Assembly (NCBI RefSeq): GCF_000019845.1
Contig: NC_010581.1
Span: 2,175,501 to 2,239,500, forward strand
Direction of reading: 5' to 3'
Length of the DNA stretch: 64,000 bases
Origin: Beijerinckia indica subsp. indica ATCC 9039
Lineage (GTDB): Bacteria > Pseudomonadota > Alphaproteobacteria > Rhizobiales > Beijerinckiaceae
The notes below the pieces were generated by a model. The model saw nothing but the letters and a program-made list of their open reading frames with translations. It was not told where the DNA came from and did not search any database. Made by a program: the position numbers and the translations under genes. Of the stretch, positions 1-64,000 are shown in pieces; position 1 is the first letter of the stretch; each line of letters begins with the position of its first letter.

Positions 1-481
1 CTCGGGATCGATACGACACCTCTTAACGCCTATCGCGCGCGTAATATGTTCAGAGATGATCCAGCCTGTAAGAACCACGAAGGTTCTCGTTGATTTCTTT
101 TTAACTGCTTGGCGATTAAGGCAGCGTCAATTCGTTTACATTGTTTTTGAAGGGTTTTACCCTCTGCGAGTCTGCAAATAACCCTAAAATAATCTTAATA
201 TTTCCATGATTGGGAAGGACACTGCCCTACGTTGGTCAATTAATCCACCTACAAATACTTGCTCACACAATAACCGCTATCGAGAGCAAGAATTCAGGGA
301 AAGAGCGGACATTTGCTAGGTTCTACCATGCTTATGATCGCACCGAATTATCGCGTCGGCGCTTTTCCTGACCGAAGACATCCTCATTCGGGGGAGGATG
401 ACATCTTGATCTCGAAAGCGGCTTTGTTTCGGGCCTTGTTCAAATCGTCCCGATTTTGGTGTCACCTAACGGAGGGGTAGC
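1..481. other. Non-coding 5' end of window
   Basis: I see no convincing gene here. A small hairpin (AGAACC at 71-76 pairing with GGTTCT at 82-87) is followed by a T-rich stretch at about 94-102 and could terminate a plus-strand gene lying outside the window. The stretch is more AT-rich than the genes downstream. A clear Shine-Dalgarno GGAGGGG at about 470-476 belongs to the ORF starting at 482. Confidence 0.4.
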
Positions 482-928
482 GTGCCCATTAGTCAATGTC
501 CGACATGCGGTCAGCCTCAAATGGACCAGGTCATTTACCTTGGTTTACCCGGCCATCACTGCCGCACAGAAGGGTGCAATACGCTTGTCGGCCCCGCTTC
601 TCTCGCTCCCGCCATTTCCTACACCAACGCGAAGGGCGAAAGGGATTTTCACTTCACGCGCTATCAAGGCTCCTATCTCAAGGGACTCTGGCTCTGGATC
701 GCCGAAACCTTGCACGGACAATTAGCGAGGTCGGACATGGAGCCCGCATGGTCGGGGGCCGCGCAGACAGCCCTTGTCAGGCGATCGAACTGGGCCGATC
801 AACGGGTTTCATCGAGTGGAAAGACCAGCCGATATTCTGCTTCGCGCGTCCATGCGCCCCAACGCGAAACCCATCATTTTTATAAAGAGGGGCCCGTCAG
901 GAAAACCCACGCCCGTCCCCTCGTCTAA
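482..928 (+). CDS. Small zinc-ribbon-like hypothetical protein
   Basis: A 148-residue ORF of unknown function. The GTG start follows a strong GGAGGGG Shine-Dalgarno at the right distance, which is the main support. The N-terminus carries CPTCG (Cys6, Cys9) and then HHCRTEGC (Cys27, Cys32), a pattern that could bind one zinc ion. The first 80 residues read like a folded domain; the last 60 are low in recognisable features and rich in Ser/Arg, so the reading frame may be degenerate there. It is not obviously in an operon: the next gene, tadA, is convergent. Confidence 0.45.
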   Translation: MPISQCPTCGQPQMDQVIYLGLPGHHCRTEGCNTLVGPASLAPAISYTNAKGERDFHFTRYQGSYLKGLWLWIAETLHGQLARSDMEPAWSGAAQTALVRRSNWADQRVSSSGKTSRYSASRVHAPQRETHHFYKEGPVRKTHARPLV

Positions 929-960
929 AGGGAACGCCCTTTTTCGGCCCAATCGGATAT

Positions 961-1467
961 TTATCGCCGTTCCAGGAAAAAAGCCCGTAAAAGGGCTGCG
1001 GCCTCGCTTTCCCGCAAGCCGCCATATATTTCCGTCACGTGATGGCAGGTCGGCTGCGCGAAAATCCGCGCACCATGTTCGACCCCTCCCCCTTTCGGAT
1101 CGGATGCCGAAAAATAGAGCCTGCGCAAGCGGGCATGGGCAATGGCTGCCGCACACATGGCACAAGGCTCAAGCGTCACGTAGAGATCGCAACCAATGAG
1201 CCGTTCGGAACCGAGCACGGCGCAAGCCTGGCGAATAGCCAGCATTTCCGCATGGGCGGTCGGATCCTTATCGGCAAGAACCTGATTGCCCGCCCGCGCC
1301 AATATGATCCCCTCACGCATGATCACCGCGCCGACCGGTACCTCCCCACGCGCCGCCGCCTTGTGGGCCTCCTCGAAAGCCAAGGAGAACGGATCGGGAC
1401 GCGGCGTCGGCTTCACCTCGTCAAAGACCGGTGAGTCCGGCGTGTTCTTCGGTTTCTTCAAAATCAC
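961..1467 (-). CDS. tadA: tRNA-specific adenosine deaminase TadA
   Basis: Deaminates adenosine 34 to inosine in the tRNA-Arg(ACG) wobble position. The 168-residue protein has the complete cytidine-deaminase-fold zinc site: HAE with His72 and catalytic Glu74, and PCAMC with Cys102 and Cys105. Length is usual for the family apart from about 25 extra N-terminal residues that include a Pro-rich linker. The GTG start lies 47 bases inside the 3' end of the upstream ABC-transporter gene on the same strand, so the two are probably co-transcribed and translationally coupled. A shorter start downstream is possible because the first 25 residues are not part of the fold. Confidence 0.93.
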   Translation of the reverse strand: MILKKPKNTPDSPVFDEVKPTPRPDPFSLAFEEAHKAAARGEVPVGAVIMREGIILARAGNQVLADKDPTAHAEMLAIRQACAVLGSERLIGCDLYVTLEPCAMCAAAIAHARLRRLYFSASDPKGGGVEHGARIFAQPTCHHVTEIYGGLRESEAAALLRAFFLERR

Positions 1468-3439
1468 CCTTTCCGAGCTTCAAAGCGGTTGTGGCTTCAT
1501 CCTTTTCCTGCCTCTTGCCACGCTCTCCAAGAGAAATTTCGACCGCCTGCCCTTCTTCGGCGGCAGCACGGCGCAAAATCTCCTCCGCCAACTCGACATC
1601 ATGCTGACGGCTCCACATAGAGGCATAGATGCCCTGCTGCGCAACAAGTTCGGCATGCGTGCCGCGCTCGACGATCTCGCCTTTGTCGAGGACGAGAATT
1701 TCATCCGCCCCGACAATGGTCGAAAGCCTGTGCGCGATGACCAAAGTGGTGCGGCCGCGCGCCACCTGATCAAGCGCCCCCTGAATCGCCCGTTCGGTAA
1801 AGGAATCGAGCGCCGAGGTCGCCTCGTCGAGGACCAGGATCGGCGGTGCCTTCAAAATCGTGCGGGCAATGGCGACGCGCTGTTTCTCGCCCCCCGATAA
1901 TTTCAGGCCGCGCTCGCCGACGGCGGCCTGATAACCCCCAGGTGCGGATTCGATGAAACCATCGATCTGAGCCAGATGCGCCGCCTCCCGCACCTCGGCA
2001 TCGGTCGCATCGGGACGGCCATAACGGATATTATAATCAAGCGTATCGTTGAACAGCACAGTGTCCTGCGGCACGATGCCGAGCGCCCCACGCAAGGACA
2101 CCTGAGTGACGGCTCCAATATCCTGGCCATCGATCGTGATATGGCCAGAGGATGGCTCGTAGAAACGAAAGATCAGGCGCGAAAGAGTGGATTTGCCAGC
2201 GCCCGATGGACCGACGATCGCCACTGTTTTTCCCGGCGGCACCTCGAACGAGACATCCTTCAGAATGGGCCGGCGCTCATCGTAATGAAACGAGACGTGA
2301 TCGAGCCGCAAGCCTCCCTCACGGACGATGAGCGGCTTGGCGCCCGGCCTGTCCGCGACCTCGGGTGATTTCCCCAAAATCTCGAACATCGTTTCGATAT
2401 CCAGAGTCGATTGACGGATTTCCCGATAGACAAGACCCATATAGCTCAACGGCTGATAGAGCTGAATCATCATCGCGTTGATAAGCACGAAATCACCCGG
2501 AGTATTGGTGCCTTCGTGAATACCGCGAATACAGAGAACCATGACGAGCGTAAGCCCAAGCGTAAAGATCACGGCCTGCCCGGCATTCAGCCAAGCCAAT
2601 GAGGTATAGGTTTTGATGCTCATCTGCTCGTAGCGGCTGATCGAGTCGTCATAACGACGCTTCTCACGCGCTTCGGCATTGAAATATTTCACTGTTTCAA
2701 AATTCAGCAGACTATCGATCGCCTTGGTATTGGCATCGGTGTCGCTTTCGTTCATCGCCTTGCGGATACCGATCCGCCAATTGGTACAGGCCGTCGTATA
2801 GCTCGTATAAGCGATGATCATCGTGATCACGATCAACGCGTAACGCCAATCGAATTGATGGAGAAGGATGCCGAGGATCAGCACGAATTCCACGGCTGTC
2901 GGGATCGCCGTGAGCACAGTGGTCCGCACAATCGTCTCGATGGAATTGCGGCCGCGTTCCAATATGCGCGTCAAGCCGCCTGTCTTGCGCTCGAGATGAA
3001 AGCGCAAGGACAGGGAATGCAGATGGACGAAGACATCCCGGGCGAGCCGCCTGACCGCATGCATGGCGACATCGGCGAATACGCCGTCACGCACCTGCGT
3101 GAGCAGAGCCATGACGATGCGCAAAAGACCATAGAGCAAGGTCAAGACGATCGGCCCGGCGAAAACGGGATGCAAGGCAAGCGAGGCCGCCGTGCCCTGC
3201 CCATTGTCCTGCGGCAGCGCCAAGGCATCCACCGCCCATTTGAACGAATAGGGAATGGTGACGGTCACGATCTTGGCCGCCAGCAACAGCATAAGCGAAA
3301 GATAGATCCGCTTCTTGAGATCGGGACGATCGGCCGGCCAGAGATAAGGCCAAAGCTTGCGCGTGGTCACGCCGAAATCGATTTTACGCGCCGGCTTTTG
3401 ATGCTGCGCCGAGGCCGGGAATGAAGTGAAAAGCGACAT
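1421..3439 (-). CDS. Atm1/HMT1-type ABC exporter (fused permease-ATPase)
   Basis: A 672-residue half-transporter of the Atm1 family, which exports glutathione-linked sulfur or metal conjugates from the cytoplasm and acts as a homodimer in the inner membrane. Residues about 45-345 form the six-helix membrane domain and contain the family-typical NFETVKYFNAE segment (about 246-256). The ATPase domain has Walker A GPSGAGKST (410-418), signature LSGGEKQR (about 516) and Walker B/D-loop LVLDEATSALD. The charged C-terminal tail after about residue 610 overlaps tadA. A 16-base perfect palindrome lies about 120 bases upstream of the start. The substrate cannot be read from sequence; Fe-S precursor or metal-conjugate export is a family inference. 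Confidence 0.9.
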   Translation of the reverse strand: MSLFTSFPASAQHQKPARKIDFGVTTRKLWPYLWPADRPDLKKRIYLSLMLLLAAKIVTVTIPYSFKWAVDALALPQDNGQGTAASLALHPVFAGPIVLTLLYGLLRIVMALLTQVRDGVFADVAMHAVRRLARDVFVHLHSLSLRFHLERKTGGLTRILERGRNSIETIVRTTVLTAIPTAVEFVLILGILLHQFDWRYALIVITMIIAYTSYTTACTNWRIGIRKAMNESDTDANTKAIDSLLNFETVKYFNAEAREKRRYDDSISRYEQMSIKTYTSLAWLNAGQAVIFTLGLTLVMVLCIRGIHEGTNTPGDFVLINAMMIQLYQPLSYMGLVYREIRQSTLDIETMFEILGKSPEVADRPGAKPLIVREGGLRLDHVSFHYDERRPILKDVSFEVPPGKTVAIVGPSGAGKSTLSRLIFRFYEPSSGHITIDGQDIGAVTQVSLRGALGIVPQDTVLFNDTLDYNIRYGRPDATDAEVREAAHLAQIDGFIESAPGGYQAAVGERGLKLSGGEKQRVAIARTILKAPPILVLDEATSALDSFTERAIQGALDQVARGRTTLVIAHRLSTIVGADEILVLDKGEIVERGTHAELVAQQGIYASMWSRQHDVELAEEILRRAAAEEGQAVEISLGERGKRQEKDEATTALKLGKGDFEETEEHAGLTGL

Positions 3440-3559
3440 GAACTCCTGGCTCCCGCCATGCGGCGGATCGCGCGTCCTTCAATCAAAGACAAGATCGCGA
3501 GGACAAGATCGGACGATAGTTCGAGCACATCGAATGGCCGGATTATCCGCAAAACCAAT

Positions 3560-3575
3560 ATCTTAGATCTAAGAT
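3560..3575. promoter_or_regulatory. Perfect 16-base palindrome, possible operator
   Basis: The sequence ATCTTAGATCTAAGAT is perfectly self-complementary and sits about 120 bases upstream of the Atm1-like exporter start, within a 250-base non-coding gap. Perfect even palindromes of this size near a promoter are typical of operators for dimeric regulators. No regulator gene lies beside it, so the binding protein is unknown. Confidence 0.35.
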
Positions 3576-3695
3576 TGGGTCGCGGTCCGATGCATTCTCT
3601 TCTCCATATAGGATCAGGCAAAAGACATTCCAGCCAAGCCGCCAGCATGAATGCCCAGCGAGGGGCCGATCATGTAGCCCTATCGCGTGGCAAAT

Positions 3696-4844
3696 TCATC
3701 TTGGCGCCGCCTGCTTTTGCTCCTCTTGCGGCGGAGCCGGAGGCAGAATGAGGATCTGGCCGGGGTAGATCTTTTGGGGATCGCGGATCTGCGCGCTATT
3801 GGCCGAATAGATCTGCATATAATGGAACCCGGAACCGAGCCTTTTCATACTGATCCGCCAAAGGGTATCACCCTCCTCCACGCGCATCGTATCGATTTTC
3901 TCGATCACCGCCGCACTGGACGAGGCAGGCTCCTCCCGCCGCATGTCCGAGGCCGCCGCGACAGGAGAACTGGCCGGCACTTCGAACGGAATTTCCGCGC
4001 GCTCCCCGACATTCCCCTTTTCATCCATCGCATCGGCGCGCAACCGATAGGAACCCGCCTCAAGACCTCGGCCAACCCGAAGGGACCACGCGCCATCCTT
4101 GGCCGCCGTGACCTGCGTCAGCAATATCTCATTGAGATAAAGCTGCAAAACCGCGTCAGGTGCTGCCTGCCCCGCGACAAACAGACCTTGGCCGGCTTCA
4201 ACGTCCACCGTCTTGAAAGCAAGGCGTTGAGACGCGGCAGCAGCCTCATTCGGCGGCTTCGGCGCCTGCAGCACTTGCGTCGGTTTGCCGGCTTCCGCCA
4301 AGGCTATCATGGCCTCGCCACGCCCTGGCTCAGGCAGGAAAACAGCGACATTCTGCGGCGAATTTTGCGGCATTTGTTCTTTCGGCGTCATGCGCAAGGA
4401 AAGGGCATAAACACCGGGTTGCAATGTCACGGCGTCCATGACGAAAAATCCCGCGGCATCGGCCGTGACCCTGGCAAGCTCCTTATCCTGCTCCCGATCC
4501 TCCCCCTGATTGAGCAAGACGACCTCCGCCTCGGGCTTGGCGCGGCCAGCGACAAGCATGGTGCCTGAAGCCTCGATTCGGACAATATCGAATTGCGGCA
4601 AGCTCGCTTGGGTATCGGGCGGCGGCATGAGGATCGCGGGACGGGCAGGCGCGGGTGGCACCGGCGGCAAGGGAATCGGCTTGGGCAAATCGGCGAATTG
4701 ATCCTCCGGCCTGACTTCTTTTTCGGGGGGTGGAGGCAGCGGCCGCCGCTGCCAGAGTTGCAGGCCGACATAAGCCGCGAGCGCTACACCGAGAAGCAAC
4801 ACAAAAATAACCGCGCGCTGCCCCAGGCCCTGGTCGTCGGACAT
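3696..4844 (-). CDS. Membrane-anchored LysM-domain protein
   Basis: A 382-residue protein with one N-terminal transmembrane segment (about residues 13-30), a long Pro/Ala-rich linker, two Ig-like or carboxypeptidase-regulatory-like beta regions (about 90-290), and a C-terminal LysM domain (VEEGDTLWRIS... through IYPGQILILP), which binds peptidoglycan glycan chains. It is probably inner-membrane anchored with the LysM in the periplasm. I chose the ATG at 4844, preceded by AAGGGG, over an upstream GTG at 4883 that lacks a good ribosome-binding site. This architecture is common in Hyphomicrobiales; its exact cell-wall role is unknown. Confidence 0.85.
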   Translation of the reverse strand: MSDDQGLGQRAVIFVLLLGVALAAYVGLQLWQRRPLPPPPEKEVRPEDQFADLPKPIPLPPVPPAPARPAILMPPPDTQASLPQFDIVRIEASGTMLVAGRAKPEAEVVLLNQGEDREQDKELARVTADAAGFFVMDAVTLQPGVYALSLRMTPKEQMPQNSPQNVAVFLPEPGRGEAMIALAEAGKPTQVLQAPKPPNEAAAASQRLAFKTVDVEAGQGLFVAGQAAPDAVLQLYLNEILLTQVTAAKDGAWSLRVGRGLEAGSYRLRADAMDEKGNVGERAEIPFEVPASSPVAAASDMRREEPASSSAAVIEKIDTMRVEEGDTLWRISMKRLGSGFHYMQIYSANSAQIRDPQKIYPGQILILPPAPPQEEQKQAAPR

Positions 4845-4965
4845 TGACCCCTTCGGGGGAGAGTTCGACACCGAATCCTCCACAAATATTGATTTCTCAG
4901 ATTGGCTTTCCTTGAGGCAAACGGCAAGACTTGATTATGGGAAAGGGTCAGGCCACAACCGGATC

Positions 4966-5595
4966 ATGGCTTTTGCACCCCTCGATCCAGACCGTTCAAA
5001 ACCGCGCCGGATCTGCGTCTATTGCGGCTCCGCCAAGGGCTCCGACGCGCGTTATGTCGATGCGGCCGAACAATTCGGCACGATACTCGCTGACGCCGGC
5101 ATAGGCCTCGTCTATGGCGGCGGCGGTAATGGCCTCATGGGCGTGCTCGCCCGCGCCGTACTGGCGGGTGGCGGCCATGTCACAGGCATCATTCCGGATT
5201 TTCTGCAGTCCAAGGAAAAGCCGTCGATCGAGATCCAGGATCACCGGATCGTCGACGACATGCATACGCGCAAACGTTTGATGTTCGAAGAAGCCGATGC
5301 CTTTGTCGCATTGCCGGGAGGCATCGGCACGCTTGAGGAACTGGTCGAGCAATTGACCTGGGTCCAGCTCGAGCGCCACACGAAGCCTGTGGTCCTTGCC
5401 GATATAGGCGGGTTCTGGCAGCCCTTGCTCTCGCTTTTCGCGCATATGCGCCAGCAGGGCTTCATCCCGTCCCATTACGAGATCCGCTATCTCGTCGCGG
5501 AAAGGATCGAGGATATCGTGCCGATGATCGAACAGGCGATGACGCTCAATGCGCGGCTCGGCAAGAACAAACAGAAGGTCGACCCGCGATTGTGA
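4966..5595 (+). CDS. LOG family protein (cytokinin riboside monophosphate phosphoribohydrolase-like)
   Basis: Members of the LOG/TIGR00730 family hydrolyse the N-glycosidic bond of nucleoside monophosphates, releasing ribose 5-phosphate. This 209-residue protein has the VYCGS opening strand, the GGGGNGLMG phosphate loop and the diagnostic PGGIGTLEE motif with the catalytic Glu. I chose the ATG at 4966 because homology begins at RICVYCG; an upstream TTG at 4912 would add 18 unlikely residues. Its stop overlaps the GTG start of the following TPR-repeat gene (GTGA), indicating translational coupling. The physiological substrate in bacteria is usually AMP-like and is not determined here. Confidence 0.9.
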   Translation: MAFAPLDPDRSKPRRICVYCGSAKGSDARYVDAAEQFGTILADAGIGLVYGGGGNGLMGVLARAVLAGGGHVTGIIPDFLQSKEKPSIEIQDHRIVDDMHTRKRLMFEEADAFVALPGGIGTLEELVEQLTWVQLERHTKPVVLADIGGFWQPLLSLFAHMRQQGFIPSHYEIRYLVAERIEDIVPMIEQAMTLNARLGKNKQKVDPRL

Positions 5596-7334
5596 CAATG
5601 ACCGGCCCACAAGCGAAATCCCTTATTGAAAGCGCCCTTTCCTTTTCACGTCAGGGACAATGGAGCGAGGCTCTCGATAAAGCCGAGACAGCCGTTTCCC
5701 TTTATCGTGTTCTGGCAGAGGAACAATCCAGCGCATTCAACCCTGGCCTAGCCGAAGCCCTTGATATTCTTGCCAATATTCTGAGCGAAATCGGTGAAAA
5801 GGAAAAAGCTCTGGCTTTTGCGGAAGAAGCTCTGGCGCTCCGCCGCGTCCTGGCGGATAGTGGCTCCGACACATTCATTGCGGACCTGGCTTTCTCTCTC
5901 AACACTTATGCGACATGCCTTGGTGAGCTTGGCCATTGTCGTGGGGCTCTTATTCCAGCACGGGAAGCGGTACAGAATTATCGTCTTCTGACAGCCAGAC
6001 AGCCTCATCGTTTCGCGCCCGCCCTTGCCATGGCGCTGAATAATCTTGCCAATCGGCTCAGCGAGCTTGGGCAGCGGGAAGAAGCTTTGACCTTTGCCCA
6101 AGAAGCCGCCGCTCTCTACCGGCAATTGGCTGACGTCCTTCCCAATCGATTCATGCCGGACCTCGCGGGATCGCTCAATAATCTCTCCAATCGACTGAGT
6201 GCGCTTGGACAGCGTGAGGAAGCCCTAACGGTGATGCAGGAAAGCGTCGCTTTCTACAAAGACCTGTCGGCACACCAGCCTGAACTCTTTACCCCCGCCC
6301 TTGCGACCGCACTCAATAATCTCGCGAACAAACTGAACGATCTTGGCCGGCGGGACGAGGCGTTGGAGGCTGCACAGGAATCCGTCACACATTTTCGGTT
6401 CCTCACCGCAGCGCGGCCACAAGCCTTCACGCCTCAACTTGCGATGGCCCTCAACAGTCTCTCCAATCGGCTGCGTGATATCGGCCAACGCGAGGAAGCC
6501 TTGACGCAGGCGCAAGAATCCGTGGCCCTTCGTCGGCGCCTGACGGCTTCGCAACCGGATGTGTATCAGCAAGACCTCGCGGTCTCGCTCAACACCTTGG
6601 CGAATAGTCTCAGTGCCCTCAACAGACCGGAACAGGCTTTGACAGCGACGCAAGAAGCTGTCGCGATCCGCCGCTCACTGGTCAAGACCCGGCCTGAAGT
6701 TTTTACGCAAGATCTCGCGGCCTCACTCAACACCTTGGCCAATAATCTCAGCGCACTCGGTTACTATGAGGAGGCTCTTGTGGCGGCGGAAGAAGCCGTC
6801 AGCCTTCGCCGGACCTTGGCCGCGGGTTACCCTGATGTTTTTATCCCTAATCTCGCCGGCTCACTCAATACTCTTGCAAACAGGCTGAGCGATCTCGAAA
6901 GGGTCGAGGAAGCCCTTGTCGCCGCACGCGAGGCAGCGCAGCTTTATCGCGCCCTGGCGGCCAATCGACCCGCCGCCTTTACCCATCACCTTGCTGGATC
7001 TCTCAATAATCTCGCAAACAGATTGAGCCATATCGGTCAGCATGAATGCGCTTTGGCGCCCGCGAAAGAAGCCGTCAACTTATATCGCGACCTGGCTGAA
7101 AATCGGCCACAAACATTTACCGCCGATCTCGCTTTGGCGCTCAATACGCTCGCCAATATCTTAAACAAGACAGGCCAGAAAGAAGAGGCTTTGGCGGCGG
7201 CCAATCTTTATCGCACATTAGCAGCCGCGCATACTAAAGTCTTTGACCCACACCATATTGCTTCTCTCAACACATTGACGGAAATGATCGGACCCTTACC
7301 GTCCAATCGCGTCGAATGGCAGGATCACGGGTGA
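5592..7334 (+). CDS. TPR-like protein made of twelve 46-residue repeats
   Basis: After 26 N-terminal residues the 580-residue protein consists of eleven exact-length 46-residue units and a twelfth degenerate one lacking about four residues. Each unit follows AL..A.EAV.LYR.LA...P..F...LA.SLN.LAN.LS.LG..EE, a long TPR-like helical hairpin variant of the kind found in NTPase/TPR proteins of actinobacteria and cyanobacteria. There is no enzymatic or DNA-binding domain and no signal peptide, so it is probably a cytoplasmic scaffold. The GTG start overlaps the LOG gene's stop by four bases, so the two are likely made together. Function unknown. Confidence 0.85.
   Translation: MTMTGPQAKSLIESALSFSRQGQWSEALDKAETAVSLYRVLAEEQSSAFNPGLAEALDILANILSEIGEKEKALAFAEEALALRRVLADSGSDTFIADLAFSLNTYATCLGELGHCRGALIPAREAVQNYRLLTARQPHRFAPALAMALNNLANRLSELGQREEALTFAQEAAALYRQLADVLPNRFMPDLAGSLNNLSNRLSALGQREEALTVMQESVAFYKDLSAHQPELFTPALATALNNLANKLNDLGRRDEALEAAQESVTHFRFLTAARPQAFTPQLAMALNSLSNRLRDIGQREEALTQAQESVALRRRLTASQPDVYQQDLAVSLNTLANSLSALNRPEQALTATQEAVAIRRSLVKTRPEVFTQDLAASLNTLANNLSALGYYEEALVAAEEAVSLRRTLAAGYPDVFIPNLAGSLNTLANRLSDLERVEEALVAAREAAQLYRALAANRPAAFTHHLAGSLNNLANRLSHIGQHECALAPAKEAVNLYRDLAENRPQTFTADLALALNTLANILNKTGQKEEALAAANLYRTLAAAHTKVFDPHHIASLNTLTEMIGPLPSNRVEWQDHG
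5670..7187 (+). repeat. Eleven tandem 138-base coding repeats
   Basis: The eleven full protein units correspond to an uninterrupted 138-base period with no length variation. The DNA copies are diverged, with conservation concentrated at codons for Leu-Asn-x-Leu-Ala-Asn and Ala-Leu. This indicates old duplication followed by selection rather than recent slippage. Confidence 0.8.
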
Positions 7335-7346
7335 GCGAAACGCAAC

Positions 7347-8957
7347 CTATTTCGCCCCCGCTTTCATGAGTTTGTAGGTGATGGCATCAAGGAGCGCCTG
7401 GAAGGACGCCTCGATGATGTTGGAGGAAACCCCCACAGTGGTCCACGTCTCGCCACTTGCTTCCGAGAACTCGATCAGCACCCGCGTCACCGCATCCGTC
7501 CCGCCCTGGAAAACACGGACGCGATAATCGACAAGCTGGAGATCGGAAATAAACCCCTGATACTTGCCAAGATCCTTGCGCAGGGCAAGATCGAGCGCAT
7601 TGACCGGCCCCTCGCCTTCCGCTGCAGAAATAAGAATTTCGCCACCGATCTTGAGCTTGACCACGGCCTCTGAAGCGATGACGAACGCGCCGCGCGCATC
7701 ATAACGGCGCTCCACATTGACGTGAAACCGCTCGATGTCGAAATAATCCGGTACTTCTCCAAGGACGCGCCGCGCCAGCAGTTCAAAGGAGGCGTCCGCG
7801 CCTTCATAAGCATAGCCAAGCGCTTCCTTCTGCTTGACCTCTTCGAGCAGCCGCGTCACGCGCGGATCCTTGGCATCGACGGAAACGCCGATCCGCTGCA
7901 ATTCGGCCAAAATATTTGACTTTCCCGCCTGATCGGACACAAGCAACCGACGCTTGTTGCCAACGCTTTCGGGCGGCACATGCTCATAGGTTTTCGGCTC
8001 CTTCATCAGGGCCGAGGCATGAATGCCGGCCTTGGTCGCGAAGGCCGAAGCGCCAACATAGGGCGCATGCCGGTTCGGCGAACGGTTCAGCAATTCATCG
8101 AGCGTGTGGCTGATCTTGGTCAGCAACGGCAATGTCTCAATCGCCACATTCAGCTTGAACTTATGCGCATAGGGCTCCTTGAGCAAAAGCGTCGGAATGA
8201 GCGAGACGAGATTGGCATTGCCGCAACGTTCGCCAAGCCCGTTCAATGTGCCCTGAATCTGCCGCGCCCCGCCACGCACCGCCGCCAAGGAATTGGCGAC
8301 CGCCATTTCGGTATCATTGTGAGCATGTATACCAAGGGCGCTGCCCGGCACATGCTCGCTCACGGCGCGCACGATCTCCTCGATCTCATGCGGCAGCGTG
8401 CCGCCATTGGTATCGCAGAGAACAACCCAGCGTGCTCCCGCCGCATAAGCCGTTTTGGCGCATTCGAGCGCATAAGCGGGATTGGCCTTGTATCCATCAA
8501 AAAAATGTTCGCAATCAAGCAGAGCCTCACGCCCCGCCTTCACCGCCGCCGCAATGGATTGCGTGATGCCGTCAAGATTTTCCTCCAAAGTGCAGCCGAG
8601 CGCGACATGCACTTGATAGTCCCATGATTTGGCGACGAAAGTGATCGCTTGCGCATCGGCAGAAAGAAGGCCCGCGATGCCTGGATCATTCTCGGCGGAA
8701 CGCCCTGCTCTTTTGGTCATGCCGAAGGCGGTGAAACGCGCCTGCCGCAGCGGCGGACGTTTCGCAAAAAAGTCCGTGTCGAGCGGATTGGCGCCGGGAT
8801 AGCCGCCCTCGATATAATCAATGCCGAGATCATCGAGCAGAGCCGCGATGCGCGTCTTATCGGCCAGCGAGAAATCGACGCCCATCGTCTGCGCGCCATC
8901 GCGCAACGTCGTATCAAAGAGTGTCAGAGGCTCGCGCGTTGTGGCGCCGGATGTCAT
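7347..8957 (-). CDS. cimA: (R)-citramalate synthase
   Basis: Condenses acetyl-CoA and pyruvate to (R)-citramalate, the threonine-independent route to 2-oxobutyrate and isoleucine. The 536-residue protein starts the TIM barrel with FDTTLRDGAQ, the metal and catalytic Arg-Asp motif of the isopropylmalate/citramalate synthase family. It continues with HAHNDTEMAV (metal-binding His pair) and GLGERCGNAN, and ends in a LeuA-type allosteric dimer domain (about 400-530). The ATG at 8957 follows GGGAGG; an upstream start at 9014 is not needed. The start codon overlaps the GNAT gene's stop (ATGA), making it the last gene of a cysS-GNAT-cimA operon. Confidence 0.93.
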   Translation of the reverse strand: MTSGATTREPLTLFDTTLRDGAQTMGVDFSLADKTRIAALLDDLGIDYIEGGYPGANPLDTDFFAKRPPLRQARFTAFGMTKRAGRSAENDPGIAGLLSADAQAITFVAKSWDYQVHVALGCTLEENLDGITQSIAAAVKAGREALLDCEHFFDGYKANPAYALECAKTAYAAGARWVVLCDTNGGTLPHEIEEIVRAVSEHVPGSALGIHAHNDTEMAVANSLAAVRGGARQIQGTLNGLGERCGNANLVSLIPTLLLKEPYAHKFKLNVAIETLPLLTKISHTLDELLNRSPNRHAPYVGASAFATKAGIHASALMKEPKTYEHVPPESVGNKRRLLVSDQAGKSNILAELQRIGVSVDAKDPRVTRLLEEVKQKEALGYAYEGADASFELLARRVLGEVPDYFDIERFHVNVERRYDARGAFVIASEAVVKLKIGGEILISAAEGEGPVNALDLALRKDLGKYQGFISDLQLVDYRVRVFQGGTDAVTRVLIEFSEASGETWTTVGVSSNIIEASFQALLDAITYKLMKAGAK

Positions 8958-9457
8958 CTTTTTTCCTCCCGCGTCTCGCCCAGATTTTTGTGCATATGCG
9001 TGCGGCCGAGCCATTCCCCCTCGATCTCGACCGTATTGCGATGATCCGCGACGAACCCGTGCTTATCGAAAAAGGGCTTGGCCGTATCGCTGGCCTCGAC
9101 GTCCAGCTTTTTGGCGCCCCGGGCCGCAGCGAGTTTTTCGATCGCGCTGAGAAGCACGCCAGCCACTCCCTGACGGGCGAAATCTGGATGCACATAAAGC
9201 ATATCGAGATCTTCCTTACCCTTGAGACTGATGAACCCCGCAGGGGCACCATCCACAGTCGCGATCAGGGTGAGATTTTGCTGCAATCCTTGCCCGAAAG
9301 CTGCTTCATCATCAGCTTTCGAGGCCCAGGCGGCGCATTGCGCTTCATCATAATCCTCGGCGGCCAGTTCCTCGATACTGGCTTGAAACAAGCCCGCCAA
9401 AACCGGCGCATCCGAGGGCAAATAGGGACGCAAAGCGGGAGCCGGCGCGGCGCTCAT
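8954..9457 (-). CDS. GNAT family N-acetyltransferase
   Basis: A 167-residue single-domain acetyltransferase. The acetyl-CoA-binding motif A is LYVHPDFARQGVAGVLL (about residues 92-108), followed by motif B near KPFFDKHGF, in which Phe/Tyr-type residues usually protonate CoA. The substrate is unknown; the family resembles YafP/ElaA-like small-molecule acetyltransferases. Its ATG overlaps the cysS stop and its stop overlaps the cimA start, both as ATGA, so the three genes form one translationally coupled unit. Confidence 0.88.
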   Translation of the reverse strand: MSAAPAPALRPYLPSDAPVLAGLFQASIEELAAEDYDEAQCAAWASKADDEAAFGQGLQQNLTLIATVDGAPAGFISLKGKEDLDMLYVHPDFARQGVAGVLLSAIEKLAAARGAKKLDVEASDTAKPFFDKHGFVADHRNTVEIEGEWLGRTHMHKNLGETREEKR

Positions 9458-10830
9458 CGTTTCGCCTCCCAGCTCGTCGTGCCGTCTTTATTATCCTTGA
9501 GTACAATTCCATAAGACGCGAGCACGTCACGAAGATGGTCAGATTTCGGCCAATTCTTTGCCGCCCTAGCCTCTTCTCTTTCTTTTATTAAGTCCTCAAA
9601 TGTTACGTTTTCAACTGTGAAACTTGCTGGTTTCCAATTCTTCCACTTCTCAAGAGATTGGTCGAATAGGCCAAGCAATTTGCCACAAAGTAAGAGATGC
9701 ACACCAGCATAATCAGTCGTTTCCAACGCATCCTTATAAAGGCGCCGTAGGATTGTGATGGCCTCCGGCGTATTCAAATCATCCTGGAGCGCATCACGAA
9801 AAGACGACGGAATACCGGGAATATTATCAGGATTGATTTGATCAAAAGCCCTTGCGACGGGATACCAGCGGTCGAGTTCACGCTGGCTTTCGCGCAGGCT
9901 CGAAAGCGTCCAATCGATCGGCTGGCGATAATGCGTCTTGAGCATGGTGAAACGCACGGTCTCGCCGGGCCAGTCCTTGAGCACATCGCGAATGGTCAGG
10001 AAATTGCCGAGGCTTTTCGACATTTTCTGTCCCTCGACCTGCAAATGACCATTATGCATCCAGACATTGGCCATCACATCATGGCCAAAGGCCGAGCAGG
10101 TCTGGGCGACTTCATTCTCATGGTGCGGAAAGACGAGATCAATGCCGCCGCCGTGAATGTCGAAAACTTCGCCCAAATGTTTCCAGCTCATGGCCGAGCA
10201 TTCGAGATGCCAGCCGGGACGCCCCCGCCCCCAGGGACTTTCCCAGCCGGGTTCCTCAGGCTTGGCCGGTTTCCACAGAACGAAATCGGTCGGTGAACGC
10301 TTATAGGGCGCGACCTCGACGCGCGCACCGGCGATCATATCATCGAGCGGGCGTTTGGAGAGCTTGCCGTAATCCGGCATGGAGGGCACATCGAACAGCA
10401 CATGGCCTTCCGCGATATAGGCATGGCCATTGGCGACGAGCTTTTCGATAATGGCGATCATCTCAGCCATATGCTCGGTGGCGCGCGGCTCGACCGTGGG
10501 CGGCAGGCAGTTCAGGGCCTTAGCGTCCTCATGGAAGATCGCCGTCATTTCATCGGTCAGGACCCGAATATCGATGCCGCGTTCGGCAGCGCGCGCATTG
10601 ATCTTGTCATCGACATCGGTGATGTTGCGGACGTAGCGGACGTGATCGGCGCCATAAAGATCGCGCAGGACGCGGAACAGCAGATCGAAGACGATCAGCA
10701 TGCGGCCATTGCCGATATGGAGGAAATCATAAACCGTCGGGCCACAGGCATAGAGCCGCACATTGGCCGGATCGATCGGCTCAAAAATGTCTTTTTGACG
10801 GGTCAGCGTATTATAGAGCTGCAAAGCCAT
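9454..10830 (-). CDS. cysS: Cysteinyl-tRNA synthetase
   Basis: Charges tRNA-Cys with cysteine. The 458-residue class I synthetase has the zinc Cys in YACGPTVYD, the HIGH-type motif HIGNGR, the zinc ligands around HLECSAMS and HHENE, and [10 protein letters not shown] chose ATG 10830, preceded by GGGGAAAG, rather than the GTG at 10869. The 3' part encoding about residues 360-435 (roughly 9540-9760) is clearly more AT-rich than the rest, although the reading frame is intact and the C-terminal anticodon-binding helices are recognisable. It is the first gene of a cysS-GNAT-cimA operon. Confidence 0.95.
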
Positions 10831-11075
10831 GACTTTCCCCAAAGCCTGATGGGCCGGGGCGTCGGACACGAACTCGATGAAGAGAACAGGACGGCTCCAG
10901 CCAGCACCCGGCTAGCCGGCATGGGCTAGCCGATCAGAATGGTGCGACAAATGATAATCGAGCGCGTCATGCGTCAACCATGCGCATGGGTGGAGGGTGA
11001 CGTCAAGGGTTTTCAGACGGGTTTGGCAAGCTTTTAGAAGGGCATGGGATTTTGGTTCAGGAGGATGAGGAGCGC

Positions 11076-11243
11076 ATGGGTACAGGTGGCGAAAAAGCAA
11101 ACTCGGAACAGAAGGAGAAGCCTCCATTTGATCCCAAGGCATGGCGAGCGCGGCTCGATGCTCTCGGGGCTGAGGATTTTCTGCCTGAAGGCTTGCCGGA
11201 TGAACCGCCAGTCGAACCAGATGCTTCGATTTCTTTCGACTGA
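11076..11243 (+). CDS. Small conserved-looking hypothetical protein
   Basis: A 55-residue acidic, Pro-rich protein containing FDPKAWRARLDALGAEDFLPEG followed by a run of Pro/Glu. The ATG at 11076 follows GAGGAG with ideal spacing, and the middle block looks like real protein rather than a shadow. There is no membrane segment or Cys. Function unknown; it stands alone between cysS and the accessory island. Confidence 0.5.
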   Translation: MGTGGEKANSEQKEKPPFDPKAWRARLDALGAEDFLPEGLPDEPPVEPDASISFD

Positions 11244-11649
11244 TTGATCGATGTTTTGTCTTAATATGAATGTCATTATTTTCGCGTTGAGCAAACATCG
11301 GCTGATTCTTGATGAGAGGATACAAATCGAACTCGCGGCCGGGACGAATCTTTTGATTCCCGGGATTATTCTGTTCGAACCGCGTTATGGCAAGGTACCA
11401 ATGTGTATCTGTAGTCACGTTGAATCGCTACAAGCTCGATCGCGTACCTGGGCTGACTGTCACAGATTGGGGATCGTGGCGTCGATACAACTTAGATAGC
11501 AGAGAGACAGATAAATTTCTGGGATTTTCTGCTATGAACTTGTAGATGACCTTGGGTAACAGTCTTTCAATATCTTAAGTTAGTCATAGGCGGCCAGTCC
11601 ACTTTTAGGCCTCATTTACAGATAACAAACACACGATCCGGCTGTCGTG
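11244..11649. other. Non-coding stretch bordering an accessory island
   Basis: About 400 bases with stop codons in all frames and a composition more AT-rich than the flanking housekeeping genes. I see no tRNA, integrase site or clear inverted repeat. It separates cysS and a small ORF from the minus-strand YaaC/NDT-like pair. Confidence 0.4.
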
Positions 11650-12162
11650 TTAAGTGTAAAGCCTCACTGCTTCGACGGCCATCTCGACGCCTGCGTCGAA
11701 ATCCGAATATAGTAGGGTCTTGCGGATAGCAGGCAGCCCTAAGGCCATCAATGAAACGATACCCTCGCCTACCTGCAAGCTATGCGCGCTATGGTCAGGG
11801 TTTTTGTAATGAGCACTTTTAACGCGATTAATTCCGTGATCGCCAATCAGCATAATAATTGGCTTGCCGCCGGTTTCTGCGATTTGAAGCTCAATCCCGA
11901 GACCTGTGGACGGAAAACTGGCATCGGCCACGATTAAGTCAGCCTCCTCTACCATTCGCCGATCCCAATCATAGCAGAGCGCTGCCTGATCGCTTTTCGG
12001 CTTGAAGGCTAATTGAGGGTCGCTATCGACCAAGGCATATTTGACGGTTTCTACTGTTGGTAGAGAGTGAAGAGAGGCGGCAAGCTTGTGAAGAAAGGCA
12101 ACATAACAGACAAAGATTTCTCTGGGCACATGCGTAAGACCGCAAGCGACATAAATGTTCAT
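11650..12162 (-). CDS. Nucleoside 2-deoxyribosyltransferase-like protein
   Basis: A 170-residue single-domain protein of the nucleoside 2-deoxyribosyltransferase superfamily, which cleaves or exchanges N-glycosidic bonds of (deoxy)nucleosides or nucleotides. The evidence is the N-terminal IYVACGL strand, EEADLIVADAS, and STGLGIELQIAE with Glu91 at the position of the family's catalytic glutamate. The ATG at 12162 is preceded by GAGGT; a TTG at 12177 is the alternative. It follows the YaaC-family gene by 11 bases and is surely co-transcribed. A related NDT-like N-glycosidase is the effector of the Eco1 retron system, so a defence or toxin role is possible, but that is inference. Catalysis is not proven. 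Confidence 0.72.
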   Translation of the reverse strand: MNIYVACGLTHVPREIFVCYVAFLHKLAASLHSLPTVETVKYALVDSDPQLAFKPKSDQAALCYDWDRRMVEEADLIVADASFPSTGLGIELQIAETGGKPIIMLIGDHGINRVKSAHYKNPDHSAHSLQVGEGIVSLMALGLPAIRKTLLYSDFDAGVEMAVEAVRLYT

Positions 12163-12173
12163 TATGGACGACC

Positions 12174-13211
12174 TCAAACTGGCATACGGACGTTTGGAAT
12201 CATGACCTGATGTCCAGTCATTTCACAGGCAACTTCGTCCAAGAATTGGGTTCGTGACATCGCAACAAATTCGCTCAACAACCAGTGCTTTTGGCCATTC
12301 AGAAGCGACCCAAGTTCGGAAGGACGGTAGCGGCAAATTTCGCTTAGTCGGTGCATGGCTGCTAGAGTAAGAGTGATTGACTGGCGATCAATCACATAGG
12401 TCCCTTTGGTTTTGAGGTACCACAGTGTTTGCGCACCATTAATGTAGTGGAGGGACCTCCTGAGAGTTCGGTTCAACCCTCGAAGTGCATCAAGTTCTTG
12501 GCCAGTTGGATTGTTGCTCGTAGCCCAATTGATTCTCGCGATGGATGATATCTCCTTGAGGTCATTCGCGTTTATAGCAACCTCCTGAGGCAAGACCTTC
12601 TTAAAAAAGCGCCAATCTGCGTCGTCCACGGGATTGGCCCTGAACCAGACCTCTCCTGTTACGGAATCGCGGACAAATTCTGCACTCTTCAATGGGAGGA
12701 ACCGCTCCTTGCTGCTTGGGTAACTCAGGCAGTAGGTTCGATGGATGAAAACAAGGTTGTATAGAATGTCCTCAAGACTGTGTATTAGAGACCGTTCCCC
12801 CTCGCCAAAATAAGCTGAAAGAGACGGTACAATTCCATTGCTTTTGATTTTAACGCCTTCGTTCTTCAGCAGTACCTTACTCGTAGGTCCTCGCATATTA
12901 TGTGCTGTTACGCCATGCACTGGGCTGAACGTCACCCCTTTAGCAGATAGGAGGGCTTTCGCGGCGTTCATAAAGCAATAGTAAAGCACTAAAGGCGCGG
13001 ATTCGATCGAGAGATTTTGCGACGCTCGGTAAAAGGCTTGGGCCTGCCGCCAATAAAACAGAGCATCGTTGTGATGTTTGCGACGAAGCCATAAATCAAC
13101 ATAGTTGAAGGGATCAGTGGTCAGGATATTCGGAACTTTAAATTGAGCATCACAGACAGCCTTGTGCGGACGCAACGCCTTCATCCCAATTCGGATTGCT
13201 TCTATTGCCAC
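12174..13211 (-). CDS. YaaC-family protein
   Basis: A 345-residue protein matching the YaaC family, named after Bacillus subtilis YaaC, of unknown function. Shared features are the helical YWRQAQAFYRAS segment, a PLVLYYCFMNAAKALL helix, the HGVTAHN motif and the VKIKSNGIV strand that follows it. There are no obvious catalytic residues or membrane segments. The GTG start at 13211 has AAGGG upstream. The family's usual N-terminal region (a Trp-Leu...Tyr-Ser block) is missing from this ORF, but something similar occurs in an overlapping frame just upstream (13150-13413). The gene lies in an AT-richer island and forms a two-gene unit with the NDT-like gene downstream. Confidence 0.72.
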   Translation of the reverse strand: MAIEAIRIGMKALRPHKAVCDAQFKVPNILTTDPFNYVDLWLRRKHHNDALFYWRQAQAFYRASQNLSIESAPLVLYYCFMNAAKALLSAKGVTFSPVHGVTAHNMRGPTSKVLLKNEGVKIKSNGIVPSLSAYFGEGERSLIHSLEDILYNLVFIHRTYCLSYPSSKERFLPLKSAEFVRDSVTGEVWFRANPVDDADWRFFKKVLPQEVAINANDLKEISSIARINWATSNNPTGQELDALRGLNRTLRRSLHYINGAQTLWYLKTKGTYVIDRQSITLTLAAMHRLSEICRYRPSELGSLLNGQKHWLLSEFVAMSRTQFLDEVACEMTGHQVMIPNVRMPV

Positions 13212-13413
13212 AGCCTACCCTTCTGAGCGCGCGTCCCGACATCGTTACCAAATCGTACAAGCTTGGATCATAAACGAATGGCCAGTTTTGGGAATCAGCC
13301 GGTGTATCCAGAATGCCCGCATTGGGACACGAAACGGTAGTTGAACAGATCCTTTCGAAGATCGTCAATTGGCTATAGTAGATCCCGAACAAACCCCACT
13401 TTCTTTCATACAT
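13150..13413 (-). CDS. Short ORF overlapping the YaaC-family start; possible displaced N-terminus
   Basis: An 87-residue ORF whose ATG follows a GGAAGAGAGAG purine run. It begins KWGLFGIYYSQ, loosely like the start of YaaC proteins, and overlaps the 5' end of the YaaC-family ORF by 62 bases in another frame. Either it is a separate small gene of the island, or a frameshift has split a longer YaaC protein, or it is chance. I cannot decide between these from the sequence alone. Confidence 0.35.
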   Translation of the reverse strand: MYERKWGLFGIYYSQLTIFERICSTTVSCPNAGILDTPADSQNWPFVYDPSLYDLVTMSGRALRRVGCGNRSNPNWDEGVASAQGCL

Positions 13414-13579
13414 ACTCTCTCTTCCCACAAACTTTTAGCATGTCAAGAGAGGGTTACTCGCATGATATTCGACGGGGCTTAAAAAGTAATACTTTATCCT
13501 CATTATTACAAGAGAAAAGCAGCAAACTGGTCTTCGCCATATAGGTAAGCCAAATCTCACCGTCAAACTGAAACCACCC

Positions 13580-14650
13580 ATGAGCAACACCAAACACTCA
13601 TTCGCCCGCTCCCTGCTCGCGCTCAGCCTCATGTCATTGGTGATGACAACCCCCCTGGCAGAAGCCTGTACACGGGCGGTGTTTCTCGGGCAAGATGGCC
13701 AAGTCGTCACGGCGCGTTCCATGGATTGGAAGACGGATATCGGCACCAATCTGTGGATCTTTCCGCGCGGCATGGAGCGCAATGGCGAGACGGGGCCGAA
13801 GACTGTTCGCTGGACGTCGAAATATGGCAGCGTCATCGCCTCCGCCTATGATGTCTCGACCTCGGATGGTCTCAATGAGGCAGGTCTTTCGGCCAATCTG
13901 CTTTGGCTGGTCGAGTCCCAATACCCCGCCTTCGACCCGTCCAAGCCGGGGCTCACTATCGCCGCCTGGGCGCAATATGTGCTCGACAATTTCGCCACTG
14001 TGGCCGAGGCCGTGGATGCACTTTCACGCGAGCCTTTCGTGCCGGTGACGGCGGATATTCCAGGAGAGACGCGCCTTGCGACCGTTCACCTTTCCATTTC
14101 CGATGCGACGGGTGACAGCGCCATCATCGAATATGTCAACGGCAAGCAGGTCATTCATCACGATCGCAAATATCAGGTGATGACCAATTCGCCTTTGTTC
14201 GATCAGCAATTGGCATTGGACTCTTATTGGCAGCAGATTGGCGGCACAATCATGCTGCCGGGCACGAACAGGGCGTCCGACCGTTTCGCACGCGCGTCCT
14301 TTTACATCAATGCCATTCCGAAGGATGAGACGCCCAATCGCACTATTGCCAGCGTCTTCAGTGTCATTCGCAACGCATCCGTGCCCTATGGACTGAACAC
14401 GGCCGAGGAGCCCAATATTTCCTCGACACGATGGCGCACCGTCGCGGACCACAAGCGCAAGCTTTATTTCTTTGAATCGGCGCTGACGCCCAATGTCTTC
14501 TGGGTCGATCTCAAAACCATCGACTTCTCGCCGGAAACCGGAAAAGTGCGCAAGCTCGACCTCGGCCCGGAGCAGACCAACATCTTTTCCGGCAATGCAA
14601 CGGAGAATTTCAAGGAAGCCAAGCCATTCAGATTTTTAGGCTTGCCTTGA
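13580..14650 (+). CDS. Secreted linear amide C-N hydrolase (choloylglycine hydrolase family)
   Basis: A 356-residue Ntn-hydrolase of the family containing penicillin V acylase, bile-salt hydrolase and some acyl-homoserine-lactone acylases. A 29-residue signal peptide ends in AEA, immediately followed by CTRAVF. Export cleavage therefore would expose Cys30 as the N-terminal nucleophile, as the mechanism requires. Other family features are SMDWKTD (Arg/Asp after strand 2) and GLNEAGLSANLLWL. It is probably periplasmic. The natural amide substrate cannot be predicted; with no bile-salt context, a penicillin V or N-acyl substrate is likelier. It stands alone and is followed by a triple-hairpin element. 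Confidence 0.88.
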   Translation: MSNTKHSFARSLLALSLMSLVMTTPLAEACTRAVFLGQDGQVVTARSMDWKTDIGTNLWIFPRGMERNGETGPKTVRWTSKYGSVIASAYDVSTSDGLNEAGLSANLLWLVESQYPAFDPSKPGLTIAAWAQYVLDNFATVAEAVDALSREPFVPVTADIPGETRLATVHLSISDATGDSAIIEYVNGKQVIHHDRKYQVMTNSPLFDQQLALDSYWQQIGGTIMLPGTNRASDRFARASFYINAIPKDETPNRTIASVFSVIRNASVPYGLNTAEEPNISSTRWRTVADHKRKLYFFESALTPNVFWVDLKTIDFSPETGKVRKLDLGPEQTNIFSGNATENFKEAKPFRFLGLP

Positions 14651-14674
14651 GCGCCGTGAACAGGCCGTTTTATA

Positions 14675-14782
14675 CCAACGGTCATGATCAAGACCGTTGG
14701 ACCGCTCTTGAATTTTCGCTCTCGCTTTGTAAAAGCGAAAATTCAAGAAAGGAACCAAAGGCCGTTCTTTACGACCTTTGGT
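14675..14782. repeat. Three consecutive hairpins between convergent genes
   Basis: Three inverted repeats lie back to back: CCAACGGTC 14675-14683 with GACCGTTGG 14692-14700; a 15-base stem 14706-14720 with 14734-14748 (AGCGAAAATTCAAGA on the right); and ACCAAAGG 14754-14761 with CCTTTGGT 14775-14782. They fill the gap between a plus-strand hydrolase gene and the end of the minus-strand methyltransferase gene. They could act as a bidirectional terminator or be a genome-wide REP-type intergenic repeat; only one copy is visible in this window. Confidence 0.7.
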
Positions 14783-14783
14783 A

Positions 14784-16076
14784 TTATTCACGCGTCAATT
14801 CCACCACATAGAAACCATCGGTCCCGCTTGTCCTCGGCGTCAGCCGCAAACCCGGTCCCAACGTCGAGGCGAAATCGGCCAGCATCGGAAGACCAGCCTC
14901 CCGCGCCATGTCTCCCGCTGGCCTTGCTTGAAAACCGGCGTTCTCCTTCAAGAAATCCGTAATCCGGTCTTCGTTCTCTTCGGCCAGGACCGAGCAGGTC
15001 GCATACACAATCCGCCCGCCCGGCTTTACATAGCGGGCGGCCGTGGCGAGGGTTTCATTCTGTTGCTTGATCCGTTCTTCCAGCGCACCCGGTCTGATCC
15101 GCCATTTGGCGTCGGGGTTGCGCCGCCATGTGCCCGTGCCTGTACACGGCGCATCGACGAAAACGAGATCGCAGCGTCCTTCCAAATCATCGAGCTTTGC
15201 CACACGGCCGCGCGGCGCGCGCACCTGCACATTGCGCACGTCAGCGCGTTTGAGCCTTTCATGGATCGGCGCGAGCCTGCGGCCATCATTGTCGCTCGCA
15301 TAAATCTGGCCCTTATTGTTCATCAAGGCTGCCAGAGCCAGGGTCTTGCCGCCGCCACCGGCGCATAAGTCCAGAACCTGTTCCCCCGGCTTGGCATGGG
15401 CGAGAAGCGCGGCGAGTTGCGAGCCTTCGTCCTGCACCTCGACCAGACCTTTGACGTAAGCCGCCTCGGCCACAAGCGGCGCGGCGCGGCCATCAGGCAA
15501 AAGCGGCAGGCGCAGGCCGAAGGGCGAATAAGGTGTGGGTTCTGGCTTGAGATGGGCCAAGGCTTTGATCGCCTTGGCGCGATCCCCTTTCAGCAGATTG
15601 ACGCGCAGATCAAGCGGCGCACGGGCGGCAAGCGCCTCGCCTTCCGCCGCCGCCAGGGCGCCGAAGACGCGCTGAAAGGCGGGTTCCAGCCATTGCGGGA
15701 AGTCGCCCGCGACAGAGGCCGGCGCATCATCGAGAGTGCCATCACGATAGCGCTGCTTTTCCGCATCGCTCAAAAGAGCCGGCGCATGGCCCTCGCCACT
15801 GAACAAAGCTTCGACGGCATCCAGAGGCAGGCCTTGCACCTGCCGCAAGGACCCAAGCAAAACCGCGCGGGGAGTGTCCTCGCCCATGATCCAGGCCGAT
15901 GACGCCTTGCGCCGCAAGGCGTCATAGACGAGGCCCGCAATGGCGGCGCGATCCTTCGATCCAGCGAAACGATGGGCAAGGCCCCAATCTTTTACGGCAT
16001 CGGCAGCAGGGCGGCGGCGGGTTTCAATGTCAGCGAGAATTTCAATCGCGGCGCTCAGACGGGCGGCAGGTATCAT
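14784..16076 (-). CDS. RsmB/NOP-family RNA cytosine-C5 methyltransferase
   Basis: Transfers methyl from SAM to C5 of cytosine in RNA, probably 16S rRNA as in E. coli RsmB. The 430-residue length matches RsmB, with a NusB-like helical N-terminal domain (about 1-130) and a Rossmann methyltransferase domain. Motif I is LDLCAGGGGKTLAL, motif IV DAPCTGTGTW and motif VI ATCSVL, the last two giving the pair of Cys used in release and catalysis. Its ATG shares one base with the stop of the MAPEG gene, which follows guaB by six bases, so guaB-MAPEG-methyltransferase is one operon. Confidence 0.9.
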   Translation of the reverse strand: MIPAARLSAAIEILADIETRRRPAADAVKDWGLAHRFAGSKDRAAIAGLVYDALRRKASSAWIMGEDTPRAVLLGSLRQVQGLPLDAVEALFSGEGHAPALLSDAEKQRYRDGTLDDAPASVAGDFPQWLEPAFQRVFGALAAAEGEALAARAPLDLRVNLLKGDRAKAIKALAHLKPEPTPYSPFGLRLPLLPDGRAAPLVAEAAYVKGLVEVQDEGSQLAALLAHAKPGEQVLDLCAGGGGKTLALAALMNNKGQIYASDNDGRRLAPIHERLKRADVRNVQVRAPRGRVAKLDDLEGRCDLVFVDAPCTGTGTWRRNPDAKWRIRPGALEERIKQQNETLATAARYVKPGGRIVYATCSVLAEENEDRITDFLKENAGFQARPAGDMAREAGLPMLADFASTLGPGLRLTPRTSGTDGFYVVELTRE

Positions 16077-16513
16077 CAGATCTCAATGGGTGGGGAGAGG
16101 AACAAACGCACCGCGAAGAAAGCCCACATCAACAACAGGATGGAACTGCCAACGGCAAACCAATTGCCGCGCGAGGTGCCGTGATTCGAGGTCGTATGCA
16201 CATAAGCATGCATGAGCCGCGAAACAACGAAACACCATTCGAGGACAACGAAGGTGAGATCAGCCTTGCGGGCGAGGATCACCAGGGGAACCAGAGCCAG
16301 AAACAGAACCGGCATCTGGAACTGATTGTTATAGGCATTGCCGATCTGTCGTGACAGCAGGGGCAAGGGCTCCTGCTGTCCAAGCGCAATATCCTTGAAA
16401 CGAAGCGCGCCGCTCTTGAACAATTTCTGCCGGTCGGCGACCATCCACAGAAGCAGAAAGGTCATCAATCCGAACTGCACGAAAACCGGCAGAAGAACGG
16501 CTTGCAAGGTCAT
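16076..16513 (-). CDS. MAPEG family membrane protein
   Basis: A 145-residue protein with four predicted transmembrane helices (about 5-25, 68-85, 88-105, 117-138) and the MAPEG-type segment SRQIGNAYNNQFQMPVLF followed by SRLMHAYVHTTSNH. MAPEG proteins are trimeric membrane proteins related to microsomal glutathione transferases; many bacterial members have no known substrate. It sits between guaB and the RNA methyltransferase with almost no intergenic space, so it is co-transcribed with both. Confidence 0.85.
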   Translation of the reverse strand: MTLQAVLLPVFVQFGLMTFLLLWMVADRQKLFKSGALRFKDIALGQQEPLPLLSRQIGNAYNNQFQMPVLFLALVPLVILARKADLTFVVLEWCFVVSRLMHAYVHTTSNHGTSRGNWFAVGSSILLLMWAFFAVRLFLSPPIEI

Positions 16514-16519
16514 GGCGCG

Positions 16520-18169
<1,650 letters not shown>

Positions 18170-18415
18170 TCAGCGCGCGTCGATTGAGTTTTTCTGGATG
18201 ATACATGTCCTATTTCTCGACGGTCAGGCTTGCGACCATCGACGGGGTCTATTCTGTTATCCATTTGTTTTATAGCCCTTTTGCCTCTAGAGGATGAATT
18301 CCAAAAAAAGGCCGGATGCAGTAGTGCACGGGTACAGAATATCGGACGTTTAAATCGAATCCTGTCCGACGCTCTCAAATCGTTGAAAAAGCATCAAATG
18401 GCCTAGGGGAGGTCT

Positions 18416-19867
18416 ATGGTTTGGACGCGATTCCAGGCTTGGCCCCTGCAATCGGTTGAAACCATGCCTCGTTATCTCCTCGTCGCGCTGATCGTGGCCT
18501 GCGCTTCCTTCATGGAAAATCTCGACGCGACGGTCATTTCGACCGCATTGCCGGCGATCGCCGCCGATCTGCATGAAGATCCGATCGCGCTCAAGCTTGC
18601 CATGACGTCCTATCTTCTTTCACTCGCCGTCTTCATTCCGATTAGCGGCTGGGCCGCCGATCGGTTCGGCGCCCGCACGATTTTTTGCGCCGCGATCGTC
18701 GTCTTTACGCTGGGTTCGATTCTCTGCGGCTTTTCCGGCACCCTGCCGGAACTCATCGGCGCCCGTATCATTCAGGGCCTCGGCGGAGCCATGATGGTTC
18801 CGGTTGGCCGGCTGGTTCTCTTGCGCAGCGTGGAACGCGCCGATCTGGTCCGGGCTTTGTCCTATCTCATGGTCCCGGCCCTGCTTGGTCCTGTGACGGG
18901 GCCAATCGTTGGTGGTTTCATCACCACCTATTTCCACTGGCGGTGGATTTTCTGGATCAATGTGCCGATCGGCATCCTCGGCTTCACCCTCGCCATGATC
19001 TTCATCGAGAATATCCGCGAAGATGAGGCAAAACCGCTCGATCGCTCTGGTTTCCTGCTGTGCGGCCTGGGACTTGGCATGCTGATCTTCGGCTTTGCCG
19101 GCGCGGGGCGTGGACTGGTCTCCCCCTTGGCCATCGCCTTGCTCGCCGGCTGTGGTGGGCTTTGCCTCACGCTTTACGTTCGTCATGCAAAGCGGGTCGC
19201 CCATCCGCTGATCGATCTGCAACTCCTCGCCATTCCGACATTCCGCGCCAGCATTGTGGGTGGCTCGCTGTTTCGCATTGGCATTGGCTCACTGCCATTC
19301 CTTTTGCCCCTGATGCTCCAAATCGGCTTCGGAATGACCCCGTTCCAATCGGGCATGGTCACCTTCATCTCCTCCGTCGGCGCGCTTTTGATGAAGACAA
19401 CCGCGACCCCGATCCTGCGGCGCTTCGGATTTCGCTTCATCCTGATCTACGATGTCATCCTCAGCGCGATCATTCTCACCTCTTATGGATTTTTCACCGT
19501 CTCGACCCCCATGCTCGCGATGATGAGTCTGCTCCTCGCCGGCGGTTTTTTCCGCTCGCTGGCCTTCACCAGCATCAATGCCATTGCCTATGCCGATATC
19601 GATCATGACAGGATGAGCCAGGCGACGAGCTTTGCCTCAGTCGCACAGCAATTATCCCTCAGTATCGGCATCGCATTTGCCGCCGGCATTCTGCAGGGTT
19701 TGAGCTTTTTCCAGGCAGAGGGCGATCCCTTTACATTGGATAATTTCAAATGGGGTTTTATCGGCGTCGGTCTGATTTCAGCCGCATCCGTTTTCGTCTT
19801 TCGGACTCTCCCACAAGATGCTGGAGCGGAGCTTGCGAGCCGCCCACAGACGGAGAGCGCTGGCTAA
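18416..19867 (+). CDS. MFS drug exporter, EmrB/QacA (DHA2) type
   Basis: A 483-residue inner-membrane proton-coupled exporter with about 14 transmembrane helices. The motif LDATVISTALPAIAADL in helix 1 is characteristic of the 14-helix EmrB/QacA family. Motif A appears as GWAADRFGAR and motif C as GPVTGPIVGGF. Substrates are usually lipophilic or cationic drugs, but this one is unknown. No membrane-fusion partner or TetR/MarR regulator lies beside it. GGGGAGG sits close before the start at 18416; a shorter start at 18464 is possible. Confidence 0.9.
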   Translation: MVWTRFQAWPLQSVETMPRYLLVALIVACASFMENLDATVISTALPAIAADLHEDPIALKLAMTSYLLSLAVFIPISGWAADRFGARTIFCAAIVVFTLGSILCGFSGTLPELIGARIIQGLGGAMMVPVGRLVLLRSVERADLVRALSYLMVPALLGPVTGPIVGGFITTYFHWRWIFWINVPIGILGFTLAMIFIENIREDEAKPLDRSGFLLCGLGLGMLIFGFAGAGRGLVSPLAIALLAGCGGLCLTLYVRHAKRVAHPLIDLQLLAIPTFRASIVGGSLFRIGIGSLPFLLPLMLQIGFGMTPFQSGMVTFISSVGALLMKTTATPILRRFGFRFILIYDVILSAIILTSYGFFTVSTPMLAMMSLLLAGGFFRSLAFTSINAIAYADIDHDRMSQATSFASVAQQLSLSIGIAFAAGILQGLSFFQAEGDPFTLDNFKWGFIGVGLISAASVFVFRTLPQDAGAELASRPQTESAG

Positions 19868-20033
19868 CCCCGGGCCGTTCCCCATGGCAATTCTTTAGCG
19901 TTACGACCTCTAACAGAAAGACACCTTCTCTATCTCACCCAAGCAAGGGAAGATTGAACCTCTTTCTCACGGGCTGAATTTCCTATGATCTCTTGCTTCT
20001 TCGCGGAAGGCATTCGGGCAAAGGAGGACGAAC

Positions 20034-20468
20034 GTGAGCTTCCAAAGAATTCTCATCGCTGTGGATGATGATCCGATCGCCGCCCATGCAGCCGATGTCG
20101 GAATAGGATTGGCCCGCTCCCTTCAAGCCCAAGTGGCGCTCGTCCATAGCATTGATCCATCCCCGATTTTTACCCCGGAATCCGGGGTTGAAGCCACTGA
20201 ATTGGCCCTACGGGCCGCACAGGAGGGCGCACGTCTGATGGCGGATTTTCGCGCCAAATTACCAGCCGAAAGCCATGTTCTGCAATTTATCCCCCAGGGA
20301 GCTCCAGGCGATGAGATCGTCAGGGCGGCTAAGGAATGGGAGGCGGATCTGATCGTCGTCGGCAGCCATGGCCGGCGAGGTCTGACCCGCACCTTGGTTG
20401 GCAGCGTCGCCGAGGCCGTGATGCGCAAGTCTCCCTGCCCGATTCTCGTGGTGCGAGCCAAAGAGTGA
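20034..20468 (+). CDS. Universal stress protein UspA family
   Basis: A 144-residue single-domain Usp. It starts with ILIAVDDD and ends with the nucleotide-binding signature GSHGRRGLTRTLVGSVAEAVMRKS, the G-2x-G-9x-G(S/T) motif of ATP-binding members. The GTG start follows AAGGAGG at ideal spacing. It lies alone between the MFS exporter and the convergent rlmE gene. The role is presumably stress survival; nothing in the context narrows it. Confidence 0.92.
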   Translation: MSFQRILIAVDDDPIAAHAADVGIGLARSLQAQVALVHSIDPSPIFTPESGVEATELALRAAQEGARLMADFRAKLPAESHVLQFIPQGAPGDEIVRAAKEWEADLIVVGSHGRRGLTRTLVGSVAEAVMRKSPCPILVVRAKE

Positions 20469-20505
20469 CGACATCATCGATGAAGTGAGCGACTATTTGC
20501 GACGC

Positions 20506-21210
20506 TCAAGCCGAGGCCTTACCTCGAAATCCCGTGGCGAGCATATAAAGCTCCGAGGAATCGGCGCGGCTCGCTTGCGGCTTCACATGCCGCACGCTGG
20601 CAAATTCCTGTTTCAGCTTTGCGAGCAGGCTATTTTCTGTGCCGCCCTGCAAGACCTTGGCGAGAAAGCTGCCGCCCGGCGCCAGGATCGTGCTGGCGAA
20701 ATCCGCCGCCAATTCCACCAGGCCGACGATTCGCAAATGATCGGTCTTCTTATGGCCTGTCGCATTGGCCGCCATATCCGACAAGACGACATCCGCCTTC
20801 GCGCCGAGCCAATGTTCGAGCGTTTCGGGCGCGGCCGGATCGAGAAAATCCAGGACCTTGAATTCGGCGCCCGGCATGGGATCAACTTCCAGAAGGTCTA
20901 TGCCGATGACGCGCCCTTTCCCCTGCTCGCTCTGGACTTTGCGCACAGCGACTTGCGACCAGCCACCGGGTGCAGCGCCAAGATCGACGACTTTCTGCCC
21001 CGGTTTCAGAAAGGGATAGCGCTCGTCGATTTCGATGAGTTTATAGGCGGCGCGCGAGCGCATGCCCTCACGCTTGGCGCGAGCGACATAAGGATCGTTG
21101 AGCTGGCGCTCAAGCCAAAGCGTCGAGGACAAGGACCGCTTGCGTGCAGTCTTGACCCGCGTCTTCAGCGAGCGGCCGCCCTCGCGGCCAGAAGAAGAAA
21201 CATCGTTCAT
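20506..21210 (-). CDS. rlmE: 23S rRNA 2'-O-uridine methyltransferase RlmE (FtsJ/RrmJ)
   Basis: Methylates the 2'-O of U2552 in the A-loop of 23S rRNA during late 50S assembly. The 234-residue protein has SRAAYKL with the first catalytic Lys, the SAM motif [23 protein letters not shown] with the catalytic Asp, and FLAKVLQGG and SSELY for the remaining Lys and Glu of the K-D-K-E tetrad. An N-terminal basic extension of about 25 residues is common in alphaproteobacteria. It follows the ppx/gppA-like gene by about ten bases on the same strand, a pairing often seen in Hyphomicrobiales. Confidence 0.94.
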
Positions 21211-21220
21211 GGAGGAGGCT

Positions 21221-22357
21221 TTAGCGCCCTTCCGTCCCGGCGTGCAACCGGTCCGCGTTAATCATTTGCATCAAAATGCCTTCGCGCAGACCACGGTCGG
21301 CAATGCGCACGCGCTCGGCCGGAAAAGCCCGGCGGATCGCCTCGAGAATGGCGCAGCCGGCCAATACCAGATCAGCGCGGCCGAGACCGATACAACCATT
21401 GGCCGCGCGTTCATCGTAGCTCATGCCGCGCAGGCGCAAGATGGCATGATCGACTTCGTAACTGGTCATCCACAGGCCATCGACGCGCCGCCGGTCGTAA
21501 CGGGAAAGGCCAAGATAGACGCCGGCAATCGTCGTCACCGTGCCGGATGTGCCGAGCAGATGGAAATTGCGGCAGCGATGCTCCGTGCCGACCTTTTCCA
21601 CAAAATGGGCCAGTTGCTCGCCGACATAATCGACCATCGCCTCGAAAGTGCGATCGGACACGTCGAGACCGCCGAATTTTTCCGCCAGCGTCACCACGCC
21701 GAGCTTGAGTGAGGTCCAGAACCGGACCCGCTCGCGCAGGCTCTCATCGAGAGCCTTGGCGCCTTCCGATGCATTCTCGCGCTCGCGACCGAGCCAGACG
21801 ACCTCGGAGGATCCACCGCCTATATCGAAAAGCAGGACACCTTCAGCCGAGGCATCGGCGAGCGAGGCCGATCCTGCGGCCGCAAGATGGGCTTCCGTCT
21901 CACGATCGACGACTTCTAGATCGAGACCAGTCAAAGCCCGCGCCTGTTCGAGGAAGGCGGCGCCATTTTCAGCCGAGCGGCAGGCTTCCGTCGCAATGAG
22001 GCGCGCGCGGGTCACGCCCCGAGCCACCATCTTGTCGCGGCAGATTTCCAGCGCTTCCAAGGTCCGATCAATCGCCGCCTGTCCCAATTGACCCGTGCGC
22101 GAGAGCCCCTCGCCAAGGCGGACGATGCGGGAGAAGGAATCGACGACGCGGAAACCGCCCTGACAAGCGGCATTCAAGGTCGGCTTCGCGATCAACAAGC
22201 GGCAATTATTGGTGCCGAGATCGAGTGCGGCATAAATGGGGTTCCGCGCCGGACGCGGCGGCAATGAAGCAAGGGAGCCAAGCGGCAAGGGTGGATTCAT
22301 GAATCCATTGCCGCTTCGTGTTCGGCTCTTACCATTGGCACCTTGAATCGTCTGCAT
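21221..22357 (-). CDS. Ppx/GppA family phosphatase
   Basis: A 378-residue member of the exopolyphosphatase/guanosine pentaphosphate phosphatase family, with the actin-like ATPase fold. It has the P-loop-like [24 protein letters not shown], and the second phosphate-binding loop [12 protein letters not shown]. It lacks the C-terminal HD-like domain of long Ppx proteins, matching the short rhizobial form. Polyphosphate or pppGpp hydrolysis cannot be distinguished from sequence. The ATG at 22357 is preceded by AAGGA, and rlmE follows immediately. Confidence 0.9.
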
Positions 22358-22616
22358 CGCGTCCTTGCCGTCATGATTCGGCGCCTGGTTCCCAATATGC
22401 CACTCGACCGGGCGTACCCCTACCTTTCGAAGAAGCGGCGCTCTGTCGCGGCCTATCTTTCTACGAATGTAACAATCGGTTTAGAAATCGCCAAGCGACT
22501 CGTTCTCCTCTTTTTGCAATATGTAAACGGCGATAGCTTAGTTCTCTCCGACGCCGTTTGAAAAGAAAAACCTTATCCGCGCTGGGGCCGAATATGCCCA
22601 TGTCTTTTGCCTGTCG

Positions 22617-23297
22617 TCAGGGCGGACCGATTAGACTGGCGACAATTTCTCGAAGGGGAGGAAGAATCTCTTCCTCGAACCACGGATTGCGCTTGAGCCA
22701 GCCGCTATTACGCCAGGAGGGATGCGGCAAGGCAACGATGCGCGGCGAGGCAGGAGAGAGCTCAGCACCCCGCCGGATGATGTCGTCCACCCGCAGATTT
22801 TTGGGCAAGGGGCGCCCAAGCCGCGCGAAATGATAGTCCTGGGCATAGCGGCCGATCGCCAGAATCATTTCGATTTGCGGCATCAGCCCAAACAGGCCGT
22901 CGTGCCAAGTCTGGCGGCATTCCGGTCTTGGAGGCAAATCACCTTTTTTCGCGTCATGACCCGGAAAGCAAAAACCCATGGGCACAATGGCGATCCGCGC
23001 TTCATCATAGAAAATATCGCGGCCGACGCCCATCCAGCCGCGCAAACGGTCGCCCGAAGCATCATTGAAGGAAAGGCCGGTCTGATGCACGCGCACCCCA
23101 GGCGCCTGGCTGGCGATCAAAAGCCTTGCCGTTGAGGAAACCCGCAGCACTGGGCGCGGCGGATGCGGCAAAGGCAGTTTCAGCGGCTGGTCGCGGCAAA
23201 GCGTGCAGGCACGGATCGACGCCGCATAGGCCGCCAGTTCATCGCTCACGAAAGATCCATCGATTAGAGCCGGGGAAGGCATGGCATCCGTCATCAT
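22617..23297 (-). CDS. Uracil-DNA glycosylase family protein
   Basis: A 226-residue protein of the uracil-DNA glycosylase superfamily, presumably in base-excision repair. Evidence: ACTLCRDQ (two Cys of a putative Fe-S or zinc site), the LLIASQAPGVRVHQTG loop resembling the catalytic water-activating motif of family 4/5-like enzymes, FNDASGDRLR, and ALPHPSWRN resembling the HPS DNA-intercalation motif. Compared with family 4 enzymes (GEAPG) the sequence reads SQAPG, so the catalytic acid is replaced by Gln; activity on uracil is not certain. It stands alone, with a hairpin at 22525-22559 downstream that may terminate it. Confidence 0.82.
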   Translation of the reverse strand: MMTDAMPSPALIDGSFVSDELAAYAASIRACTLCRDQPLKLPLPHPPRPVLRVSSTARLLIASQAPGVRVHQTGLSFNDASGDRLRGWMGVGRDIFYDEARIAIVPMGFCFPGHDAKKGDLPPRPECRQTWHDGLFGLMPQIEMILAIGRYAQDYHFARLGRPLPKNLRVDDIIRRGAELSPASPRIVALPHPSWRNSGWLKRNPWFEEEILPPLREIVASLIGPP

Positions 23298-23542
23298 GGT
23301 CCCTGAAAGGGCCGTTCGTCAAAAAAAGCACCGCCACACAAAAGTCGTGCAATCCGGCCTCGCGTCAGGTCCAGAGATTAGAGTCCTTTCCATGGTCACG
23401 ATGACTGGTCGAGACGCACGGCCAAAAGGGAGATGGGAATTATTTTAATTAAATCAAAGTATTATATCGAGTTTCTTGTTCATTTTTTTCATCCATCGTC
23501 ACAACAGCTCGTGGGCAATGGTATCAGCCGGTTTTTTCAAGA

Positions 23543-25327
23543 ATGAGTGCAATTGTCGCAAACTCTCTCCGGGAAAGGCCTTTCGCGGCAAATCATTTTG
23601 CCGCGCCGCAGGATGAAGGAAAGCCACGACAAGAGGGGAGCGAGCCAAAGCAGGCGGATGAGCCCTACGCTTCCAAGCCCGATGCCCCTTCGATCGCCGA
23701 TCCCGGCATCAGGTCCGGTTCTCCAACTGGCCTTGGAAGTGGATCTGGAGAACAGACATTCGCCCTGGAGCTGGCTCAGACCTATGCGCGCAAACGCTTG
23801 GCGTCGCTCCCACTGCTCGCTGGTTTGGATTGTCTCCTGGCGGCTGTCGGCCTTGCCTGGCTCGATGGCGCGCTTGTGGCCGGCTGGCTCGGCTTCAATC
23901 TCCTGGGCCTCACGCTCGTTTACCACCTGCTCACTCGTTTTCTGACACCGTCAGACGTTCATTGCCCAACGCCAAGCGAGCTCAAGACTTGGCAAACCGG
24001 CTTCGTGCTCGGTGAAGGGCTCCACGGCCTCGTCTGGGGTCTGTTCATCGGCCTGATCGTCGAGGCCGGTGGCGAACCGGCTTTGACCATCGGCCTCGTC
24101 TTCGCTTTGGCGATTGGCGCCACAAACCTGCGGCTCACCGCCCCCATCCCCGCCTGCGTCTTCGGCCCCCTGCTGCCGATGGCCACAGCTATCGCGATCA
24201 TTTCGCGTCTCACGATCGTGAGCCAGCAAGCGATGCCTCTCGCGGGTCTCGCAAGTGCGGTGCTGCTCTATTTTTTAGTAACCGCGCAAAAGATCCGCGC
24301 TGGCGTCCTCGAAAAGCTCACAATCCAAAACGAAAAAGACGAATTGATCACCGAGCTCGAACAGGCACGAGTCAACAGTGATCTCGCTCGCCGCCGTGCC
24401 GAGGAAGCCAATCTCGCCAAATCCCGCTTTCTGGCGACGATGAGCCATGAATTACGAACGCCGCTCAATGCCATTCTCGGATTTTCGGAAGTCATGAAGG
24501 GCGAATTGTTCGGCGCCCATGTCATTTCCTCCTACAAGGATTACTCGAACGACATTCATGCGAGTGGCCAGCATCTTTTGACCTTGATCAATGAAATCCT
24601 CGACCTCTCCCGCATCGAGGCGGGCCATCTGGAACTCCGGGATGATTGCGTGGCCCTCGCACATGTCGTCGATGACTGCCGGCATCTTCTTGCACTGAAA
24701 GCCAAGAAACGCGGTCTCACGATCGAGGAGCATGTGGAACCCGATCTGCCCCGGTTGCGCGCCGATGAACGCGCGCTGCGGCAGGTCGCGCTCAATCTTC
24801 TCACCAATGCGGTCAAATTCACGCCCCCCGGCGGCTGGATCAAGATCAAGATCGGCTGGACGGCGAACGGAGGCCAATATGTCTCCATCCACGATTCAGG
24901 ACCCGGTATTCCTGAAGAGGAAATGCCGATCGTGATGTCTTCCTTTGGACGCGGCACCCTCGCTCAAAAAAACGCCCTGGAAGGCTCGGGTCTCGGCCTG
25001 CCAATTGTCAAAGGCCTCGTCGACTTGCACAATGGAACATTCAGCCTGAAATCCCGTCTCCACGAGGGCACGGAGGCCATTGTCGTCCTGCCGGCCGAAC
25101 GTGTGCTAGCGGCCAATGCCGCTCCTTCTGTCGTCCCTTTGACCGTTTCCACCCCCACGCGGTTGGCAACCGAGTCGATAGGCGACGCATCTACGCCCAA
25201 TCCCTCGCTCGATGGACTAACCCTCAACGATTTCGCCTTGGACAAACAAGCCTTGAACGACCTCGTCCTCGATCATTTCAACCGGGACCATCTCGACCGC
25301 GCTTGTCCGCCACGTTCCGCGGCCTGA
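23543..25327 (+). CDS. Membrane sensor histidine kinase, DivJ/PleC/PdhS-like
   Basis: A 594-residue kinase. Residues about 1-65 are soluble and low-complexity, about 75-250 hold five or six transmembrane helices, then comes a short coiled coil (about 255-285). The HisKA H-box MSHELRTPLNAILGFSEVM (His302) follows, then a HATPase domain with N-box LLTNAVKF, G1 DSGPGIP and GSGLGLPIVK. The segments DIHASGQHLLTLINEILDLSRIEAG and SFGRG are typical of the alphaproteobacterial cell-cycle kinases that act on DivK. After the kinase core a tail at about 555-585 shows a degenerate five-residue leucine periodicity. No response regulator is adjacent. The signal sensed is unknown. Confidence 0.88.
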   Translation: MSAIVANSLRERPFAANHFAAPQDEGKPRQEGSEPKQADEPYASKPDAPSIADPGIRSGSPTGLGSGSGEQTFALELAQTYARKRLASLPLLAGLDCLLAAVGLAWLDGALVAGWLGFNLLGLTLVYHLLTRFLTPSDVHCPTPSELKTWQTGFVLGEGLHGLVWGLFIGLIVEAGGEPALTIGLVFALAIGATNLRLTAPIPACVFGPLLPMATAIAIISRLTIVSQQAMPLAGLASAVLLYFLVTAQKIRAGVLEKLTIQNEKDELITELEQARVNSDLARRRAEEANLAKSRFLATMSHELRTPLNAILGFSEVMKGELFGAHVISSYKDYSNDIHASGQHLLTLINEILDLSRIEAGHLELRDDCVALAHVVDDCRHLLALKAKKRGLTIEEHVEPDLPRLRADERALRQVALNLLTNAVKFTPPGGWIKIKIGWTANGGQYVSIHDSGPGIPEEEMPIVMSSFGRGTLAQKNALEGSGLGLPIVKGLVDLHNGTFSLKSRLHEGTEAIVVLPAERVLAANAAPSVVPLTVSTPTRLATESIGDASTPNPSLDGLTLNDFALDKQALNDLVLDHFNRDHLDRACPPRSAA

Positions 25328-25480
25328 TCTCTCAAGCCTTTTTCTTGCCCTTCTTCCCGGAAAGGGCTCCAAAGGCTGATCGCCCGCCGCCTGAATTGAT
25401 GCTACCAAAGGTCGCTCTTCCTGATCATGGAACGCACACCAGATTCGGCTTTCGGCATCCACCTGCTGCAGGGGAAATGA

Positions 25481-27025
25481 ATGCGGCCTGTTCGAGGTTT
25501 TATTCTTCTCGCGACAATTTCGCTTCTCTTCACCCTCCCCTTGACCTTTCCTTCCTCGGCTAGGGCTGAACAAACGGTCCCAATCCCGCGCGCGGAAACC
25601 GAACAGACCAAGGATACCACGCCGCCGCATCCCCTGCCCGCTCCGGTTACGACGACCCATACGCTCGATCTGCCCGGACGCAGCCTGAATTTTCAGGCCA
25701 TAGCCGGAGCGATCAAACTTTCCGACGCGCAAAGCGGCACACCAGAAGCCGACATTGGTTTTACCGCCTTCCTCCTCAACGGCCAGGAAGCGTCACAGCG
25801 CCCCATCGTGCTGGTCTTTAACGGCGGGCCGGGAGCTTCTTCCGGCTGGCTTAATCTCGGCGCGCTCGGACCGTGGCGGCTCAAAGCCGACGCTCCTCTT
25901 CTTGCGCCCTCACAACCGCCCATGCTCGTGCCCAATGCCGAGACCTGGCTCGATTTCGCCGATCTCGTCTTTTTCGATCCGCCCGGCACCGGCTACAGCC
26001 GGCTTTACGGCAAGGATGACGAAGCCCGGCGGAGCTTTTTTTCCGTCAATGGCGACATCAGCGCCTTGAGCGTCGCCATTCGCAAATGGCTGGCCGAGCA
26101 TGATCGTCTCGCCAGTCCGAAATTCATCGTCGGTGAGAGTTATGGTGGATTTCGCGCGCCCAAACTCGCCCGTCGCCTGCAAGAAACAGAAGGCATCGGC
26201 GTTTCGGGCCTCATCATGATCTCGCCTGTCCTCGATTTCAGTTGGTTCGAGGGCGCCAATAATCCCCTCATCGCGGTCGCGCGACTGCCATCGCTCACCG
26301 CCACCGCGCGCGGACTCGATGGAGGCGCGAGCCGAGCCGATCTCGCCGATGTGGAAGCCTATGCAAGCGGCCCCTATCTCGTCGATCTCCTGCGCGGCGA
26401 ACGCGATCCCGCCGCGCTCGACCGGCTGGCGGCCAAGGTTTCCGCATTCACCAAGCTCGATCCCACTCTGGTGCGTCGGCTCGGCGGCCGTATCGATCTT
26501 GCGACGCTCTCACGTGAGCGCAAGCGCGATGAAGGCAAAGTCGCAAGCCTCTATGACGCACGCATTCTCGGCTATGATCCTGATCCCCATCAGGCCTCGA
26601 GCGATTATGCCGATCCAATCCTGGACGCTTTGCGCGCACCTCTCGCCAGCGCCATGGCGGATCTCATCGCGCATCGCTTGAACTGGCCGATCGAGGCTCG
26701 CTATGAAATTCTCAACGACAATGTCAATCGGCAATGGAATTGGAACCCGGATCGGGGCCATGCCCATGCCCAGGCGGAATCCTTAAGCGACCTCAAACAT
26801 GTGATGGCGCTCGATCCGCGCCTGCGCGTGCTGGTCATCCATGGATTGAGCGATATTGTAACGCCCTATTTCGCCTCGAAACTTCTGCTCGACCAAGTCG
26901 CACCCATGGGCGATCCTGATCGCCTGCGTTTGTCGGTCTATCCAGGCGGCCACATGCTCTATCTCGAAGAGACGAGCCGAGCGAAATTGCGCGAGGATGC
27001 GGCCAAGCTGATCACCGGTCCCTGA
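25481..27025 (+). CDS. Secreted S10-family serine carboxypeptidase
   Basis: A 514-residue alpha/beta-hydrolase of peptidase family S10. An N-terminal signal peptide ends near residue 29 (SSARA). Family motifs are NGGPGASS (oxyanion and substrate carboxylate recognition), GESYGG with catalytic Ser220, Asp458 in GLSDIVTP, and His491 in YPGGHMLY. It should trim C-terminal residues from peptides in the periplasm at acidic pH. S10 peptidases are scattered in bacteria. The gene is monocistronic as far as visible, and the start at 25481 follows AGGGGAA. Confidence 0.92.
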   Translation: MRPVRGFILLATISLLFTLPLTFPSSARAEQTVPIPRAETEQTKDTTPPHPLPAPVTTTHTLDLPGRSLNFQAIAGAIKLSDAQSGTPEADIGFTAFLLNGQEASQRPIVLVFNGGPGASSGWLNLGALGPWRLKADAPLLAPSQPPMLVPNAETWLDFADLVFFDPPGTGYSRLYGKDDEARRSFFSVNGDISALSVAIRKWLAEHDRLASPKFIVGESYGGFRAPKLARRLQETEGIGVSGLIMISPVLDFSWFEGANNPLIAVARLPSLTATARGLDGGASRADLADVEAYASGPYLVDLLRGERDPAALDRLAAKVSAFTKLDPTLVRRLGGRIDLATLSRERKRDEGKVASLYDARILGYDPDPHQASSDYADPILDALRAPLASAMADLIAHRLNWPIEARYEILNDNVNRQWNWNPDRGHAHAQAESLSDLKHVMALDPRLRVLVIHGLSDIVTPYFASKLLLDQVAPMGDPDRLRLSVYPGGHMLYLEETSRAKLREDAAKLITGP

Positions 27026-27095
27026 AGGTCCCGCTTCCACCCGAAGATCCAAGTCGAAAAATCCGGGAACGGAGCGATTTAGCGCGACAGGCTGA

Positions 27096-27263
27096 TTATT
27101 CCTCAGCGTCAGTGAAGAGGATCACCTCATCCGGCAAGCCGAGAGTCACGCTCTTCTCGAGATTGACTCCGGCCACACGCGCGAAGGCACCATCACCTTC
27201 GAGGAGGACCACAGCCTCGGCCGGCATCGACTGCAGCAATTCGATCAATTGATTGACGGTCAT
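27096..27263 (-). CDS. Small hypothetical protein
   Basis: A 55-residue acidic protein starting MTVNQLIELLQSMPAEA, with a helix then two strands ending ILFTDAEE. The ATG at 27263 has AGGAA upstream with good spacing, better than a longer start at 27371 that would add Cys/His-rich residues without a site. Similar short helix-strand proteins beginning MTV.ELI..L..MP.DA are known from phage and bacterial genomes without assigned function. It overlaps nothing and is convergent with the peptidase gene. Confidence 0.55.
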   Translation of the reverse strand: MTVNQLIELLQSMPAEAVVLLEGDGAFARVAGVNLEKSVTLGLPDEVILFTDAEE

Positions 27264-27534
27264 CACGGGTTCCTGCTGGCGCAGCCCATCCAGGGCAGGA
27301 CATTTATAGCAAATTTCATGAAAGCCTGAAGCGGCCAACACCGATCCCCAATGCCTCGGCGCGCCCGTCAAATCAAGAATCAGAACCAGTAGATTTCTAT
27401 CATTTACATTTTATCGCTTAGGCTTCACGGGTAACTTTCTCCTCGACGGCCAATCGAGCGGGACACGCGACAGCGCGAGATCCCCTCGACTGGCCAGCCT
27501 CAAGCCGAAAATATTCGGCCCGCGGCAGGAGACC

Positions 27535-28137
27535 ATGATGCCAAAAGTTCTCGTTCTTTATTATTCTTCCTATGGCCATATCGAGACGATGGCGGAAGCC
27601 GTCGCAGAAGGCGCGCGGGCGGCGGGCGCTGAGGCCGATGTGAAACGCGTGCCGGAGCTGGTGCCGGAGCCGGTCGCCAAAGCGCATTTCTTCAAGCTTG
27701 ACCAAGGCGCACCCATCGCGACGCCCGAAGACCTCGTCAATTATGACGCGATCATCATCGGCGCCCCGACCCGCTTCGGACGCCTGCCCGCGCAAATGGC
27801 TAATTTCTGGGATATGACCGGCGGTCTGTGGCTGAAGGGTGCCCTGATTGGCAAGGTGGGCGCAGCCTTTACCTCGACCGCTGTGCAGCATGGCGGCCAG
27901 GAAACCACGCTCTATTCCTTGCTCACGAACCTGATCCATCACGGCATGGTCGTCGCCGGCCTTCCTTATAGTTTTGCCGGCCAGATGAATATGAACGAAA
28001 TCACCGGCGGCTCACCCTATGGCGCGACGACGATCGCCAATGGCGACGGATCGCGCGCGGTCAGCGCCAATGAACAAGAAGGCGCGAAATTCCTCGGCCG
28101 GCATGTGGCGGAAATCGCCCAGAAGCTGAACGCCTGA
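27535..28137 (+). CDS. wrbA: NAD(P)H:quinone oxidoreductase WrbA
   Basis: A flavodoxin-like FMN enzyme doing two-electron reduction of quinones, limiting semiquinone stress. The 200-residue length is exact for the family. It shows the FMN phosphate loop [15 protein letters not shown], the GAPTRFG segment, the [13 protein letters not shown] loop and the late SPYGATTIA, all WrbA hallmarks. The start is one of two tandem ATGs after CAGGAGA. It is followed 40 bases later by the YceI/cytochrome b561 cluster on the same strand and may be co-transcribed with it. Confidence 0.95.
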
Positions 28138-28177
28138 TCCAACCTCTTCTTTTCTTCTTCCAAACGAGTCACCTCTG

Positions 28178-28801
28178 ATGAAATCTTCTTTTCTTTTTGC
28201 CCTTTCCTTCAAATCGGCCTTTTTGGCTTATGGCCTCGCGCTTTCACCTGCGGCGGCGCAAATGATCACGACGCCCTCTGAAGTCAAGGGCGGCACCTAT
28301 GTCGTCGAACCGGGGCATACACAGGTCGGCTTTTCCGTTCTGCATCTCGGCTTCACCAATTATTCCGGTGTCTTTTCCGATGTCAGCGGTACGCTGGAGC
28401 TCGATCCGAAAAAGCCCTCCGCCTCGAAATTGAATGTCACCATTCCGATCGCATCCGTGCAGACGACCAGCGCCAAGCTGACGGATGAATTGAAGAGCGC
28501 GCAATGGTTCGATGCGGCGCAATTCGCCAATGCCACTTTCACTTCCACCAAAGTGGAATTGACCGGCAAGAATACAGCGACTGTCACAGGCACACTCACC
28601 TTGCATGGTGTCACCAAGCCCACCGTCCTGGCAGTGCATTTCATCGCCGCCGGTATCAATCCGCTCGACAAGAAATATACAGTCGGTTTCGAGGCCACTG
28701 GCACGATCAAGCGCAGCGATTACGATGTCAAAACCTATCTGCCGCTGATCGGCGATCAGGTGCAGTTGAAAATCGCCGGCGCCTTCGAACATCAGGACTG
28801 A
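28178..28801 (+). CDS. YceI-family periplasmic protein, copy 1
   Basis: A 207-residue lipocalin-like YceI protein, a family that binds polyisoprenoid or quinone-like lipids. A signal peptide of about 27 residues ends SPAAA. The mature protein begins with the usual VEPGHTQVGFSVLHLGF strand, then LTLHGVTKPTVLAV, and ends with KTYLPLIGDQVQLKI. Its stop is seven bases before the cytochrome b561 gene and a second YceI gene follows that, so the three are one operon. Confidence 0.92.
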   Translation: MKSSFLFALSFKSAFLAYGLALSPAAAQMITTPSEVKGGTYVVEPGHTQVGFSVLHLGFTNYSGVFSDVSGTLELDPKKPSASKLNVTIPIASVQTTSAKLTDELKSAQWFDAAQFANATFTSTKVELTGKNTATVTGTLTLHGVTKPTVLAVHFIAAGINPLDKKYTVGFEATGTIKRSDYDVKTYLPLIGDQVQLKIAGAFEHQD

Positions 28802-28808
28802 ACCCGTC

Positions 28809-29381
28809 ATGTCCGGCCTGTCCGTCCCGGATCAGAGTCGTTATACGGCGGTCGCGATCATCCTTCACTGGATGATCGCGCTCGGCATCTTGATCTTGAT
28901 CGTGATGGGCCTCGTCATGGATCATGTCGCGCTGCCGCCTTTACGTCTGTTCCAGCTCTATCAGCTTCACAAATCGATCGGCATCACGGTTCTTCTGGCT
29001 ATCGTGTTGCGTCTCCTTTGGCGGTTGACGCACAAGCCGCCAGCGCTGCCGAAGAGCATGCCACCCTTCGAGCGGGGCGCCGCTGAATGGGTTCATGGGT
29101 TGCTCTATGGCCTGCAATTGATCCTGCCGATCAGTGGTTGGGCGCTTGTTTCGGCCTCCATCCTCGGCATTCCGACCGTGCTCTACGGCGTCCTGCCATG
29201 GCCCCATCTGCCAATCCTTTCAACGCTCGGGGACAAAGCGCCAGCGGAAGCCACTCTCAAACTGCTGCATCATTGGAGTGCCTGGGCGCTTCTCGCCATC
29301 ATCGTCCTGCATGCAGGTGCGGCGCTGCGGCATCATTTCATCCTTCATGATCGGATCTTGCAGCGGATGCTGCCGCGCTGA
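28809..29381 (+). CDS. Cytochrome b561 family protein
   Basis: A 190-residue four-helix inner-membrane dihaem cytochrome b561 of the YceJ/CybB type, which moves electrons between the quinone pool and periplasmic acceptors. Haem-ligand His residues are seen in AIILHWMIALGI and YQLHKSIG near helices 1 and 2, and in LKLLHHWSAWALL and IVLHAGAALRHHF near helices 3 and 4. It lies between two yceI-type genes with short spacers (7 and 26 bases). This matches the known yceJ-yceI association, here with the partner duplicated. Confidence 0.92.
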   Translation: MSGLSVPDQSRYTAVAIILHWMIALGILILIVMGLVMDHVALPPLRLFQLYQLHKSIGITVLLAIVLRLLWRLTHKPPALPKSMPPFERGAAEWVHGLLYGLQLILPISGWALVSASILGIPTVLYGVLPWPHLPILSTLGDKAPAEATLKLLHHWSAWALLAIIVLHAGAALRHHFILHDRILQRMLPR

Positions 29382-29407
29382 CGCAAGGTCAGGCAATAGG
29401 TTTCACC

Positions 29408-29983
29408 ATGTTCGCTGTTACCCCTTCTCTCCGCCGCGCCCTTTTGGGGATCGTGCTCCTTGCTCCCGTCACGCATGCCGATGCGGCGGATTGGACCATA
29501 GACAAGGCCCATAGCACACTCGGCTTTTCCGGCACCCAGACCGGAACAAAGTTTCAAGGCCATTTTACCCGTTACGATGGCAGCATCCATTTCGATCCCG
29601 ACCATCCCGAAACGGGGCATGCCCTGATCACCATAGATATGGCGAGCGCCACGACCGGCGATCGGCAGCGCGACGAGGCTCTTCCTGGCGGCGATTGGTT
29701 CAATACCAAGACCTTTCCCAAGGCGACCTTCGAGATCAAAAGTTTTCGGCCTATAAACGGCAATAATTTTGAAGCGCTGGGTACGTTGACTCTGCGTGGC
29801 ATCAGCCATGAAGCGACCCTGCCCTTCGCGCTAGACATTACGGGCGATGCCGCTCACGCCAAGGGCCATCTTGAACTCGTCCGCACCGCTTTCGGTGTCG
29901 GTCAGGGCACCTGGGCCTCGGGCCAATGGGTCGCGCTGGAAGTCGGCGTCGATGTCGATCTCATCGCGCGGCAATCTCCTTAA
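29408..29983 (+). CDS. YceI-family periplasmic protein, copy 2
   Basis: A 191-residue YceI protein with its own signal peptide (about 25 residues, ending ADA). Conserved segments are WTIDKAHSTLGFSGTQTG, FHFDPDHPETG-like HFDPDHPETG, LTLRGISHEATLPF and VGQGTWAS near the C-terminus. It is clearly diverged from copy 1 upstream: the pattern WASGQWVALEVGVDVDLIA is the form seen in proteins paired with cytochrome b561, while copy 1 has YDVKTYLPLIGDQV. Two different ligand or redox specificities are therefore likely. It is last in the operon and convergent with a LysR gene. Confidence 0.92.
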   Translation: MFAVTPSLRRALLGIVLLAPVTHADAADWTIDKAHSTLGFSGTQTGTKFQGHFTRYDGSIHFDPDHPETGHALITIDMASATTGDRQRDEALPGGDWFNTKTFPKATFEIKSFRPINGNNFEALGTLTLRGISHEATLPFALDITGDAAHAKGHLELVRTAFGVGQGTWASGQWVALEVGVDVDLIARQSP

Positions 29984-29990
29984 AAACCCC

Positions 29991-30933
29991 TCAGGGCAAG
30001 GATTCGACCTTGCCATCCGAGGGCAGTGGCTTCGCCCAGGGCGCGGTCGCGAAACATTTGGCGAGATAATCCAACAAAACCGTCACCCGCGCCGGGCGCA
30101 AGAGACCCGGTGGGGTCACGAGATGAATGGCGACGGGCGCCACATGCCATTCCGGCAGAACCTGCTCCAGACGACCGTCCGCCAATTCCCGCCAGACCAT
30201 GAATTCCGGCAAAAGGGCCATGCCGAGCCCCGCCAGCAGGACTGGCAAAAAGGCTTCTCCATTATTGGCAGAAAGACGCGCGGGTGGCGTCACCATATAG
30301 TCGCCCTCAGTCGGGTGGCGTAATCGCCACAGGCCGGATGTGTTTGTATAGGCAAAAGTCTGATGGCGTTCGAGATCACGCGGATGTTTCGGACGGCCAT
30401 GCTGATCGAGATAGGCGGGCGACGCGATAACCCAGCGGATTAATCGTGCAAAGGCGGCGCGCCCGCAAGGAAGAATCCGACAGCGACGCGATGCGCAAAG
30501 CCACATCATAACCGCCACCGATCAGATCGATCAGCGCATCGCTGAAATCGACATTGATCTCCACTTCTGGATAGAGGGCGAGAAAAGCCGGCAGGACCGG
30601 CGCCAGATGGGTGATGCCGAACGTCATTGGCGCCGCAAGCCGCACGAGCCCTCGCGGACGCACCGTCTGCTCCCGTGCCTCGGCCTCCGCCGCTTCACCC
30701 TCCGCCAGGATTCGATTGGCATGATCAAGCGCCCCTCGACCTGTCTCGGTCAATGAAAGCTGCCGCGAACTGCGGTGCAGAAGCGGCGCGCCGATACGGT
30801 CCTCGAGGCGCGTGATCGCCTTCGAGACCGTGGGTTTGGAAAGCTGAAGTTCTTCCGCCGCGCGGGCAAAGGAACCGGTTTCCACCACTTTGGCGAAAAC
30901 GGCCCAGGCTTCGAGATCCGGCAAACGCGTCAT
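29991..30933 (-). pseudogene. LysR-family regulator gene split by a frameshift
   Basis: The first part (30376-30933) encodes a typical LysR helix-turn-helix ([20 protein letters not shown]) and the start of the effector domain up to RARRLCTI. The rest of the effector domain, from [16 protein letters not shown] to the end, is in another frame ending at 29991. Normal homologues read through RARRL into [10 protein letters not shown], so one base has been gained or lost at about 30430-30460. The two parts together are full length (about 310 residues). It faces the pirin gene divergently and probably once regulated it. A sequencing error cannot be excluded. Confidence 0.85.
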
Positions 30934-31063
30934 GTCAAATTCGGCATCGATAGGTTTCCACCATTTCTATTTTAGAAACGCCACCTCTGCTCTATCTCTT
31001 GGTTCAGGAAAAACCAAGAGCATGTTTCACGAAAAGACGATCGAAACGTGCGGGAGATCCAAA

Positions 31064-31765
31064 ATGATTGACATCAGATCCTTTGCAAGCCTCGGCGGCG
31101 CTGATCACGGTTGGCTCAAAGCCAAACATCATTTTTCCTTCGCTGATTATTATGATCCGGCACGCGTCCATTGGGGAGAATTGCGTGTGTGGAACGATGA
31201 CACGATCGCGCCCAATACAGGCTTTCCTCCGCATCCGCATCGCGACATGGAAATCATTACCTATGTCCGCAAGGGCGCCATCACGCATGAAGATAGTCTC
31301 GGCAATAAGGGCCGGACGGAGGCGGGCGACGTGCAGGTCATGTCGGCCGGCACCGGAATCCTGCACAGCGAATATAATCGCGAGACGGAGCCGACCCAGA
31401 TTTTCCAGCTCTGGATCATGCCAAGTGAACGCGGTTTCGCCCCGCGCTGGGGCTCGCGGCCCTTTCCCAAGGGGGATCGTGCGGGACGTTTGGTGACGCT
31501 GGCTTCCGGCTACGAGAATGACGCCGAGGCTCTTCCGATCCACGCGGATGCCCGTGTGCTCGGGGCGACCCTGAAAGCCGGCCAGGAGATCGATTATCCG
31601 CTTGGGTCTGAACGTTTCGCCTATCTGGTGCCCGCTGTGGGCGCGGTGGAAATCGAGGGCACGCGCGTTAGTGCTCGGGACGGCGCTGCCATCAGCAAAA
31701 TCGAGACCTTGCGCGTCAAGGCCTTGGAGGATGCTGAAATCGTCCTGGTTGACGCGGCGGCCTAA
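31064..31765 (+). CDS. Pirin family protein (bicupin)
   Basis: A 233-residue bicupin of the YhhW/quercetinase-like pirin family. The metal site is in the first cupin: HPHRDMEIITYV, then HEDS, then HSEYNRE, supplying the His and Glu ligands. Some family members oxidise quercetin, others have no known substrate. The ATG at 31064 follows GGGAGA and begins the conserved MIDIR; an upstream in-frame start at 30890 is not needed. It is divergent from the frameshifted LysR gene. Confidence 0.92.
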   Translation: MIDIRSFASLGGADHGWLKAKHHFSFADYYDPARVHWGELRVWNDDTIAPNTGFPPHPHRDMEIITYVRKGAITHEDSLGNKGRTEAGDVQVMSAGTGILHSEYNRETEPTQIFQLWIMPSERGFAPRWGSRPFPKGDRAGRLVTLASGYENDAEALPIHADARVLGATLKAGQEIDYPLGSERFAYLVPAVGAVEIEGTRVSARDGAAISKIETLRVKALEDAEIVLVDAAA

Positions 31766-31805
31766 CCTCGCCTCCGTGTCCGAAATGTAAAATGAGTCAA
31801 GTATA

Positions 31806-31832
31806 AGGGGCGGTTGTCAGAGGACCGCCTCT
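31806..31832 (+). terminator. Hairpin after pirin gene
   Basis: AGGGGCGGT (31806-31814) pairs with ACCGCCTCT (31824-31832) with one G-U type mismatch and a nine-base loop, 40 bases after the pirin stop. There is no good T-run, so termination strength is doubtful. Confidence 0.35.
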
Positions 31833-31877
31833 CACTTTGAACCCATTCCGCGAAAGTCATGCCCGAGAGTGACACCC

Positions 31878-32615
31878 ATGAATCGCGATGAAATCCTGAC
31901 CGCTGCCTCGATGCCCGCCTTTGGCCCCAGCTATCCCAAAGGTCCCTATCGGTTCATCAACCGTGAATATATGATCATCAGCTATGAAAGCGATCCGGAT
32001 GCCATTAGAGCTGCTGTCCCGGAACCGCTCGTACCGGCCAGTAATGTAATCACTTACGAATGGATGCGCATGCCAGACAGCTCCGGCTTCGGCGATTATA
32101 CCGAGACCGGCACTGTAATCCCCTGCCTGCTGGATGGACAGCCTGTCAGCTTCACCGTTCAAATGTATCTCGACGATGAAGCGCCGATCGCCGCCGGACG
32201 GGAGATTTGGGGTTTTCCGAAGAAACATGCCCAACCCAAGCTCGAACTCGTAACGGACACATTGACGGGGACCCTCTATTACGCCAACGAACGTGTCGCT
32301 TTAGGCACGATGGTCTATAAGCAACAGACCCTTGACGAAGCAACAGCCTTGCGCGCCCTTGGCAAAGATCAAGTCTGTCTCAAGCTGATCCCCGATGTCG
32401 ATGGCAAGCCCAAGATCGCGCAGCTCGTGAAATTCGCGATGACCGACATTGCCTTCAAGGGCGCTTGGCAAGGTCCGGCACGTCTGCATCTCATTCCCCA
32501 TGTCAATGCGCCCGTTGCCGATCTTCCCGTCTTGCGCACCCGTGGCGGCATCCATCTCCTTGCCGATATGACTCTGCCTTATGGCAAGGTTGTCCATGAT
32601 TATCTGGAGATATGA
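31878..32615 (+). CDS. adc: Acetoacetate decarboxylase
   Basis: Decarboxylates acetoacetate to acetone and CO2 through a Schiff base on Lys. The 245-residue protein has GREIWGFPKKHAQP, containing the adjacent catalytic lysines, plus the PSYPKGPYRFINREY start and RGGIHLLADMTLPYGKV end typical of the family. I chose ATG 31878; a GTG at 31869 is also possible. In a PHB-producing alphaproteobacterium it could drain acetoacetate from PHB turnover, though no 3-hydroxybutyrate dehydrogenase lies beside it. Confidence 0.92.
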   Translation: MNRDEILTAASMPAFGPSYPKGPYRFINREYMIISYESDPDAIRAAVPEPLVPASNVITYEWMRMPDSSGFGDYTETGTVIPCLLDGQPVSFTVQMYLDDEAPIAAGREIWGFPKKHAQPKLELVTDTLTGTLYYANERVALGTMVYKQQTLDEATALRALGKDQVCLKLIPDVDGKPKIAQLVKFAMTDIAFKGAWQGPARLHLIPHVNAPVADLPVLRTRGGIHLLADMTLPYGKVVHDYLEI

Positions 32616-32629
32616 TCAATCGATCAAGC

Positions 32630-32661
32630 AATTCCCTCAAGAACCGTTTCTTGAGGGAATT
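32630..32661. terminator. Strong bidirectional terminator
   Basis: A perfect 14-base stem (32630-32643 with 32648-32661) with a CCGT loop lies between the convergent acetoacetate decarboxylase and sulfide:quinone reductase genes. It is followed by TCCTTGTT on the plus strand. It is well placed to end both transcripts. Confidence 0.75.
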
Positions 32662-32677
32662 TCCTTGTTATAAAACA

Positions 32678-33955
32678 TCATGCGAGAAATTGTTTCTCGT
32701 GATGGCCAATGTCGAGCTCGTAACCATTCAGCATTTGGTGCCAATAGAGAAGCGGCATGATTGTGGTCTTGAGAAACCAGGCAAAACGGCTCGGCACACG
32801 CGGATCGAAGGGAAAGCTCGGCGCGACCTTGCCGCCATAGAGAAATTCCGCCAGGACGATCTTGCCATAGGCAACAGTGAGCGGACAGGCCCCATAGCCA
32901 TCATAGGTTTTCGGCAATGACTTGCCCTCGAGCAACGCCAAAAGATTAGCGGTGACGACAGGCACTTGCATACGCACGGCGGCAGCCGTTTTGGCATTGG
33001 TCGTGCCAAGCGCATCCCCTATCCCAAAAATATTGGCAAAACGCGTATGCCGCAGGGTGCCGGGATCGACATCGATCCAGCCAGCCGCATTGACAAGTGC
33101 GCTATCGCGCACGGCGTCAATGGGAGCTTGCGGCGGCACGACATGCAGCATGTCGAAGGCGATGGTTTTTTCCGTGCTCTTTCCGTCCTTGTCCACCACG
33201 GCGAAGGTCGCCTTCTTGCTGGCGCCATCGACCGCGATAAGATTGTGTTTGAAATTCAGCTTAATACCATATTCGTCTACCTTTTTTTGCAGCGGCGGCA
33301 CGAAGAATGGCACGCCGAACAAGACATCGCCCGCAAGACAGAATTCCAGATTGGCACCTGCAAGACGATTATGCCGGCGCAGATAATCCGCCGTCAGATA
33401 GAGGGCCTTTTGCGGAGCGCCCGCGCATTTGATCGGCATCGGCGGCTGCGTGAACACAGCCGTGCCACCGGAGAACGTCTTCACGCATTCATGGGTATAG
33501 GGCGCGGTCTCAAAGCTGTAATTGCTGCACACGCCATTGCGGCCGAGCGTTTGCGTCAGGCCCTCGATCTTGGCCCAATCCAGTTTGAGACCGGGACAAG
33601 CCACAAGATAATCGTAAACCACGACGCGCCCGTCGGCGAGCCGCACCCGGTTCGTCTCCGGTAGAAAAGCCGAAGCGGCTGTCTTGAGCCAGCGCACACC
33701 CTTGGGAATGAGCCCCGCCTCCTGCCGTTCTGTTGCAGCGGAGGACATGACCCCGGCGCCGACAAGGGTCCAACCAGGCTGATAAAAATGGCGCTCTGAG
33801 GGCTCGACAAGAGCAATATCGAGTTCCGGCCGCCGGCGTTTCAGCGAAGCCGCCACGCTGATTCCACCAGCCCCGCCCCCAATGATGAGAATTTGGCAAC
33901 GAAGAGCGGGCTCGGATGTTTCAAGCCCAGCGGGGCTTTGCGATGCGTTGTCCAT
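32678..33955 (-). CDS. sqr: Type II sulfide:quinone oxidoreductase
   Basis: Oxidises sulfide to persulfide and reduces quinone at the inner membrane, using FAD. The 425-residue protein starts the FAD-binding fold with IIGGGAGGISVA. The Cys pair expected for the human SQOR type is present: Cys177 in PIKCAGAPQKALYL and Cys357 in ACPLTVAYGK. The C-terminal FPFDPR...MPLLYWHQML matches the membrane-associating end of that type. I chose ATG 33955, which has CAGGAG upstream. It is transcribed divergently from the peroxiredoxin/persulfide dioxygenase/regulator/permease operon across an AT-rich control region. Confidence 0.9.
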   Translation of the reverse strand: MDNASQSPAGLETSEPALRCQILIIGGGAGGISVAASLKRRRPELDIALVEPSERHFYQPGWTLVGAGVMSSAATERQEAGLIPKGVRWLKTAASAFLPETNRVRLADGRVVVYDYLVACPGLKLDWAKIEGLTQTLGRNGVCSNYSFETAPYTHECVKTFSGGTAVFTQPPMPIKCAGAPQKALYLTADYLRRHNRLAGANLEFCLAGDVLFGVPFFVPPLQKKVDEYGIKLNFKHNLIAVDGASKKATFAVVDKDGKSTEKTIAFDMLHVVPPQAPIDAVRDSALVNAAGWIDVDPGTLRHTRFANIFGIGDALGTTNAKTAAAVRMQVPVVTANLLALLEGKSLPKTYDGYGACPLTVAYGKIVLAEFLYGGKVAPSFPFDPRVPSRFAWFLKTTIMPLLYWHQMLNGYELDIGHHEKQFLA

Positions 33956-34012
33956 AATCACTCCTGACCGGTCTGGCTTTTCCATCTGACTTTTCCATGC
34001 CGATGACGCATG

Positions 34013-34063
34013 AAATAATACTTGCTAATTTTCATATAATAGAATATTTAATTGTTAATTGAA
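34013..34063. promoter_or_regulatory. AT-rich divergent control region, candidate ArsR/BigR operator
   Basis: The 180 bases between sqr and the peroxiredoxin gene contain one strongly AT-rich block with imperfect symmetric and direct repeats, including ATAATAGAATATTTAA and two copies of TTAATTG at 34049-34062. BigR-type repressors bind AT-rich inverted repeats, and the operon encodes such a repressor, so this is the likely shared operator/promoter for both directions. The exact half-sites cannot be fixed by eye. Confidence 0.45.
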
Positions 34064-34138
34064 AGCGGCAAGATCCTTTAGGCCTGCCCTTAAAAATGAG
34101 TAGGCACAGGCGTCGCCCATCGAGAGAAAGAGTTTTCC

Positions 34139-34837
34139 TTGAGCGAGACGATCCGAGAGAAATCATTAGAGAAACCCCAAGACCGCCGCACCGCGCAGCC
34201 GCTGCTTCTCGGCAGCCAGGCCCCGCTCTTCGTCGCGCGCACCACAATGGGCGAACGGGCCCTGGCTCATTATCGTGGCCGCTGGCTCGTCCTGTTCTCG
34301 CATCCCGCCGATTTCACGCCTGTCTGCACGAGCGAATTCATCGCATTTGCCAAAGCTTATCAACGCTTCCAAGCCTTGGACTGTGATCTTCTTGGACTTT
34401 CCGTCGACAGCCTGTTCTCCCATATCGCCTGGGTCCGTTCGATCAAGCAGCGCTTCGGCGTTGAAATCCCATTCCCCGTGATCGAGGACCCATCCATGGC
34501 GATCGCCAGCGCCTATGGAATGATCCATGCCGATGCTGCCGACAGTTCCACGGTCAGGGCCTCGTTCATCATCGATCCCGATGGGGTGATCCGTCTCATC
34601 CTTTGGTACCCCATGAGCATTGGCCGCTCTGTCGAGGAGATCCTGCGCGTCGTCGAGGCCTTGCAGGTTTCAGATAGCGCCGCTGTTTCCACGCCCGAGG
34701 GATGGCACCCGGGTGATCCGGTCATCGAGACCCCACCGCTCGATGTCGAAGCGATTGGCGCTGACAATGCCGCGCTCGATCATGAACGGGACCAAGAACT
34801 CGGTACCGATTGGTATTATCGTCTTCGCAAGCTGTGA
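34139..34837 (+). CDS. Peroxiredoxin, Prx6 (1-Cys-like) type
   Basis: Reduces peroxides and possibly persulfide-type oxidants. The 232-residue protein has the peroxidatic motif PADFTPVCTSEF (Cys63) with the matching distal Arg in RASFIIDPDGVIR. The long C-terminal domain (WHPGDPV...WYYRLRKL) is typical of Prx6. No ATG fits the conserved start, so TTG at 34139 after a GAGAGAAAGAG purine run is the likely initiation codon. It is the first gene of the sulfide-response operon, where a rhodanese is more usual; a role in reactive sulfur handling is inferred from this position. Confidence 0.88.
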   Translation: MSETIREKSLEKPQDRRTAQPLLLGSQAPLFVARTTMGERALAHYRGRWLVLFSHPADFTPVCTSEFIAFAKAYQRFQALDCDLLGLSVDSLFSHIAWVRSIKQRFGVEIPFPVIEDPSMAIASAYGMIHADAADSSTVRASFIIDPDGVIRLILWYPMSIGRSVEEILRVVEALQVSDSAAVSTPEGWHPGDPVIETPPLDVEAIGADNAALDHERDQELGTDWYYRLRKL

Positions 34838-34846
34838 GAGGCCATC

Positions 34847-35761
34847 ATGCACACTCCCCTCGCCTTACACGACACACTTCCTGCTTCAGCCGATAAACCA
34901 CTCGTCGAAGCCTTTTATGATTCTGCGACCGGCAGCATTCAATATGTCGTTGTCTGTCCCGTCACGCGCGCCTGCGCCATTATCGATCCGGTCTTGGACT
35001 TCGACGAAAAATCCGGTTCGATCGCCACCAGAAACGCTGATGCGATCCTCGATTACATCCGCAAACAGGGGCTACAGGTCGCCTGGATTCTCGATACACA
35101 TCCGCATGCTGATCATTTCTCGGCCTCCTTCTATCTCAAGACACAGACCGGCGCCCCCATGGGTATTGGCGATCATGTCACGGCTGTTCAGTCTTTGTGG
35201 AGAGACATTTACAATTGGCCGGACTTTCCCGCTGACGGTTCGCAATGGGACAGATTGTTCAAGTCGGGCGACTCGTTTCAGATCGGCAATCTCGAGGTAA
35301 ATGTCATTTTATCGCCAGGTCATACACCGGCCTCGATCACTTATCTGATCGGCAATGCCGTCTTTGTGCATGATACCCTGTTCATGCCGGATTCCGGCAC
35401 GGCCCGCGCCGATTTTCCCGGCGGCAACGCCGCCTTGCTCTGGCAATCGATCCAAACGCTTCTCACACTGCCAGACGAGACCCGTGTCTTTACAGGACAT
35501 GATTATCCACCGGTGGGACGCCAGGCGAGCTGGGAAAGCACGATTGGCGAGCAGAAACGCCACAATATTCACGTGACAGGGAAAACTGAAAGCGATTTCA
35601 TTGCCCTGCGCCATAAACGTGACAGCGGCCTGCCCCTGCCACACCTGCTCCTGCCTGCGCTTCAGGTGAATATCAATGCGGGTCAATTGCCGCCACCTGA
35701 AGACAATCAAAGGCATTATTTGAAAATTCCGATCGGAGCCTTCCCCGGCGCGGTTTGGTAA
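34847..35761 (+). CDS. blh: Persulfide dioxygenase-like MBL-fold hydrolase (Blh type)
   Basis: A 304-residue metallo-beta-lactamase fold protein of the ETHE1/Blh group, which oxidises glutathione persulfide to sulfite. The motif THPHADH (His85, His87, Asp89, His90) and later PGHTPASIT and TGHDYPP give the mononuclear iron ligands. It is larger than human ETHE1 because of a C-terminal extension ending in LKIPIGAF, as in rhizobial Blh. It lies between the peroxiredoxin and the ArsR-type regulator with gaps of 9 and 15 bases, the layout of the Xylella/Agrobacterium bigR operon. Confidence 0.9.
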   Translation: MHTPLALHDTLPASADKPLVEAFYDSATGSIQYVVVCPVTRACAIIDPVLDFDEKSGSIATRNADAILDYIRKQGLQVAWILDTHPHADHFSASFYLKTQTGAPMGIGDHVTAVQSLWRDIYNWPDFPADGSQWDRLFKSGDSFQIGNLEVNVILSPGHTPASITYLIGNAVFVHDTLFMPDSGTARADFPGGNAALLWQSIQTLLTLPDETRVFTGHDYPPVGRQASWESTIGEQKRHNIHVTGKTESDFIALRHKRDSGLPLPHLLLPALQVNINAGQLPPPEDNQRHYLKIPIGAFPGAVW

Positions 35762-35776
35762 ATCGGGAGGAATGTT

Positions 35777-36166
35777 ATGGACCTTTCCTCTTTGTCACGA
35801 TCTCAGGCCGAGGTGGCGAGCGAGCTTTTCAAAAGTCTCTCCAACCCCAATCGCCTGCAGATCGTCGCAGCACTGGCGCTCGGCGAGCATCCCGTCGGCG
35901 ATCTCGAAACCATGCTCGGCATCAAACAGCCGACCTTGTCGCAGCAATTGGCTGAACTCCGGGACGCAGGCTTCGTCGAGTCCCGGCGCGAAGCAAAACA
36001 GGTTTTCTACCGCCTCGGCGACAAGCGCCTTCTCGCCTTGCTGCATGCCCTGCCGGGCATTTTGCAGGGCGAGATCCCGCTCAAACATGAGGCTTTCATG
36101 AAGGAACAAAGGCTTACTGGCACCGCCGCCGCCATGTTCGCGCGGGTCGAGCCACCCCCTTCGTAA
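35777..36166 (+). CDS. BigR/SqrR-like ArsR-family repressor without cysteines
   Basis: A 129-residue winged-helix protein with the recognition region GIKQPTLSQQLAELRDAGFVESRREAKQVFYRL, nearly the BigR consensus, and GGGAGG before its ATG. BigR and SqrR sense persulfides by joining two cysteines. Here the position equivalent to the first is Ala31 (IVAALALGE) and the second is about Gln97 (ALPGILQGE); the whole protein contains no Cys. It is therefore either a constitutive repressor, a sensor of something else, or regulated by a partner. The operon context (persulfide dioxygenase before, sulfite exporter after) is the standard one. Confidence 0.92.
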   Translation: MDLSSLSRSQAEVASELFKSLSNPNRLQIVAALALGEHPVGDLETMLGIKQPTLSQQLAELRDAGFVESRREAKQVFYRLGDKRLLALLHALPGILQGEIPLKHEAFMKEQRLTGTAAAMFARVEPPPS

Positions 36167-36213
36167 AAAAACTCGATCCCCTTCACCAACTTTCCTTTGA
36201 GCCCTGAGAGAGC

Positions 36214-36996
36214 ATGATCATGCTAAGGGACACGCTTGCCCTTTTGTCCGGGGCCCTGTCTGGATTCTCGCTTGGTGTCGTCGGTGGCGGCGGGTCGGTT
36301 CTGGCCACGCCTTTGCTGCTTTATCTCGTCGGCCTCGCTCCCGCCCATGTCGCCATCGGAACCGGCGCCGTTGCTGTTTCAGTCAATGCCTATGTCAGCT
36401 TTTTCAGCCAGATCGGCTCCGGCCGCATTCGTTGGCGCGCGGCCGTTCTCTTCGCTCTGATCGGCACAATCGGCGCTTTCATTGGCTCGACGCTCGGCAA
36501 ATCGCTCAATGGCGACAAAATCATTTTTCTTTTCGGCTTCGCCATGGTCGGCATCGGTCTCACCATGCTGCGGCCGATCCATGCCGAAAAGATGGATGCC
36601 GATGCGGATACACGTTTTTCGACAATCATCCTCGCCGCTCTCGCCGTTGGCCTGGCCGCTGGCTTTTTCGGCATTGGTGGCGGCGTCCTCGTTGTTCCAG
36701 GACTCGTGTTGGCGACCGGCATGCCGATGATCAACGCGGTTGCCACTTCGCTGCTTGCGGTCGGCACCTTCGGCCTGACAACGGCCATCAATTATGCCGT
36801 CTCGGGCCTCATCGACTGGCGCATTGCCCTAGAGTTCATATTGGGCGGCATCATGGGGGGCTTTTTGGGCGTCAAAGCCGCCTATTTCCTCTCCCGCTAC
36901 AAGGGGGCTCTCAACAAAGCGTTCTCGCTGCTGATCTTCAGCGTGGCCGCCTATGTCTTGTTTCGCAGCGGTCAAAGCCTGGTGAATGTACAATAG
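36214..36996 (+). CDS. TauE/SafE family sulfite exporter-like permease
   Basis: A 260-residue inner-membrane protein with about eight helices and the two-fold GGGGSVLATPLL / GIGGGVLVVPGLVL repeat of the TauE/SafE family (Pmp in the bigR operon). It probably exports sulfite made by the upstream persulfide dioxygenase, or moves thiosulfate. It is the last gene of the operon, followed by a strong bidirectional terminator. Confidence 0.9.
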   Translation: MIMLRDTLALLSGALSGFSLGVVGGGGSVLATPLLLYLVGLAPAHVAIGTGAVAVSVNAYVSFFSQIGSGRIRWRAAVLFALIGTIGAFIGSTLGKSLNGDKIIFLFGFAMVGIGLTMLRPIHAEKMDADADTRFSTIILAALAVGLAAGFFGIGGGVLVVPGLVLATGMPMINAVATSLLAVGTFGLTTAINYAVSGLIDWRIALEFILGGIMGGFLGVKAAYFLSRYKGALNKAFSLLIFSVAAYVLFRSGQSLVNVQ

Positions 36997-37050
36997 GAAA
37001 ATGTGTATCCCTTTATGAGAGAGCCCGTCCTCAAAAAAGGATCATCTGCT

Positions 37051-37074
37051 CCCACCTCCCAAATGGGAGGTGGG
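37051..37074. terminator. Strong bidirectional terminator
   Basis: CCCACCTCCC (37051-37060) pairs perfectly with GGGAGGTGGG (37065-37074) around an AAAT loop. It lies between the convergent permease gene and parC. On the minus strand a T-run follows about a dozen bases later. Confidence 0.8.
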
Positions 37075-37129
37075 AAATACCGTCGAGGGATAGTCATCCT
37101 TCGGCTCATTCAGCCTGAACGCTGTCCCT

Positions 37130-39388
37130 TCACCCTGTAAATCGATTGTTTTTTGGAAAACCGCGCGGTGGCAGGCGACCGGCCTCACCGCGCTGACCGA
37201 TCCAGTCGGCCAAATCGGCTTTGGCAAGATGAAAACTGCGGCCGGCGGCGTCTTGCCACGAAAGGCCAGCGTCGATGAAAATGACCTTGGCATCGCTCAC
37301 GCCGCCATCCTTGTATTTCTGCAGGCGCACACCCTTGCCACGCGTCATTTCCGCTATTTGTACCAGCGGGAAAATCAGTAATTTCCGGTTCTCGCCGATA
37401 ATCGCAAGATGATCGCCCGCTGCCGGCACTATATGGCTCAGTTTCGCCGGAGCGTCACAATTGAGGACCTGCTTGCCCTTGCGGGTCGTACCGATCAGAT
37501 CATCCTGGCCGACGATGAAACCACGCCCATCGGACGCGGTCAGCAACAGTTTGGCGCCGGTCTCATAGGGGATAATGGAGGTCACCTCCTCGCCCTCGCC
37601 AAGATCGACCATCAGACGCAAAGGCTCGCCATGTCCGCGTCCACCGGGCAGTTTCGAAGCTTCCAGCGTAAAAACCTTGCCATCGCTCGCAAACAACAGG
37701 ATTTTGGACGTCGTCTCGGCAAAGAACTGAAAGGCAAGCTGATCATCGCCCTTGAATGTAAGGGTCGAAAGATCGGCAACATGGCCTTTGAGGGCGCGTA
37801 TCCATCCCTTTTCGGAAACGACAATGGTGACAGGCTCGCGCTCGATCAGGGCCGTGGCGACATCCACTGCGCCGACATCCGGCACGTTTCCGAATGTTGT
37901 GCGCCGCCGTCCAAGCGGCGTGGCCTCGCCATAACGTTTCTTCAGGTCGCGGATTTGAGAGGAAATCTCTTTCCACTGCTTGCTTTCGCTGGCCAGCAGA
38001 CCCTCGATCTCGCTCTTTTCCTTTTCTAGATTTTCATATTCACGCCGCAGTTCCATTTCTTCCAAGCGGCGCAGGCTGCGCAGACGCGTGTCGAGAATGT
38101 AATTGGCCTGTATGTCGCTCAGCGTGAACGTGGCCTTCAAAACCTCTTTGGGTTCATCCTCCTCACGGATGATGCGGATGACTTCATCGAGATTGAGGAA
38201 GACGATCAGCATGCCAGCCAGGACTTCAAGCCGGCGTTCAATCTCGGCCAGGCGATGGCGCGAGCGGCGTAACAGAACCTCGCGCCGATGATCGAGCCAT
38301 TGCCGCAGAGCCTCGTCCAAGGAGACGACGCGCGGCACGACACCATCGACAAGCACATTCATATTGACAGGGAATCGCGTTTCGAGCTCGGTGAGCTTGA
38401 ACAGAGATTCCATCAAAAGCTCGGGCTCGACCGCCCGGCTTTTGGGTTCAATAACGATGCGGACATCTTCGGCCGATTCATCGCGTATGTCACCGACGAG
38501 CGGCAATTTCTTGTCGTTGAGCAGTTCGGCCAGCTTTTCGATGAGCCGCGACTTCTGCACCATATAGGGGATTTCAGTCACGACGATCACATAGGTGCCG
38601 CGTGTGCCCTCCTCCCGCTCCCAGCGGGCGCGCAAGCGAAAGGCGCCGCGCCCGGTGCGATAGGTCTCGGCGATCGATTCAGGCGAATCGACCAATATGC
38701 CGCCGGTCGGGAAATCCGGCCCGCGCACGAAAGTCAGCAATTGATCGCTTGTCGCGTCTCTATGCGAAATGAGATAGAGCGCCGCGTCGCAAAGCTCGGA
38801 GAGATTATGCGGCGGGATCGAGGTCGCCATGCCGACCGCAATGCCTTGCGCGCCATTGGCAAGGAGATTGGGGAGAGCGGCCGGCAAGACGATCGGCTCT
38901 TTCTGATCGCCCGAATAATTTTCGCGAAAATCGATCGCATCTTCGTCGATCCCCTCGAGCAGAAGCCGAGCGATTTCCGTCATGCGCGCTTCGGTATAGC
39001 GATAAGCGGCAGCCGAATCACCATCGATATTGCCGAAGTTACCCTGGCCATCGACAAGGGGATAACGCGAGGAGAAATCCTGTGCGAGCCGCACCAAGGC
39101 GTCATAGATCGCCTGATCGCCATGCGGATGGAAGGAACCCATCACGTCACCGACGATTTTCGCGCATTTTTTGAAAGCCGTGCCCGGATCGAGCCGTAGG
39201 ATCTGCATGCCGTAAAGAATGCGGCGATGAACAGGCTTCAAGCCGTCGCGCGCGTCAGGTAGCGCGCGCCCGGTGATGGTCGAAAGCGCGTAAGCGAGAT
39301 AGCGCTCTTCGAGCGCTTCGCGCAGATTGACAAGATCGGTGCCGCCTGTTGGCGGCGGAGCAATGGGAGCGGCGGGAGTTTTGGCCAT
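37130..39388 (-). CDS. parC: DNA topoisomerase IV subunit A
   Basis: The breakage-reunion subunit that decatenates daughter chromosomes with ParE. The 752-residue protein has [23 protein letters not shown] in the quinolone-resistance region and the catalytic Tyr in [10 protein letters not shown]. The C-terminal beta-propeller is short and divergent (about 500-745), without a GyrA box (QRRGGKG), which supports ParC over GyrA. The quinolone-determining Ser83-equivalent is Ser in GSFHPHGD. The transcript probably ends at the hairpin at 37051-37074. Confidence 0.95.
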
Positions 39389-39497
39389 ACGGCAGGCCTA
39401 ACCGAGGGATGCACGCAAGGCAAGTTCTCACTTTGTTCTTTTTGAGCGTTGGACCATGCTAAACAAGCCTTGATGGGCTATCCCCCCACAAAGACGT

Positions 39498-39535
39498 GCC
39501 TCTCTGCGCAGCTTGAAGACCTTGCACAGAGAGGC
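39498..39535. terminator. Imperfect 13-base hairpin
   Basis: GCCTCTCTGCGCA (39498-39510) pairs with TGCACAGAGAGGC (39523-39535) with a single mismatch. It lies 85 bases beyond the octahaem cytochrome stop and upstream of parC on the same strand, a sensible place for a terminator between them. There is no T-run. Confidence 0.45.
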
Positions 39536-39618
39536 GATATCCCGGTGCTCCGCGCGAACACGACGTCCTCATGCACACGACACATGCGGCGCATAGACAT
39601 AGACAGACAGAAGATGAA

Positions 39619-42111
39619 TCATTTTATGGGCGCGTTGAGCTGCTGTCTCAATGCCATAACGAGAGAGGCGAGATCGCGATCCTCCGGAGACAATTGCGCA
39701 AGTTGCTCGGCATAGCGAAGCGCCATTGGAATGTCTCCGGCGTTTCGAGAGAAAGTGACCGCCGCTGACAAAAGTCCATGGTCATTGGGATGCCGCGCCA
39801 AAGCTGTCTTGACAGTGCCGAGCGCTTCATCGCCGCGATCCATCCCATGCAATGCGACCGCATAGACATAGGCAAATCGGGCTTGATCGGGGGCAAGTTC
39901 CGCCGCCTGACGAAGCTCGGTGAGCGCCTCATTCTGGCGCTTCAGGCGTACCAGCGTCAGCCCCAGCGCATGATGAACGCCTGCATCCTTCGGCGAGGCT
40001 GCAATGGCTTCCCGCAGCACCGCCTCTCCTGCAGTTTCGCGCCCAAGATGCCGATAAAGGTCGGCGAGATTGATTGCTGCCGTCGTATAGGCTGCGCTGA
40101 GGTGCAAAGCAGCCCTATATTCGATTTCCGCTTCAGGAAAGCGATTGCGCTGGACAAGGAAGCTGGCGAGCATGCTGCGAGCCTCGGGCCGATCGTCATT
40201 CAAACGCTGTGCGGCAATGAATTCAGCAGCAGCGCGCTCGAAACGCTCGCGGTCGGCAGGCGGCTGGCTCGCCGTCGGCACCGAGGCCAGCAGTGCGGCG
40301 GCCCTTATCCGCACACCCAAGCTCTCATCGGAAAGAAGCGTTGAAACGAGAGGCCAGATTTGAAGTCCGGGCAGGCCTTGCAGCATATCGAGCGCCGCAA
40401 TCCGCACTGTCGGATCTGGATCGCTGAGGCCATTTCTGGCCAGGACAAAATTCGATGGCGTGACGTGTCCACCAAGCTCGGTCAAAGCACTCGCTCGGGC
40501 AAGGGCCGGTGCACCACGATCTCCGGCGACGGCAGCAAGCCGGACTGCCGCATCCGGCATGTCAGTCCATGAGGAATGGAAAGCAGCAGCATAATTTTGG
40601 AACCCTTTGCGGTCGGGTCCATACCATTGCTCGATCGCCGACGCTGCCCATTCGGGCGGTTTACCAGTATGACAACCATTGCAAGCGTTCGGCGTGCCGA
40701 GCTTTGCGGACAGATCCGGTCTCGGAATTCGGAAACTGTGATCATGCCGCTGGTCGATGACCATATAGGTTCGCTGTGGCATATGACATGATGTGCAGGC
40801 AAGCGCGGGCGTTGCCCCGTCATAATGATGATGATGATGCGCCACGGTTTCATATCGGTCAGTGGCATGACATTGCAGGCAGACGCCGTTGCCAGGAATC
40901 CGGAGTTTCGCGCCATGCGGCTCATGACAATCGCTGCATGTGACGCCCGCCGCGAACATCTTGCTCTGCTTGAACGCCCCATAATTATAAACCTCATCAC
41001 GCATCTGCCCGTCGGCCTCAAAGAGGCCACGGCTAAGCAGGGAGACCCCATGCGTGTCAGAAAGCCATCGGCCAGGCACCCAGTCTTCAGAAAATGCGCT
41101 GCGTCGCGCGTGACAGAGGCCGCAGGTCTCAACTTCCTTGCGCAAGGTCGCAGGTGCAGCGCTCCGGCGAGGTAGACCAGTCGCGGGATCGGGTGACCAC
41201 GTCACGCCAGCTCGCTCGTCAAAGCTCACCAGAAACCCTTTGGTCGGGTCATTCTGTTTTGCAAACGGCCACCAGCTTTGCTTTTCTCGCGCCCAGGTAA
41301 CATGGCGAGAGCCCTGGCCATGGCACGCCTCGCAACCGACGCTGATCTCGGCAAAATGCGTGGCAAAGCGATCATGCACAGCGTCATAATTCTTGTGCAC
41401 ATCTGTCGAATGGCATTCGGCGCACATGAAGTTCCAGTTCTGATTCAACTTGGTCCAATGCAGAACATCGTCATGTCGGATCCCTTCGTCTGGATAGAGA
41501 TGGAACCAGCGCTGGCCGCCCTTCTCTTCCGGCCGCGTATCCCACGCGATCGACAAAGCCTGGAGCCGTCCATCGGGAAATTCCACGAGATATTGCTGCA
41601 GCGGGTCGATGCCGAAGGTATATTTGACTTCAAAAGTCGCAAGCTTTCCATCAGGCCCATCGGTTTCGACGAGAAACTTGTCGTCCTTGTGAAAGAAGCG
41701 CGAATGTATCCCGAAATAATCGAAGCTCGCATTGGCGAAATCGCCGAGCACTGTCGCGTCAGTCGCATGCGCCATAGCATGTTGGTGCTGCGACATCTTC
41801 CAGGATTGCGCCTCCGTCTGGTGGCAGGTGGCGCAAGTCTCACTGCCGACGAAAGTGAGCGCTGTCAGGAGCCCTGGTGTGAGGCCCTGATCCGTACCGC
41901 CCGGACTTTTGAAATATTGAAAAGCGAGGCCGCAGATCGCAACGAGCAAAGCGGACAGGACCACGCCGATCCAGACCATGCGCTTCGTGAGCACGCCGAC
42001 GGCCGCGCTGGGCGGTGGTATTTCCTTGGACGATGATATCGGCTCAACAACCGATCGCCTGCGGCGTGCTGCTCTCGTTGAAGATTGACCTTGCCTGCGC
42101 CCCAAGATCAC
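39619..42111 (-). CDS. Octahaem cytochrome c with HEAT and TPR repeats
   Basis: An 830-residue membrane-anchored multihaem protein. A cytoplasmic Arg/Ser-rich start is followed by one transmembrane helix (about 45-67). A periplasmic part has eight CxxCH haem sites (CATCH, CAECH, CEACH, CGLCH, CSDCH, CLQCH, CTSCH, CNGCH) from residue 93 to about 480, with many extra His able to be distal ligands. Then come HEAT-like repeats (about 530-640) and TPRs (about 645-815). It resembles cytochrome c554-family proteins fused to TPRs. Its redox partner is unknown. It follows the arylsulfatase gene by 86 bases with a terminator between. Confidence 0.9.
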   Translation of the reverse strand: MILGRRQGQSSTRAARRRRSVVEPISSSKEIPPPSAAVGVLTKRMVWIGVVLSALLVAICGLAFQYFKSPGGTDQGLTPGLLTALTFVGSETCATCHQTEAQSWKMSQHQHAMAHATDATVLGDFANASFDYFGIHSRFFHKDDKFLVETDGPDGKLATFEVKYTFGIDPLQQYLVEFPDGRLQALSIAWDTRPEEKGGQRWFHLYPDEGIRHDDVLHWTKLNQNWNFMCAECHSTDVHKNYDAVHDRFATHFAEISVGCEACHGQGSRHVTWAREKQSWWPFAKQNDPTKGFLVSFDERAGVTWSPDPATGLPRRSAAPATLRKEVETCGLCHARRSAFSEDWVPGRWLSDTHGVSLLSRGLFEADGQMRDEVYNYGAFKQSKMFAAGVTCSDCHEPHGAKLRIPGNGVCLQCHATDRYETVAHHHHHYDGATPALACTSCHMPQRTYMVIDQRHDHSFRIPRPDLSAKLGTPNACNGCHTGKPPEWAASAIEQWYGPDRKGFQNYAAAFHSSWTDMPDAAVRLAAVAGDRGAPALARASALTELGGHVTPSNFVLARNGLSDPDPTVRIAALDMLQGLPGLQIWPLVSTLLSDESLGVRIRAAALLASVPTASQPPADRERFERAAAEFIAAQRLNDDRPEARSMLASFLVQRNRFPEAEIEYRAALHLSAAYTTAAINLADLYRHLGRETAGEAVLREAIAASPKDAGVHHALGLTLVRLKRQNEALTELRQAAELAPDQARFAYVYAVALHGMDRGDEALGTVKTALARHPNDHGLLSAAVTFSRNAGDIPMALRYAEQLAQLSPEDRDLASLVMALRQQLNAPIK

Positions 42112-42143
42112 GGCCTCCTAAGCAGCCTTGCCCTCATTATGCC

Positions 42144-42176
42144 AAAGCCCGCTCAAGCATTGGCTGAGCGGGCTTT
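42144..42176 (-). terminator. Terminator after arylsulfatase
   Basis: AAAGCCCGCTCA (42144-42155) pairs perfectly with TGAGCGGGCTTT (42165-42176) around a nine-base loop, just past the arylsulfatase stop on the minus strand. It separates that gene from the octahaem cytochrome gene, so the two may not be fully co-transcribed. Confidence 0.75.
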
Positions 42177-42197
42177 GTGGTGGTTCCTTCTTTCCGG

Positions 42198-43838
42198 CTA
42201 TTCCAGCTTGCCTTTCATCGCCCTGACACGTTCAGCGATTTCGGCCTTGACTGCTTCGAGATTGAAGCTCGCACCCCGTTGCATCGGCGGAAAATCGATG
42301 AATGTCTGAGCATATTCGCCAACCTTTTGCTGAAGGAAGACGAAGCGCCAGAACTCATGGACATAGAAATCCGGGAAAAAGAAGTAAGAGCCCATGTTGC
42401 CCTTCGGATATTGCATGCGCTCGAACGGATCCAGCCGAAGATTACTGAGGACCGGCATATCGAGGTGGACCGTTCCCCCAATCCAACCGTCGGGTTGGTC
42501 GATCATTCTATATTTCCAGTCCCCGAGGCGAACCGCCCCAAGAGTACCCTCGGCAAAGTAGAAGATCTCTTTCCGATTGGATGGGCCCTTGCCGGTCAGA
42601 AAATCCAACTGATTGTAACCGTCGAGATGAACCTTGTATGTCGTGTCTCCGAGTTGCTTGCCCTTCTGCAGCTCTTCCTTGATGTTCGGATTGCCGGCTA
42701 TGGCGGCGAATGTCGGGAAGAAGTCCAGACCCGACATGAGACCATTCTCGACCTTTCCTGCTGGAATATGACCCGGCCAGCGAATGATCATTGGCACACG
42801 CATGCCACCTTCCATGATCGTTCCCTTGCCCGCAGCAAATGGCGTGTTCCCACCGTCTGGCCAAGTAAAATTCTCGGCCCCATTGTCAGTCGTGAACACA
42901 ACGATCGTATTATCTTCCAGCCCTTCGGCTTTAAGCTTAGCCAACAAGCCCCCGACGACGTCATCAAGCTGGGCCATCACGCCTTCTTCCAGATACCATT
43001 CATTATCACCGGTCAGCTTCGCGGCATATTTCGGCGACAGGTGCGAGAGAACATGCGCACGGGTGGGATTGACCCACATGAAAAACGGCTTGCCGTCCTG
43101 CTTGGCCTTGTCGATGAACTTCACCGAATAGTCGAGAATGTCTTCGTCGACCGTTTCCATATTGTATTTGATGCCCTGTATAGGATGCGGCGGTAGCGGC
43201 CCCGCATCCTCGATCCTCTGCTTGCCGATCTTGCCCCAACGAGGCTGTTCGGTCGGGTCATCGGTCGTCGTGGCAAAGCTGTGAATCAAGTTGCGCGGTC
43301 CGACCTGATCCTTCAACGCAGGAGGATAGGAATGCCAAAACGGGTCCTCCATTGCGTCGAGGTGATAGAGGTAGCCGAAATATTCGTCGAACCCATGGAC
43401 GGTCGGCAGGTAGCGATTCAAATCGCCCAAATGGTTCTTGCCGAATTGGCCCGTGACATAGCCCATCGCCTTGAGCGCTGTGGCGATCGTGGGGGCCTCG
43501 TCTGGAATACCGACCGTGGCGCCCGCCTGACCAACCGTGGTCAGCCCCGTGCGGATCGGCAGTTCCCCGGTGATGAAATTGGCGCGGCCCGCAGTACAAC
43601 TCGGTTCCGCGTAATAATCGGTGAAACGCATGCCTTCGGTGGCAAGCTTGTCGAGATTTGGCGTCGTCGAATACATGAGGCCCTGATGGTAGGCGCCGAT
43701 GTTGAACCAGCCGATGTCATCGCCCATGATAAAGAGAATGTTAGGTTTCTGCGGCTGCGCGGACGCCGGGGTAGTCACCGCCATAGTGACGGAAACCAGC
43801 GCAACGAGGCTAAGCCATAAAGTTCGAATCATCTCCAT
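42198..43838 (-). CDS. Secreted arylsulfatase
   Basis: A 546-residue formylglycine sulfatase with a signal peptide of about 27 residues (ending ASA). The nucleophile motif is CTAGR (Cys81), the CxAGR variant of the usual C/S-x-P-S-R, followed by the GELPIRTGL segment. Metal ligands appear in IMGDDIGW and in FTTDNGAE, and GKNHLGD supplies the Lys/His of the active site. The start at 43838 follows AGGAGG. It should release sulfate from organic sulfate esters in the periplasm. No separate maturase (FGE or anSME) gene lies in the window, so conversion of Cys81 depends on one elsewhere. Confidence 0.92.
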   Translation of the reverse strand: MEMIRTLWLSLVALVSVTMAVTTPASAQPQKPNILFIMGDDIGWFNIGAYHQGLMYSTTPNLDKLATEGMRFTDYYAEPSCTAGRANFITGELPIRTGLTTVGQAGATVGIPDEAPTIATALKAMGYVTGQFGKNHLGDLNRYLPTVHGFDEYFGYLYHLDAMEDPFWHSYPPALKDQVGPRNLIHSFATTTDDPTEQPRWGKIGKQRIEDAGPLPPHPIQGIKYNMETVDEDILDYSVKFIDKAKQDGKPFFMWVNPTRAHVLSHLSPKYAAKLTGDNEWYLEEGVMAQLDDVVGGLLAKLKAEGLEDNTIVVFTTDNGAENFTWPDGGNTPFAAGKGTIMEGGMRVPMIIRWPGHIPAGKVENGLMSGLDFFPTFAAIAGNPNIKEELQKGKQLGDTTYKVHLDGYNQLDFLTGKGPSNRKEIFYFAEGTLGAVRLGDWKYRMIDQPDGWIGGTVHLDMPVLSNLRLDPFERMQYPKGNMGSYFFFPDFYVHEFWRFVFLQQKVGEYAQTFIDFPPMQRGASFNLEAVKAEIAERVRAMKGKLE

Positions 43839-44621
43839 GGTTATTCCTCCTATGAGACATGGCTATTCCTCCCGTCTTCATTGCGGGTTTAGAGATGCGC
43901 CTGTTTGCGCATTTGTCGTTGGGTGTGATTAGCGACGCGAATTCAACACGCTACGCAACAAGATGACGAAGCAACGGCTAAAATATCTTGCGGTTAAGCA
44001 AGGACCATCCTGTTACAAAAAGATAATATCGCTTATGCGTCTGATTTAACGAGCGTTCTTATAGAATATCAGACATGCAAACGGCATCAGGCTCGGCACT
44101 CGAAGTATCATCTCCATCTACGATGTCGCGTATAGTGGCCCTTCTTCTGCCAGCTTTACCAAGAGGAACAACCCTCATGGATGACATTTGAGGCAATGAT
44201 CAAATGAATAAGAAATATGCTACATCCACTTTCTAAGTAATGCTAGCCCTCAATCGACACTTGACGAAAATGTATAGCTTGAGCGTATCAGAGGTTACGC
44301 CATCTTTACGATGAAATGTCCCATCTCTGCTTGAAGTGAGGGCAAAGCTTCGCGCAGCCCCTACGGCGGCGGCCACGGCCATTCAAGAGATAAGGGGACT
44401 CAAGGATAAAGGGGGCTTTGGATGAGATTTTCATCCGGCGAAACGGCCTGACGCCCAATCAAGATATAATTTAGCCCAAAACAACGTTTCAACTCAGTGT
44501 TGCGCACCAGCACTAGGCGAGCCTTTCGCTTCGCCGTAGATATCCCGCAACAAGATCAGGGGCCTCTTCGAGGCTCCTTCACGCGCTGATCACCAGCGCC
44601 CACGCCGGACATTTTCCCATC
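43839..44621. other. 780-base region without a convincing gene
   Basis: It is AT-richer than neighbouring genes, with stop codons in all frames. It contains the arylsulfatase promoter region next to 43838. A 30-codon open stretch at about 44320-44420 on the plus strand looks protein-like but has no start or ribosome-binding site and is best seen as a possible gene remnant. No tRNA or repeat was recognised. Confidence 0.4.
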
Positions 44622-44825
44622 ATGTTCAAGACGGTCGCTCTTCTCACTGCTGTCTTTCTCGGCGCCATTATGGTGGCTTTTCTCGTCGTCACTCCGCATA
44701 TTGAAACGGTCGAGGCCCGTGCCAGCGAAATGGCGCCAGCGGGCTGCGTCAGCCAGGAAGTCTCCCTCGACGAAGGCTATGGCGTGACCCGCAAGGAACT
44801 CCGTCTCGTCTGCGCCGACCGTTAA
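44622..44825 (+). CDS. Small exported or membrane protein
   Basis: A 67-residue ORF with a clear hydrophobic N-terminal segment (about 5-24, either a signal peptide or an anchor) followed by a short domain with two Cys (Cys42 and Cys64) that could form a disulfide in the periplasm. The ATG lacks a strong Shine-Dalgarno. It is unrecognised and stands alone before tuf. Confidence 0.5.
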   Translation: MFKTVALLTAVFLGAIMVAFLVVTPHIETVEARASEMAPAGCVSQEVSLDEGYGVTRKELRLVCADR

Positions 44826-44968
44826 GCCCAGAACGTTTTCAGAAAAGAGCCCCAATGCCCAACGAAAGGGCCCCTTTGGGGGCGAATGGGTGGCCTCTTT
44901 GAAAAAATAAGAGCGTCATACTGGGTTTCCTCCAGCATCACGCTCTCGATAAATCAACCAACCTGACC

Positions 44969-44995
44969 AAGCGGCCGGACCGAGCCCGGCCGCTT
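44969..44995 (-). terminator. Terminator after tuf
   Basis: AAGCGGCCGG (44969-44978) pairs perfectly with CCGGCCGCTT (44986-44995) around a seven-base loop, eight bases past the tuf stop on the minus strand and followed there by a T/G-rich stretch. Confidence 0.7.
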
Positions 44996-45002
44996 CAAGC
45001 TT

Positions 45003-46193
<1,191 letters not shown>

Positions 46194-46312
46194 AGGCGAA
46201 AACCTCAATCATTCAATTTGCTGATTTGGAGAGAAGACTGGCCGGATGACGCAGCGGCGCCTTAGTTTCAAGCGAAGCGGACAAAGTCAAGCCGCCCTTT
46301 TCCAAGCGGGCC

Positions 46313-46666
46313 TCAACCGGCGCTGGGGGCGCCATTTTCATCGAAGAAAAGCTCTGTCGTATCATCATCCATAAAAATTTCGGCGCGCCGCACGATACCC
46401 GCCGTATCATATTCATATTTATGGGAAATCTCGATTTCCCCGTAGACCATTTTCTTGAAACCGAGGAGTCGCTCCTGCTCGTCGAAATAAGCGACAATAA
46501 AAGTATTGCGGTTGCGCAAAGCTTCCGGCTCAAGCGGATTGATCATGCGCACGGGCAGCTTCACCCCCGTATAGGAGACGAAATAACGAGCGTTTTCAGG
46601 ATCCTGGGAAGTATCGTAATTTTTTTCCTCTGGCGGATTCTCGATATAGTCCTCGGTGTCGTTCAT
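46313..46666 (-). CDS. Hypothetical protein, possibly DUF6156-like
   Basis: A 117-residue acidic cytoplasmic protein with SYTGVKLPVRMINPL, TFIVAYFDEQERLLGFKKMVYGEIE and IVRRAEIFMDDD, a beta-rich pattern. I associate it with the uncharacterised DUF6156 group but with low certainty. It has no Cys and no catalytic motif. It lies 120 bases upstream of tuf on the same strand. The protein reads as genuine by its codon use and conserved look. Confidence 0.65.
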   Translation of the reverse strand: MNDTEDYIENPPEEKNYDTSQDPENARYFVSYTGVKLPVRMINPLEPEALRNRNTFIVAYFDEQERLLGFKKMVYGEIEISHKYEYDTAGIVRRAEIFMDDDTTELFFDENGAPSAG

Positions 46667-46869
46667 GCAAGGCGATCCATTTAAAAAACTGATGACACGC
46701 CTTCTTTACGATGAAAATCCTCACGCCGACAATGCCCAGGGGGAGAAACCCTGGCAGCGCGCAAATTTCCGCGCCTCGAACCGAATCCGATCACCATCGC
46801 CAATCTTTAAGATCCGCCCGGCGGGTCGCCCATCTTGACGAGCAGGAAGCGCGCGCGCACCTTTTCCCC

Positions 46870-47565
46870 ATGGCTCATTCGCGCGATCAATTCGAAATCA
46901 CCAGTGACATCCTGCTGCGCGCCTATTCGATCGGCTTGTTTCCCATGGCCGAAAGCGCGGAAGACCCGAATCTGTTCTGGGTCGATCCGGAATTGCGCGG
47001 CATTTTTCCGCTCGATGGGATGATCATTTCCAAAAGCCTCGCCAAGACGATCCGTTCGGATCGTTTCGAGGTGCGGGTCGATTATGATTTCGACGCGGTC
47101 ATCGACCAATGTGCCGCCGAGGCACCAGGTCGAGACAAGACCTGGATCAATGCCCGTATCCGCCTGCTCTATCGCCAGCTTTTCGACATCGGACAGGTTC
47201 ACACCGTCGAGACATGGCAGGAGGGAGAGCTCATCGGCGGGCTCTATGGCGTCCAGCTCGGCGGCGCTTTTTTTGGCGAAAGCATGTTTCACCGCAAAAC
47301 GGATGCCTCGAAAGTTGCCCTCGCCCATCTCGCGGCCCGGTTGATCCACAGCGGCTTCCGCCTGCTCGATACGCAATTCGTGACGCCGCATCTCGCCACG
47401 CTCGGGGCGATCGAAGTGCCCAAGGAGGCCTATCGACGCCTGCTCGCCGAGGCCATCACTCTTCCAGCCGATTTCTGGCGCTGGCCCAAGGGTCAGAGGA
47501 TTTCGGGAGCCGAAGTGCTCGCTACAATCCGTCAGAACACAGCGCCAGAACACGGCGGAGCGTAA
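46870..47565 (+). CDS. aat: Leucyl/phenylalanyl-tRNA-protein transferase
   Basis: Adds Leu or Phe to proteins with N-terminal Arg or Lys, marking them for ClpS-ClpAP degradation. The 231-residue length is normal with the ATG at 46870. The motifs [48 protein letters not shown] and [16 protein letters not shown] are all family hallmarks. A longer ORF from 46711 adds an Arg/Ser-rich leader without homology. It faces the DUF2155 gene, with NDUFA12 after that, an arrangement common in Hyphomicrobiales. Confidence 0.95.
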
Positions 47566-47578
47566 AGACTGACCCGTC

Positions 47579-48322
47579 TCAGTAGAAACCATCCGGCGGC
47601 GCATCGGCCGGTGGTGGAACACGTTTGCGCCTGCGCCGCTCAGGAGGAGGAGCGTCTGGGATCAGGCCGGGCGGTGGCCCCACTTCGACGGGTCCGTCAT
47701 CGGGCGGAGCCCGACGCATGGCCGGAGGCGCCAGCGGATCATCGAACGAATCGTCAGGTGGCGGTTGAACCGGTTTGGGCTTGGGTTTTGACTTGGATTT
47801 GGCTGGGCTGGGCTTCGGCGCTTCCGACGGGTCGATGTCCGAAGCCTCTTTCGCATTGTCCGGCGTTGCTGGCAAACCCGCTGCTGTATCCGGGCTCGGC
47901 AGAACCTCTTTGCCGCCTTTGCAATCGTTCAGCCAGATATCATAGACGGGATGTTCCAAGGCATGCAGCCCCGGGCTTGCGGCAAACATCCAGCCGGCGA
48001 AAATCTGTTTCGGGGTTTTGGTCTTGTCGGCGGCGTCGATTTCATCGACCTCGACGAAAGTGATCGTCTGCGGCGTTTCCGTCGAGGGCCGTGTGTAGCA
48101 GGCGCGCTCGGTGATCTGCAACGAGCCGAATTGGACCGTCTCATCGGTCGCGACCTCGAAGGAAATGATCCGCCCGGTGATCTTGTCGAGACCCGAAAAG
48201 ACCGCGATCGGATGTTTGATCCGATCCGCTCGCGCGAAACCACAAGGCAAGAGGCCGGCTCCCCCCAGGGCAAGGGCGAGCAGCAACCGGCTTACGGAAG
48301 GAAGGGAAGCAGAAAAACGCAA
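47579..48322 (-). CDS. DUF2155-domain exported protein
   Basis: A 247-residue protein with a signal peptide of about 32 residues, the DUF2155 domain (about 40-145) and a long Pro/Asp/Lys-rich low-complexity tail. The DUF2155 domain shows the pattern AVFSGLDKITGRIISFEV, ACYTRP and IFAGWMFAASPGLHALEHPVYDIWL. The start is TTG at 48322. The two conserved Cys (in ACYTR and NDCKGG) suggest a periplasmic disulfide. Function is unknown. It follows the NDUFA12-type gene on the same strand, as in many rhizobial genomes. Confidence 0.88.
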   Translation of the reverse strand: MRFSASLPSVSRLLLALALGGAGLLPCGFARADRIKHPIAVFSGLDKITGRIISFEVATDETVQFGSLQITERACYTRPSTETPQTITFVEVDEIDAADKTKTPKQIFAGWMFAASPGLHALEHPVYDIWLNDCKGGKEVLPSPDTAAGLPATPDNAKEASDIDPSEAPKPSPAKSKSKPKPKPVQPPPDDSFDDPLAPPAMRRAPPDDGPVEVGPPPGLIPDAPPPERRRRKRVPPPADAPPDGFY

Positions 48323-48384
48323 ACAGCTCTCGTGATTTTCGTGATCCGCCGATCGCGGGGGCCGCCGTTACAATTGGTCGGTGC

Positions 48385-48786
48385 TCAAGCTTCCGGCGAC
48401 CAAGCCTCATAGTCACCGGTTGCCGGCGGACGCGCAGCAGCGGCGAGTGTCGAGCCAGAGGGACGCCAAGCCTCCGGTGTTCCCGTCATATTCGGCAGAT
48501 GCGGCAATTGCCAGGGGCGCGGCTTGTAATCTTCCTGCGTCGGCGGCACATCAGTTGTATGGTGAAGCCAGCCATACCAGCCGGGCGGCGTCATCGAGCC
48601 TTCCGAGACACCGGCATAGATGACCCAGCGGCGTTCGAAGCCAAGCGCCGGATCGATACCTGGCTTGCGATAATAGATGTTGCCGAATTCGTCCTTACCG
48701 ACTTCTTCTCCATACCGTTTCGTATAGAGACGAGTGTTCAGGGTCGCGCCGTTCCACCAGGTAAAAATTTGAGTCAGGAGATTCAT
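48385..48786 (-). CDS. NADH:ubiquinone oxidoreductase NDUFA12-type subunit
   Basis: A 133-residue accessory subunit of complex I, shared by alphaproteobacteria and mitochondria. Family features are the WWNGATLNTRLYTKRYGEEVGKDEFGNIYY start, ERRWVIYAGVSEGSMTPPGWYGWLHHT and a Pro-rich C-terminus. It stabilises the junction of the peripheral and membrane arms. As usual it is encoded away from the nuo operon, beside DUF2155 and aat. Confidence 0.95.
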   Translation of the reverse strand: MNLLTQIFTWWNGATLNTRLYTKRYGEEVGKDEFGNIYYRKPGIDPALGFERRWVIYAGVSEGSMTPPGWYGWLHHTTDVPPTQEDYKPRPWQLPHLPNMTGTPEAWRPSGSTLAAAARPPATGDYEAWSPEA

Positions 48787-48946
48787 TGATCGGCCTACTT
48801 TCCTGAATGTTCAGCCTTAAAATCCTGCCATGACCGTTTTCACGCGCCCATGGCCCCCGCTATGGGCTTCTTATGGCGACACAGGTCCGTGCTGTCCAGT
48901 CCCCATGCGGTCGGAGTTTTTCTCTTCCAGCGTCGCCGGATAGATC

Positions 48947-49402
48947 ATGATCCATGCCCTGAGCCTTCTGCTCCTCTGCCAGCTCCTCGGCGAGATCGCC
49001 GTGCGCGCCTTGGGAATTTCCCTGCCGGGACCAGTCGCTGGTCTGCTTTTTCTCTTCCTTTGGCTGTCCTGGCGCGGCTGGCAGGCAGGCGATACGGATC
49101 CCGTGGTTCCCCCCGAAATCGAAACCCTGGCCACGACCTTGCTGCGCTATCTCGCCGTTCTGTTCATTCCTGTGGCGGTCGGCGTGATGGAACAGGTTCA
49201 TATGCTGCGCGCCTATGGCCTCGGCATTTTGCTGAGTGTCGCCCTTTCCGGCATTGCCGCACTGGCCGTGACTTCACTTGTGTTTGAATGGGTGATGCGC
49301 CGGACCCTGCCCCCGGGCAATCTGGATTTTCAGGCCACGGGGGAAACACCGCAACGGGAGGAATCCCTTCCAGAGACGAAAGGAGCGGACACCCATGCAT
49401 GA
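48947..49402 (+). CDS. lrgA: CidA/LrgA family membrane protein
   Basis: A 151-residue inner-membrane protein with four helices and the LPGPVAGLLFLF and LFIPVAVGVM segments of the holin-like CidA/LrgA family. Such pairs modulate murein hydrolase export or carboxylate uptake, depending on organism. The last eight bases of the ORF overlap the lrgB-type gene, showing a coupled pair. The hydrophilic C-terminal tail (about 120-151) is longer than usual. No LytS/LytR-type regulator is adjacent. Confidence 0.88.
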   Translation: MIHALSLLLLCQLLGEIAVRALGISLPGPVAGLLFLFLWLSWRGWQAGDTDPVVPPEIETLATTLLRYLAVLFIPVAVGVMEQVHMLRAYGLGILLSVALSGIAALAVTSLVFEWVMRRTLPPGNLDFQATGETPQREESLPETKGADTHA

Positions 49403-50114
49403 GACCTCCAACGGCATCTGGGTCTATCTTGCCGCCCATCCCCTCTTCTGGCTGACAGCAACGCTCGGCGCCTTCATCCTGGCCGAGGAATTCGCGGCCC
49501 GTTTTGGGCGCCCTCCTTGGGCCAATCCGGTTTTGATCGCCTCTCTTTTGCTCATCAGCCTTCTGCTCGCGACCGGCACCGATTACGCGACCTATTTCCA
49601 AGGCGCGCAGTTCATCCATTTTCTGCTCGGCCCCGCGACCGTGGCGCTTGCCGTGCCGCTTTACCGCAATCTCGGGCGCGTGCGTGCCCTGTTCATTCCG
49701 ATGATGCTGGCATTGGTTTCCGGCTCTCTGGTCGCCATCATCAGCGCCGTCCTGCTCGGCCGGCTGATGGGCTTGCCACGCGAAGTGGTGATTTCACTCG
49801 CTCCGAAATCGGTCACCATGCCGATTGCCATGAGTCTCGCTGAAAATCTCGGCGGCGTTCCGGCCTTGACCGCCTGTTTCGTCCTGCTGACGGGGATTTT
49901 CGGAGCCATATCGGTCACAGCACTTTTGAACTTGCTGCGCATCAAGGATTTCGCGGCACGTGGCTTCGCGGTCGGCCTGTCCGCGCATGGAATCGGCGTC
50001 GCCCGCGCGCTGCAATGCGATCCCGTGGCCGGCGCGTTTGCCGGTATCGCGCTGGGGCTGAACGGCGCCTTGACCAGCATGCTGGTTCCCGTGGTGCTGC
50101 CCTGGCTTCTCTAA
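49395..50114 (+). CDS. lrgB: LrgB family membrane protein
   Basis: A 239-residue LrgB/CidB-type protein with about six transmembrane helices. Family hallmarks are FIHFLLGPATVALAVPLYRN, LAPKSVTMPIAM, ALTACFVLLTGIFGA and SAHGIGVARAL. Like plant PLGG1, which is an LrgA-LrgB fusion exporting glycolate and glycerate, the pair could move small carboxylates; this is inference. It follows lrgA with an eight-base overlap. Confidence 0.92.
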   Translation: MHETSNGIWVYLAAHPLFWLTATLGAFILAEEFAARFGRPPWANPVLIASLLLISLLLATGTDYATYFQGAQFIHFLLGPATVALAVPLYRNLGRVRALFIPMMLALVSGSLVAIISAVLLGRLMGLPREVVISLAPKSVTMPIAMSLAENLGGVPALTACFVLLTGIFGAISVTALLNLLRIKDFAARGFAVGLSAHGIGVARALQCDPVAGAFAGIALGLNGALTSMLVPVVLPWLL

Positions 50115-50350
50115 TGCGCTGCACCTAAAAGTTTAATGATGTCTTAACTATATACAGAAAATGAGCACAAAAATCGTGCCGGATCGCGGGTAAAATTTGT
50201 CCACAGCCAAGATCCCCAAGAGTTCCTATGCTTTACCCTGTTAGCCACGGAAATCGGATAGTCGGGATATTGGCGCGTCGGCTGAGAACGATCATTGTTT
50301 GGGCCCGCTCCCAATCCCAAATACGATTCTTGAACTGAAGGGCCAGTGCC

Positions 50351-53300
50351 ATGCAGATCCCTCGGCGCCACACGCAATCGACGGTCGATCCCTATGCCGG
50401 TATCGCCTTTCGCGCGGCCAAGAGCGAGATTCGCAATCCCGACGGCTCGGTGGTCTTTTCTCTCGAAGGCATTGAAGTGCCGGCGGCCTGGAGCCAGGTC
50501 GCGGCCGATGTCCTCGCCCAGAAATATTTCCGCAAGGCCGGCGTTCCGGCGCGCCTGAAACGCGTCGAGGAACATAGCGTCCCCTCTTTCCTGTGGCGCA
50601 GCGTCCCCGATGAGGAAGCTCTCGCGGCGCTGCCGCCCGCAGAGCGATTCGTCTCTGAAATTTCGGCCAAGCAGGTGTTCGACCGGCTGGCCGGCGCCTG
50701 GACCTATTGGGGTTGGAAGGGCAGCTATTTCGATACCGAAGAGGACGCCCAGGCCTTTTACGACGAATTGCGCTTCATGCTGGCAAGCCAGATGGTGGCG
50801 CCGAATTCACCGCAATGGTTCAACACCGGCCTGTTCTGGGCCTATGGCATCGATGGACCGAGCCAGGGCCATTATTATGTCGATCCGTTCGATGGCGAAC
50901 TGGTCCAGTCGCAATCGGCCTATGAACATCCGCAGCCGCACGCCTGTTTCATCCAGTCGGTTCAGGATGATCTCGTCAATGAGGGCGGGATCATGGACTT
51001 GTGGGTGCGGGAAGCCCGCCTCTTCAAATATGGCTCCGGCACTGGCTCGAATTTCTCGAAGCTGCGCGGCGAGAATGAAAAACTGTCCGGAGGCGGCAAA
51101 TCCTCTGGCCTGATGTCCTTCCTGAAGATCGGCGACCGGGCAGCGGGCGCGATCAAATCGGGCGGCACCACGCGGCGGGCGGCCAAAATGGTCGTCGTCG
51201 ATGCCGATCATCCCGATATCGAGGATTATATCGACTGGAAGATGCGCGAGGAGCAAAAGGTCGCGGCCCTCGTCACCGGCTCCAAAACCTTGAAGAAGGC
51301 CCTGAAGGCCATCGTGCGCGCCTGCGTCAATTGCGAGGGGCCGGGCGATGATTGCTTCAACCCGGAAAAGAACCCGGCGTTGAAACGGGAGATCAAGCTC
51401 GCGCGCCGTGCCTTCGTGCCCGATGCCGCGATCAAGAAGGCGCTCCAGCTCGTTCGCCAGGGCGAGACCGACATTGATGTCGAAGCCTTCACCACGGATT
51501 GGGATTCGGAAGCCTATCTCACCGTCTCCGGCCAGAATTCCAATAATTCCGTGCGCGTGACCGATGATTTTTTACGCGCCGTGGAGCAAGATGGCGATTG
51601 GAACCTGACACGGCGCCTCGATGGCAAGCCGCATAAAACCCTGCCCGCGCGTGAGTTATGGGAGAAGATCGGCCGTGCCGCCTGGGCCTCCGCCGATCCG
51701 GGCCTGCAATTTCACACGACGATCAATGATTGGCACACCTGCCCGGCCGATGGCCCGATCGTCGCCTCGAATCCATGCTCGGAATATATGTTCCTCGACG
51801 ATACGGCCTGTAATCTTGCCTCGCTGAACCTGCTTCAGTTCCGCAATACGCAGACCAAGATTTTCGACGTCGAGGCTTATGAACATGCCGTTCGGCTTTG
51901 GACGATCGTGCTCGAAATCTCGGTGATGATGGCGCAATTCCCGTCCCGGGAAATCGCTTTGCTCTCCTATGAATTCCGCACGCTCGGCTTGGGTTTCGCC
52001 AATATCGGCGGGCTCTTGATGTCGTCCGGCATTGCCTATGATTCGGCGCAAGGCCGAGCGATCTGCGGCGCGCTGTCAGCGATCATGACCGGCATTGCCT
52101 ATGCGACTTCCGCCGAAATGGCCGGCCAGCTTGGCCCCTTCTCGGGCTATCAGCGCAACGCGACCGGCATGCTACGGGTCATGCGCAATCATGCACGCGC
52201 GGCCCGCGGCGAATCCACGGGTTACGAGAGCCTCGATATTCTCCCCGTCCCGCTCGATCACGTAGCCCTCGACGCAAACCCGGCGCTCGGCGCCCCTGCC
52301 CTGCGCCGTCACGCGGTCATGGCCTGGGACAAGGCTGTCGCCCTCGGCGAGCGGCACGGGTTCCGCAATGCCCAGGTCTCCGTTGTCGCGCCGACTGGCA
52401 CGATCGGTCTCGTCATGGATTGCGATACAACCGGCATCGAGCCTGATTTCGCCTTGGTGAAATTCAAGAAACTCGCCGGCGGCGGCTATTTCAAGATCAT
52501 CAACCGCGCCGTGCCGGAAGGTCTGCGCGCGCTGGGCTATCCGGAATCCCAAATCGCCGAAATCGAGGCCTATGCCGTCGGCCATGCCTCACTCAGCAAT
52601 GCGCCGGGTATCAATCACGCGAGCCTCACCGCGCGCGGTTTCACGCCGGAGAAGATCGCCGACGTGGAAGCGGCGCTCGCCTCCGCCTTCGATATCAAAT
52701 TCGTCTTCAACAAATGGACGCTCGGCGCTGATTTCCTGACCGAGGTCCTGAACATTCCGGCCGAAAAGCTGGATGAGCCGAATTTCGATCTGCTCAGCGC
52801 GCTGGGTTTCTCGCGCCAGGAGATCGAGGCGGCGAATATCCATGTCTGCGGCGCGATGACCATCGAAGGTGCGCCCTATCTGAAACTTGAACATTATGCG
52901 GTCTTCGATTGCGCCAGCATCTGCGGGCGCACCGGCAAGCGCTTCCTCTCGGTCGAGAGCCATATCCGCATGATGGCGGCCTCGCAGCCCTTTATCTCCG
53001 GCGCGATCTCCAAGACGATCAACATGCCGAACGAGGCGACGATCGAGGATTGCAAGAACGCCTATCTCCTCTCCTGGCGCCTGGGCCTCAAGGCCAATGC
53101 GCTCTATCGCGACGGGTCCAAACTGTCGCAACCGTTGAACAGCCAATTGCTGCAAGACGACGAGGATGAAACGGAAGAAGCGCTCGACGCATTGGTCGCC
53201 GCCCCCGCGCCCGTGCGCAGCACGATCGTTGCCGAAAAGATCGTCGAAAGGATCGTGGAGAAGACAGAACGTATCCGCGAACGTGAGCGTCTGCCCGACC

Positions 53301-54061
53301 GGCGCAAGGGCTATACACAAAAGGCAGTGGTCGGTGGCCATAAAGTGTATTTGCGCACCGGCGAATATGCGGACGGCCGGATCGGCGAGATCTTTATCGA
53401 CATGCACAAGGAAGGCGCGGCCTTCCGTTCGTTGATGAACAATTTCGCCATCGCCATTTCGGTCGGCCTGCAATATGGCGTGCCGCTGGATGAATATGTC
53501 GATGCCTTCACCTTCACCCGCTTCGAGCCGGCGGGTCTGGTACAGGGCAATGACGCCATCAAGAACGCTACATCGATTCTCGATTATGTCTTCCGCGAAT
53601 TGGCGATTTCCTATATCGGCCGCAATGATCTCGCCCATATCGATCCGAGCGAGATCGGCCCTGATGTGCTGGGCCAAGGCGAGAAGCAAAGCAGCCGGCC
53701 GCAGCAGACGCCCGTTGTGCCGCCCGGCACCGCGAAGCTTGTCTCGCATGGTTTCGTGCGGTCCAAGGCGGACAAGCTGATGCTGGTCCAAGGTGGCGTC
53801 GTTGCCTCCACAACACAAGGCGCGACAGCCCTTGCGGTTTCGACCACGACCGCTCTCAAGGAAAGCCTCGTGGAGGAAGTCTCGGCGGAGCTTGGCGCGC
53901 TCGACTGGGGTCCCGCCTCAACCTTGGCTGGCAAACGCGCCGAAGCACGGATGAAGGGCTATACGGGTGATTCCTGCACGGAATGCGGCAATTTCACCTT
54001 GGTGCGCAACGGCACGTGTTTGAAATGCGATACCTGTGGGGCGACGACCGGCTGCTCATGA
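50351..54061 (+). CDS. nrdJ: Class II (B12-dependent) ribonucleotide reductase
   Basis: Reduces ribonucleotides to deoxyribonucleotides with adenosylcobalamin, independent of oxygen. The 1236-residue protein has the catalytic [31 protein letters not shown] specificity segments, [15 protein letters not shown], a TSCPD domain (about 1000-1110) with [19 protein letters not shown], and a C-terminal CxxC pair zinc/reductant tail ([15 protein letters not shown]). A 110-residue helical insertion rich in Arg/Glu (about 945-985) links the barrel and the TSCPD domain. I see no B12 riboswitch in the 230-base leader, although class II genes often have one. No other RNR is in the window. Confidence 0.96.
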
Positions 54062-54109
54062 GCAGCCGGGTGCAAACGTTGTAGCGGTGGTGTCGGGTGC
54101 CAAATATGA

Positions 54110-54189
54110 TGTCACTCTGCCAGAAGAACTGTCACTATCTCCAATCTGGCTCTACCACAAAAATGTCACCTGATTTCTGGTGACATTTT
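54110..54189. repeat. Clustered TGTCAC repeats and hairpin, possible IS-end remnant
   Basis: TGTCAC occurs at 54110, 54130 and 54164, and inverted (GTGACA) at 54180. The last two form a perfect 11-base hairpin, 54160-54170 with 54179-54189. Repeated short sites at one end are typical of IS21-family terminal binding repeats, but no transposase is present. The hairpin also lies where an nrdJ terminator would be expected. Confidence 0.35.
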
Positions 54190-54227
54190 CATATGTTCAT
54201 CGTCTGCATAGGCAGGTTGGCAATCAC

Positions 54228-55013
54228 CTACTCACCATCTAACAGGGCAACGACTTTTTCGAGCCGGATCACCGGATCAAGAGTCGCCAGCAAACTCTGC
54301 TTCTTACTGATCGGCATGGCCATGTGCTGAGAGATAACATCGGCGACGCGTCCAGGATCGCGGATTTGACCAAGGGCTGGCCACGTCTGCGGTATATCGA
54401 TTTCGTGGACAGCCACGTAGCGTTCAAACCGTTCAACAACTTTTCGGATAAGTTCAGGCGCATCAGGGATCGGCCCTTCGCTGATGTCGGCGATTTCGGC
54501 CTGGAACGCGCCTGCTTCCCCAATGAATCCGCAGATCGCGACACGCCGGTGCGCATGCACCAGGATTTTCATTGTGCTATCGGGAAACCGCTCAAGCTCA
54601 AGTAACCTGGCAAGCACTCCAACTTCGTAAACATCGCCAAAGCCAGGCTCTTCAATAGCGGGGTCCTTTTGGACGGCTAGCACGACCTCCCGGTGACGCT
54701 CAAACGCATGGTCGAGGGCGTGCTTTGTCTTGTCACGGCCGACTAAAAGCGGGACGTTCATCGTCGGGAAAACCACGAAATCCCGAATCGGAAGGGCCGG
54801 ATAGTTTACCGTTCCACCTGGGTGCCTTGTGGGAGGACTTGCGGTCTCCCGCAGCCGCGCTTGGAGTAAGGCCGACAAGGTGTTCCAGTCAGAAATGCCC
54901 AGTATCTTCGAAACCAGTTCCAAGCTCTCGCTGTAGCTGATTGTGATGGCCTTGGCGGTCAAGTTTTCGCGCAGGGTCTGTGCCATGGCCTTAGCATCGC
55001 GAAAGTCGCGCAT
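54228..55013 (-). CDS. Glyoxalase-related N-domain fused to stand-alone LON substrate-binding domain
   Basis: A 261-residue protein without any ATPase or protease part. Residues 1-50 (MRDFRDAKAMAQTLRENL, then SYSESLELVSKILGISDWNTL) match the small helical domain annotated as glyoxalase-related. Residues about 70-255 are a LON N-terminal substrate-binding domain: LPIRDFVVFPTMNVPLLVGR, then ALDHAFERHREVVLAVQKD, VGVLARLLELERFPDSTMKILVHAHRR. The ATG has AAGGA upstream. It may act as an adaptor or in protein quality control; nothing is proven. It lies alone in a patchy region. Confidence 0.82.
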   Translation of the reverse strand: MRDFRDAKAMAQTLRENLTAKAITISYSESLELVSKILGISDWNTLSALLQARLRETASPPTRHPGGTVNYPALPIRDFVVFPTMNVPLLVGRDKTKHALDHAFERHREVVLAVQKDPAIEEPGFGDVYEVGVLARLLELERFPDSTMKILVHAHRRVAICGFIGEAGAFQAEIADISEGPIPDAPELIRKVVERFERYVAVHEIDIPQTWPALGQIRDPGRVADVISQHMAMPISKKQSLLATLDPVIRLEKVVALLDGE

Positions 55014-55424
55014 GTCTTGGTCCTTTGCATGAGCGAACCAGGCGTGTCAGGTGGTTGCGTTGCTGACCCAGTCGCTCGGGCAAAGGGAAGCCTGAAGGCT
55101 CGATACGTTCACCGTTCCCATGAGGGCGCAACCAGCAGGTCGTATCAACCTAGAGTAGATGCTGAACCACTCTGCACTGCCTGTCAATTGCGAACCTGAT
55201 TAGCCGCATTATATTGGCAACCAACATCTTGCTACAAATATCCCGCGACTAAATTATCTGCGTAGCCTTGAGGGGGAGAGTGCACTTGACCTTTCCTAAG
55301 CCTTCGAACTGTTAAGGATAGGATAAATCGGCTGTTTAAGCAGGCATTTTCAATGCGTCTTTGCAGCGTGTAAAAATGGACGGTGGCCATGATCTCAGAT
55401 TATTCGAGCCAGTTCCCCGCCATT
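55014..55424. other. 410-base stretch without a supported gene
   Basis: A 60-codon plus-strand frame at 55017-55199 lacks protein character. No repeats or RNA genes were seen. It separates the LON-domain gene from a small hypothetical gene on the same strand. Confidence 0.35.
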
Positions 55425-55808
55425 TCACTTCGCAGGGGTCACTCTCTCTTCCCGAAGTCTTTTATTCAGAACTTCCTGCGCACCCTGCATAAAGGCGAGC
55501 TGTAACCTACTCGGTGCTTCCACGTAATCACTGCAATCCATCAGCACATTGGCATCATATCCGATAGCACCAGCGCATGCGCTCCTGGCGCATCTTGCTC
55601 CACTCGCGCGAGCACGTGCTAATGCCTCCACCTTTTGCCCCTCTGTCATATCGTCCCATTTCTGGATTTCTGACACGTTTCCCTCCGTCGACTCCCTGAA
55701 TTCATCGTCTAGAGCCGGCAATTTTTTGGACAAGCGCTCGAACGCTTCGCTTGTCTCGTTTTGTTCACGCGTCAATATATCGCAGGCCGCATCCCACTTC
55801 CAGTCCAT
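55425..55808 (-). CDS. Hypothetical protein
   Basis: A 127-residue ORF, helical and rich in Ala, Arg and Glu, with five Cys (Cys9, two around ARCARSAC, one near DCSDY). There is no signal peptide or recognised motif. The ATG at 55808 has only GAGG 13 bases upstream, which is weak. The composition resembles genuine protein. I do not recognise it; it could be a plasmid- or phage-type accessory gene. Confidence 0.45.
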   Translation of the reverse strand: MDWKWDAACDILTREQNETSEAFERLSKKLPALDDEFRESTEGNVSEIQKWDDMTEGQKVEALARARASGARCARSACAGAIGYDANVLMDCSDYVEAPSRLQLAFMQGAQEVLNKRLREERVTPAK

Positions 55809-55878
55809 TGAAGCTAAACCTCAGCTCTCCAGCAGCTAAGACAAGGCCAAATTAAATGTAGCTGAGCTTCATGATCTG

Positions 55879-55989
55879 ATGAACGATGCTGATGTCTGCA
55901 GAATGATCTTTGCACAAGCAAAGCAGCGTGTAGCTGAACTTGATTACATTATTCAGAATAAACTTCGCCATATTGGCGCGACGCAATGA
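55879..55989 (+). CDS. Very short ORF, possible gene remnant
   Basis: A 36-codon frame (MNDADVCRMIFAQ... ending HIGATQ, stop TGA). The frame is open upstream to 55840 with protein-like residues (DKAKLNVAELHDL), but no start or ribosome-binding site is clear. It reads like the C-terminus of a helical protein. Either it is a micro-protein or the tail of a gene cut away. Confidence 0.3.
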   Translation: MNDADVCRMIFAQAKQRVAELDYIIQNKLRHIGATQ

Positions 55990-56301
55990 CAAAGAATGAC
56001 AGCGTGAGCGTAATAGCTCTCAACTATCCTGGGGGACGCTGAATAGGCCAATACCAAAAATTATATTATAAAACAAATAGATGCATTTTACTAAAGAGGC
56101 TGATTCAAAGCGTCACCAGTCCATCTCTTGAAAATCGCCGAGGGGCGTCGCACCTTTTCTCTTGTCTTCGTACGCCACGCGAGCCCGCATCCAACCGGAT
56201 GCATTTTCAAGCGGAGAACTCGGCTTTCGTAGACAAGGTTCAAGCTCATGCGGCGCCGCCTTGTTGAGCTCTTCGCGCCCCACTTTGTTCGAAGGCAAGC
56301 C
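55990..56301. other. 312-base leader of the hybrid kinase gene, with a possible minus-strand remnant
   Basis: AT-rich to 56095. Between about 56113 and 56225 the minus strand is open and reads like the C-terminal end of a protein (GWMRARVAYEDKRKG, then PLGDFQEMDW, stop). Its upstream part coincides with the plus-strand kinase gene and is a shadow. This suggests a gene end left at a junction. The kinase's ribosome-binding site AAGG is at about 56292. Confidence 0.35.
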
Positions 56302-58752
56302 ATGGGGGATCTTGTTTACGATCACCGCCGTGAATGGCGGAACCTGATTGATGCCTTGCCACAGCTCGTCTGGGCTGCCACGCCGGATGGCACTTGCGAC
56401 TACTTCAGCCACCAATGGACAGAGTACACCGGCGTCCCGGAAAGCGAGTTGCTCGGCTGGCGCTGGATAGAGGTGCTGCACCCGGACGACCGGGAACCCA
56501 CACGAGAATTCTGGACGGATTCAGTCGCGGGGCATCACCCTTATGACGTGGAATACCGCGTCCGGCGGCGTGACGGTGTCTATGGCTGGTTCAAGACGCG
56601 TGGCGTGCCGATCCGGGACAGCCGGGGGATCATATCCAAATGGTGCGGGAGCTGCACCGATATTTCCGACCTCAAGCGGGCCGAAGTCGCCCTGACCCGC
56701 GCCAAGGCAGAAGCGGAACAGGCGAATGTGGCCAAGGGCGAGTTCCTCGCCAATATGAGCCATGAGATCCGCACGCCGATGAACGGTGTGATCGGCATGG
56801 CCCAACTTCTGGATGGCACCGAATTGTCGGTGCAGCAGCGCGAATATGTGTCGATCATCCTCCACTCGGCCGATACATTGATGAGATTGATCAACGACGT
56901 TCTCGACTTCTCGAAGATCGAGGCCGGTAAGCTCGAGCTTGAGTCGATCCCGTTCCAACTGCGCGACACTTTGGGCGATACGCTGCACTCGCTCGCGGCG
57001 CGGGCCGCTCACAAAGGGCTAGAGCTCGCCTATCACGTCCCGGTCGAGATCCCTGACGCGCTGGTGGGAGACCCGACACGGTTACGCCAAATCATCACCA
57101 ACCTCGTCGGCAACGCGATCAAGTTCACAGAAAAGGGCGAGGTGGTGGTCGACGTTCGGTTAAAGGAAACGACCGATACGGACGTGCAACTCGAGTTCGA
57201 GGTGCGCGACACGGGGATCGGCATCTCGAAAAATCAGCAAGAGAAAGTATTCACGGCATTCGGCCAGGCCGACGCTTCAACGACGCGTCGCTATGGCGGC
57301 ACGGGGCTAGGCCTCACCATCGCAGCACAACTCGCGGAGAAGATGGGCGGGAAGATAAAGCTCGAGAGCGAACCCGGCGTCGGCAGCACGTTTTCCTTTG
57401 CTCCGATTCTCCACCTGGCCCGCGAAGAACGCAAGGTCCGCACGCTCTCTTCGGATGAATTGCGCGGCCAGCCGGTCTTGCTGGTGGATGACAATGAAAC
57501 CAACCGGCGCATTACCCAAGAGATCCTCGTCAATTGGGGCATGGTGCCGACGCTTGCGTCGAACGGCGCCGAGGCGCTTGCCGCGCTCGATCGGGCTATA
57601 GCTGAAGGTGTGCCGCCGCGGCTCGCGCTCCTCGACGTGTTTATGCCGGAAATGGATGGGTTCGAACTTGCCAGGCGGATCCGCACGCGGCAGGAATTGG
57701 CACAGACGCGGATCCTGATGCTGTCGTCGGCGGAACGAACGGACGGCGAAGCGCGGATGCATGAGCTCGGTATTTCCCGGTTGCTGATGAAGCCGATCAA
57801 GCAATCCGACCTGCTGAACGCTGTCACTGAGGCTCTCGGCGTCGGCTTGCCCGAACCCCACATCCCCATTCCATCGCCGTTCACCCGGCCTGGCGAGATA
57901 CCGATACGTCACGTTCTGTTGGCGGAAGATGGGGTCGTCAACCAGCAGGTGACTGTGGCTCTGCTCACCAAGCGGGGCCATCCGGTTGAAGTGGTCGAGA
58001 ATGGTGAGGAGGCTGTCGAGGCGGTGCAACGCGGCGACTTCGATGTGGTATTGATGGACGTGCACATGCCGGTGATGGATGGCCTCGCCGCAGCCCGCAT
58101 GATTCGTGAGCGAGAGCGGAACACGGGTGGTCACATTCCCATCATTGCCCTTACAGCCAGTGCCACAAAGGCCGACCGTGAGCGCTGTATGGCGGCAGGC
58201 ATGGATGATTATGTCACAAAGCCGTTCCGGGCAGCCGAGCTGTACCGGGCGGTTGAGCAGTCAGTGCCGCCCACTCAACAGAGTCCTCCTGTGACCGAAC
58301 TGGCGCCGCGCCTTGGGCTGGAGACAGCGCGGACAGCACAGCCCCCGGCATGTTTCCTGGCCGGCAAGGCACCGCGCCCAGCTGAGCCAGCACAAGTGCT
58401 CGACTGGGAGGGCGCGCTCCGCAATCTCGGCGATGAAGCGCTGCTTCGAGAGATGGCCGCGATGTTCCTCGACGAATGTCCCAAGCTCATGCGCGCGATC
58501 GACACGGCGATCGCAAGCAATGATGCGCCTGAGTTGCGTCGGGCGGCGCATACGCTGAAGGGCTCGGCGCATGTCATTGGCGCCCGTGCCGTGGCGCAGG
58601 CAGCGCTGGCGCTCGAAGCGATCGGCCGCGAGGGACAGTTGCAAGCCGCACCAAGCGTTCGAGGCGACCTTGAAACCGAACTCGCTCGATTGCCTGCGGC
58701 CTTACACGAGGCTGCAGGCGCTGCACCTGTGGAGAGTCTGCAGGTTCCATAG
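56302..58752 (+). CDS. Hybrid histidine kinase: PAS-HisKA-HATPase-REC-REC-HPt
   Basis: An 816-residue soluble kinase. A PAS domain (about 8-130, with DYFSHQWTEYTGVPESELLGW) ends in a short coiled coil. The H-box NMSHEIRTPMNGVIGM carries His154, and the HATPase has [16 protein letters not shown] and GTGLGLTIA. The first receiver has LLDVFMPEMDG (Asp445), the second VLMDVHMPVMDG (Asp586) and the HPt domain AAHTLKGSA (His750), giving a complete BarA/ArcB-type relay in one chain. I chose ATG 56302 with AAGG upstream. No membrane segment is present, so the signal is cytoplasmic. Its output partner is not adjacent; the receiver fused to glutamate dehydrogenase at 60917-62566 is a candidate. Confidence 0.93.
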   Translation: MGDLVYDHRREWRNLIDALPQLVWAATPDGTCDYFSHQWTEYTGVPESELLGWRWIEVLHPDDREPTREFWTDSVAGHHPYDVEYRVRRRDGVYGWFKTRGVPIRDSRGIISKWCGSCTDISDLKRAEVALTRAKAEAEQANVAKGEFLANMSHEIRTPMNGVIGMAQLLDGTELSVQQREYVSIILHSADTLMRLINDVLDFSKIEAGKLELESIPFQLRDTLGDTLHSLAARAAHKGLELAYHVPVEIPDALVGDPTRLRQIITNLVGNAIKFTEKGEVVVDVRLKETTDTDVQLEFEVRDTGIGISKNQQEKVFTAFGQADASTTRRYGGTGLGLTIAAQLAEKMGGKIKLESEPGVGSTFSFAPILHLAREERKVRTLSSDELRGQPVLLVDDNETNRRITQEILVNWGMVPTLASNGAEALAALDRAIAEGVPPRLALLDVFMPEMDGFELARRIRTRQELAQTRILMLSSAERTDGEARMHELGISRLLMKPIKQSDLLNAVTEALGVGLPEPHIPIPSPFTRPGEIPIRHVLLAEDGVVNQQVTVALLTKRGHPVEVVENGEEAVEAVQRGDFDVVLMDVHMPVMDGLAAARMIRERERNTGGHIPIIALTASATKADRERCMAAGMDDYVTKPFRAAELYRAVEQSVPPTQQSPPVTELAPRLGLETARTAQPPACFLAGKAPRPAEPAQVLDWEGALRNLGDEALLREMAAMFLDECPKLMRAIDTAIASNDAPELRRAAHTLKGSAHVIGARAVAQAALALEAIGREGQLQAAPSVRGDLETELARLPAALHEAAGAAPVESLQVP

Positions 58753-58810
58753 GCTGCATCGCGCTGAGCGTCGTGGGCGGGTTGGTTCACACACGAGTTT
58801 TCGTCATCGC

Positions 58811-59464
58811 TCAGAATTCGGCGTCAAGTTCGACGATTTCTTCGGGTTCGAGCCGTGCCGCCTCGGTCCATTCGATCATCTCGGGCATGGCAATGATTTG
58901 CTGGCAATAGGCGCTACAGACCGAATCCAATGTGACGTGATAGGTGAGGAATCGCGTGACCACCGGCGCATACATTGCGTCGGCCATGGAACGCTCGCCC
59001 ATAAGAAATGGACCGCCATAGCTGGTGAGACAATTCCGCCAGATCACGGCAATGCGATCGATATCGGCCTGGGCCCGTTCCCAGACTTTGAAGTTAGGAA
59101 AATCGCCTTTCAAATTTACCGGCAAAGCCGAACGCAGGGCAAAGAAACCGGAATGCATCTCGCCGCAGATCGAGCGGCAGTGCGTCCGTTTCATTCTGTC
59201 TTCCGGCAGCAAATGCGCTTCCGGCTTGATTTCATTCAGATATTCGCCGATTGCCAGCGTGTCCCACACTTTGATCCCTTCATGTGTTAGGCAAGGCACC
59301 AGAAAAGAAGGGGACAAAAGAAGGAGCTCAGCGCGCATCGCGGGATCATCGGGCGAGATGATCTTTTCCGCAAAAGGCAGCCCGGCAAATTTCGTCAGTA
59401 ACCAGCCACGAAGCGACCAAGACGAATAGTTCTTACTGCTGATCGTAAGCGTTGCACTATTCAA
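58811..59464 (-). CDS. Glutathione S-transferase family protein
   Basis: A 217-residue GST-like protein with the thioredoxin-fold N-domain (YSSWSLRGWLLTK with Ser as likely thiolate-activating residue, SPSFLVPCLTHEG, DTLAIGEYLNE) and a helical C-domain (GPFLMGERSMADAMYAPVVTRF with the N-capping box). The start is TTG at 59464, preceded by GAGGAG, because no ATG fits. The substrate is unknown. It is convergent with the hybrid kinase gene. Confidence 0.88.
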   Translation of the reverse strand: MNSATLTISSKNYSSWSLRGWLLTKFAGLPFAEKIISPDDPAMRAELLLLSPSFLVPCLTHEGIKVWDTLAIGEYLNEIKPEAHLLPEDRMKRTHCRSICGEMHSGFFALRSALPVNLKGDFPNFKVWERAQADIDRIAVIWRNCLTSYGGPFLMGERSMADAMYAPVVTRFLTYHVTLDSVCSAYCQQIIAMPEMIEWTEAARLEPEEIVELDAEF

Positions 59465-59647
59465 GGATCACTCCTCTTTTTGTATATTCTACCTCAAATA
59501 TGCTCGTTAAAAAACAAGAACGTACATAGCCTGAAGTATTCCGAGAAAAATTTTACGCCGGCTTTCTGAACAGCATTTGACGAGCATAGAATAAGCAACT
59601 CATCACGGTTCACGCGCGTTATTTCGCCCGAGTGATGGTGCGCGTTG

Positions 59648-60865
59648 ATGATTTACCAAACATATGAAGTGCAGGAGAACCTGCTCGACCTGCTCAGGCC
59701 ATTGGCTGCCACGGCAGGAAAGACACTGCGATCGCCATACCCTGGGCTTGGGCAGGTTTGGCCAGCCAGTGAAATCGTCGGCATTTTAGAGACTTTCGCC
59801 AATCTTTCTGTGACGCATGTGCGCCGCCCTTTTGCCATCAACTCGGTTCTTGTGGGTGATCGCCGGGTCCCGGTGACGGAAGAAATCGTCGCTTCGACAC
59901 CCTTTGCCACCCTCCTTCATTTCAAGAAGGAAACCAACCTGCACCAGCAACGCGTTTTGGTGGTCGCCCCCATGTCAGGTCATTTTGCGACCCTGCTGCG
60001 CGCGATGATCGAGACCGTTTTAGCTGACCATGACGTCTATATCACGGATTGGCACAATGCACGCGACGTCCCGCTGAGTGCGGGCAGATTCGATCTCAGC
60101 ACCTTTGTCGACCATGTAATCGATTTCCTGCGCATGATGGGGGCGAGATCGCATGTCATCGCGGTATGCCAACCATGCGTCCCCGTGCTCGCCGCAGCTG
60201 CCCTCATGAACGAAGACAAGGACGACGCACAGCCTTCCAGCATGACCTTGATGGCTGGACCGATCGACACGCGCATCAATCCGACCAAGGTCAACGCACT
60301 CGCGACCCAGCATCCAATCGCCTGGTTCGAGCAGCACCTGACGGATAAGGTGCCGCTCTGTTACAAGGGCGCACGACGGGATGTCTATCCGGGCTTTCTA
60401 CAACTCACGGCCTTTATGAGCATGAATTGGGACCGCCATCTTCGCGCCTTCAAGGATATGGCGGAGGCGCGGGTGGCCAATGATCTGCCAAGACTTCAAG
60501 CCATTCAAACATTTTATGATGAATATTTGACCGTTATGGACTTGCCGGCCGAACTCTATTTGCAAACCATTCAATTGATTTTTCAGGATCACGCTTTACC
60601 ACGTGGCAAGCTCACGGTGCATGGCCGTCCAATCAATCCCAAAGCTATCAAACATACCGCGCTCATGACCGTTGAGGGTGAGCGAGACGATATTTGCGGC
60701 CTCGGCCAAACGCTTGCTGCCCAGGAGCTTTGCTCGGGATTGAAACCCTATATGAAGTTCCATCATGTGCAGATGGGCGTTGGTCATTATGGCGTCTTCG
60801 CCGGGCGACGCTGGAGCACTGAAATTTATCCCAGAGTGCGTTACACCATTCAAATGACAAGCTGA
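59648..60865 (+). CDS. phaZ: Intracellular polyhydroxyalkanoate depolymerase
   Basis: Mobilises stored poly-3-hydroxybutyrate from native granules. The 405-residue protein matches the cytoplasmic PhaZ family, with the lipase-box-like AVCQPCVPVLAAA in which Cys replaces the usual Ser nucleophile. YITDWHNARDVPLS, VEGERDDICGLGQT (Asp) and MGVGHYGVFAGRRW (His) complete the catalytic triad. I chose ATG 59648; a TTG three bases earlier is possible. A perfect hairpin follows. It is flanked by a GST gene and the receiver-glutamate dehydrogenase gene. Confidence 0.93.
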   Translation: MIYQTYEVQENLLDLLRPLAATAGKTLRSPYPGLGQVWPASEIVGILETFANLSVTHVRRPFAINSVLVGDRRVPVTEEIVASTPFATLLHFKKETNLHQQRVLVVAPMSGHFATLLRAMIETVLADHDVYITDWHNARDVPLSAGRFDLSTFVDHVIDFLRMMGARSHVIAVCQPCVPVLAAAALMNEDKDDAQPSSMTLMAGPIDTRINPTKVNALATQHPIAWFEQHLTDKVPLCYKGARRDVYPGFLQLTAFMSMNWDRHLRAFKDMAEARVANDLPRLQAIQTFYDEYLTVMDLPAELYLQTIQLIFQDHALPRGKLTVHGRPINPKAIKHTALMTVEGERDDICGLGQTLAAQELCSGLKPYMKFHHVQMGVGHYGVFAGRRWSTEIYPRVRYTIQMTS

Positions 60866-60890
60866 AAACCGGCATGGTCTTCAAGGGTGG

Positions 60891-60918
60891 AAGTGGCGGT
60901 CACAGGAAACCGCCACTT
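60891..60918. terminator. Bidirectional terminator
   Basis: AAGTGGCGGT (60891-60900) pairs perfectly with ACCGCCACTT (60909-60918) around an eight-base loop, between the convergent phaZ and receiver-glutamate dehydrogenase genes. It touches the stop codon of the latter. Confidence 0.7.
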
Positions 60919-62566
60919 ACGGAAACACCCCGCGCAGCCGTTTGGCCTCGGTCACGCGGGAGACGCCTTCGATCAGCGCCGCGGTGCGCATATCGAGCTT
61001 GTCGGTCTCCGCACGATGCAGCGTGCGCTGGAACGCATCAAGCAGGATCGCCTTCAATCGCTGGTTGATCTCCTCCAGCGTCCAGGTCAAGTTCTGTGTG
61101 CCCTGCACCCATTCGAAATAGGACACAGTCACACCGCCGGCATTGGCGAGGATATCGGGCAGGACGAACACGCCACGCGCATTGAGCACATCATCGGCCT
61201 CCAGGGTGGTCGGGCCATTGGCGCCTTCGGCCAGGAGACGACAATGGATCCGTTCGGCATTCTCGGCTGTGATCTGGTTCTGCAGCGCCGCCACAGCCAG
61301 CACGTCGCATTCAAGCTCCAGAAGTTCGGCATTGGAGATCGGCTCGGCGTCAGGGAATCCCTTCAGTTCTCGGTTGGTGGCGACATATTTCAAGAGCGCC
61401 TCAACCGACAGGCCCGCGGGATTGTAGAGGCCAGTAGAGACATCACTGACACCGATGATCTTTACCCCTGTTTCAGCAAGGAATTGCACTGTGAAGCTGC
61501 CGACATTGCCGAATCCCTGGACCACGGCCGTCGCCTCTTTGAGGTCGAGCCCGATGTGCTGCGCCGCGGCCTGGACAAGATAGACTAAGCCCCGGCCGGT
61601 CGCTTCCTTCCGCCCTAGGGAACCGCCGAGGACGACAGGCTTGCCCGTGACCACCGCCGGCACCGCATATCCCATCTGCTGGCTGTAGGTGTCCATCACC
61701 CAGGCCATCACCTGCTCGTTCGTACCCATATCGGGCGCAGGAATGTCTTTCTCTGGTCCAATGATGTTGATAATCTCGGAAGTATAGCGCCGGGTCAGCC
61801 GCTGCAATTCTCTGTTGGACAGACCAGTCGGATCGATCCGCACACCGCCCTTGGCGCCGCCAAAGGGCAGCTTCATGAGTGCGCATTTCCAGGTCATCCA
61901 AGTCGACAGCGCCGCCACGTCGCCAAGCCCGACGTCCTGATGATAGCGGATACCGCCCTTGGTCGGCCCCATGCTCAGCACATGCTGCACGCGGTAGCCG
62001 AAGACCGTTTCCACCTGCTGTTGATCGTCGCGGATGAAGGGAAACGATACCACCTGAGTGCGCTCTGGGAACAGCAGCCGCTGACGAAAATTGTCGTCCA
62101 GGTTCATGATCTGGGCTGCTTTCAGGAACTGCTGCTGGGCAAGCCGGAATATTGGCGAGTCCCATTCGTTACCGCGCGTCCGCGCCCGCGCCAGTGTGTA
62201 GCGGATCGCGCGGCCAAGCGAGACCGCATTGATCTGGGTTTTGAGCAGATAGGCATACGCGCCCACATCCACCGCCCGCGCGGCCAGCTTCACATCATCC
62301 ATGCTGGTCAGCACGATGACCGGCGTGTCTGGGGCAGCGGCTCGGACCTTGAACAGGGTCTCCAGTTCTTGGCTGTCAGGCAGGATCAGGTCGAGCAGAA
62401 CGAGATCGAGCGCGCCGCGGCCGAGCCGCGCCAAGCCATCGCTGAGACAATCAACCACCTCCACGGCACACCGCAGTTGCACGTCCCCCGCAAGAAATCG
62501 CAGGACCAGCTTAACGTGAAGGGGATTGTCCTCGACCAGCAACAGGCGAACGGGATGATCCACCAT
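60917..62566 (-). CDS. CheY-like receiver domain fused to glutamate dehydrogenase
   Basis: A 549-residue single open frame. Residues 1-125 are a receiver with all conserved positions: acidic pair Glu12-Asp13, phospho-acceptor Asp59 in VLLDLILPDS, Thr87 in VIVLTSMDD and Lys109 in YLLKT. Residues about 137-545 are a complete hexameric-type glutamate dehydrogenase: GPTKGGIRYH, WMTWKCALMKLPFGGAKGG with catalytic Lys239, PAPDMGTN (Asp279), and the dinucleotide loop GFGNVGS (351-357). It interconverts glutamate with 2-oxoglutarate and ammonium. The ATG at 62566 follows CAGGAG. I know of no characterised enzyme with this order. Phosphorylation could gate activity or oligomer state (inference). Confidence 0.93.
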   Translation of the reverse strand: MVDHPVRLLLVEDNPLHVKLVLRFLAGDVQLRCAVEVVDCLSDGLARLGRGALDLVLLDLILPDSQELETLFKVRAAAPDTPVIVLTSMDDVKLAARAVDVGAYAYLLKTQINAVSLGRAIRYTLARARTRGNEWDSPIFRLAQQQFLKAAQIMNLDDNFRQRLLFPERTQVVSFPFIRDDQQQVETVFGYRVQHVLSMGPTKGGIRYHQDVGLGDVAALSTWMTWKCALMKLPFGGAKGGVRIDPTGLSNRELQRLTRRYTSEIINIIGPEKDIPAPDMGTNEQVMAWVMDTYSQQMGYAVPAVVTGKPVVLGGSLGRKEATGRGLVYLVQAAAQHIGLDLKEATAVVQGFGNVGSFTVQFLAETGVKIIGVSDVSTGLYNPAGLSVEALLKYVATNRELKGFPDAEPISNAELLELECDVLAVAALQNQITAENAERIHCRLLAEGANGPTTLEADDVLNARGVFVLPDILANAGGVTVSYFEWVQGTQNLTWTLEEINQRLKAILLDAFQRTLHRAETDKLDMRTAALIEGVSRVTEAKRLRGVFP

Positions 62567-62695
62567 GACCCACACTCCTGAATTCTATCAGAAATATTGG
62601 GCTTCTTCACTTTCCGTGCAAGCATCAGAGCTATGGAGCAATATACAATTGATCTTATCGCTTCCCCTCGTTTTGAAAAGTGTCAAAATATCATA

Positions 62696-63391
62696 TCACA
62701 AGGCTTCCAAGCTATGACTCTTTGCATCACGCTCGGGCGAACGACGCCAAATATTATCGACCAGAATGTAAATGCTGGTCATCAACACCCATAGCGGGAA
62801 AATGATGAAGCTCCAGCTTATGTAATAGCTGCCGAATAGAAGAACCAGAGCCATCCCGTATCCGAGAAAGACCAGCCAGCGTGGTGAGATCTCCGTATAG
62901 ATTGCGAGCGTTGACGTCGTGACCATGAAAACACTTGCCATCTTTGTCATATAGATATTCACAATATTGAATATTGCGGCGCGCGCGAAATGAAAGGTCG
63001 TAGACCCTACAAGCTCCTCTGGTCGCGCATAAAAAGCGATTATGATTGCACCGATCAGGGCCGCAGCGCTGAAAAGCATGGCGAGGTATAAAAGACCACT
63101 GCCGAAAAAGACCGTCGCGAAAAATCGGTCTTCGGCCTGGCCGAGCCGGTCGCGCAGCACTCCGATGAACCAAAGAAAGGCAATTCCGGCAAAGGGAACC
63201 AGATTCAAAGCAAGAGCAACGGTTTTCGAACTATCCCTAAGCCATGATCCAGGCTCTTGTGGATCACGCGGTGTCGAAATCCACAGAAGCCAGAATATGA
63301 TTATCAGGAGGACGGAAAAGACTATGCCTGCGATGGCAGCGGCCTTGGGTGTTCTTAAAGGCGCGCGAGTCAAGGTCTCATTCTGCGTCAT
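62696..63391 (-). CDS. Hypothetical multi-pass membrane protein
   Basis: A 231-residue protein with six likely transmembrane helices (about 20-40, 60-80, 95-120, 145-165, 170-185, 195-215) and a charged C-terminus. I recognise no family motif. ATG 63391 follows AGGA with good spacing; longer starts at 63418 and 63427 exist. It lies 130 bases upstream of the receiver-glutamate dehydrogenase gene on the same strand, but the spacing makes an operon uncertain. Confidence 0.65.
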   Translation of the reverse strand: MTQNETLTRAPLRTPKAAAIAGIVFSVLLIIIFWLLWISTPRDPQEPGSWLRDSSKTVALALNLVPFAGIAFLWFIGVLRDRLGQAEDRFFATVFFGSGLLYLAMLFSAAALIGAIIIAFYARPEELVGSTTFHFARAAIFNIVNIYMTKMASVFMVTTSTLAIYTEISPRWLVFLGYGMALVLLFGSYYISWSFIIFPLWVLMTSIYILVDNIWRRSPERDAKSHSLEAL

Positions 63392-63530
63392 CGCCGACGT
63401 CCTGTTGAAATCCCGCATAACAGCCAAGTTGCCACATTAATGCGGATACAAAGGGTCCATATCCGGAATATCGCCGTTGGGATGCTCATTTCATCGACGA
63501 ACACAGTCCGTGCTCGCCGACATAACGAGC

Positions 63531-64000
63531 TTATCCATCGAGTTCCGGATAATGGCGGAAGATTCCTTGCTCGTTGAATGCCACACGGCGGTCGCTCTCG
63601 AGATAAGCGCGAATGCGCGGACCTTGCGCGACAGCATGATGCAAAGCCGCCACGCGTGGAACGTGCTTTAAGGTCCTCTTCGTACTTCGTGGGAAGGCAT
63701 AGAGCAGACCTTCAACGGTCTGAAACAGCGATAAGTCGGCATAGCTTATGGCCTTGCCCACGAGATGCCGATCACCTTCGGGATTACGAGCCAAGATTTC
63801 TTCGAACCAGCCGAGGAACCGGGGGATTCGATCTTTACGGAAATATTCGGCTCGACGCAGCGCTTCCGGCTTCTGCTCCTCATAGTAAAGAGCTGCACTC
63901 AAAGGATGATGGGTGTCATGGGCCTCCGCGACGAGATCCGCGATGGTGAGTTGAATCTGGTGGGTCCACAGCCGCTTCACCTCGTCTCTGGGAGCCAGTT
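63531..64000 (-). CDS. Glutathione S-transferase, C-terminal part (5' end outside window)
   Basis: The frame is open to the window edge, so the gene continues beyond 64000. The visible 156 residues are the helical GST C-domain, with IADLVAEAHDTHHPLSAALYYEEQK and the N-capping segment HLVGKAISYADLSLFQ, ending RRVAFNEQGIFRHYPELDG. This resembles the beta-lactam/S-crystallin-like GSTs of alphaproteobacteria. The thiol-binding N-domain is missing from view. Confidence 0.85.
   Translation of the reverse strand, partial: LAPRDEVKRLWTHQIQLTIADLVAEAHDTHHPLSAALYYEEQKPEALRRAEYFRKDRIPRFLGWFEEILARNPEGDRHLVGKAISYADLSLFQTVEGLLYAFPRSTKRTLKHVPRVAALHHAVAQGPRIRAYLESDRRVAFNEQGIFRHYPELDG

Follow-up and report, generated by a model that had tools for sequence, protein, structure and literature searches.

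The window (the whole 64-kb stretch of DNA that was analyzed) encodes a response regulator whose output is a complete glutamate dehydrogenase (GDH), referred to here as RR-GDH. The gene of a hybrid histidine kinase in the same window is proposed to belong with it and to supply its phosphoryl group. The two genes probably form a phosphorelay with an enzyme as output. The co-travelling of the sensor kinase gene in other genomes strongly suggests that the GDH is switched directly by a signal, and we infer that phosphorylation changes GDH activity.

The RR-GDH gene (60917..62566, 549 amino acids plus stop codon) is located on the minus strand, which the earlier note had not specified, and reads without interruption from the ATG at 62566 to the stop at 60917. 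The claim of a single open reading frame (ORF) fusing a receiver to a complete GDH was thereby borne out. A Shine–Dalgarno-like sequence (AGGAGT, 62579..62574, minus strand) is found 7 nt 5' of the ATG. The GTG at 62575, in the same frame, is an alternative start, but since it overlaps AGGAGT, the ATG is likelier. Three Pfam domains were matched far above the cut-off: Response_reg (residues 9–110, E-value 1.1e-15), ELFV_dehydrog_N (residues 167–295, 1.3e-52; positions 1–128 of 129 of PF02812), and ELFV_dehydrog (residues 314–546, 1.9e-78; positions 1–241 of 241 of PF00208). Both ELFV domains are of full length. The NCBIfam cut-offs for GDH equivalogs were not reached by RR-GDH (GdhA_Arch, 474.6 of 750 bits). 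The CheY-like receiver, delimited by Pfam, the structural model, and conservation, comprises residues 1–133 (62168..62566, minus strand) up to the end of its helix 5. It contains Glu12, Asp13, Asp59 (codon 62392..62390, minus strand), Thr87, and Lys109, all of which had been described as intact, as well as Tyr106. The GDH part (residues 134–549; 60920..62167, minus strand), assigned by Pfam and the nearest solved structure, has the catalytic Lys239 and Asp279 named before and also Lys203, Lys227, and Ser482. The substrate-binding or catalytic roles of these five residues are presumably those of Clostridium GDH, from which we assigned them.

An AlphaFold2 monomer model of RR-GDH was calculated from a deeper alignment (A2, 83 rows) and had a mean pLDDT of 91.4 and a pTM of 0.81; an earlier model from a close alignment (A1, pLDDT 67.5) was set aside. 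Helix 5 of the receiver is predicted to span residues 114–133 and the first GDH helix to begin at residue 138, with E134-W135-D136-S137 in between (EWDS, 62156..62167, minus strand). The linker, put at 12 residues in the earlier note, is shorter according to this model, in which these four residues separate the helices. Alignments to the nearest receiver-less GDHs also start at EWDS, and E134 and W135 are kept in 223 and 222, respectively, of 224 aligned fusions. The best 50 Foldseek matches listed for the model were GDH structures. The GDH of Thermotoga maritima (1b26) aligns end to end with residues 138–549 (E 1.9e-134; TM-score by target 0.93), and none of the PDB GDHs among the matches listed covers residues before 138. 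RR-GDH resembles the receiver-less relatives of alignment A2 in Lys203, Lys227, Lys239, Asp279, and Ser482 (invariant, 83 rows), whereas it differs from the hexamer-type small GDHs (1b26, Bacillus RocG/GudB, plant GDH) by the N-terminal receiver of about 133 residues.

The fusion is not confined to the window. With the window protein, a distant Lujinxingia member (60% identity), and a degenerate Halomonas form as queries, at least 231 proteins were found among the matches listed, all of them sharing the receiver–GDH architecture. The best 120 matches to the window protein (68–90% identity over 98–100% of the length) each combine its three Pfam domains in a single polypeptide. A missed stop or frameshift, which the earlier note had named as a refutation, and an assembly artifact were in practice ruled out by the recurrence of this single chain in the at least 231 listed proteins. 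Conservation was read from 224 aligned fusions (222 distinct), which were drawn from the best matches to two intact fusions and thus favor intact ones. Glu12, Asp13, Asp59, and Lys109 are invariant in 224/224 and are also kept in each of 21 further fusion proteins, which answers the question of Asp59 conservation raised before. At position 87, 223 of the 224 sequences have Thr or Ser (P0205 has Ala), and at position 106 each has Tyr or Phe. The receiver is the faster-changing half of the fusion (mean majority frequency 0.65 compared to 0.81 for the GDH part); judged by this alignment, it is under constraint at the phospho-site, with the rest of the domain diverging. Lys203 and Lys227 are present in 224/224, Lys239 and Asp279 in 223/224 each. 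P0180 (K239A) and P0195 (D279G) are otherwise normal fusions with a single catalytic change, either of which might be a sequence error or mark a further inactive enzyme.

Among the sources of the fusion are Sinorhizobium/Ensifer, Leisingera, Halomonas, Zobellella, Pseudomaricurvus, Gimesia, Lujinxingia, and metagenome-assembled genomes of Latescibacteria and Gemmatimonadota. The fusion thus covers several bacterial phyla and is rare and patchy in genome samples. It was detected in 2 of 398 genomes sampled across the phylum of the window, in 1 of 385 genomes of its class (the window's own), in 10 of 201 genomes of the family containing Halomonas stenophila, and in 3 of 199 genomes from the phylum to which Rhodopirellula sp. 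JC639 belongs. Since Halomonas falls into the phylum of the window but outside its class, the window's genome is probably alphaproteobacterial. At E ≤ 1e-140, a threshold also passed by two receiver-less GDHs, the window's own genome was the only one of 60 relatives with RR-GDH; the single genome of the same genus in this set is without it. The GDH part of G641 is identical to that of L003. Because the distribution is patchy and copies are also found on Sinorhizobium and Ensifer plasmids, RR-GDH may have spread by horizontal transfer. The fusion of Sinorhizobium fredii NGR234 (NC_012586.1:1463435-1465081, 79.6% identity), a well-studied symbiont, is encoded on a record of 2.43 Mb in the plasmid collection.

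The hybrid histidine kinase of the window (56248..58752, plus strand, 834 amino acids) shows the Pfam domain order PAS-HisKA-HATPase-REC-REC-HPt with the phosphorylation sites His172, Asp463, Asp604, and His768. It is homologous to the RR-GDH-linked kinases found elsewhere (61% over 675 amino acids in the case of Ensifer/Sinorhizobium). The kinase and RR-GDH genes are 2164 bp apart and on opposite strands. Two genes lie between them, a glutathione S-transferase-like gene (GST; 58811..59464, minus strand; PF13409) and a PHB depolymerase-like gene (59645..60865, plus strand; PF06850), neither of which is a recurrent neighbor. The plasmid annotations of Ensifer adhaerens and Sinorhizobium chiapasense place a response regulator/hybrid kinase of about 980 residues approximately 40 bp beyond RR-GDH. 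In S. fredii NXT3 (L115:13595-16640), the kinase is annotated as two coding sequences, one for the PAS part and one for the kinase part, so that the kinase core is the second gene away from RR-GDH. The window encodes a second histidine kinase (HisKA-HATPase; 23543-25327, plus strand) with 35% identity over 240 amino acids to the first, for which linkage to GDH elsewhere was not seen, as far as examined.

Of 28 distinct loci (L149 was left out as a duplicate of L003), 24 have a kinase of this family in the vicinity of RR-GDH. It adjoins RR-GDH in 23 of them, the window being the 24th. The kinase gene is placed downstream on the same strand in 19 loci, upstream on the same strand in three (L002, L156, and L157), and convergently in one (L008), in addition to the arrangement in the window. 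In the 18 downstream loci measured, between −4 and 99 nt separate RR-GDH from the earliest plausible start of the kinase. Under a stricter rule (alignment >400 amino acids), 23/28 loci are linked; the L157 kinase, about 0.5 kb from RR-GDH, aligns over 380 amino acids only and is without HPt. In the same scan, 68 receiver-less GDH loci served as controls, and a kinase alignment >400 amino acids was found at none of them, with the flank per locus being smaller on average in these controls (68 loci, 1.08 Mb) than in the fusions (12 loci, 0.24 Mb); eight of the 68 showed shorter alignments (93–388 amino acids). In the DNA examined around L004, L006, L009, and L010, the kinase was not found near RR-GDH (the L009 contig ends 1.15 kb past the gene), and the respective genomes contain similar hybrid kinases elsewhere. 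When the neighbors of 29 loci were clustered, the kinase was the only recurrent family besides antisense ORFs and scattered small groups. Conservation of a whole island, with the PHB depolymerase, the GST, or acetyl-phosphate enzymes as partners, was considered and rejected, as only the kinase recurs widely in these loci.

The same association was seen at the genome level. RR-GDH (E ≤ 1e-170) is present in ten of the 201 genomes from the Halomonas-containing family, and precisely these ten also have the kinase (E ≤ 1e-180); the other 191 have neither. Fisher's test gave 4e-17 by genomes, a count inflated by shared ancestry, and 5e-4 by 24 genera. Among the 60 relatives of the window genome, the kinase (E ≤ 1e-120) was confined to the window's own genome, as was RR-GDH. 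In ten linked kinases analyzed with Pfam, the transmitter is alike throughout (HisKA, HATPase, two receiver stretches, and HPt), and the sensor parts vary: PAS in the window, otherwise PAS_7 pairs, GAF+PAS, CHASE, dCache-HAMP-PAS, a YfiR-like DUF4154, or none found. All 24 kinases compared have the HisKA histidine and the two receiver aspartates, and 23 of the 24 have the HPt histidine. Receiver distances track HisKA-HATPase distances with r 0.957 (22 loci, L115 and L157 being left out of the distance correlations), a value inflated by shared ancestry. The linkage spans Sinorhizobium to Latescibacterota, Gemmatimonadota, and Lujinxingia; the order of the two genes differs, but they remain adjacent. 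Although relatedness inflates the figures, the linkage of kinase and RR-GDH holds across several phyla.

The HPt of the linked hybrid kinase, a domain that a phosphorelay requires, supports reading the pair as a phosphorelay. A signal perceived at the variable sensor part would lead to autophosphorylation of the kinase (at His172 in the window), and the phosphoryl group would pass via the kinase's own receivers to the HPt (His768), which would then phosphorylate Asp59 of RR-GDH. The phosphorylation-dependent face of the receiver (helix 4, strand 5, and helix 5), which leads on into the first GDH helix, might then alter how active the GDH oligomer is or how it assembles, and the flux between glutamate, 2-oxoglutarate, and ammonium would be set without a transcriptional step. 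Counting against the phosphorelay reading are the unlinked loci (4/28), the opposite strands in the window, a loss of the receiver, and a degenerate branch of the family; the latter two are described below.

For the evolution of the receiver, a quick tree of 103 GDH parts was calculated (SH-aLRT support only, midpoint-rooted). It splits 37 receiver-less rows from the rest with a support of 99. Three further receiver-less GDHs (L012:3979-5226, L013:10001-11248, and L015:10001-11248), which show 68–71% identity in the GDH part, nest among the fusions together with L004, L010, and P0111 (support 95), which points to an apparent loss of the receiver. One gain of the receiver followed by this loss would be the simplest reading of the tree if its root lies among the receiver-less GDHs. 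Two of the four unlinked loci, L004 and L010, group with L012, L013, and L015; the other two, L006 and L009, are located elsewhere in the tree.

The degenerate branch comprises L154:9069-10706 (minus strand) and L155:9156-10793 (plus strand), both from one genus of the Halomonas family, and cluster P0211 (Halomonas salifodinae). These proteins are full-length fusions with the exchanges K203L, K227Q, D279G, and S482A and many further losses, but Lys239 and the GxGxxG motif are kept. At positions conserved at ≥98%, the branch retains 19/19 residues in the receiver and 114/157 in the GDH part. Its receivers are 77–84% identical to those of Halomonas-group relatives, which in turn are 76–92% identical to L018, whereas the identity in the GDH half is 57–59%, compared to 82–91% usual among Halomonas-group relatives. 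In the tree, L154 and L155 branch from within the Halomonas fusions, and their stem measures 1.72 changes per column. Inclusion of the degenerate loci lowers the receiver–GDH distance correlation from 0.91 to 0.40, but the receiver–kinase correlation stays at 0.957. The kinase adjoins the degenerate RR-GDH and is conserved. The dN/dS of L154 versus L155, a single pair, is 0.052 for the receiver and 0.137 for the GDH part; both values fall inside the spread seen in ten intact pairs (0.050–0.207 and 0.039–0.216, respectively). The branch has thus kept its phosphorelay input and lost its catalytic output, and it is still under purifying selection. The genomes of L154 and L155 contain another, intact-looking GDH match (457-residue frame).

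Several other explanations were weighed against an enzyme-output phosphorelay. The kinase and RR-GDH could be neighbors by chance or shared island history and have different partners, with Asp59 charged by small phosphodonors, for example, acetyl phosphate. The window itself, where 2.2 kb separate the two genes and they are not transcribed together, would fit this, as would the 4/28 loci without the link. Nevertheless, adjacency kept from Sinorhizobium to Latescibacterota, Gemmatimonadota, and Lujinxingia despite changed gene order and the co-occurrence of 10 genomes with both genes and 191 with neither make it extremely improbable. It is also highly unlikely that the receiver is an appendage for oligomerization or localization for which phosphorylation is irrelevant. 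The nesting of receiver-less relatives in the fusion clade speaks for this reading, but an invariant phospho-site in an otherwise diverging receiver, the kinase linkage, and the co-occurrence speak against it. Moreover, the receiver-less proteins group with two of the four loci that lack the linked kinase.

The degenerate branch bears on a third explanation, namely, that the GDH part serves mainly as a signaling or sensing module (an oligomeric scaffold, an NAD(H)/glutamate sensor, or a metabolite-gated phosphate sink) rather than as an enzyme output, and feeds the glutamate or redox state into the phosphorelay. Its members have lost most substrate and catalytic residues and retain Lys239, GxGxxG, and the receiver, with dN/dS values like those of intact pairs and a conserved adjoining kinase. 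However, no such loss occurs elsewhere in the 224 sequences, where P0180 and P0195 differ by one change each, and the case depends on one recent branch and a single dN/dS pair; with a second GDH match in those genomes, catalysis could simply be dispensable there. We regard the sensing module as unlikely. Because one Halomonas branch keeps the receiver and kinase without most catalytic residues, catalysis cannot be the sole output of RR-GDH. A dehydrogenase fold with a signaling role beyond catalysis is a tentative addition to the enzyme-output phosphorelay, and one that we consider somewhat doubtful: the phosphorelay might control an oligomer that binds glutamate and NAD(H) and also receive information from it, and the sensor kinase and the glutamate/2-oxoglutarate/redox state would thereby meet in one protein. 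The H. salifodinae branch might then be a phosphorylated, nucleotide-binding pseudo-dehydrogenase regulator that has discarded catalysis.

BarA and ArcB are hybrid kinases of the order HisKA-HATPase-REC-HPt. The RR-GDH-linked kinases are alike in combining transmitter, receivers, and HPt in one chain. They differ in that their HPt is preceded by two receivers and their sensors are exchangeable, and their partner is an enzyme rather than a transcription factor. The earlier note had stated that response regulator outputs are normally DNA-binding, cyclic-di-GMP, or methylesterase domains. This is correct as a rule, but according to PMC5847659, response regulators fused to metabolic enzymes are a recognized class. 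In Table 1 of the 2009 P2CS publication, which concerns enzymes in two-component proteins, GDH (EC 1.4.1.3) is marked "Probable" (PMC2716373). RR-GDH resembles these enzyme-output regulators in its N-terminal receiver with an intact site followed by an enzyme. The archaeal receiver–enzyme fusions are called narrow in distribution in PMC5847659, whereas RR-GDH spans several bacterial phyla. GDH is not mentioned in the passages of PMC1183210 that were examined. In the literature searched, no functional study was found that deals with RR-GDH, the kinase linked to it, or the pseudoenzyme branch, although earlier mention in reviews is possible. Receivers on metabolic enzymes, GDH included, have thus been listed before; the kinase linkage of RR-GDH and the degenerate branch were not found described in the literature searched.

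If the phosphorelay reading is true, a central carbon–nitrogen enzyme would be directly under a sensor kinase and respond faster than by transcription, and a compact two-gene module would be spreading between phyla and plasmids with its transmitter kept and its sensor part variable. It would also provide a system for studying the control of a large metabolic oligomer by a receiver, including close pairs of intact and degenerate enzymes behind equally intact receivers. The copy on large replicons of S. fredii strains, NGR234 included, would then offer a clean study system.

RR-GDH is the sole match to PF00208 in the window genome, and no large GDH (PF05088) was found there. The genome has a glutamate synthase match (PF01645, 1556 codons). 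In the 15 fusion genomes searched, PF01645 was matched in 15/15 and PF05088 in 11/15. Because glutamate synthase is present and no other GDH was matched by PF00208 or PF05088, glutamate deamination is as likely as assimilation, and the sole GDH of the window genome may function in both directions, in the breakdown of glutamate and in assimilation. Of the phosphorelay control of ammonium assimilation put forward in the earlier note, the first part stands, that is, a real response regulator with GDH output, an invariant Asp59, and a linked HPt-bearing kinase; the direction of assimilation does not follow, given the glutamate synthase.

In the surroundings of the kinase–RR-GDH pair, nothing convincing was found in the way of mobile elements or repeats. 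Neither Rfam families nor tRNA genes were found in the 64-kb window, and promoter and terminator scans of the window performed no better than on shuffled sequences. An 830-residue protein encoded at 39619-42111 (minus strand) has cytochrome c7/c554-like CXXCH matches and TPR repeats. The gene at 50351-54061 (plus strand) encodes an ordinary Class II (B12-dependent) ribonucleotide reductase.
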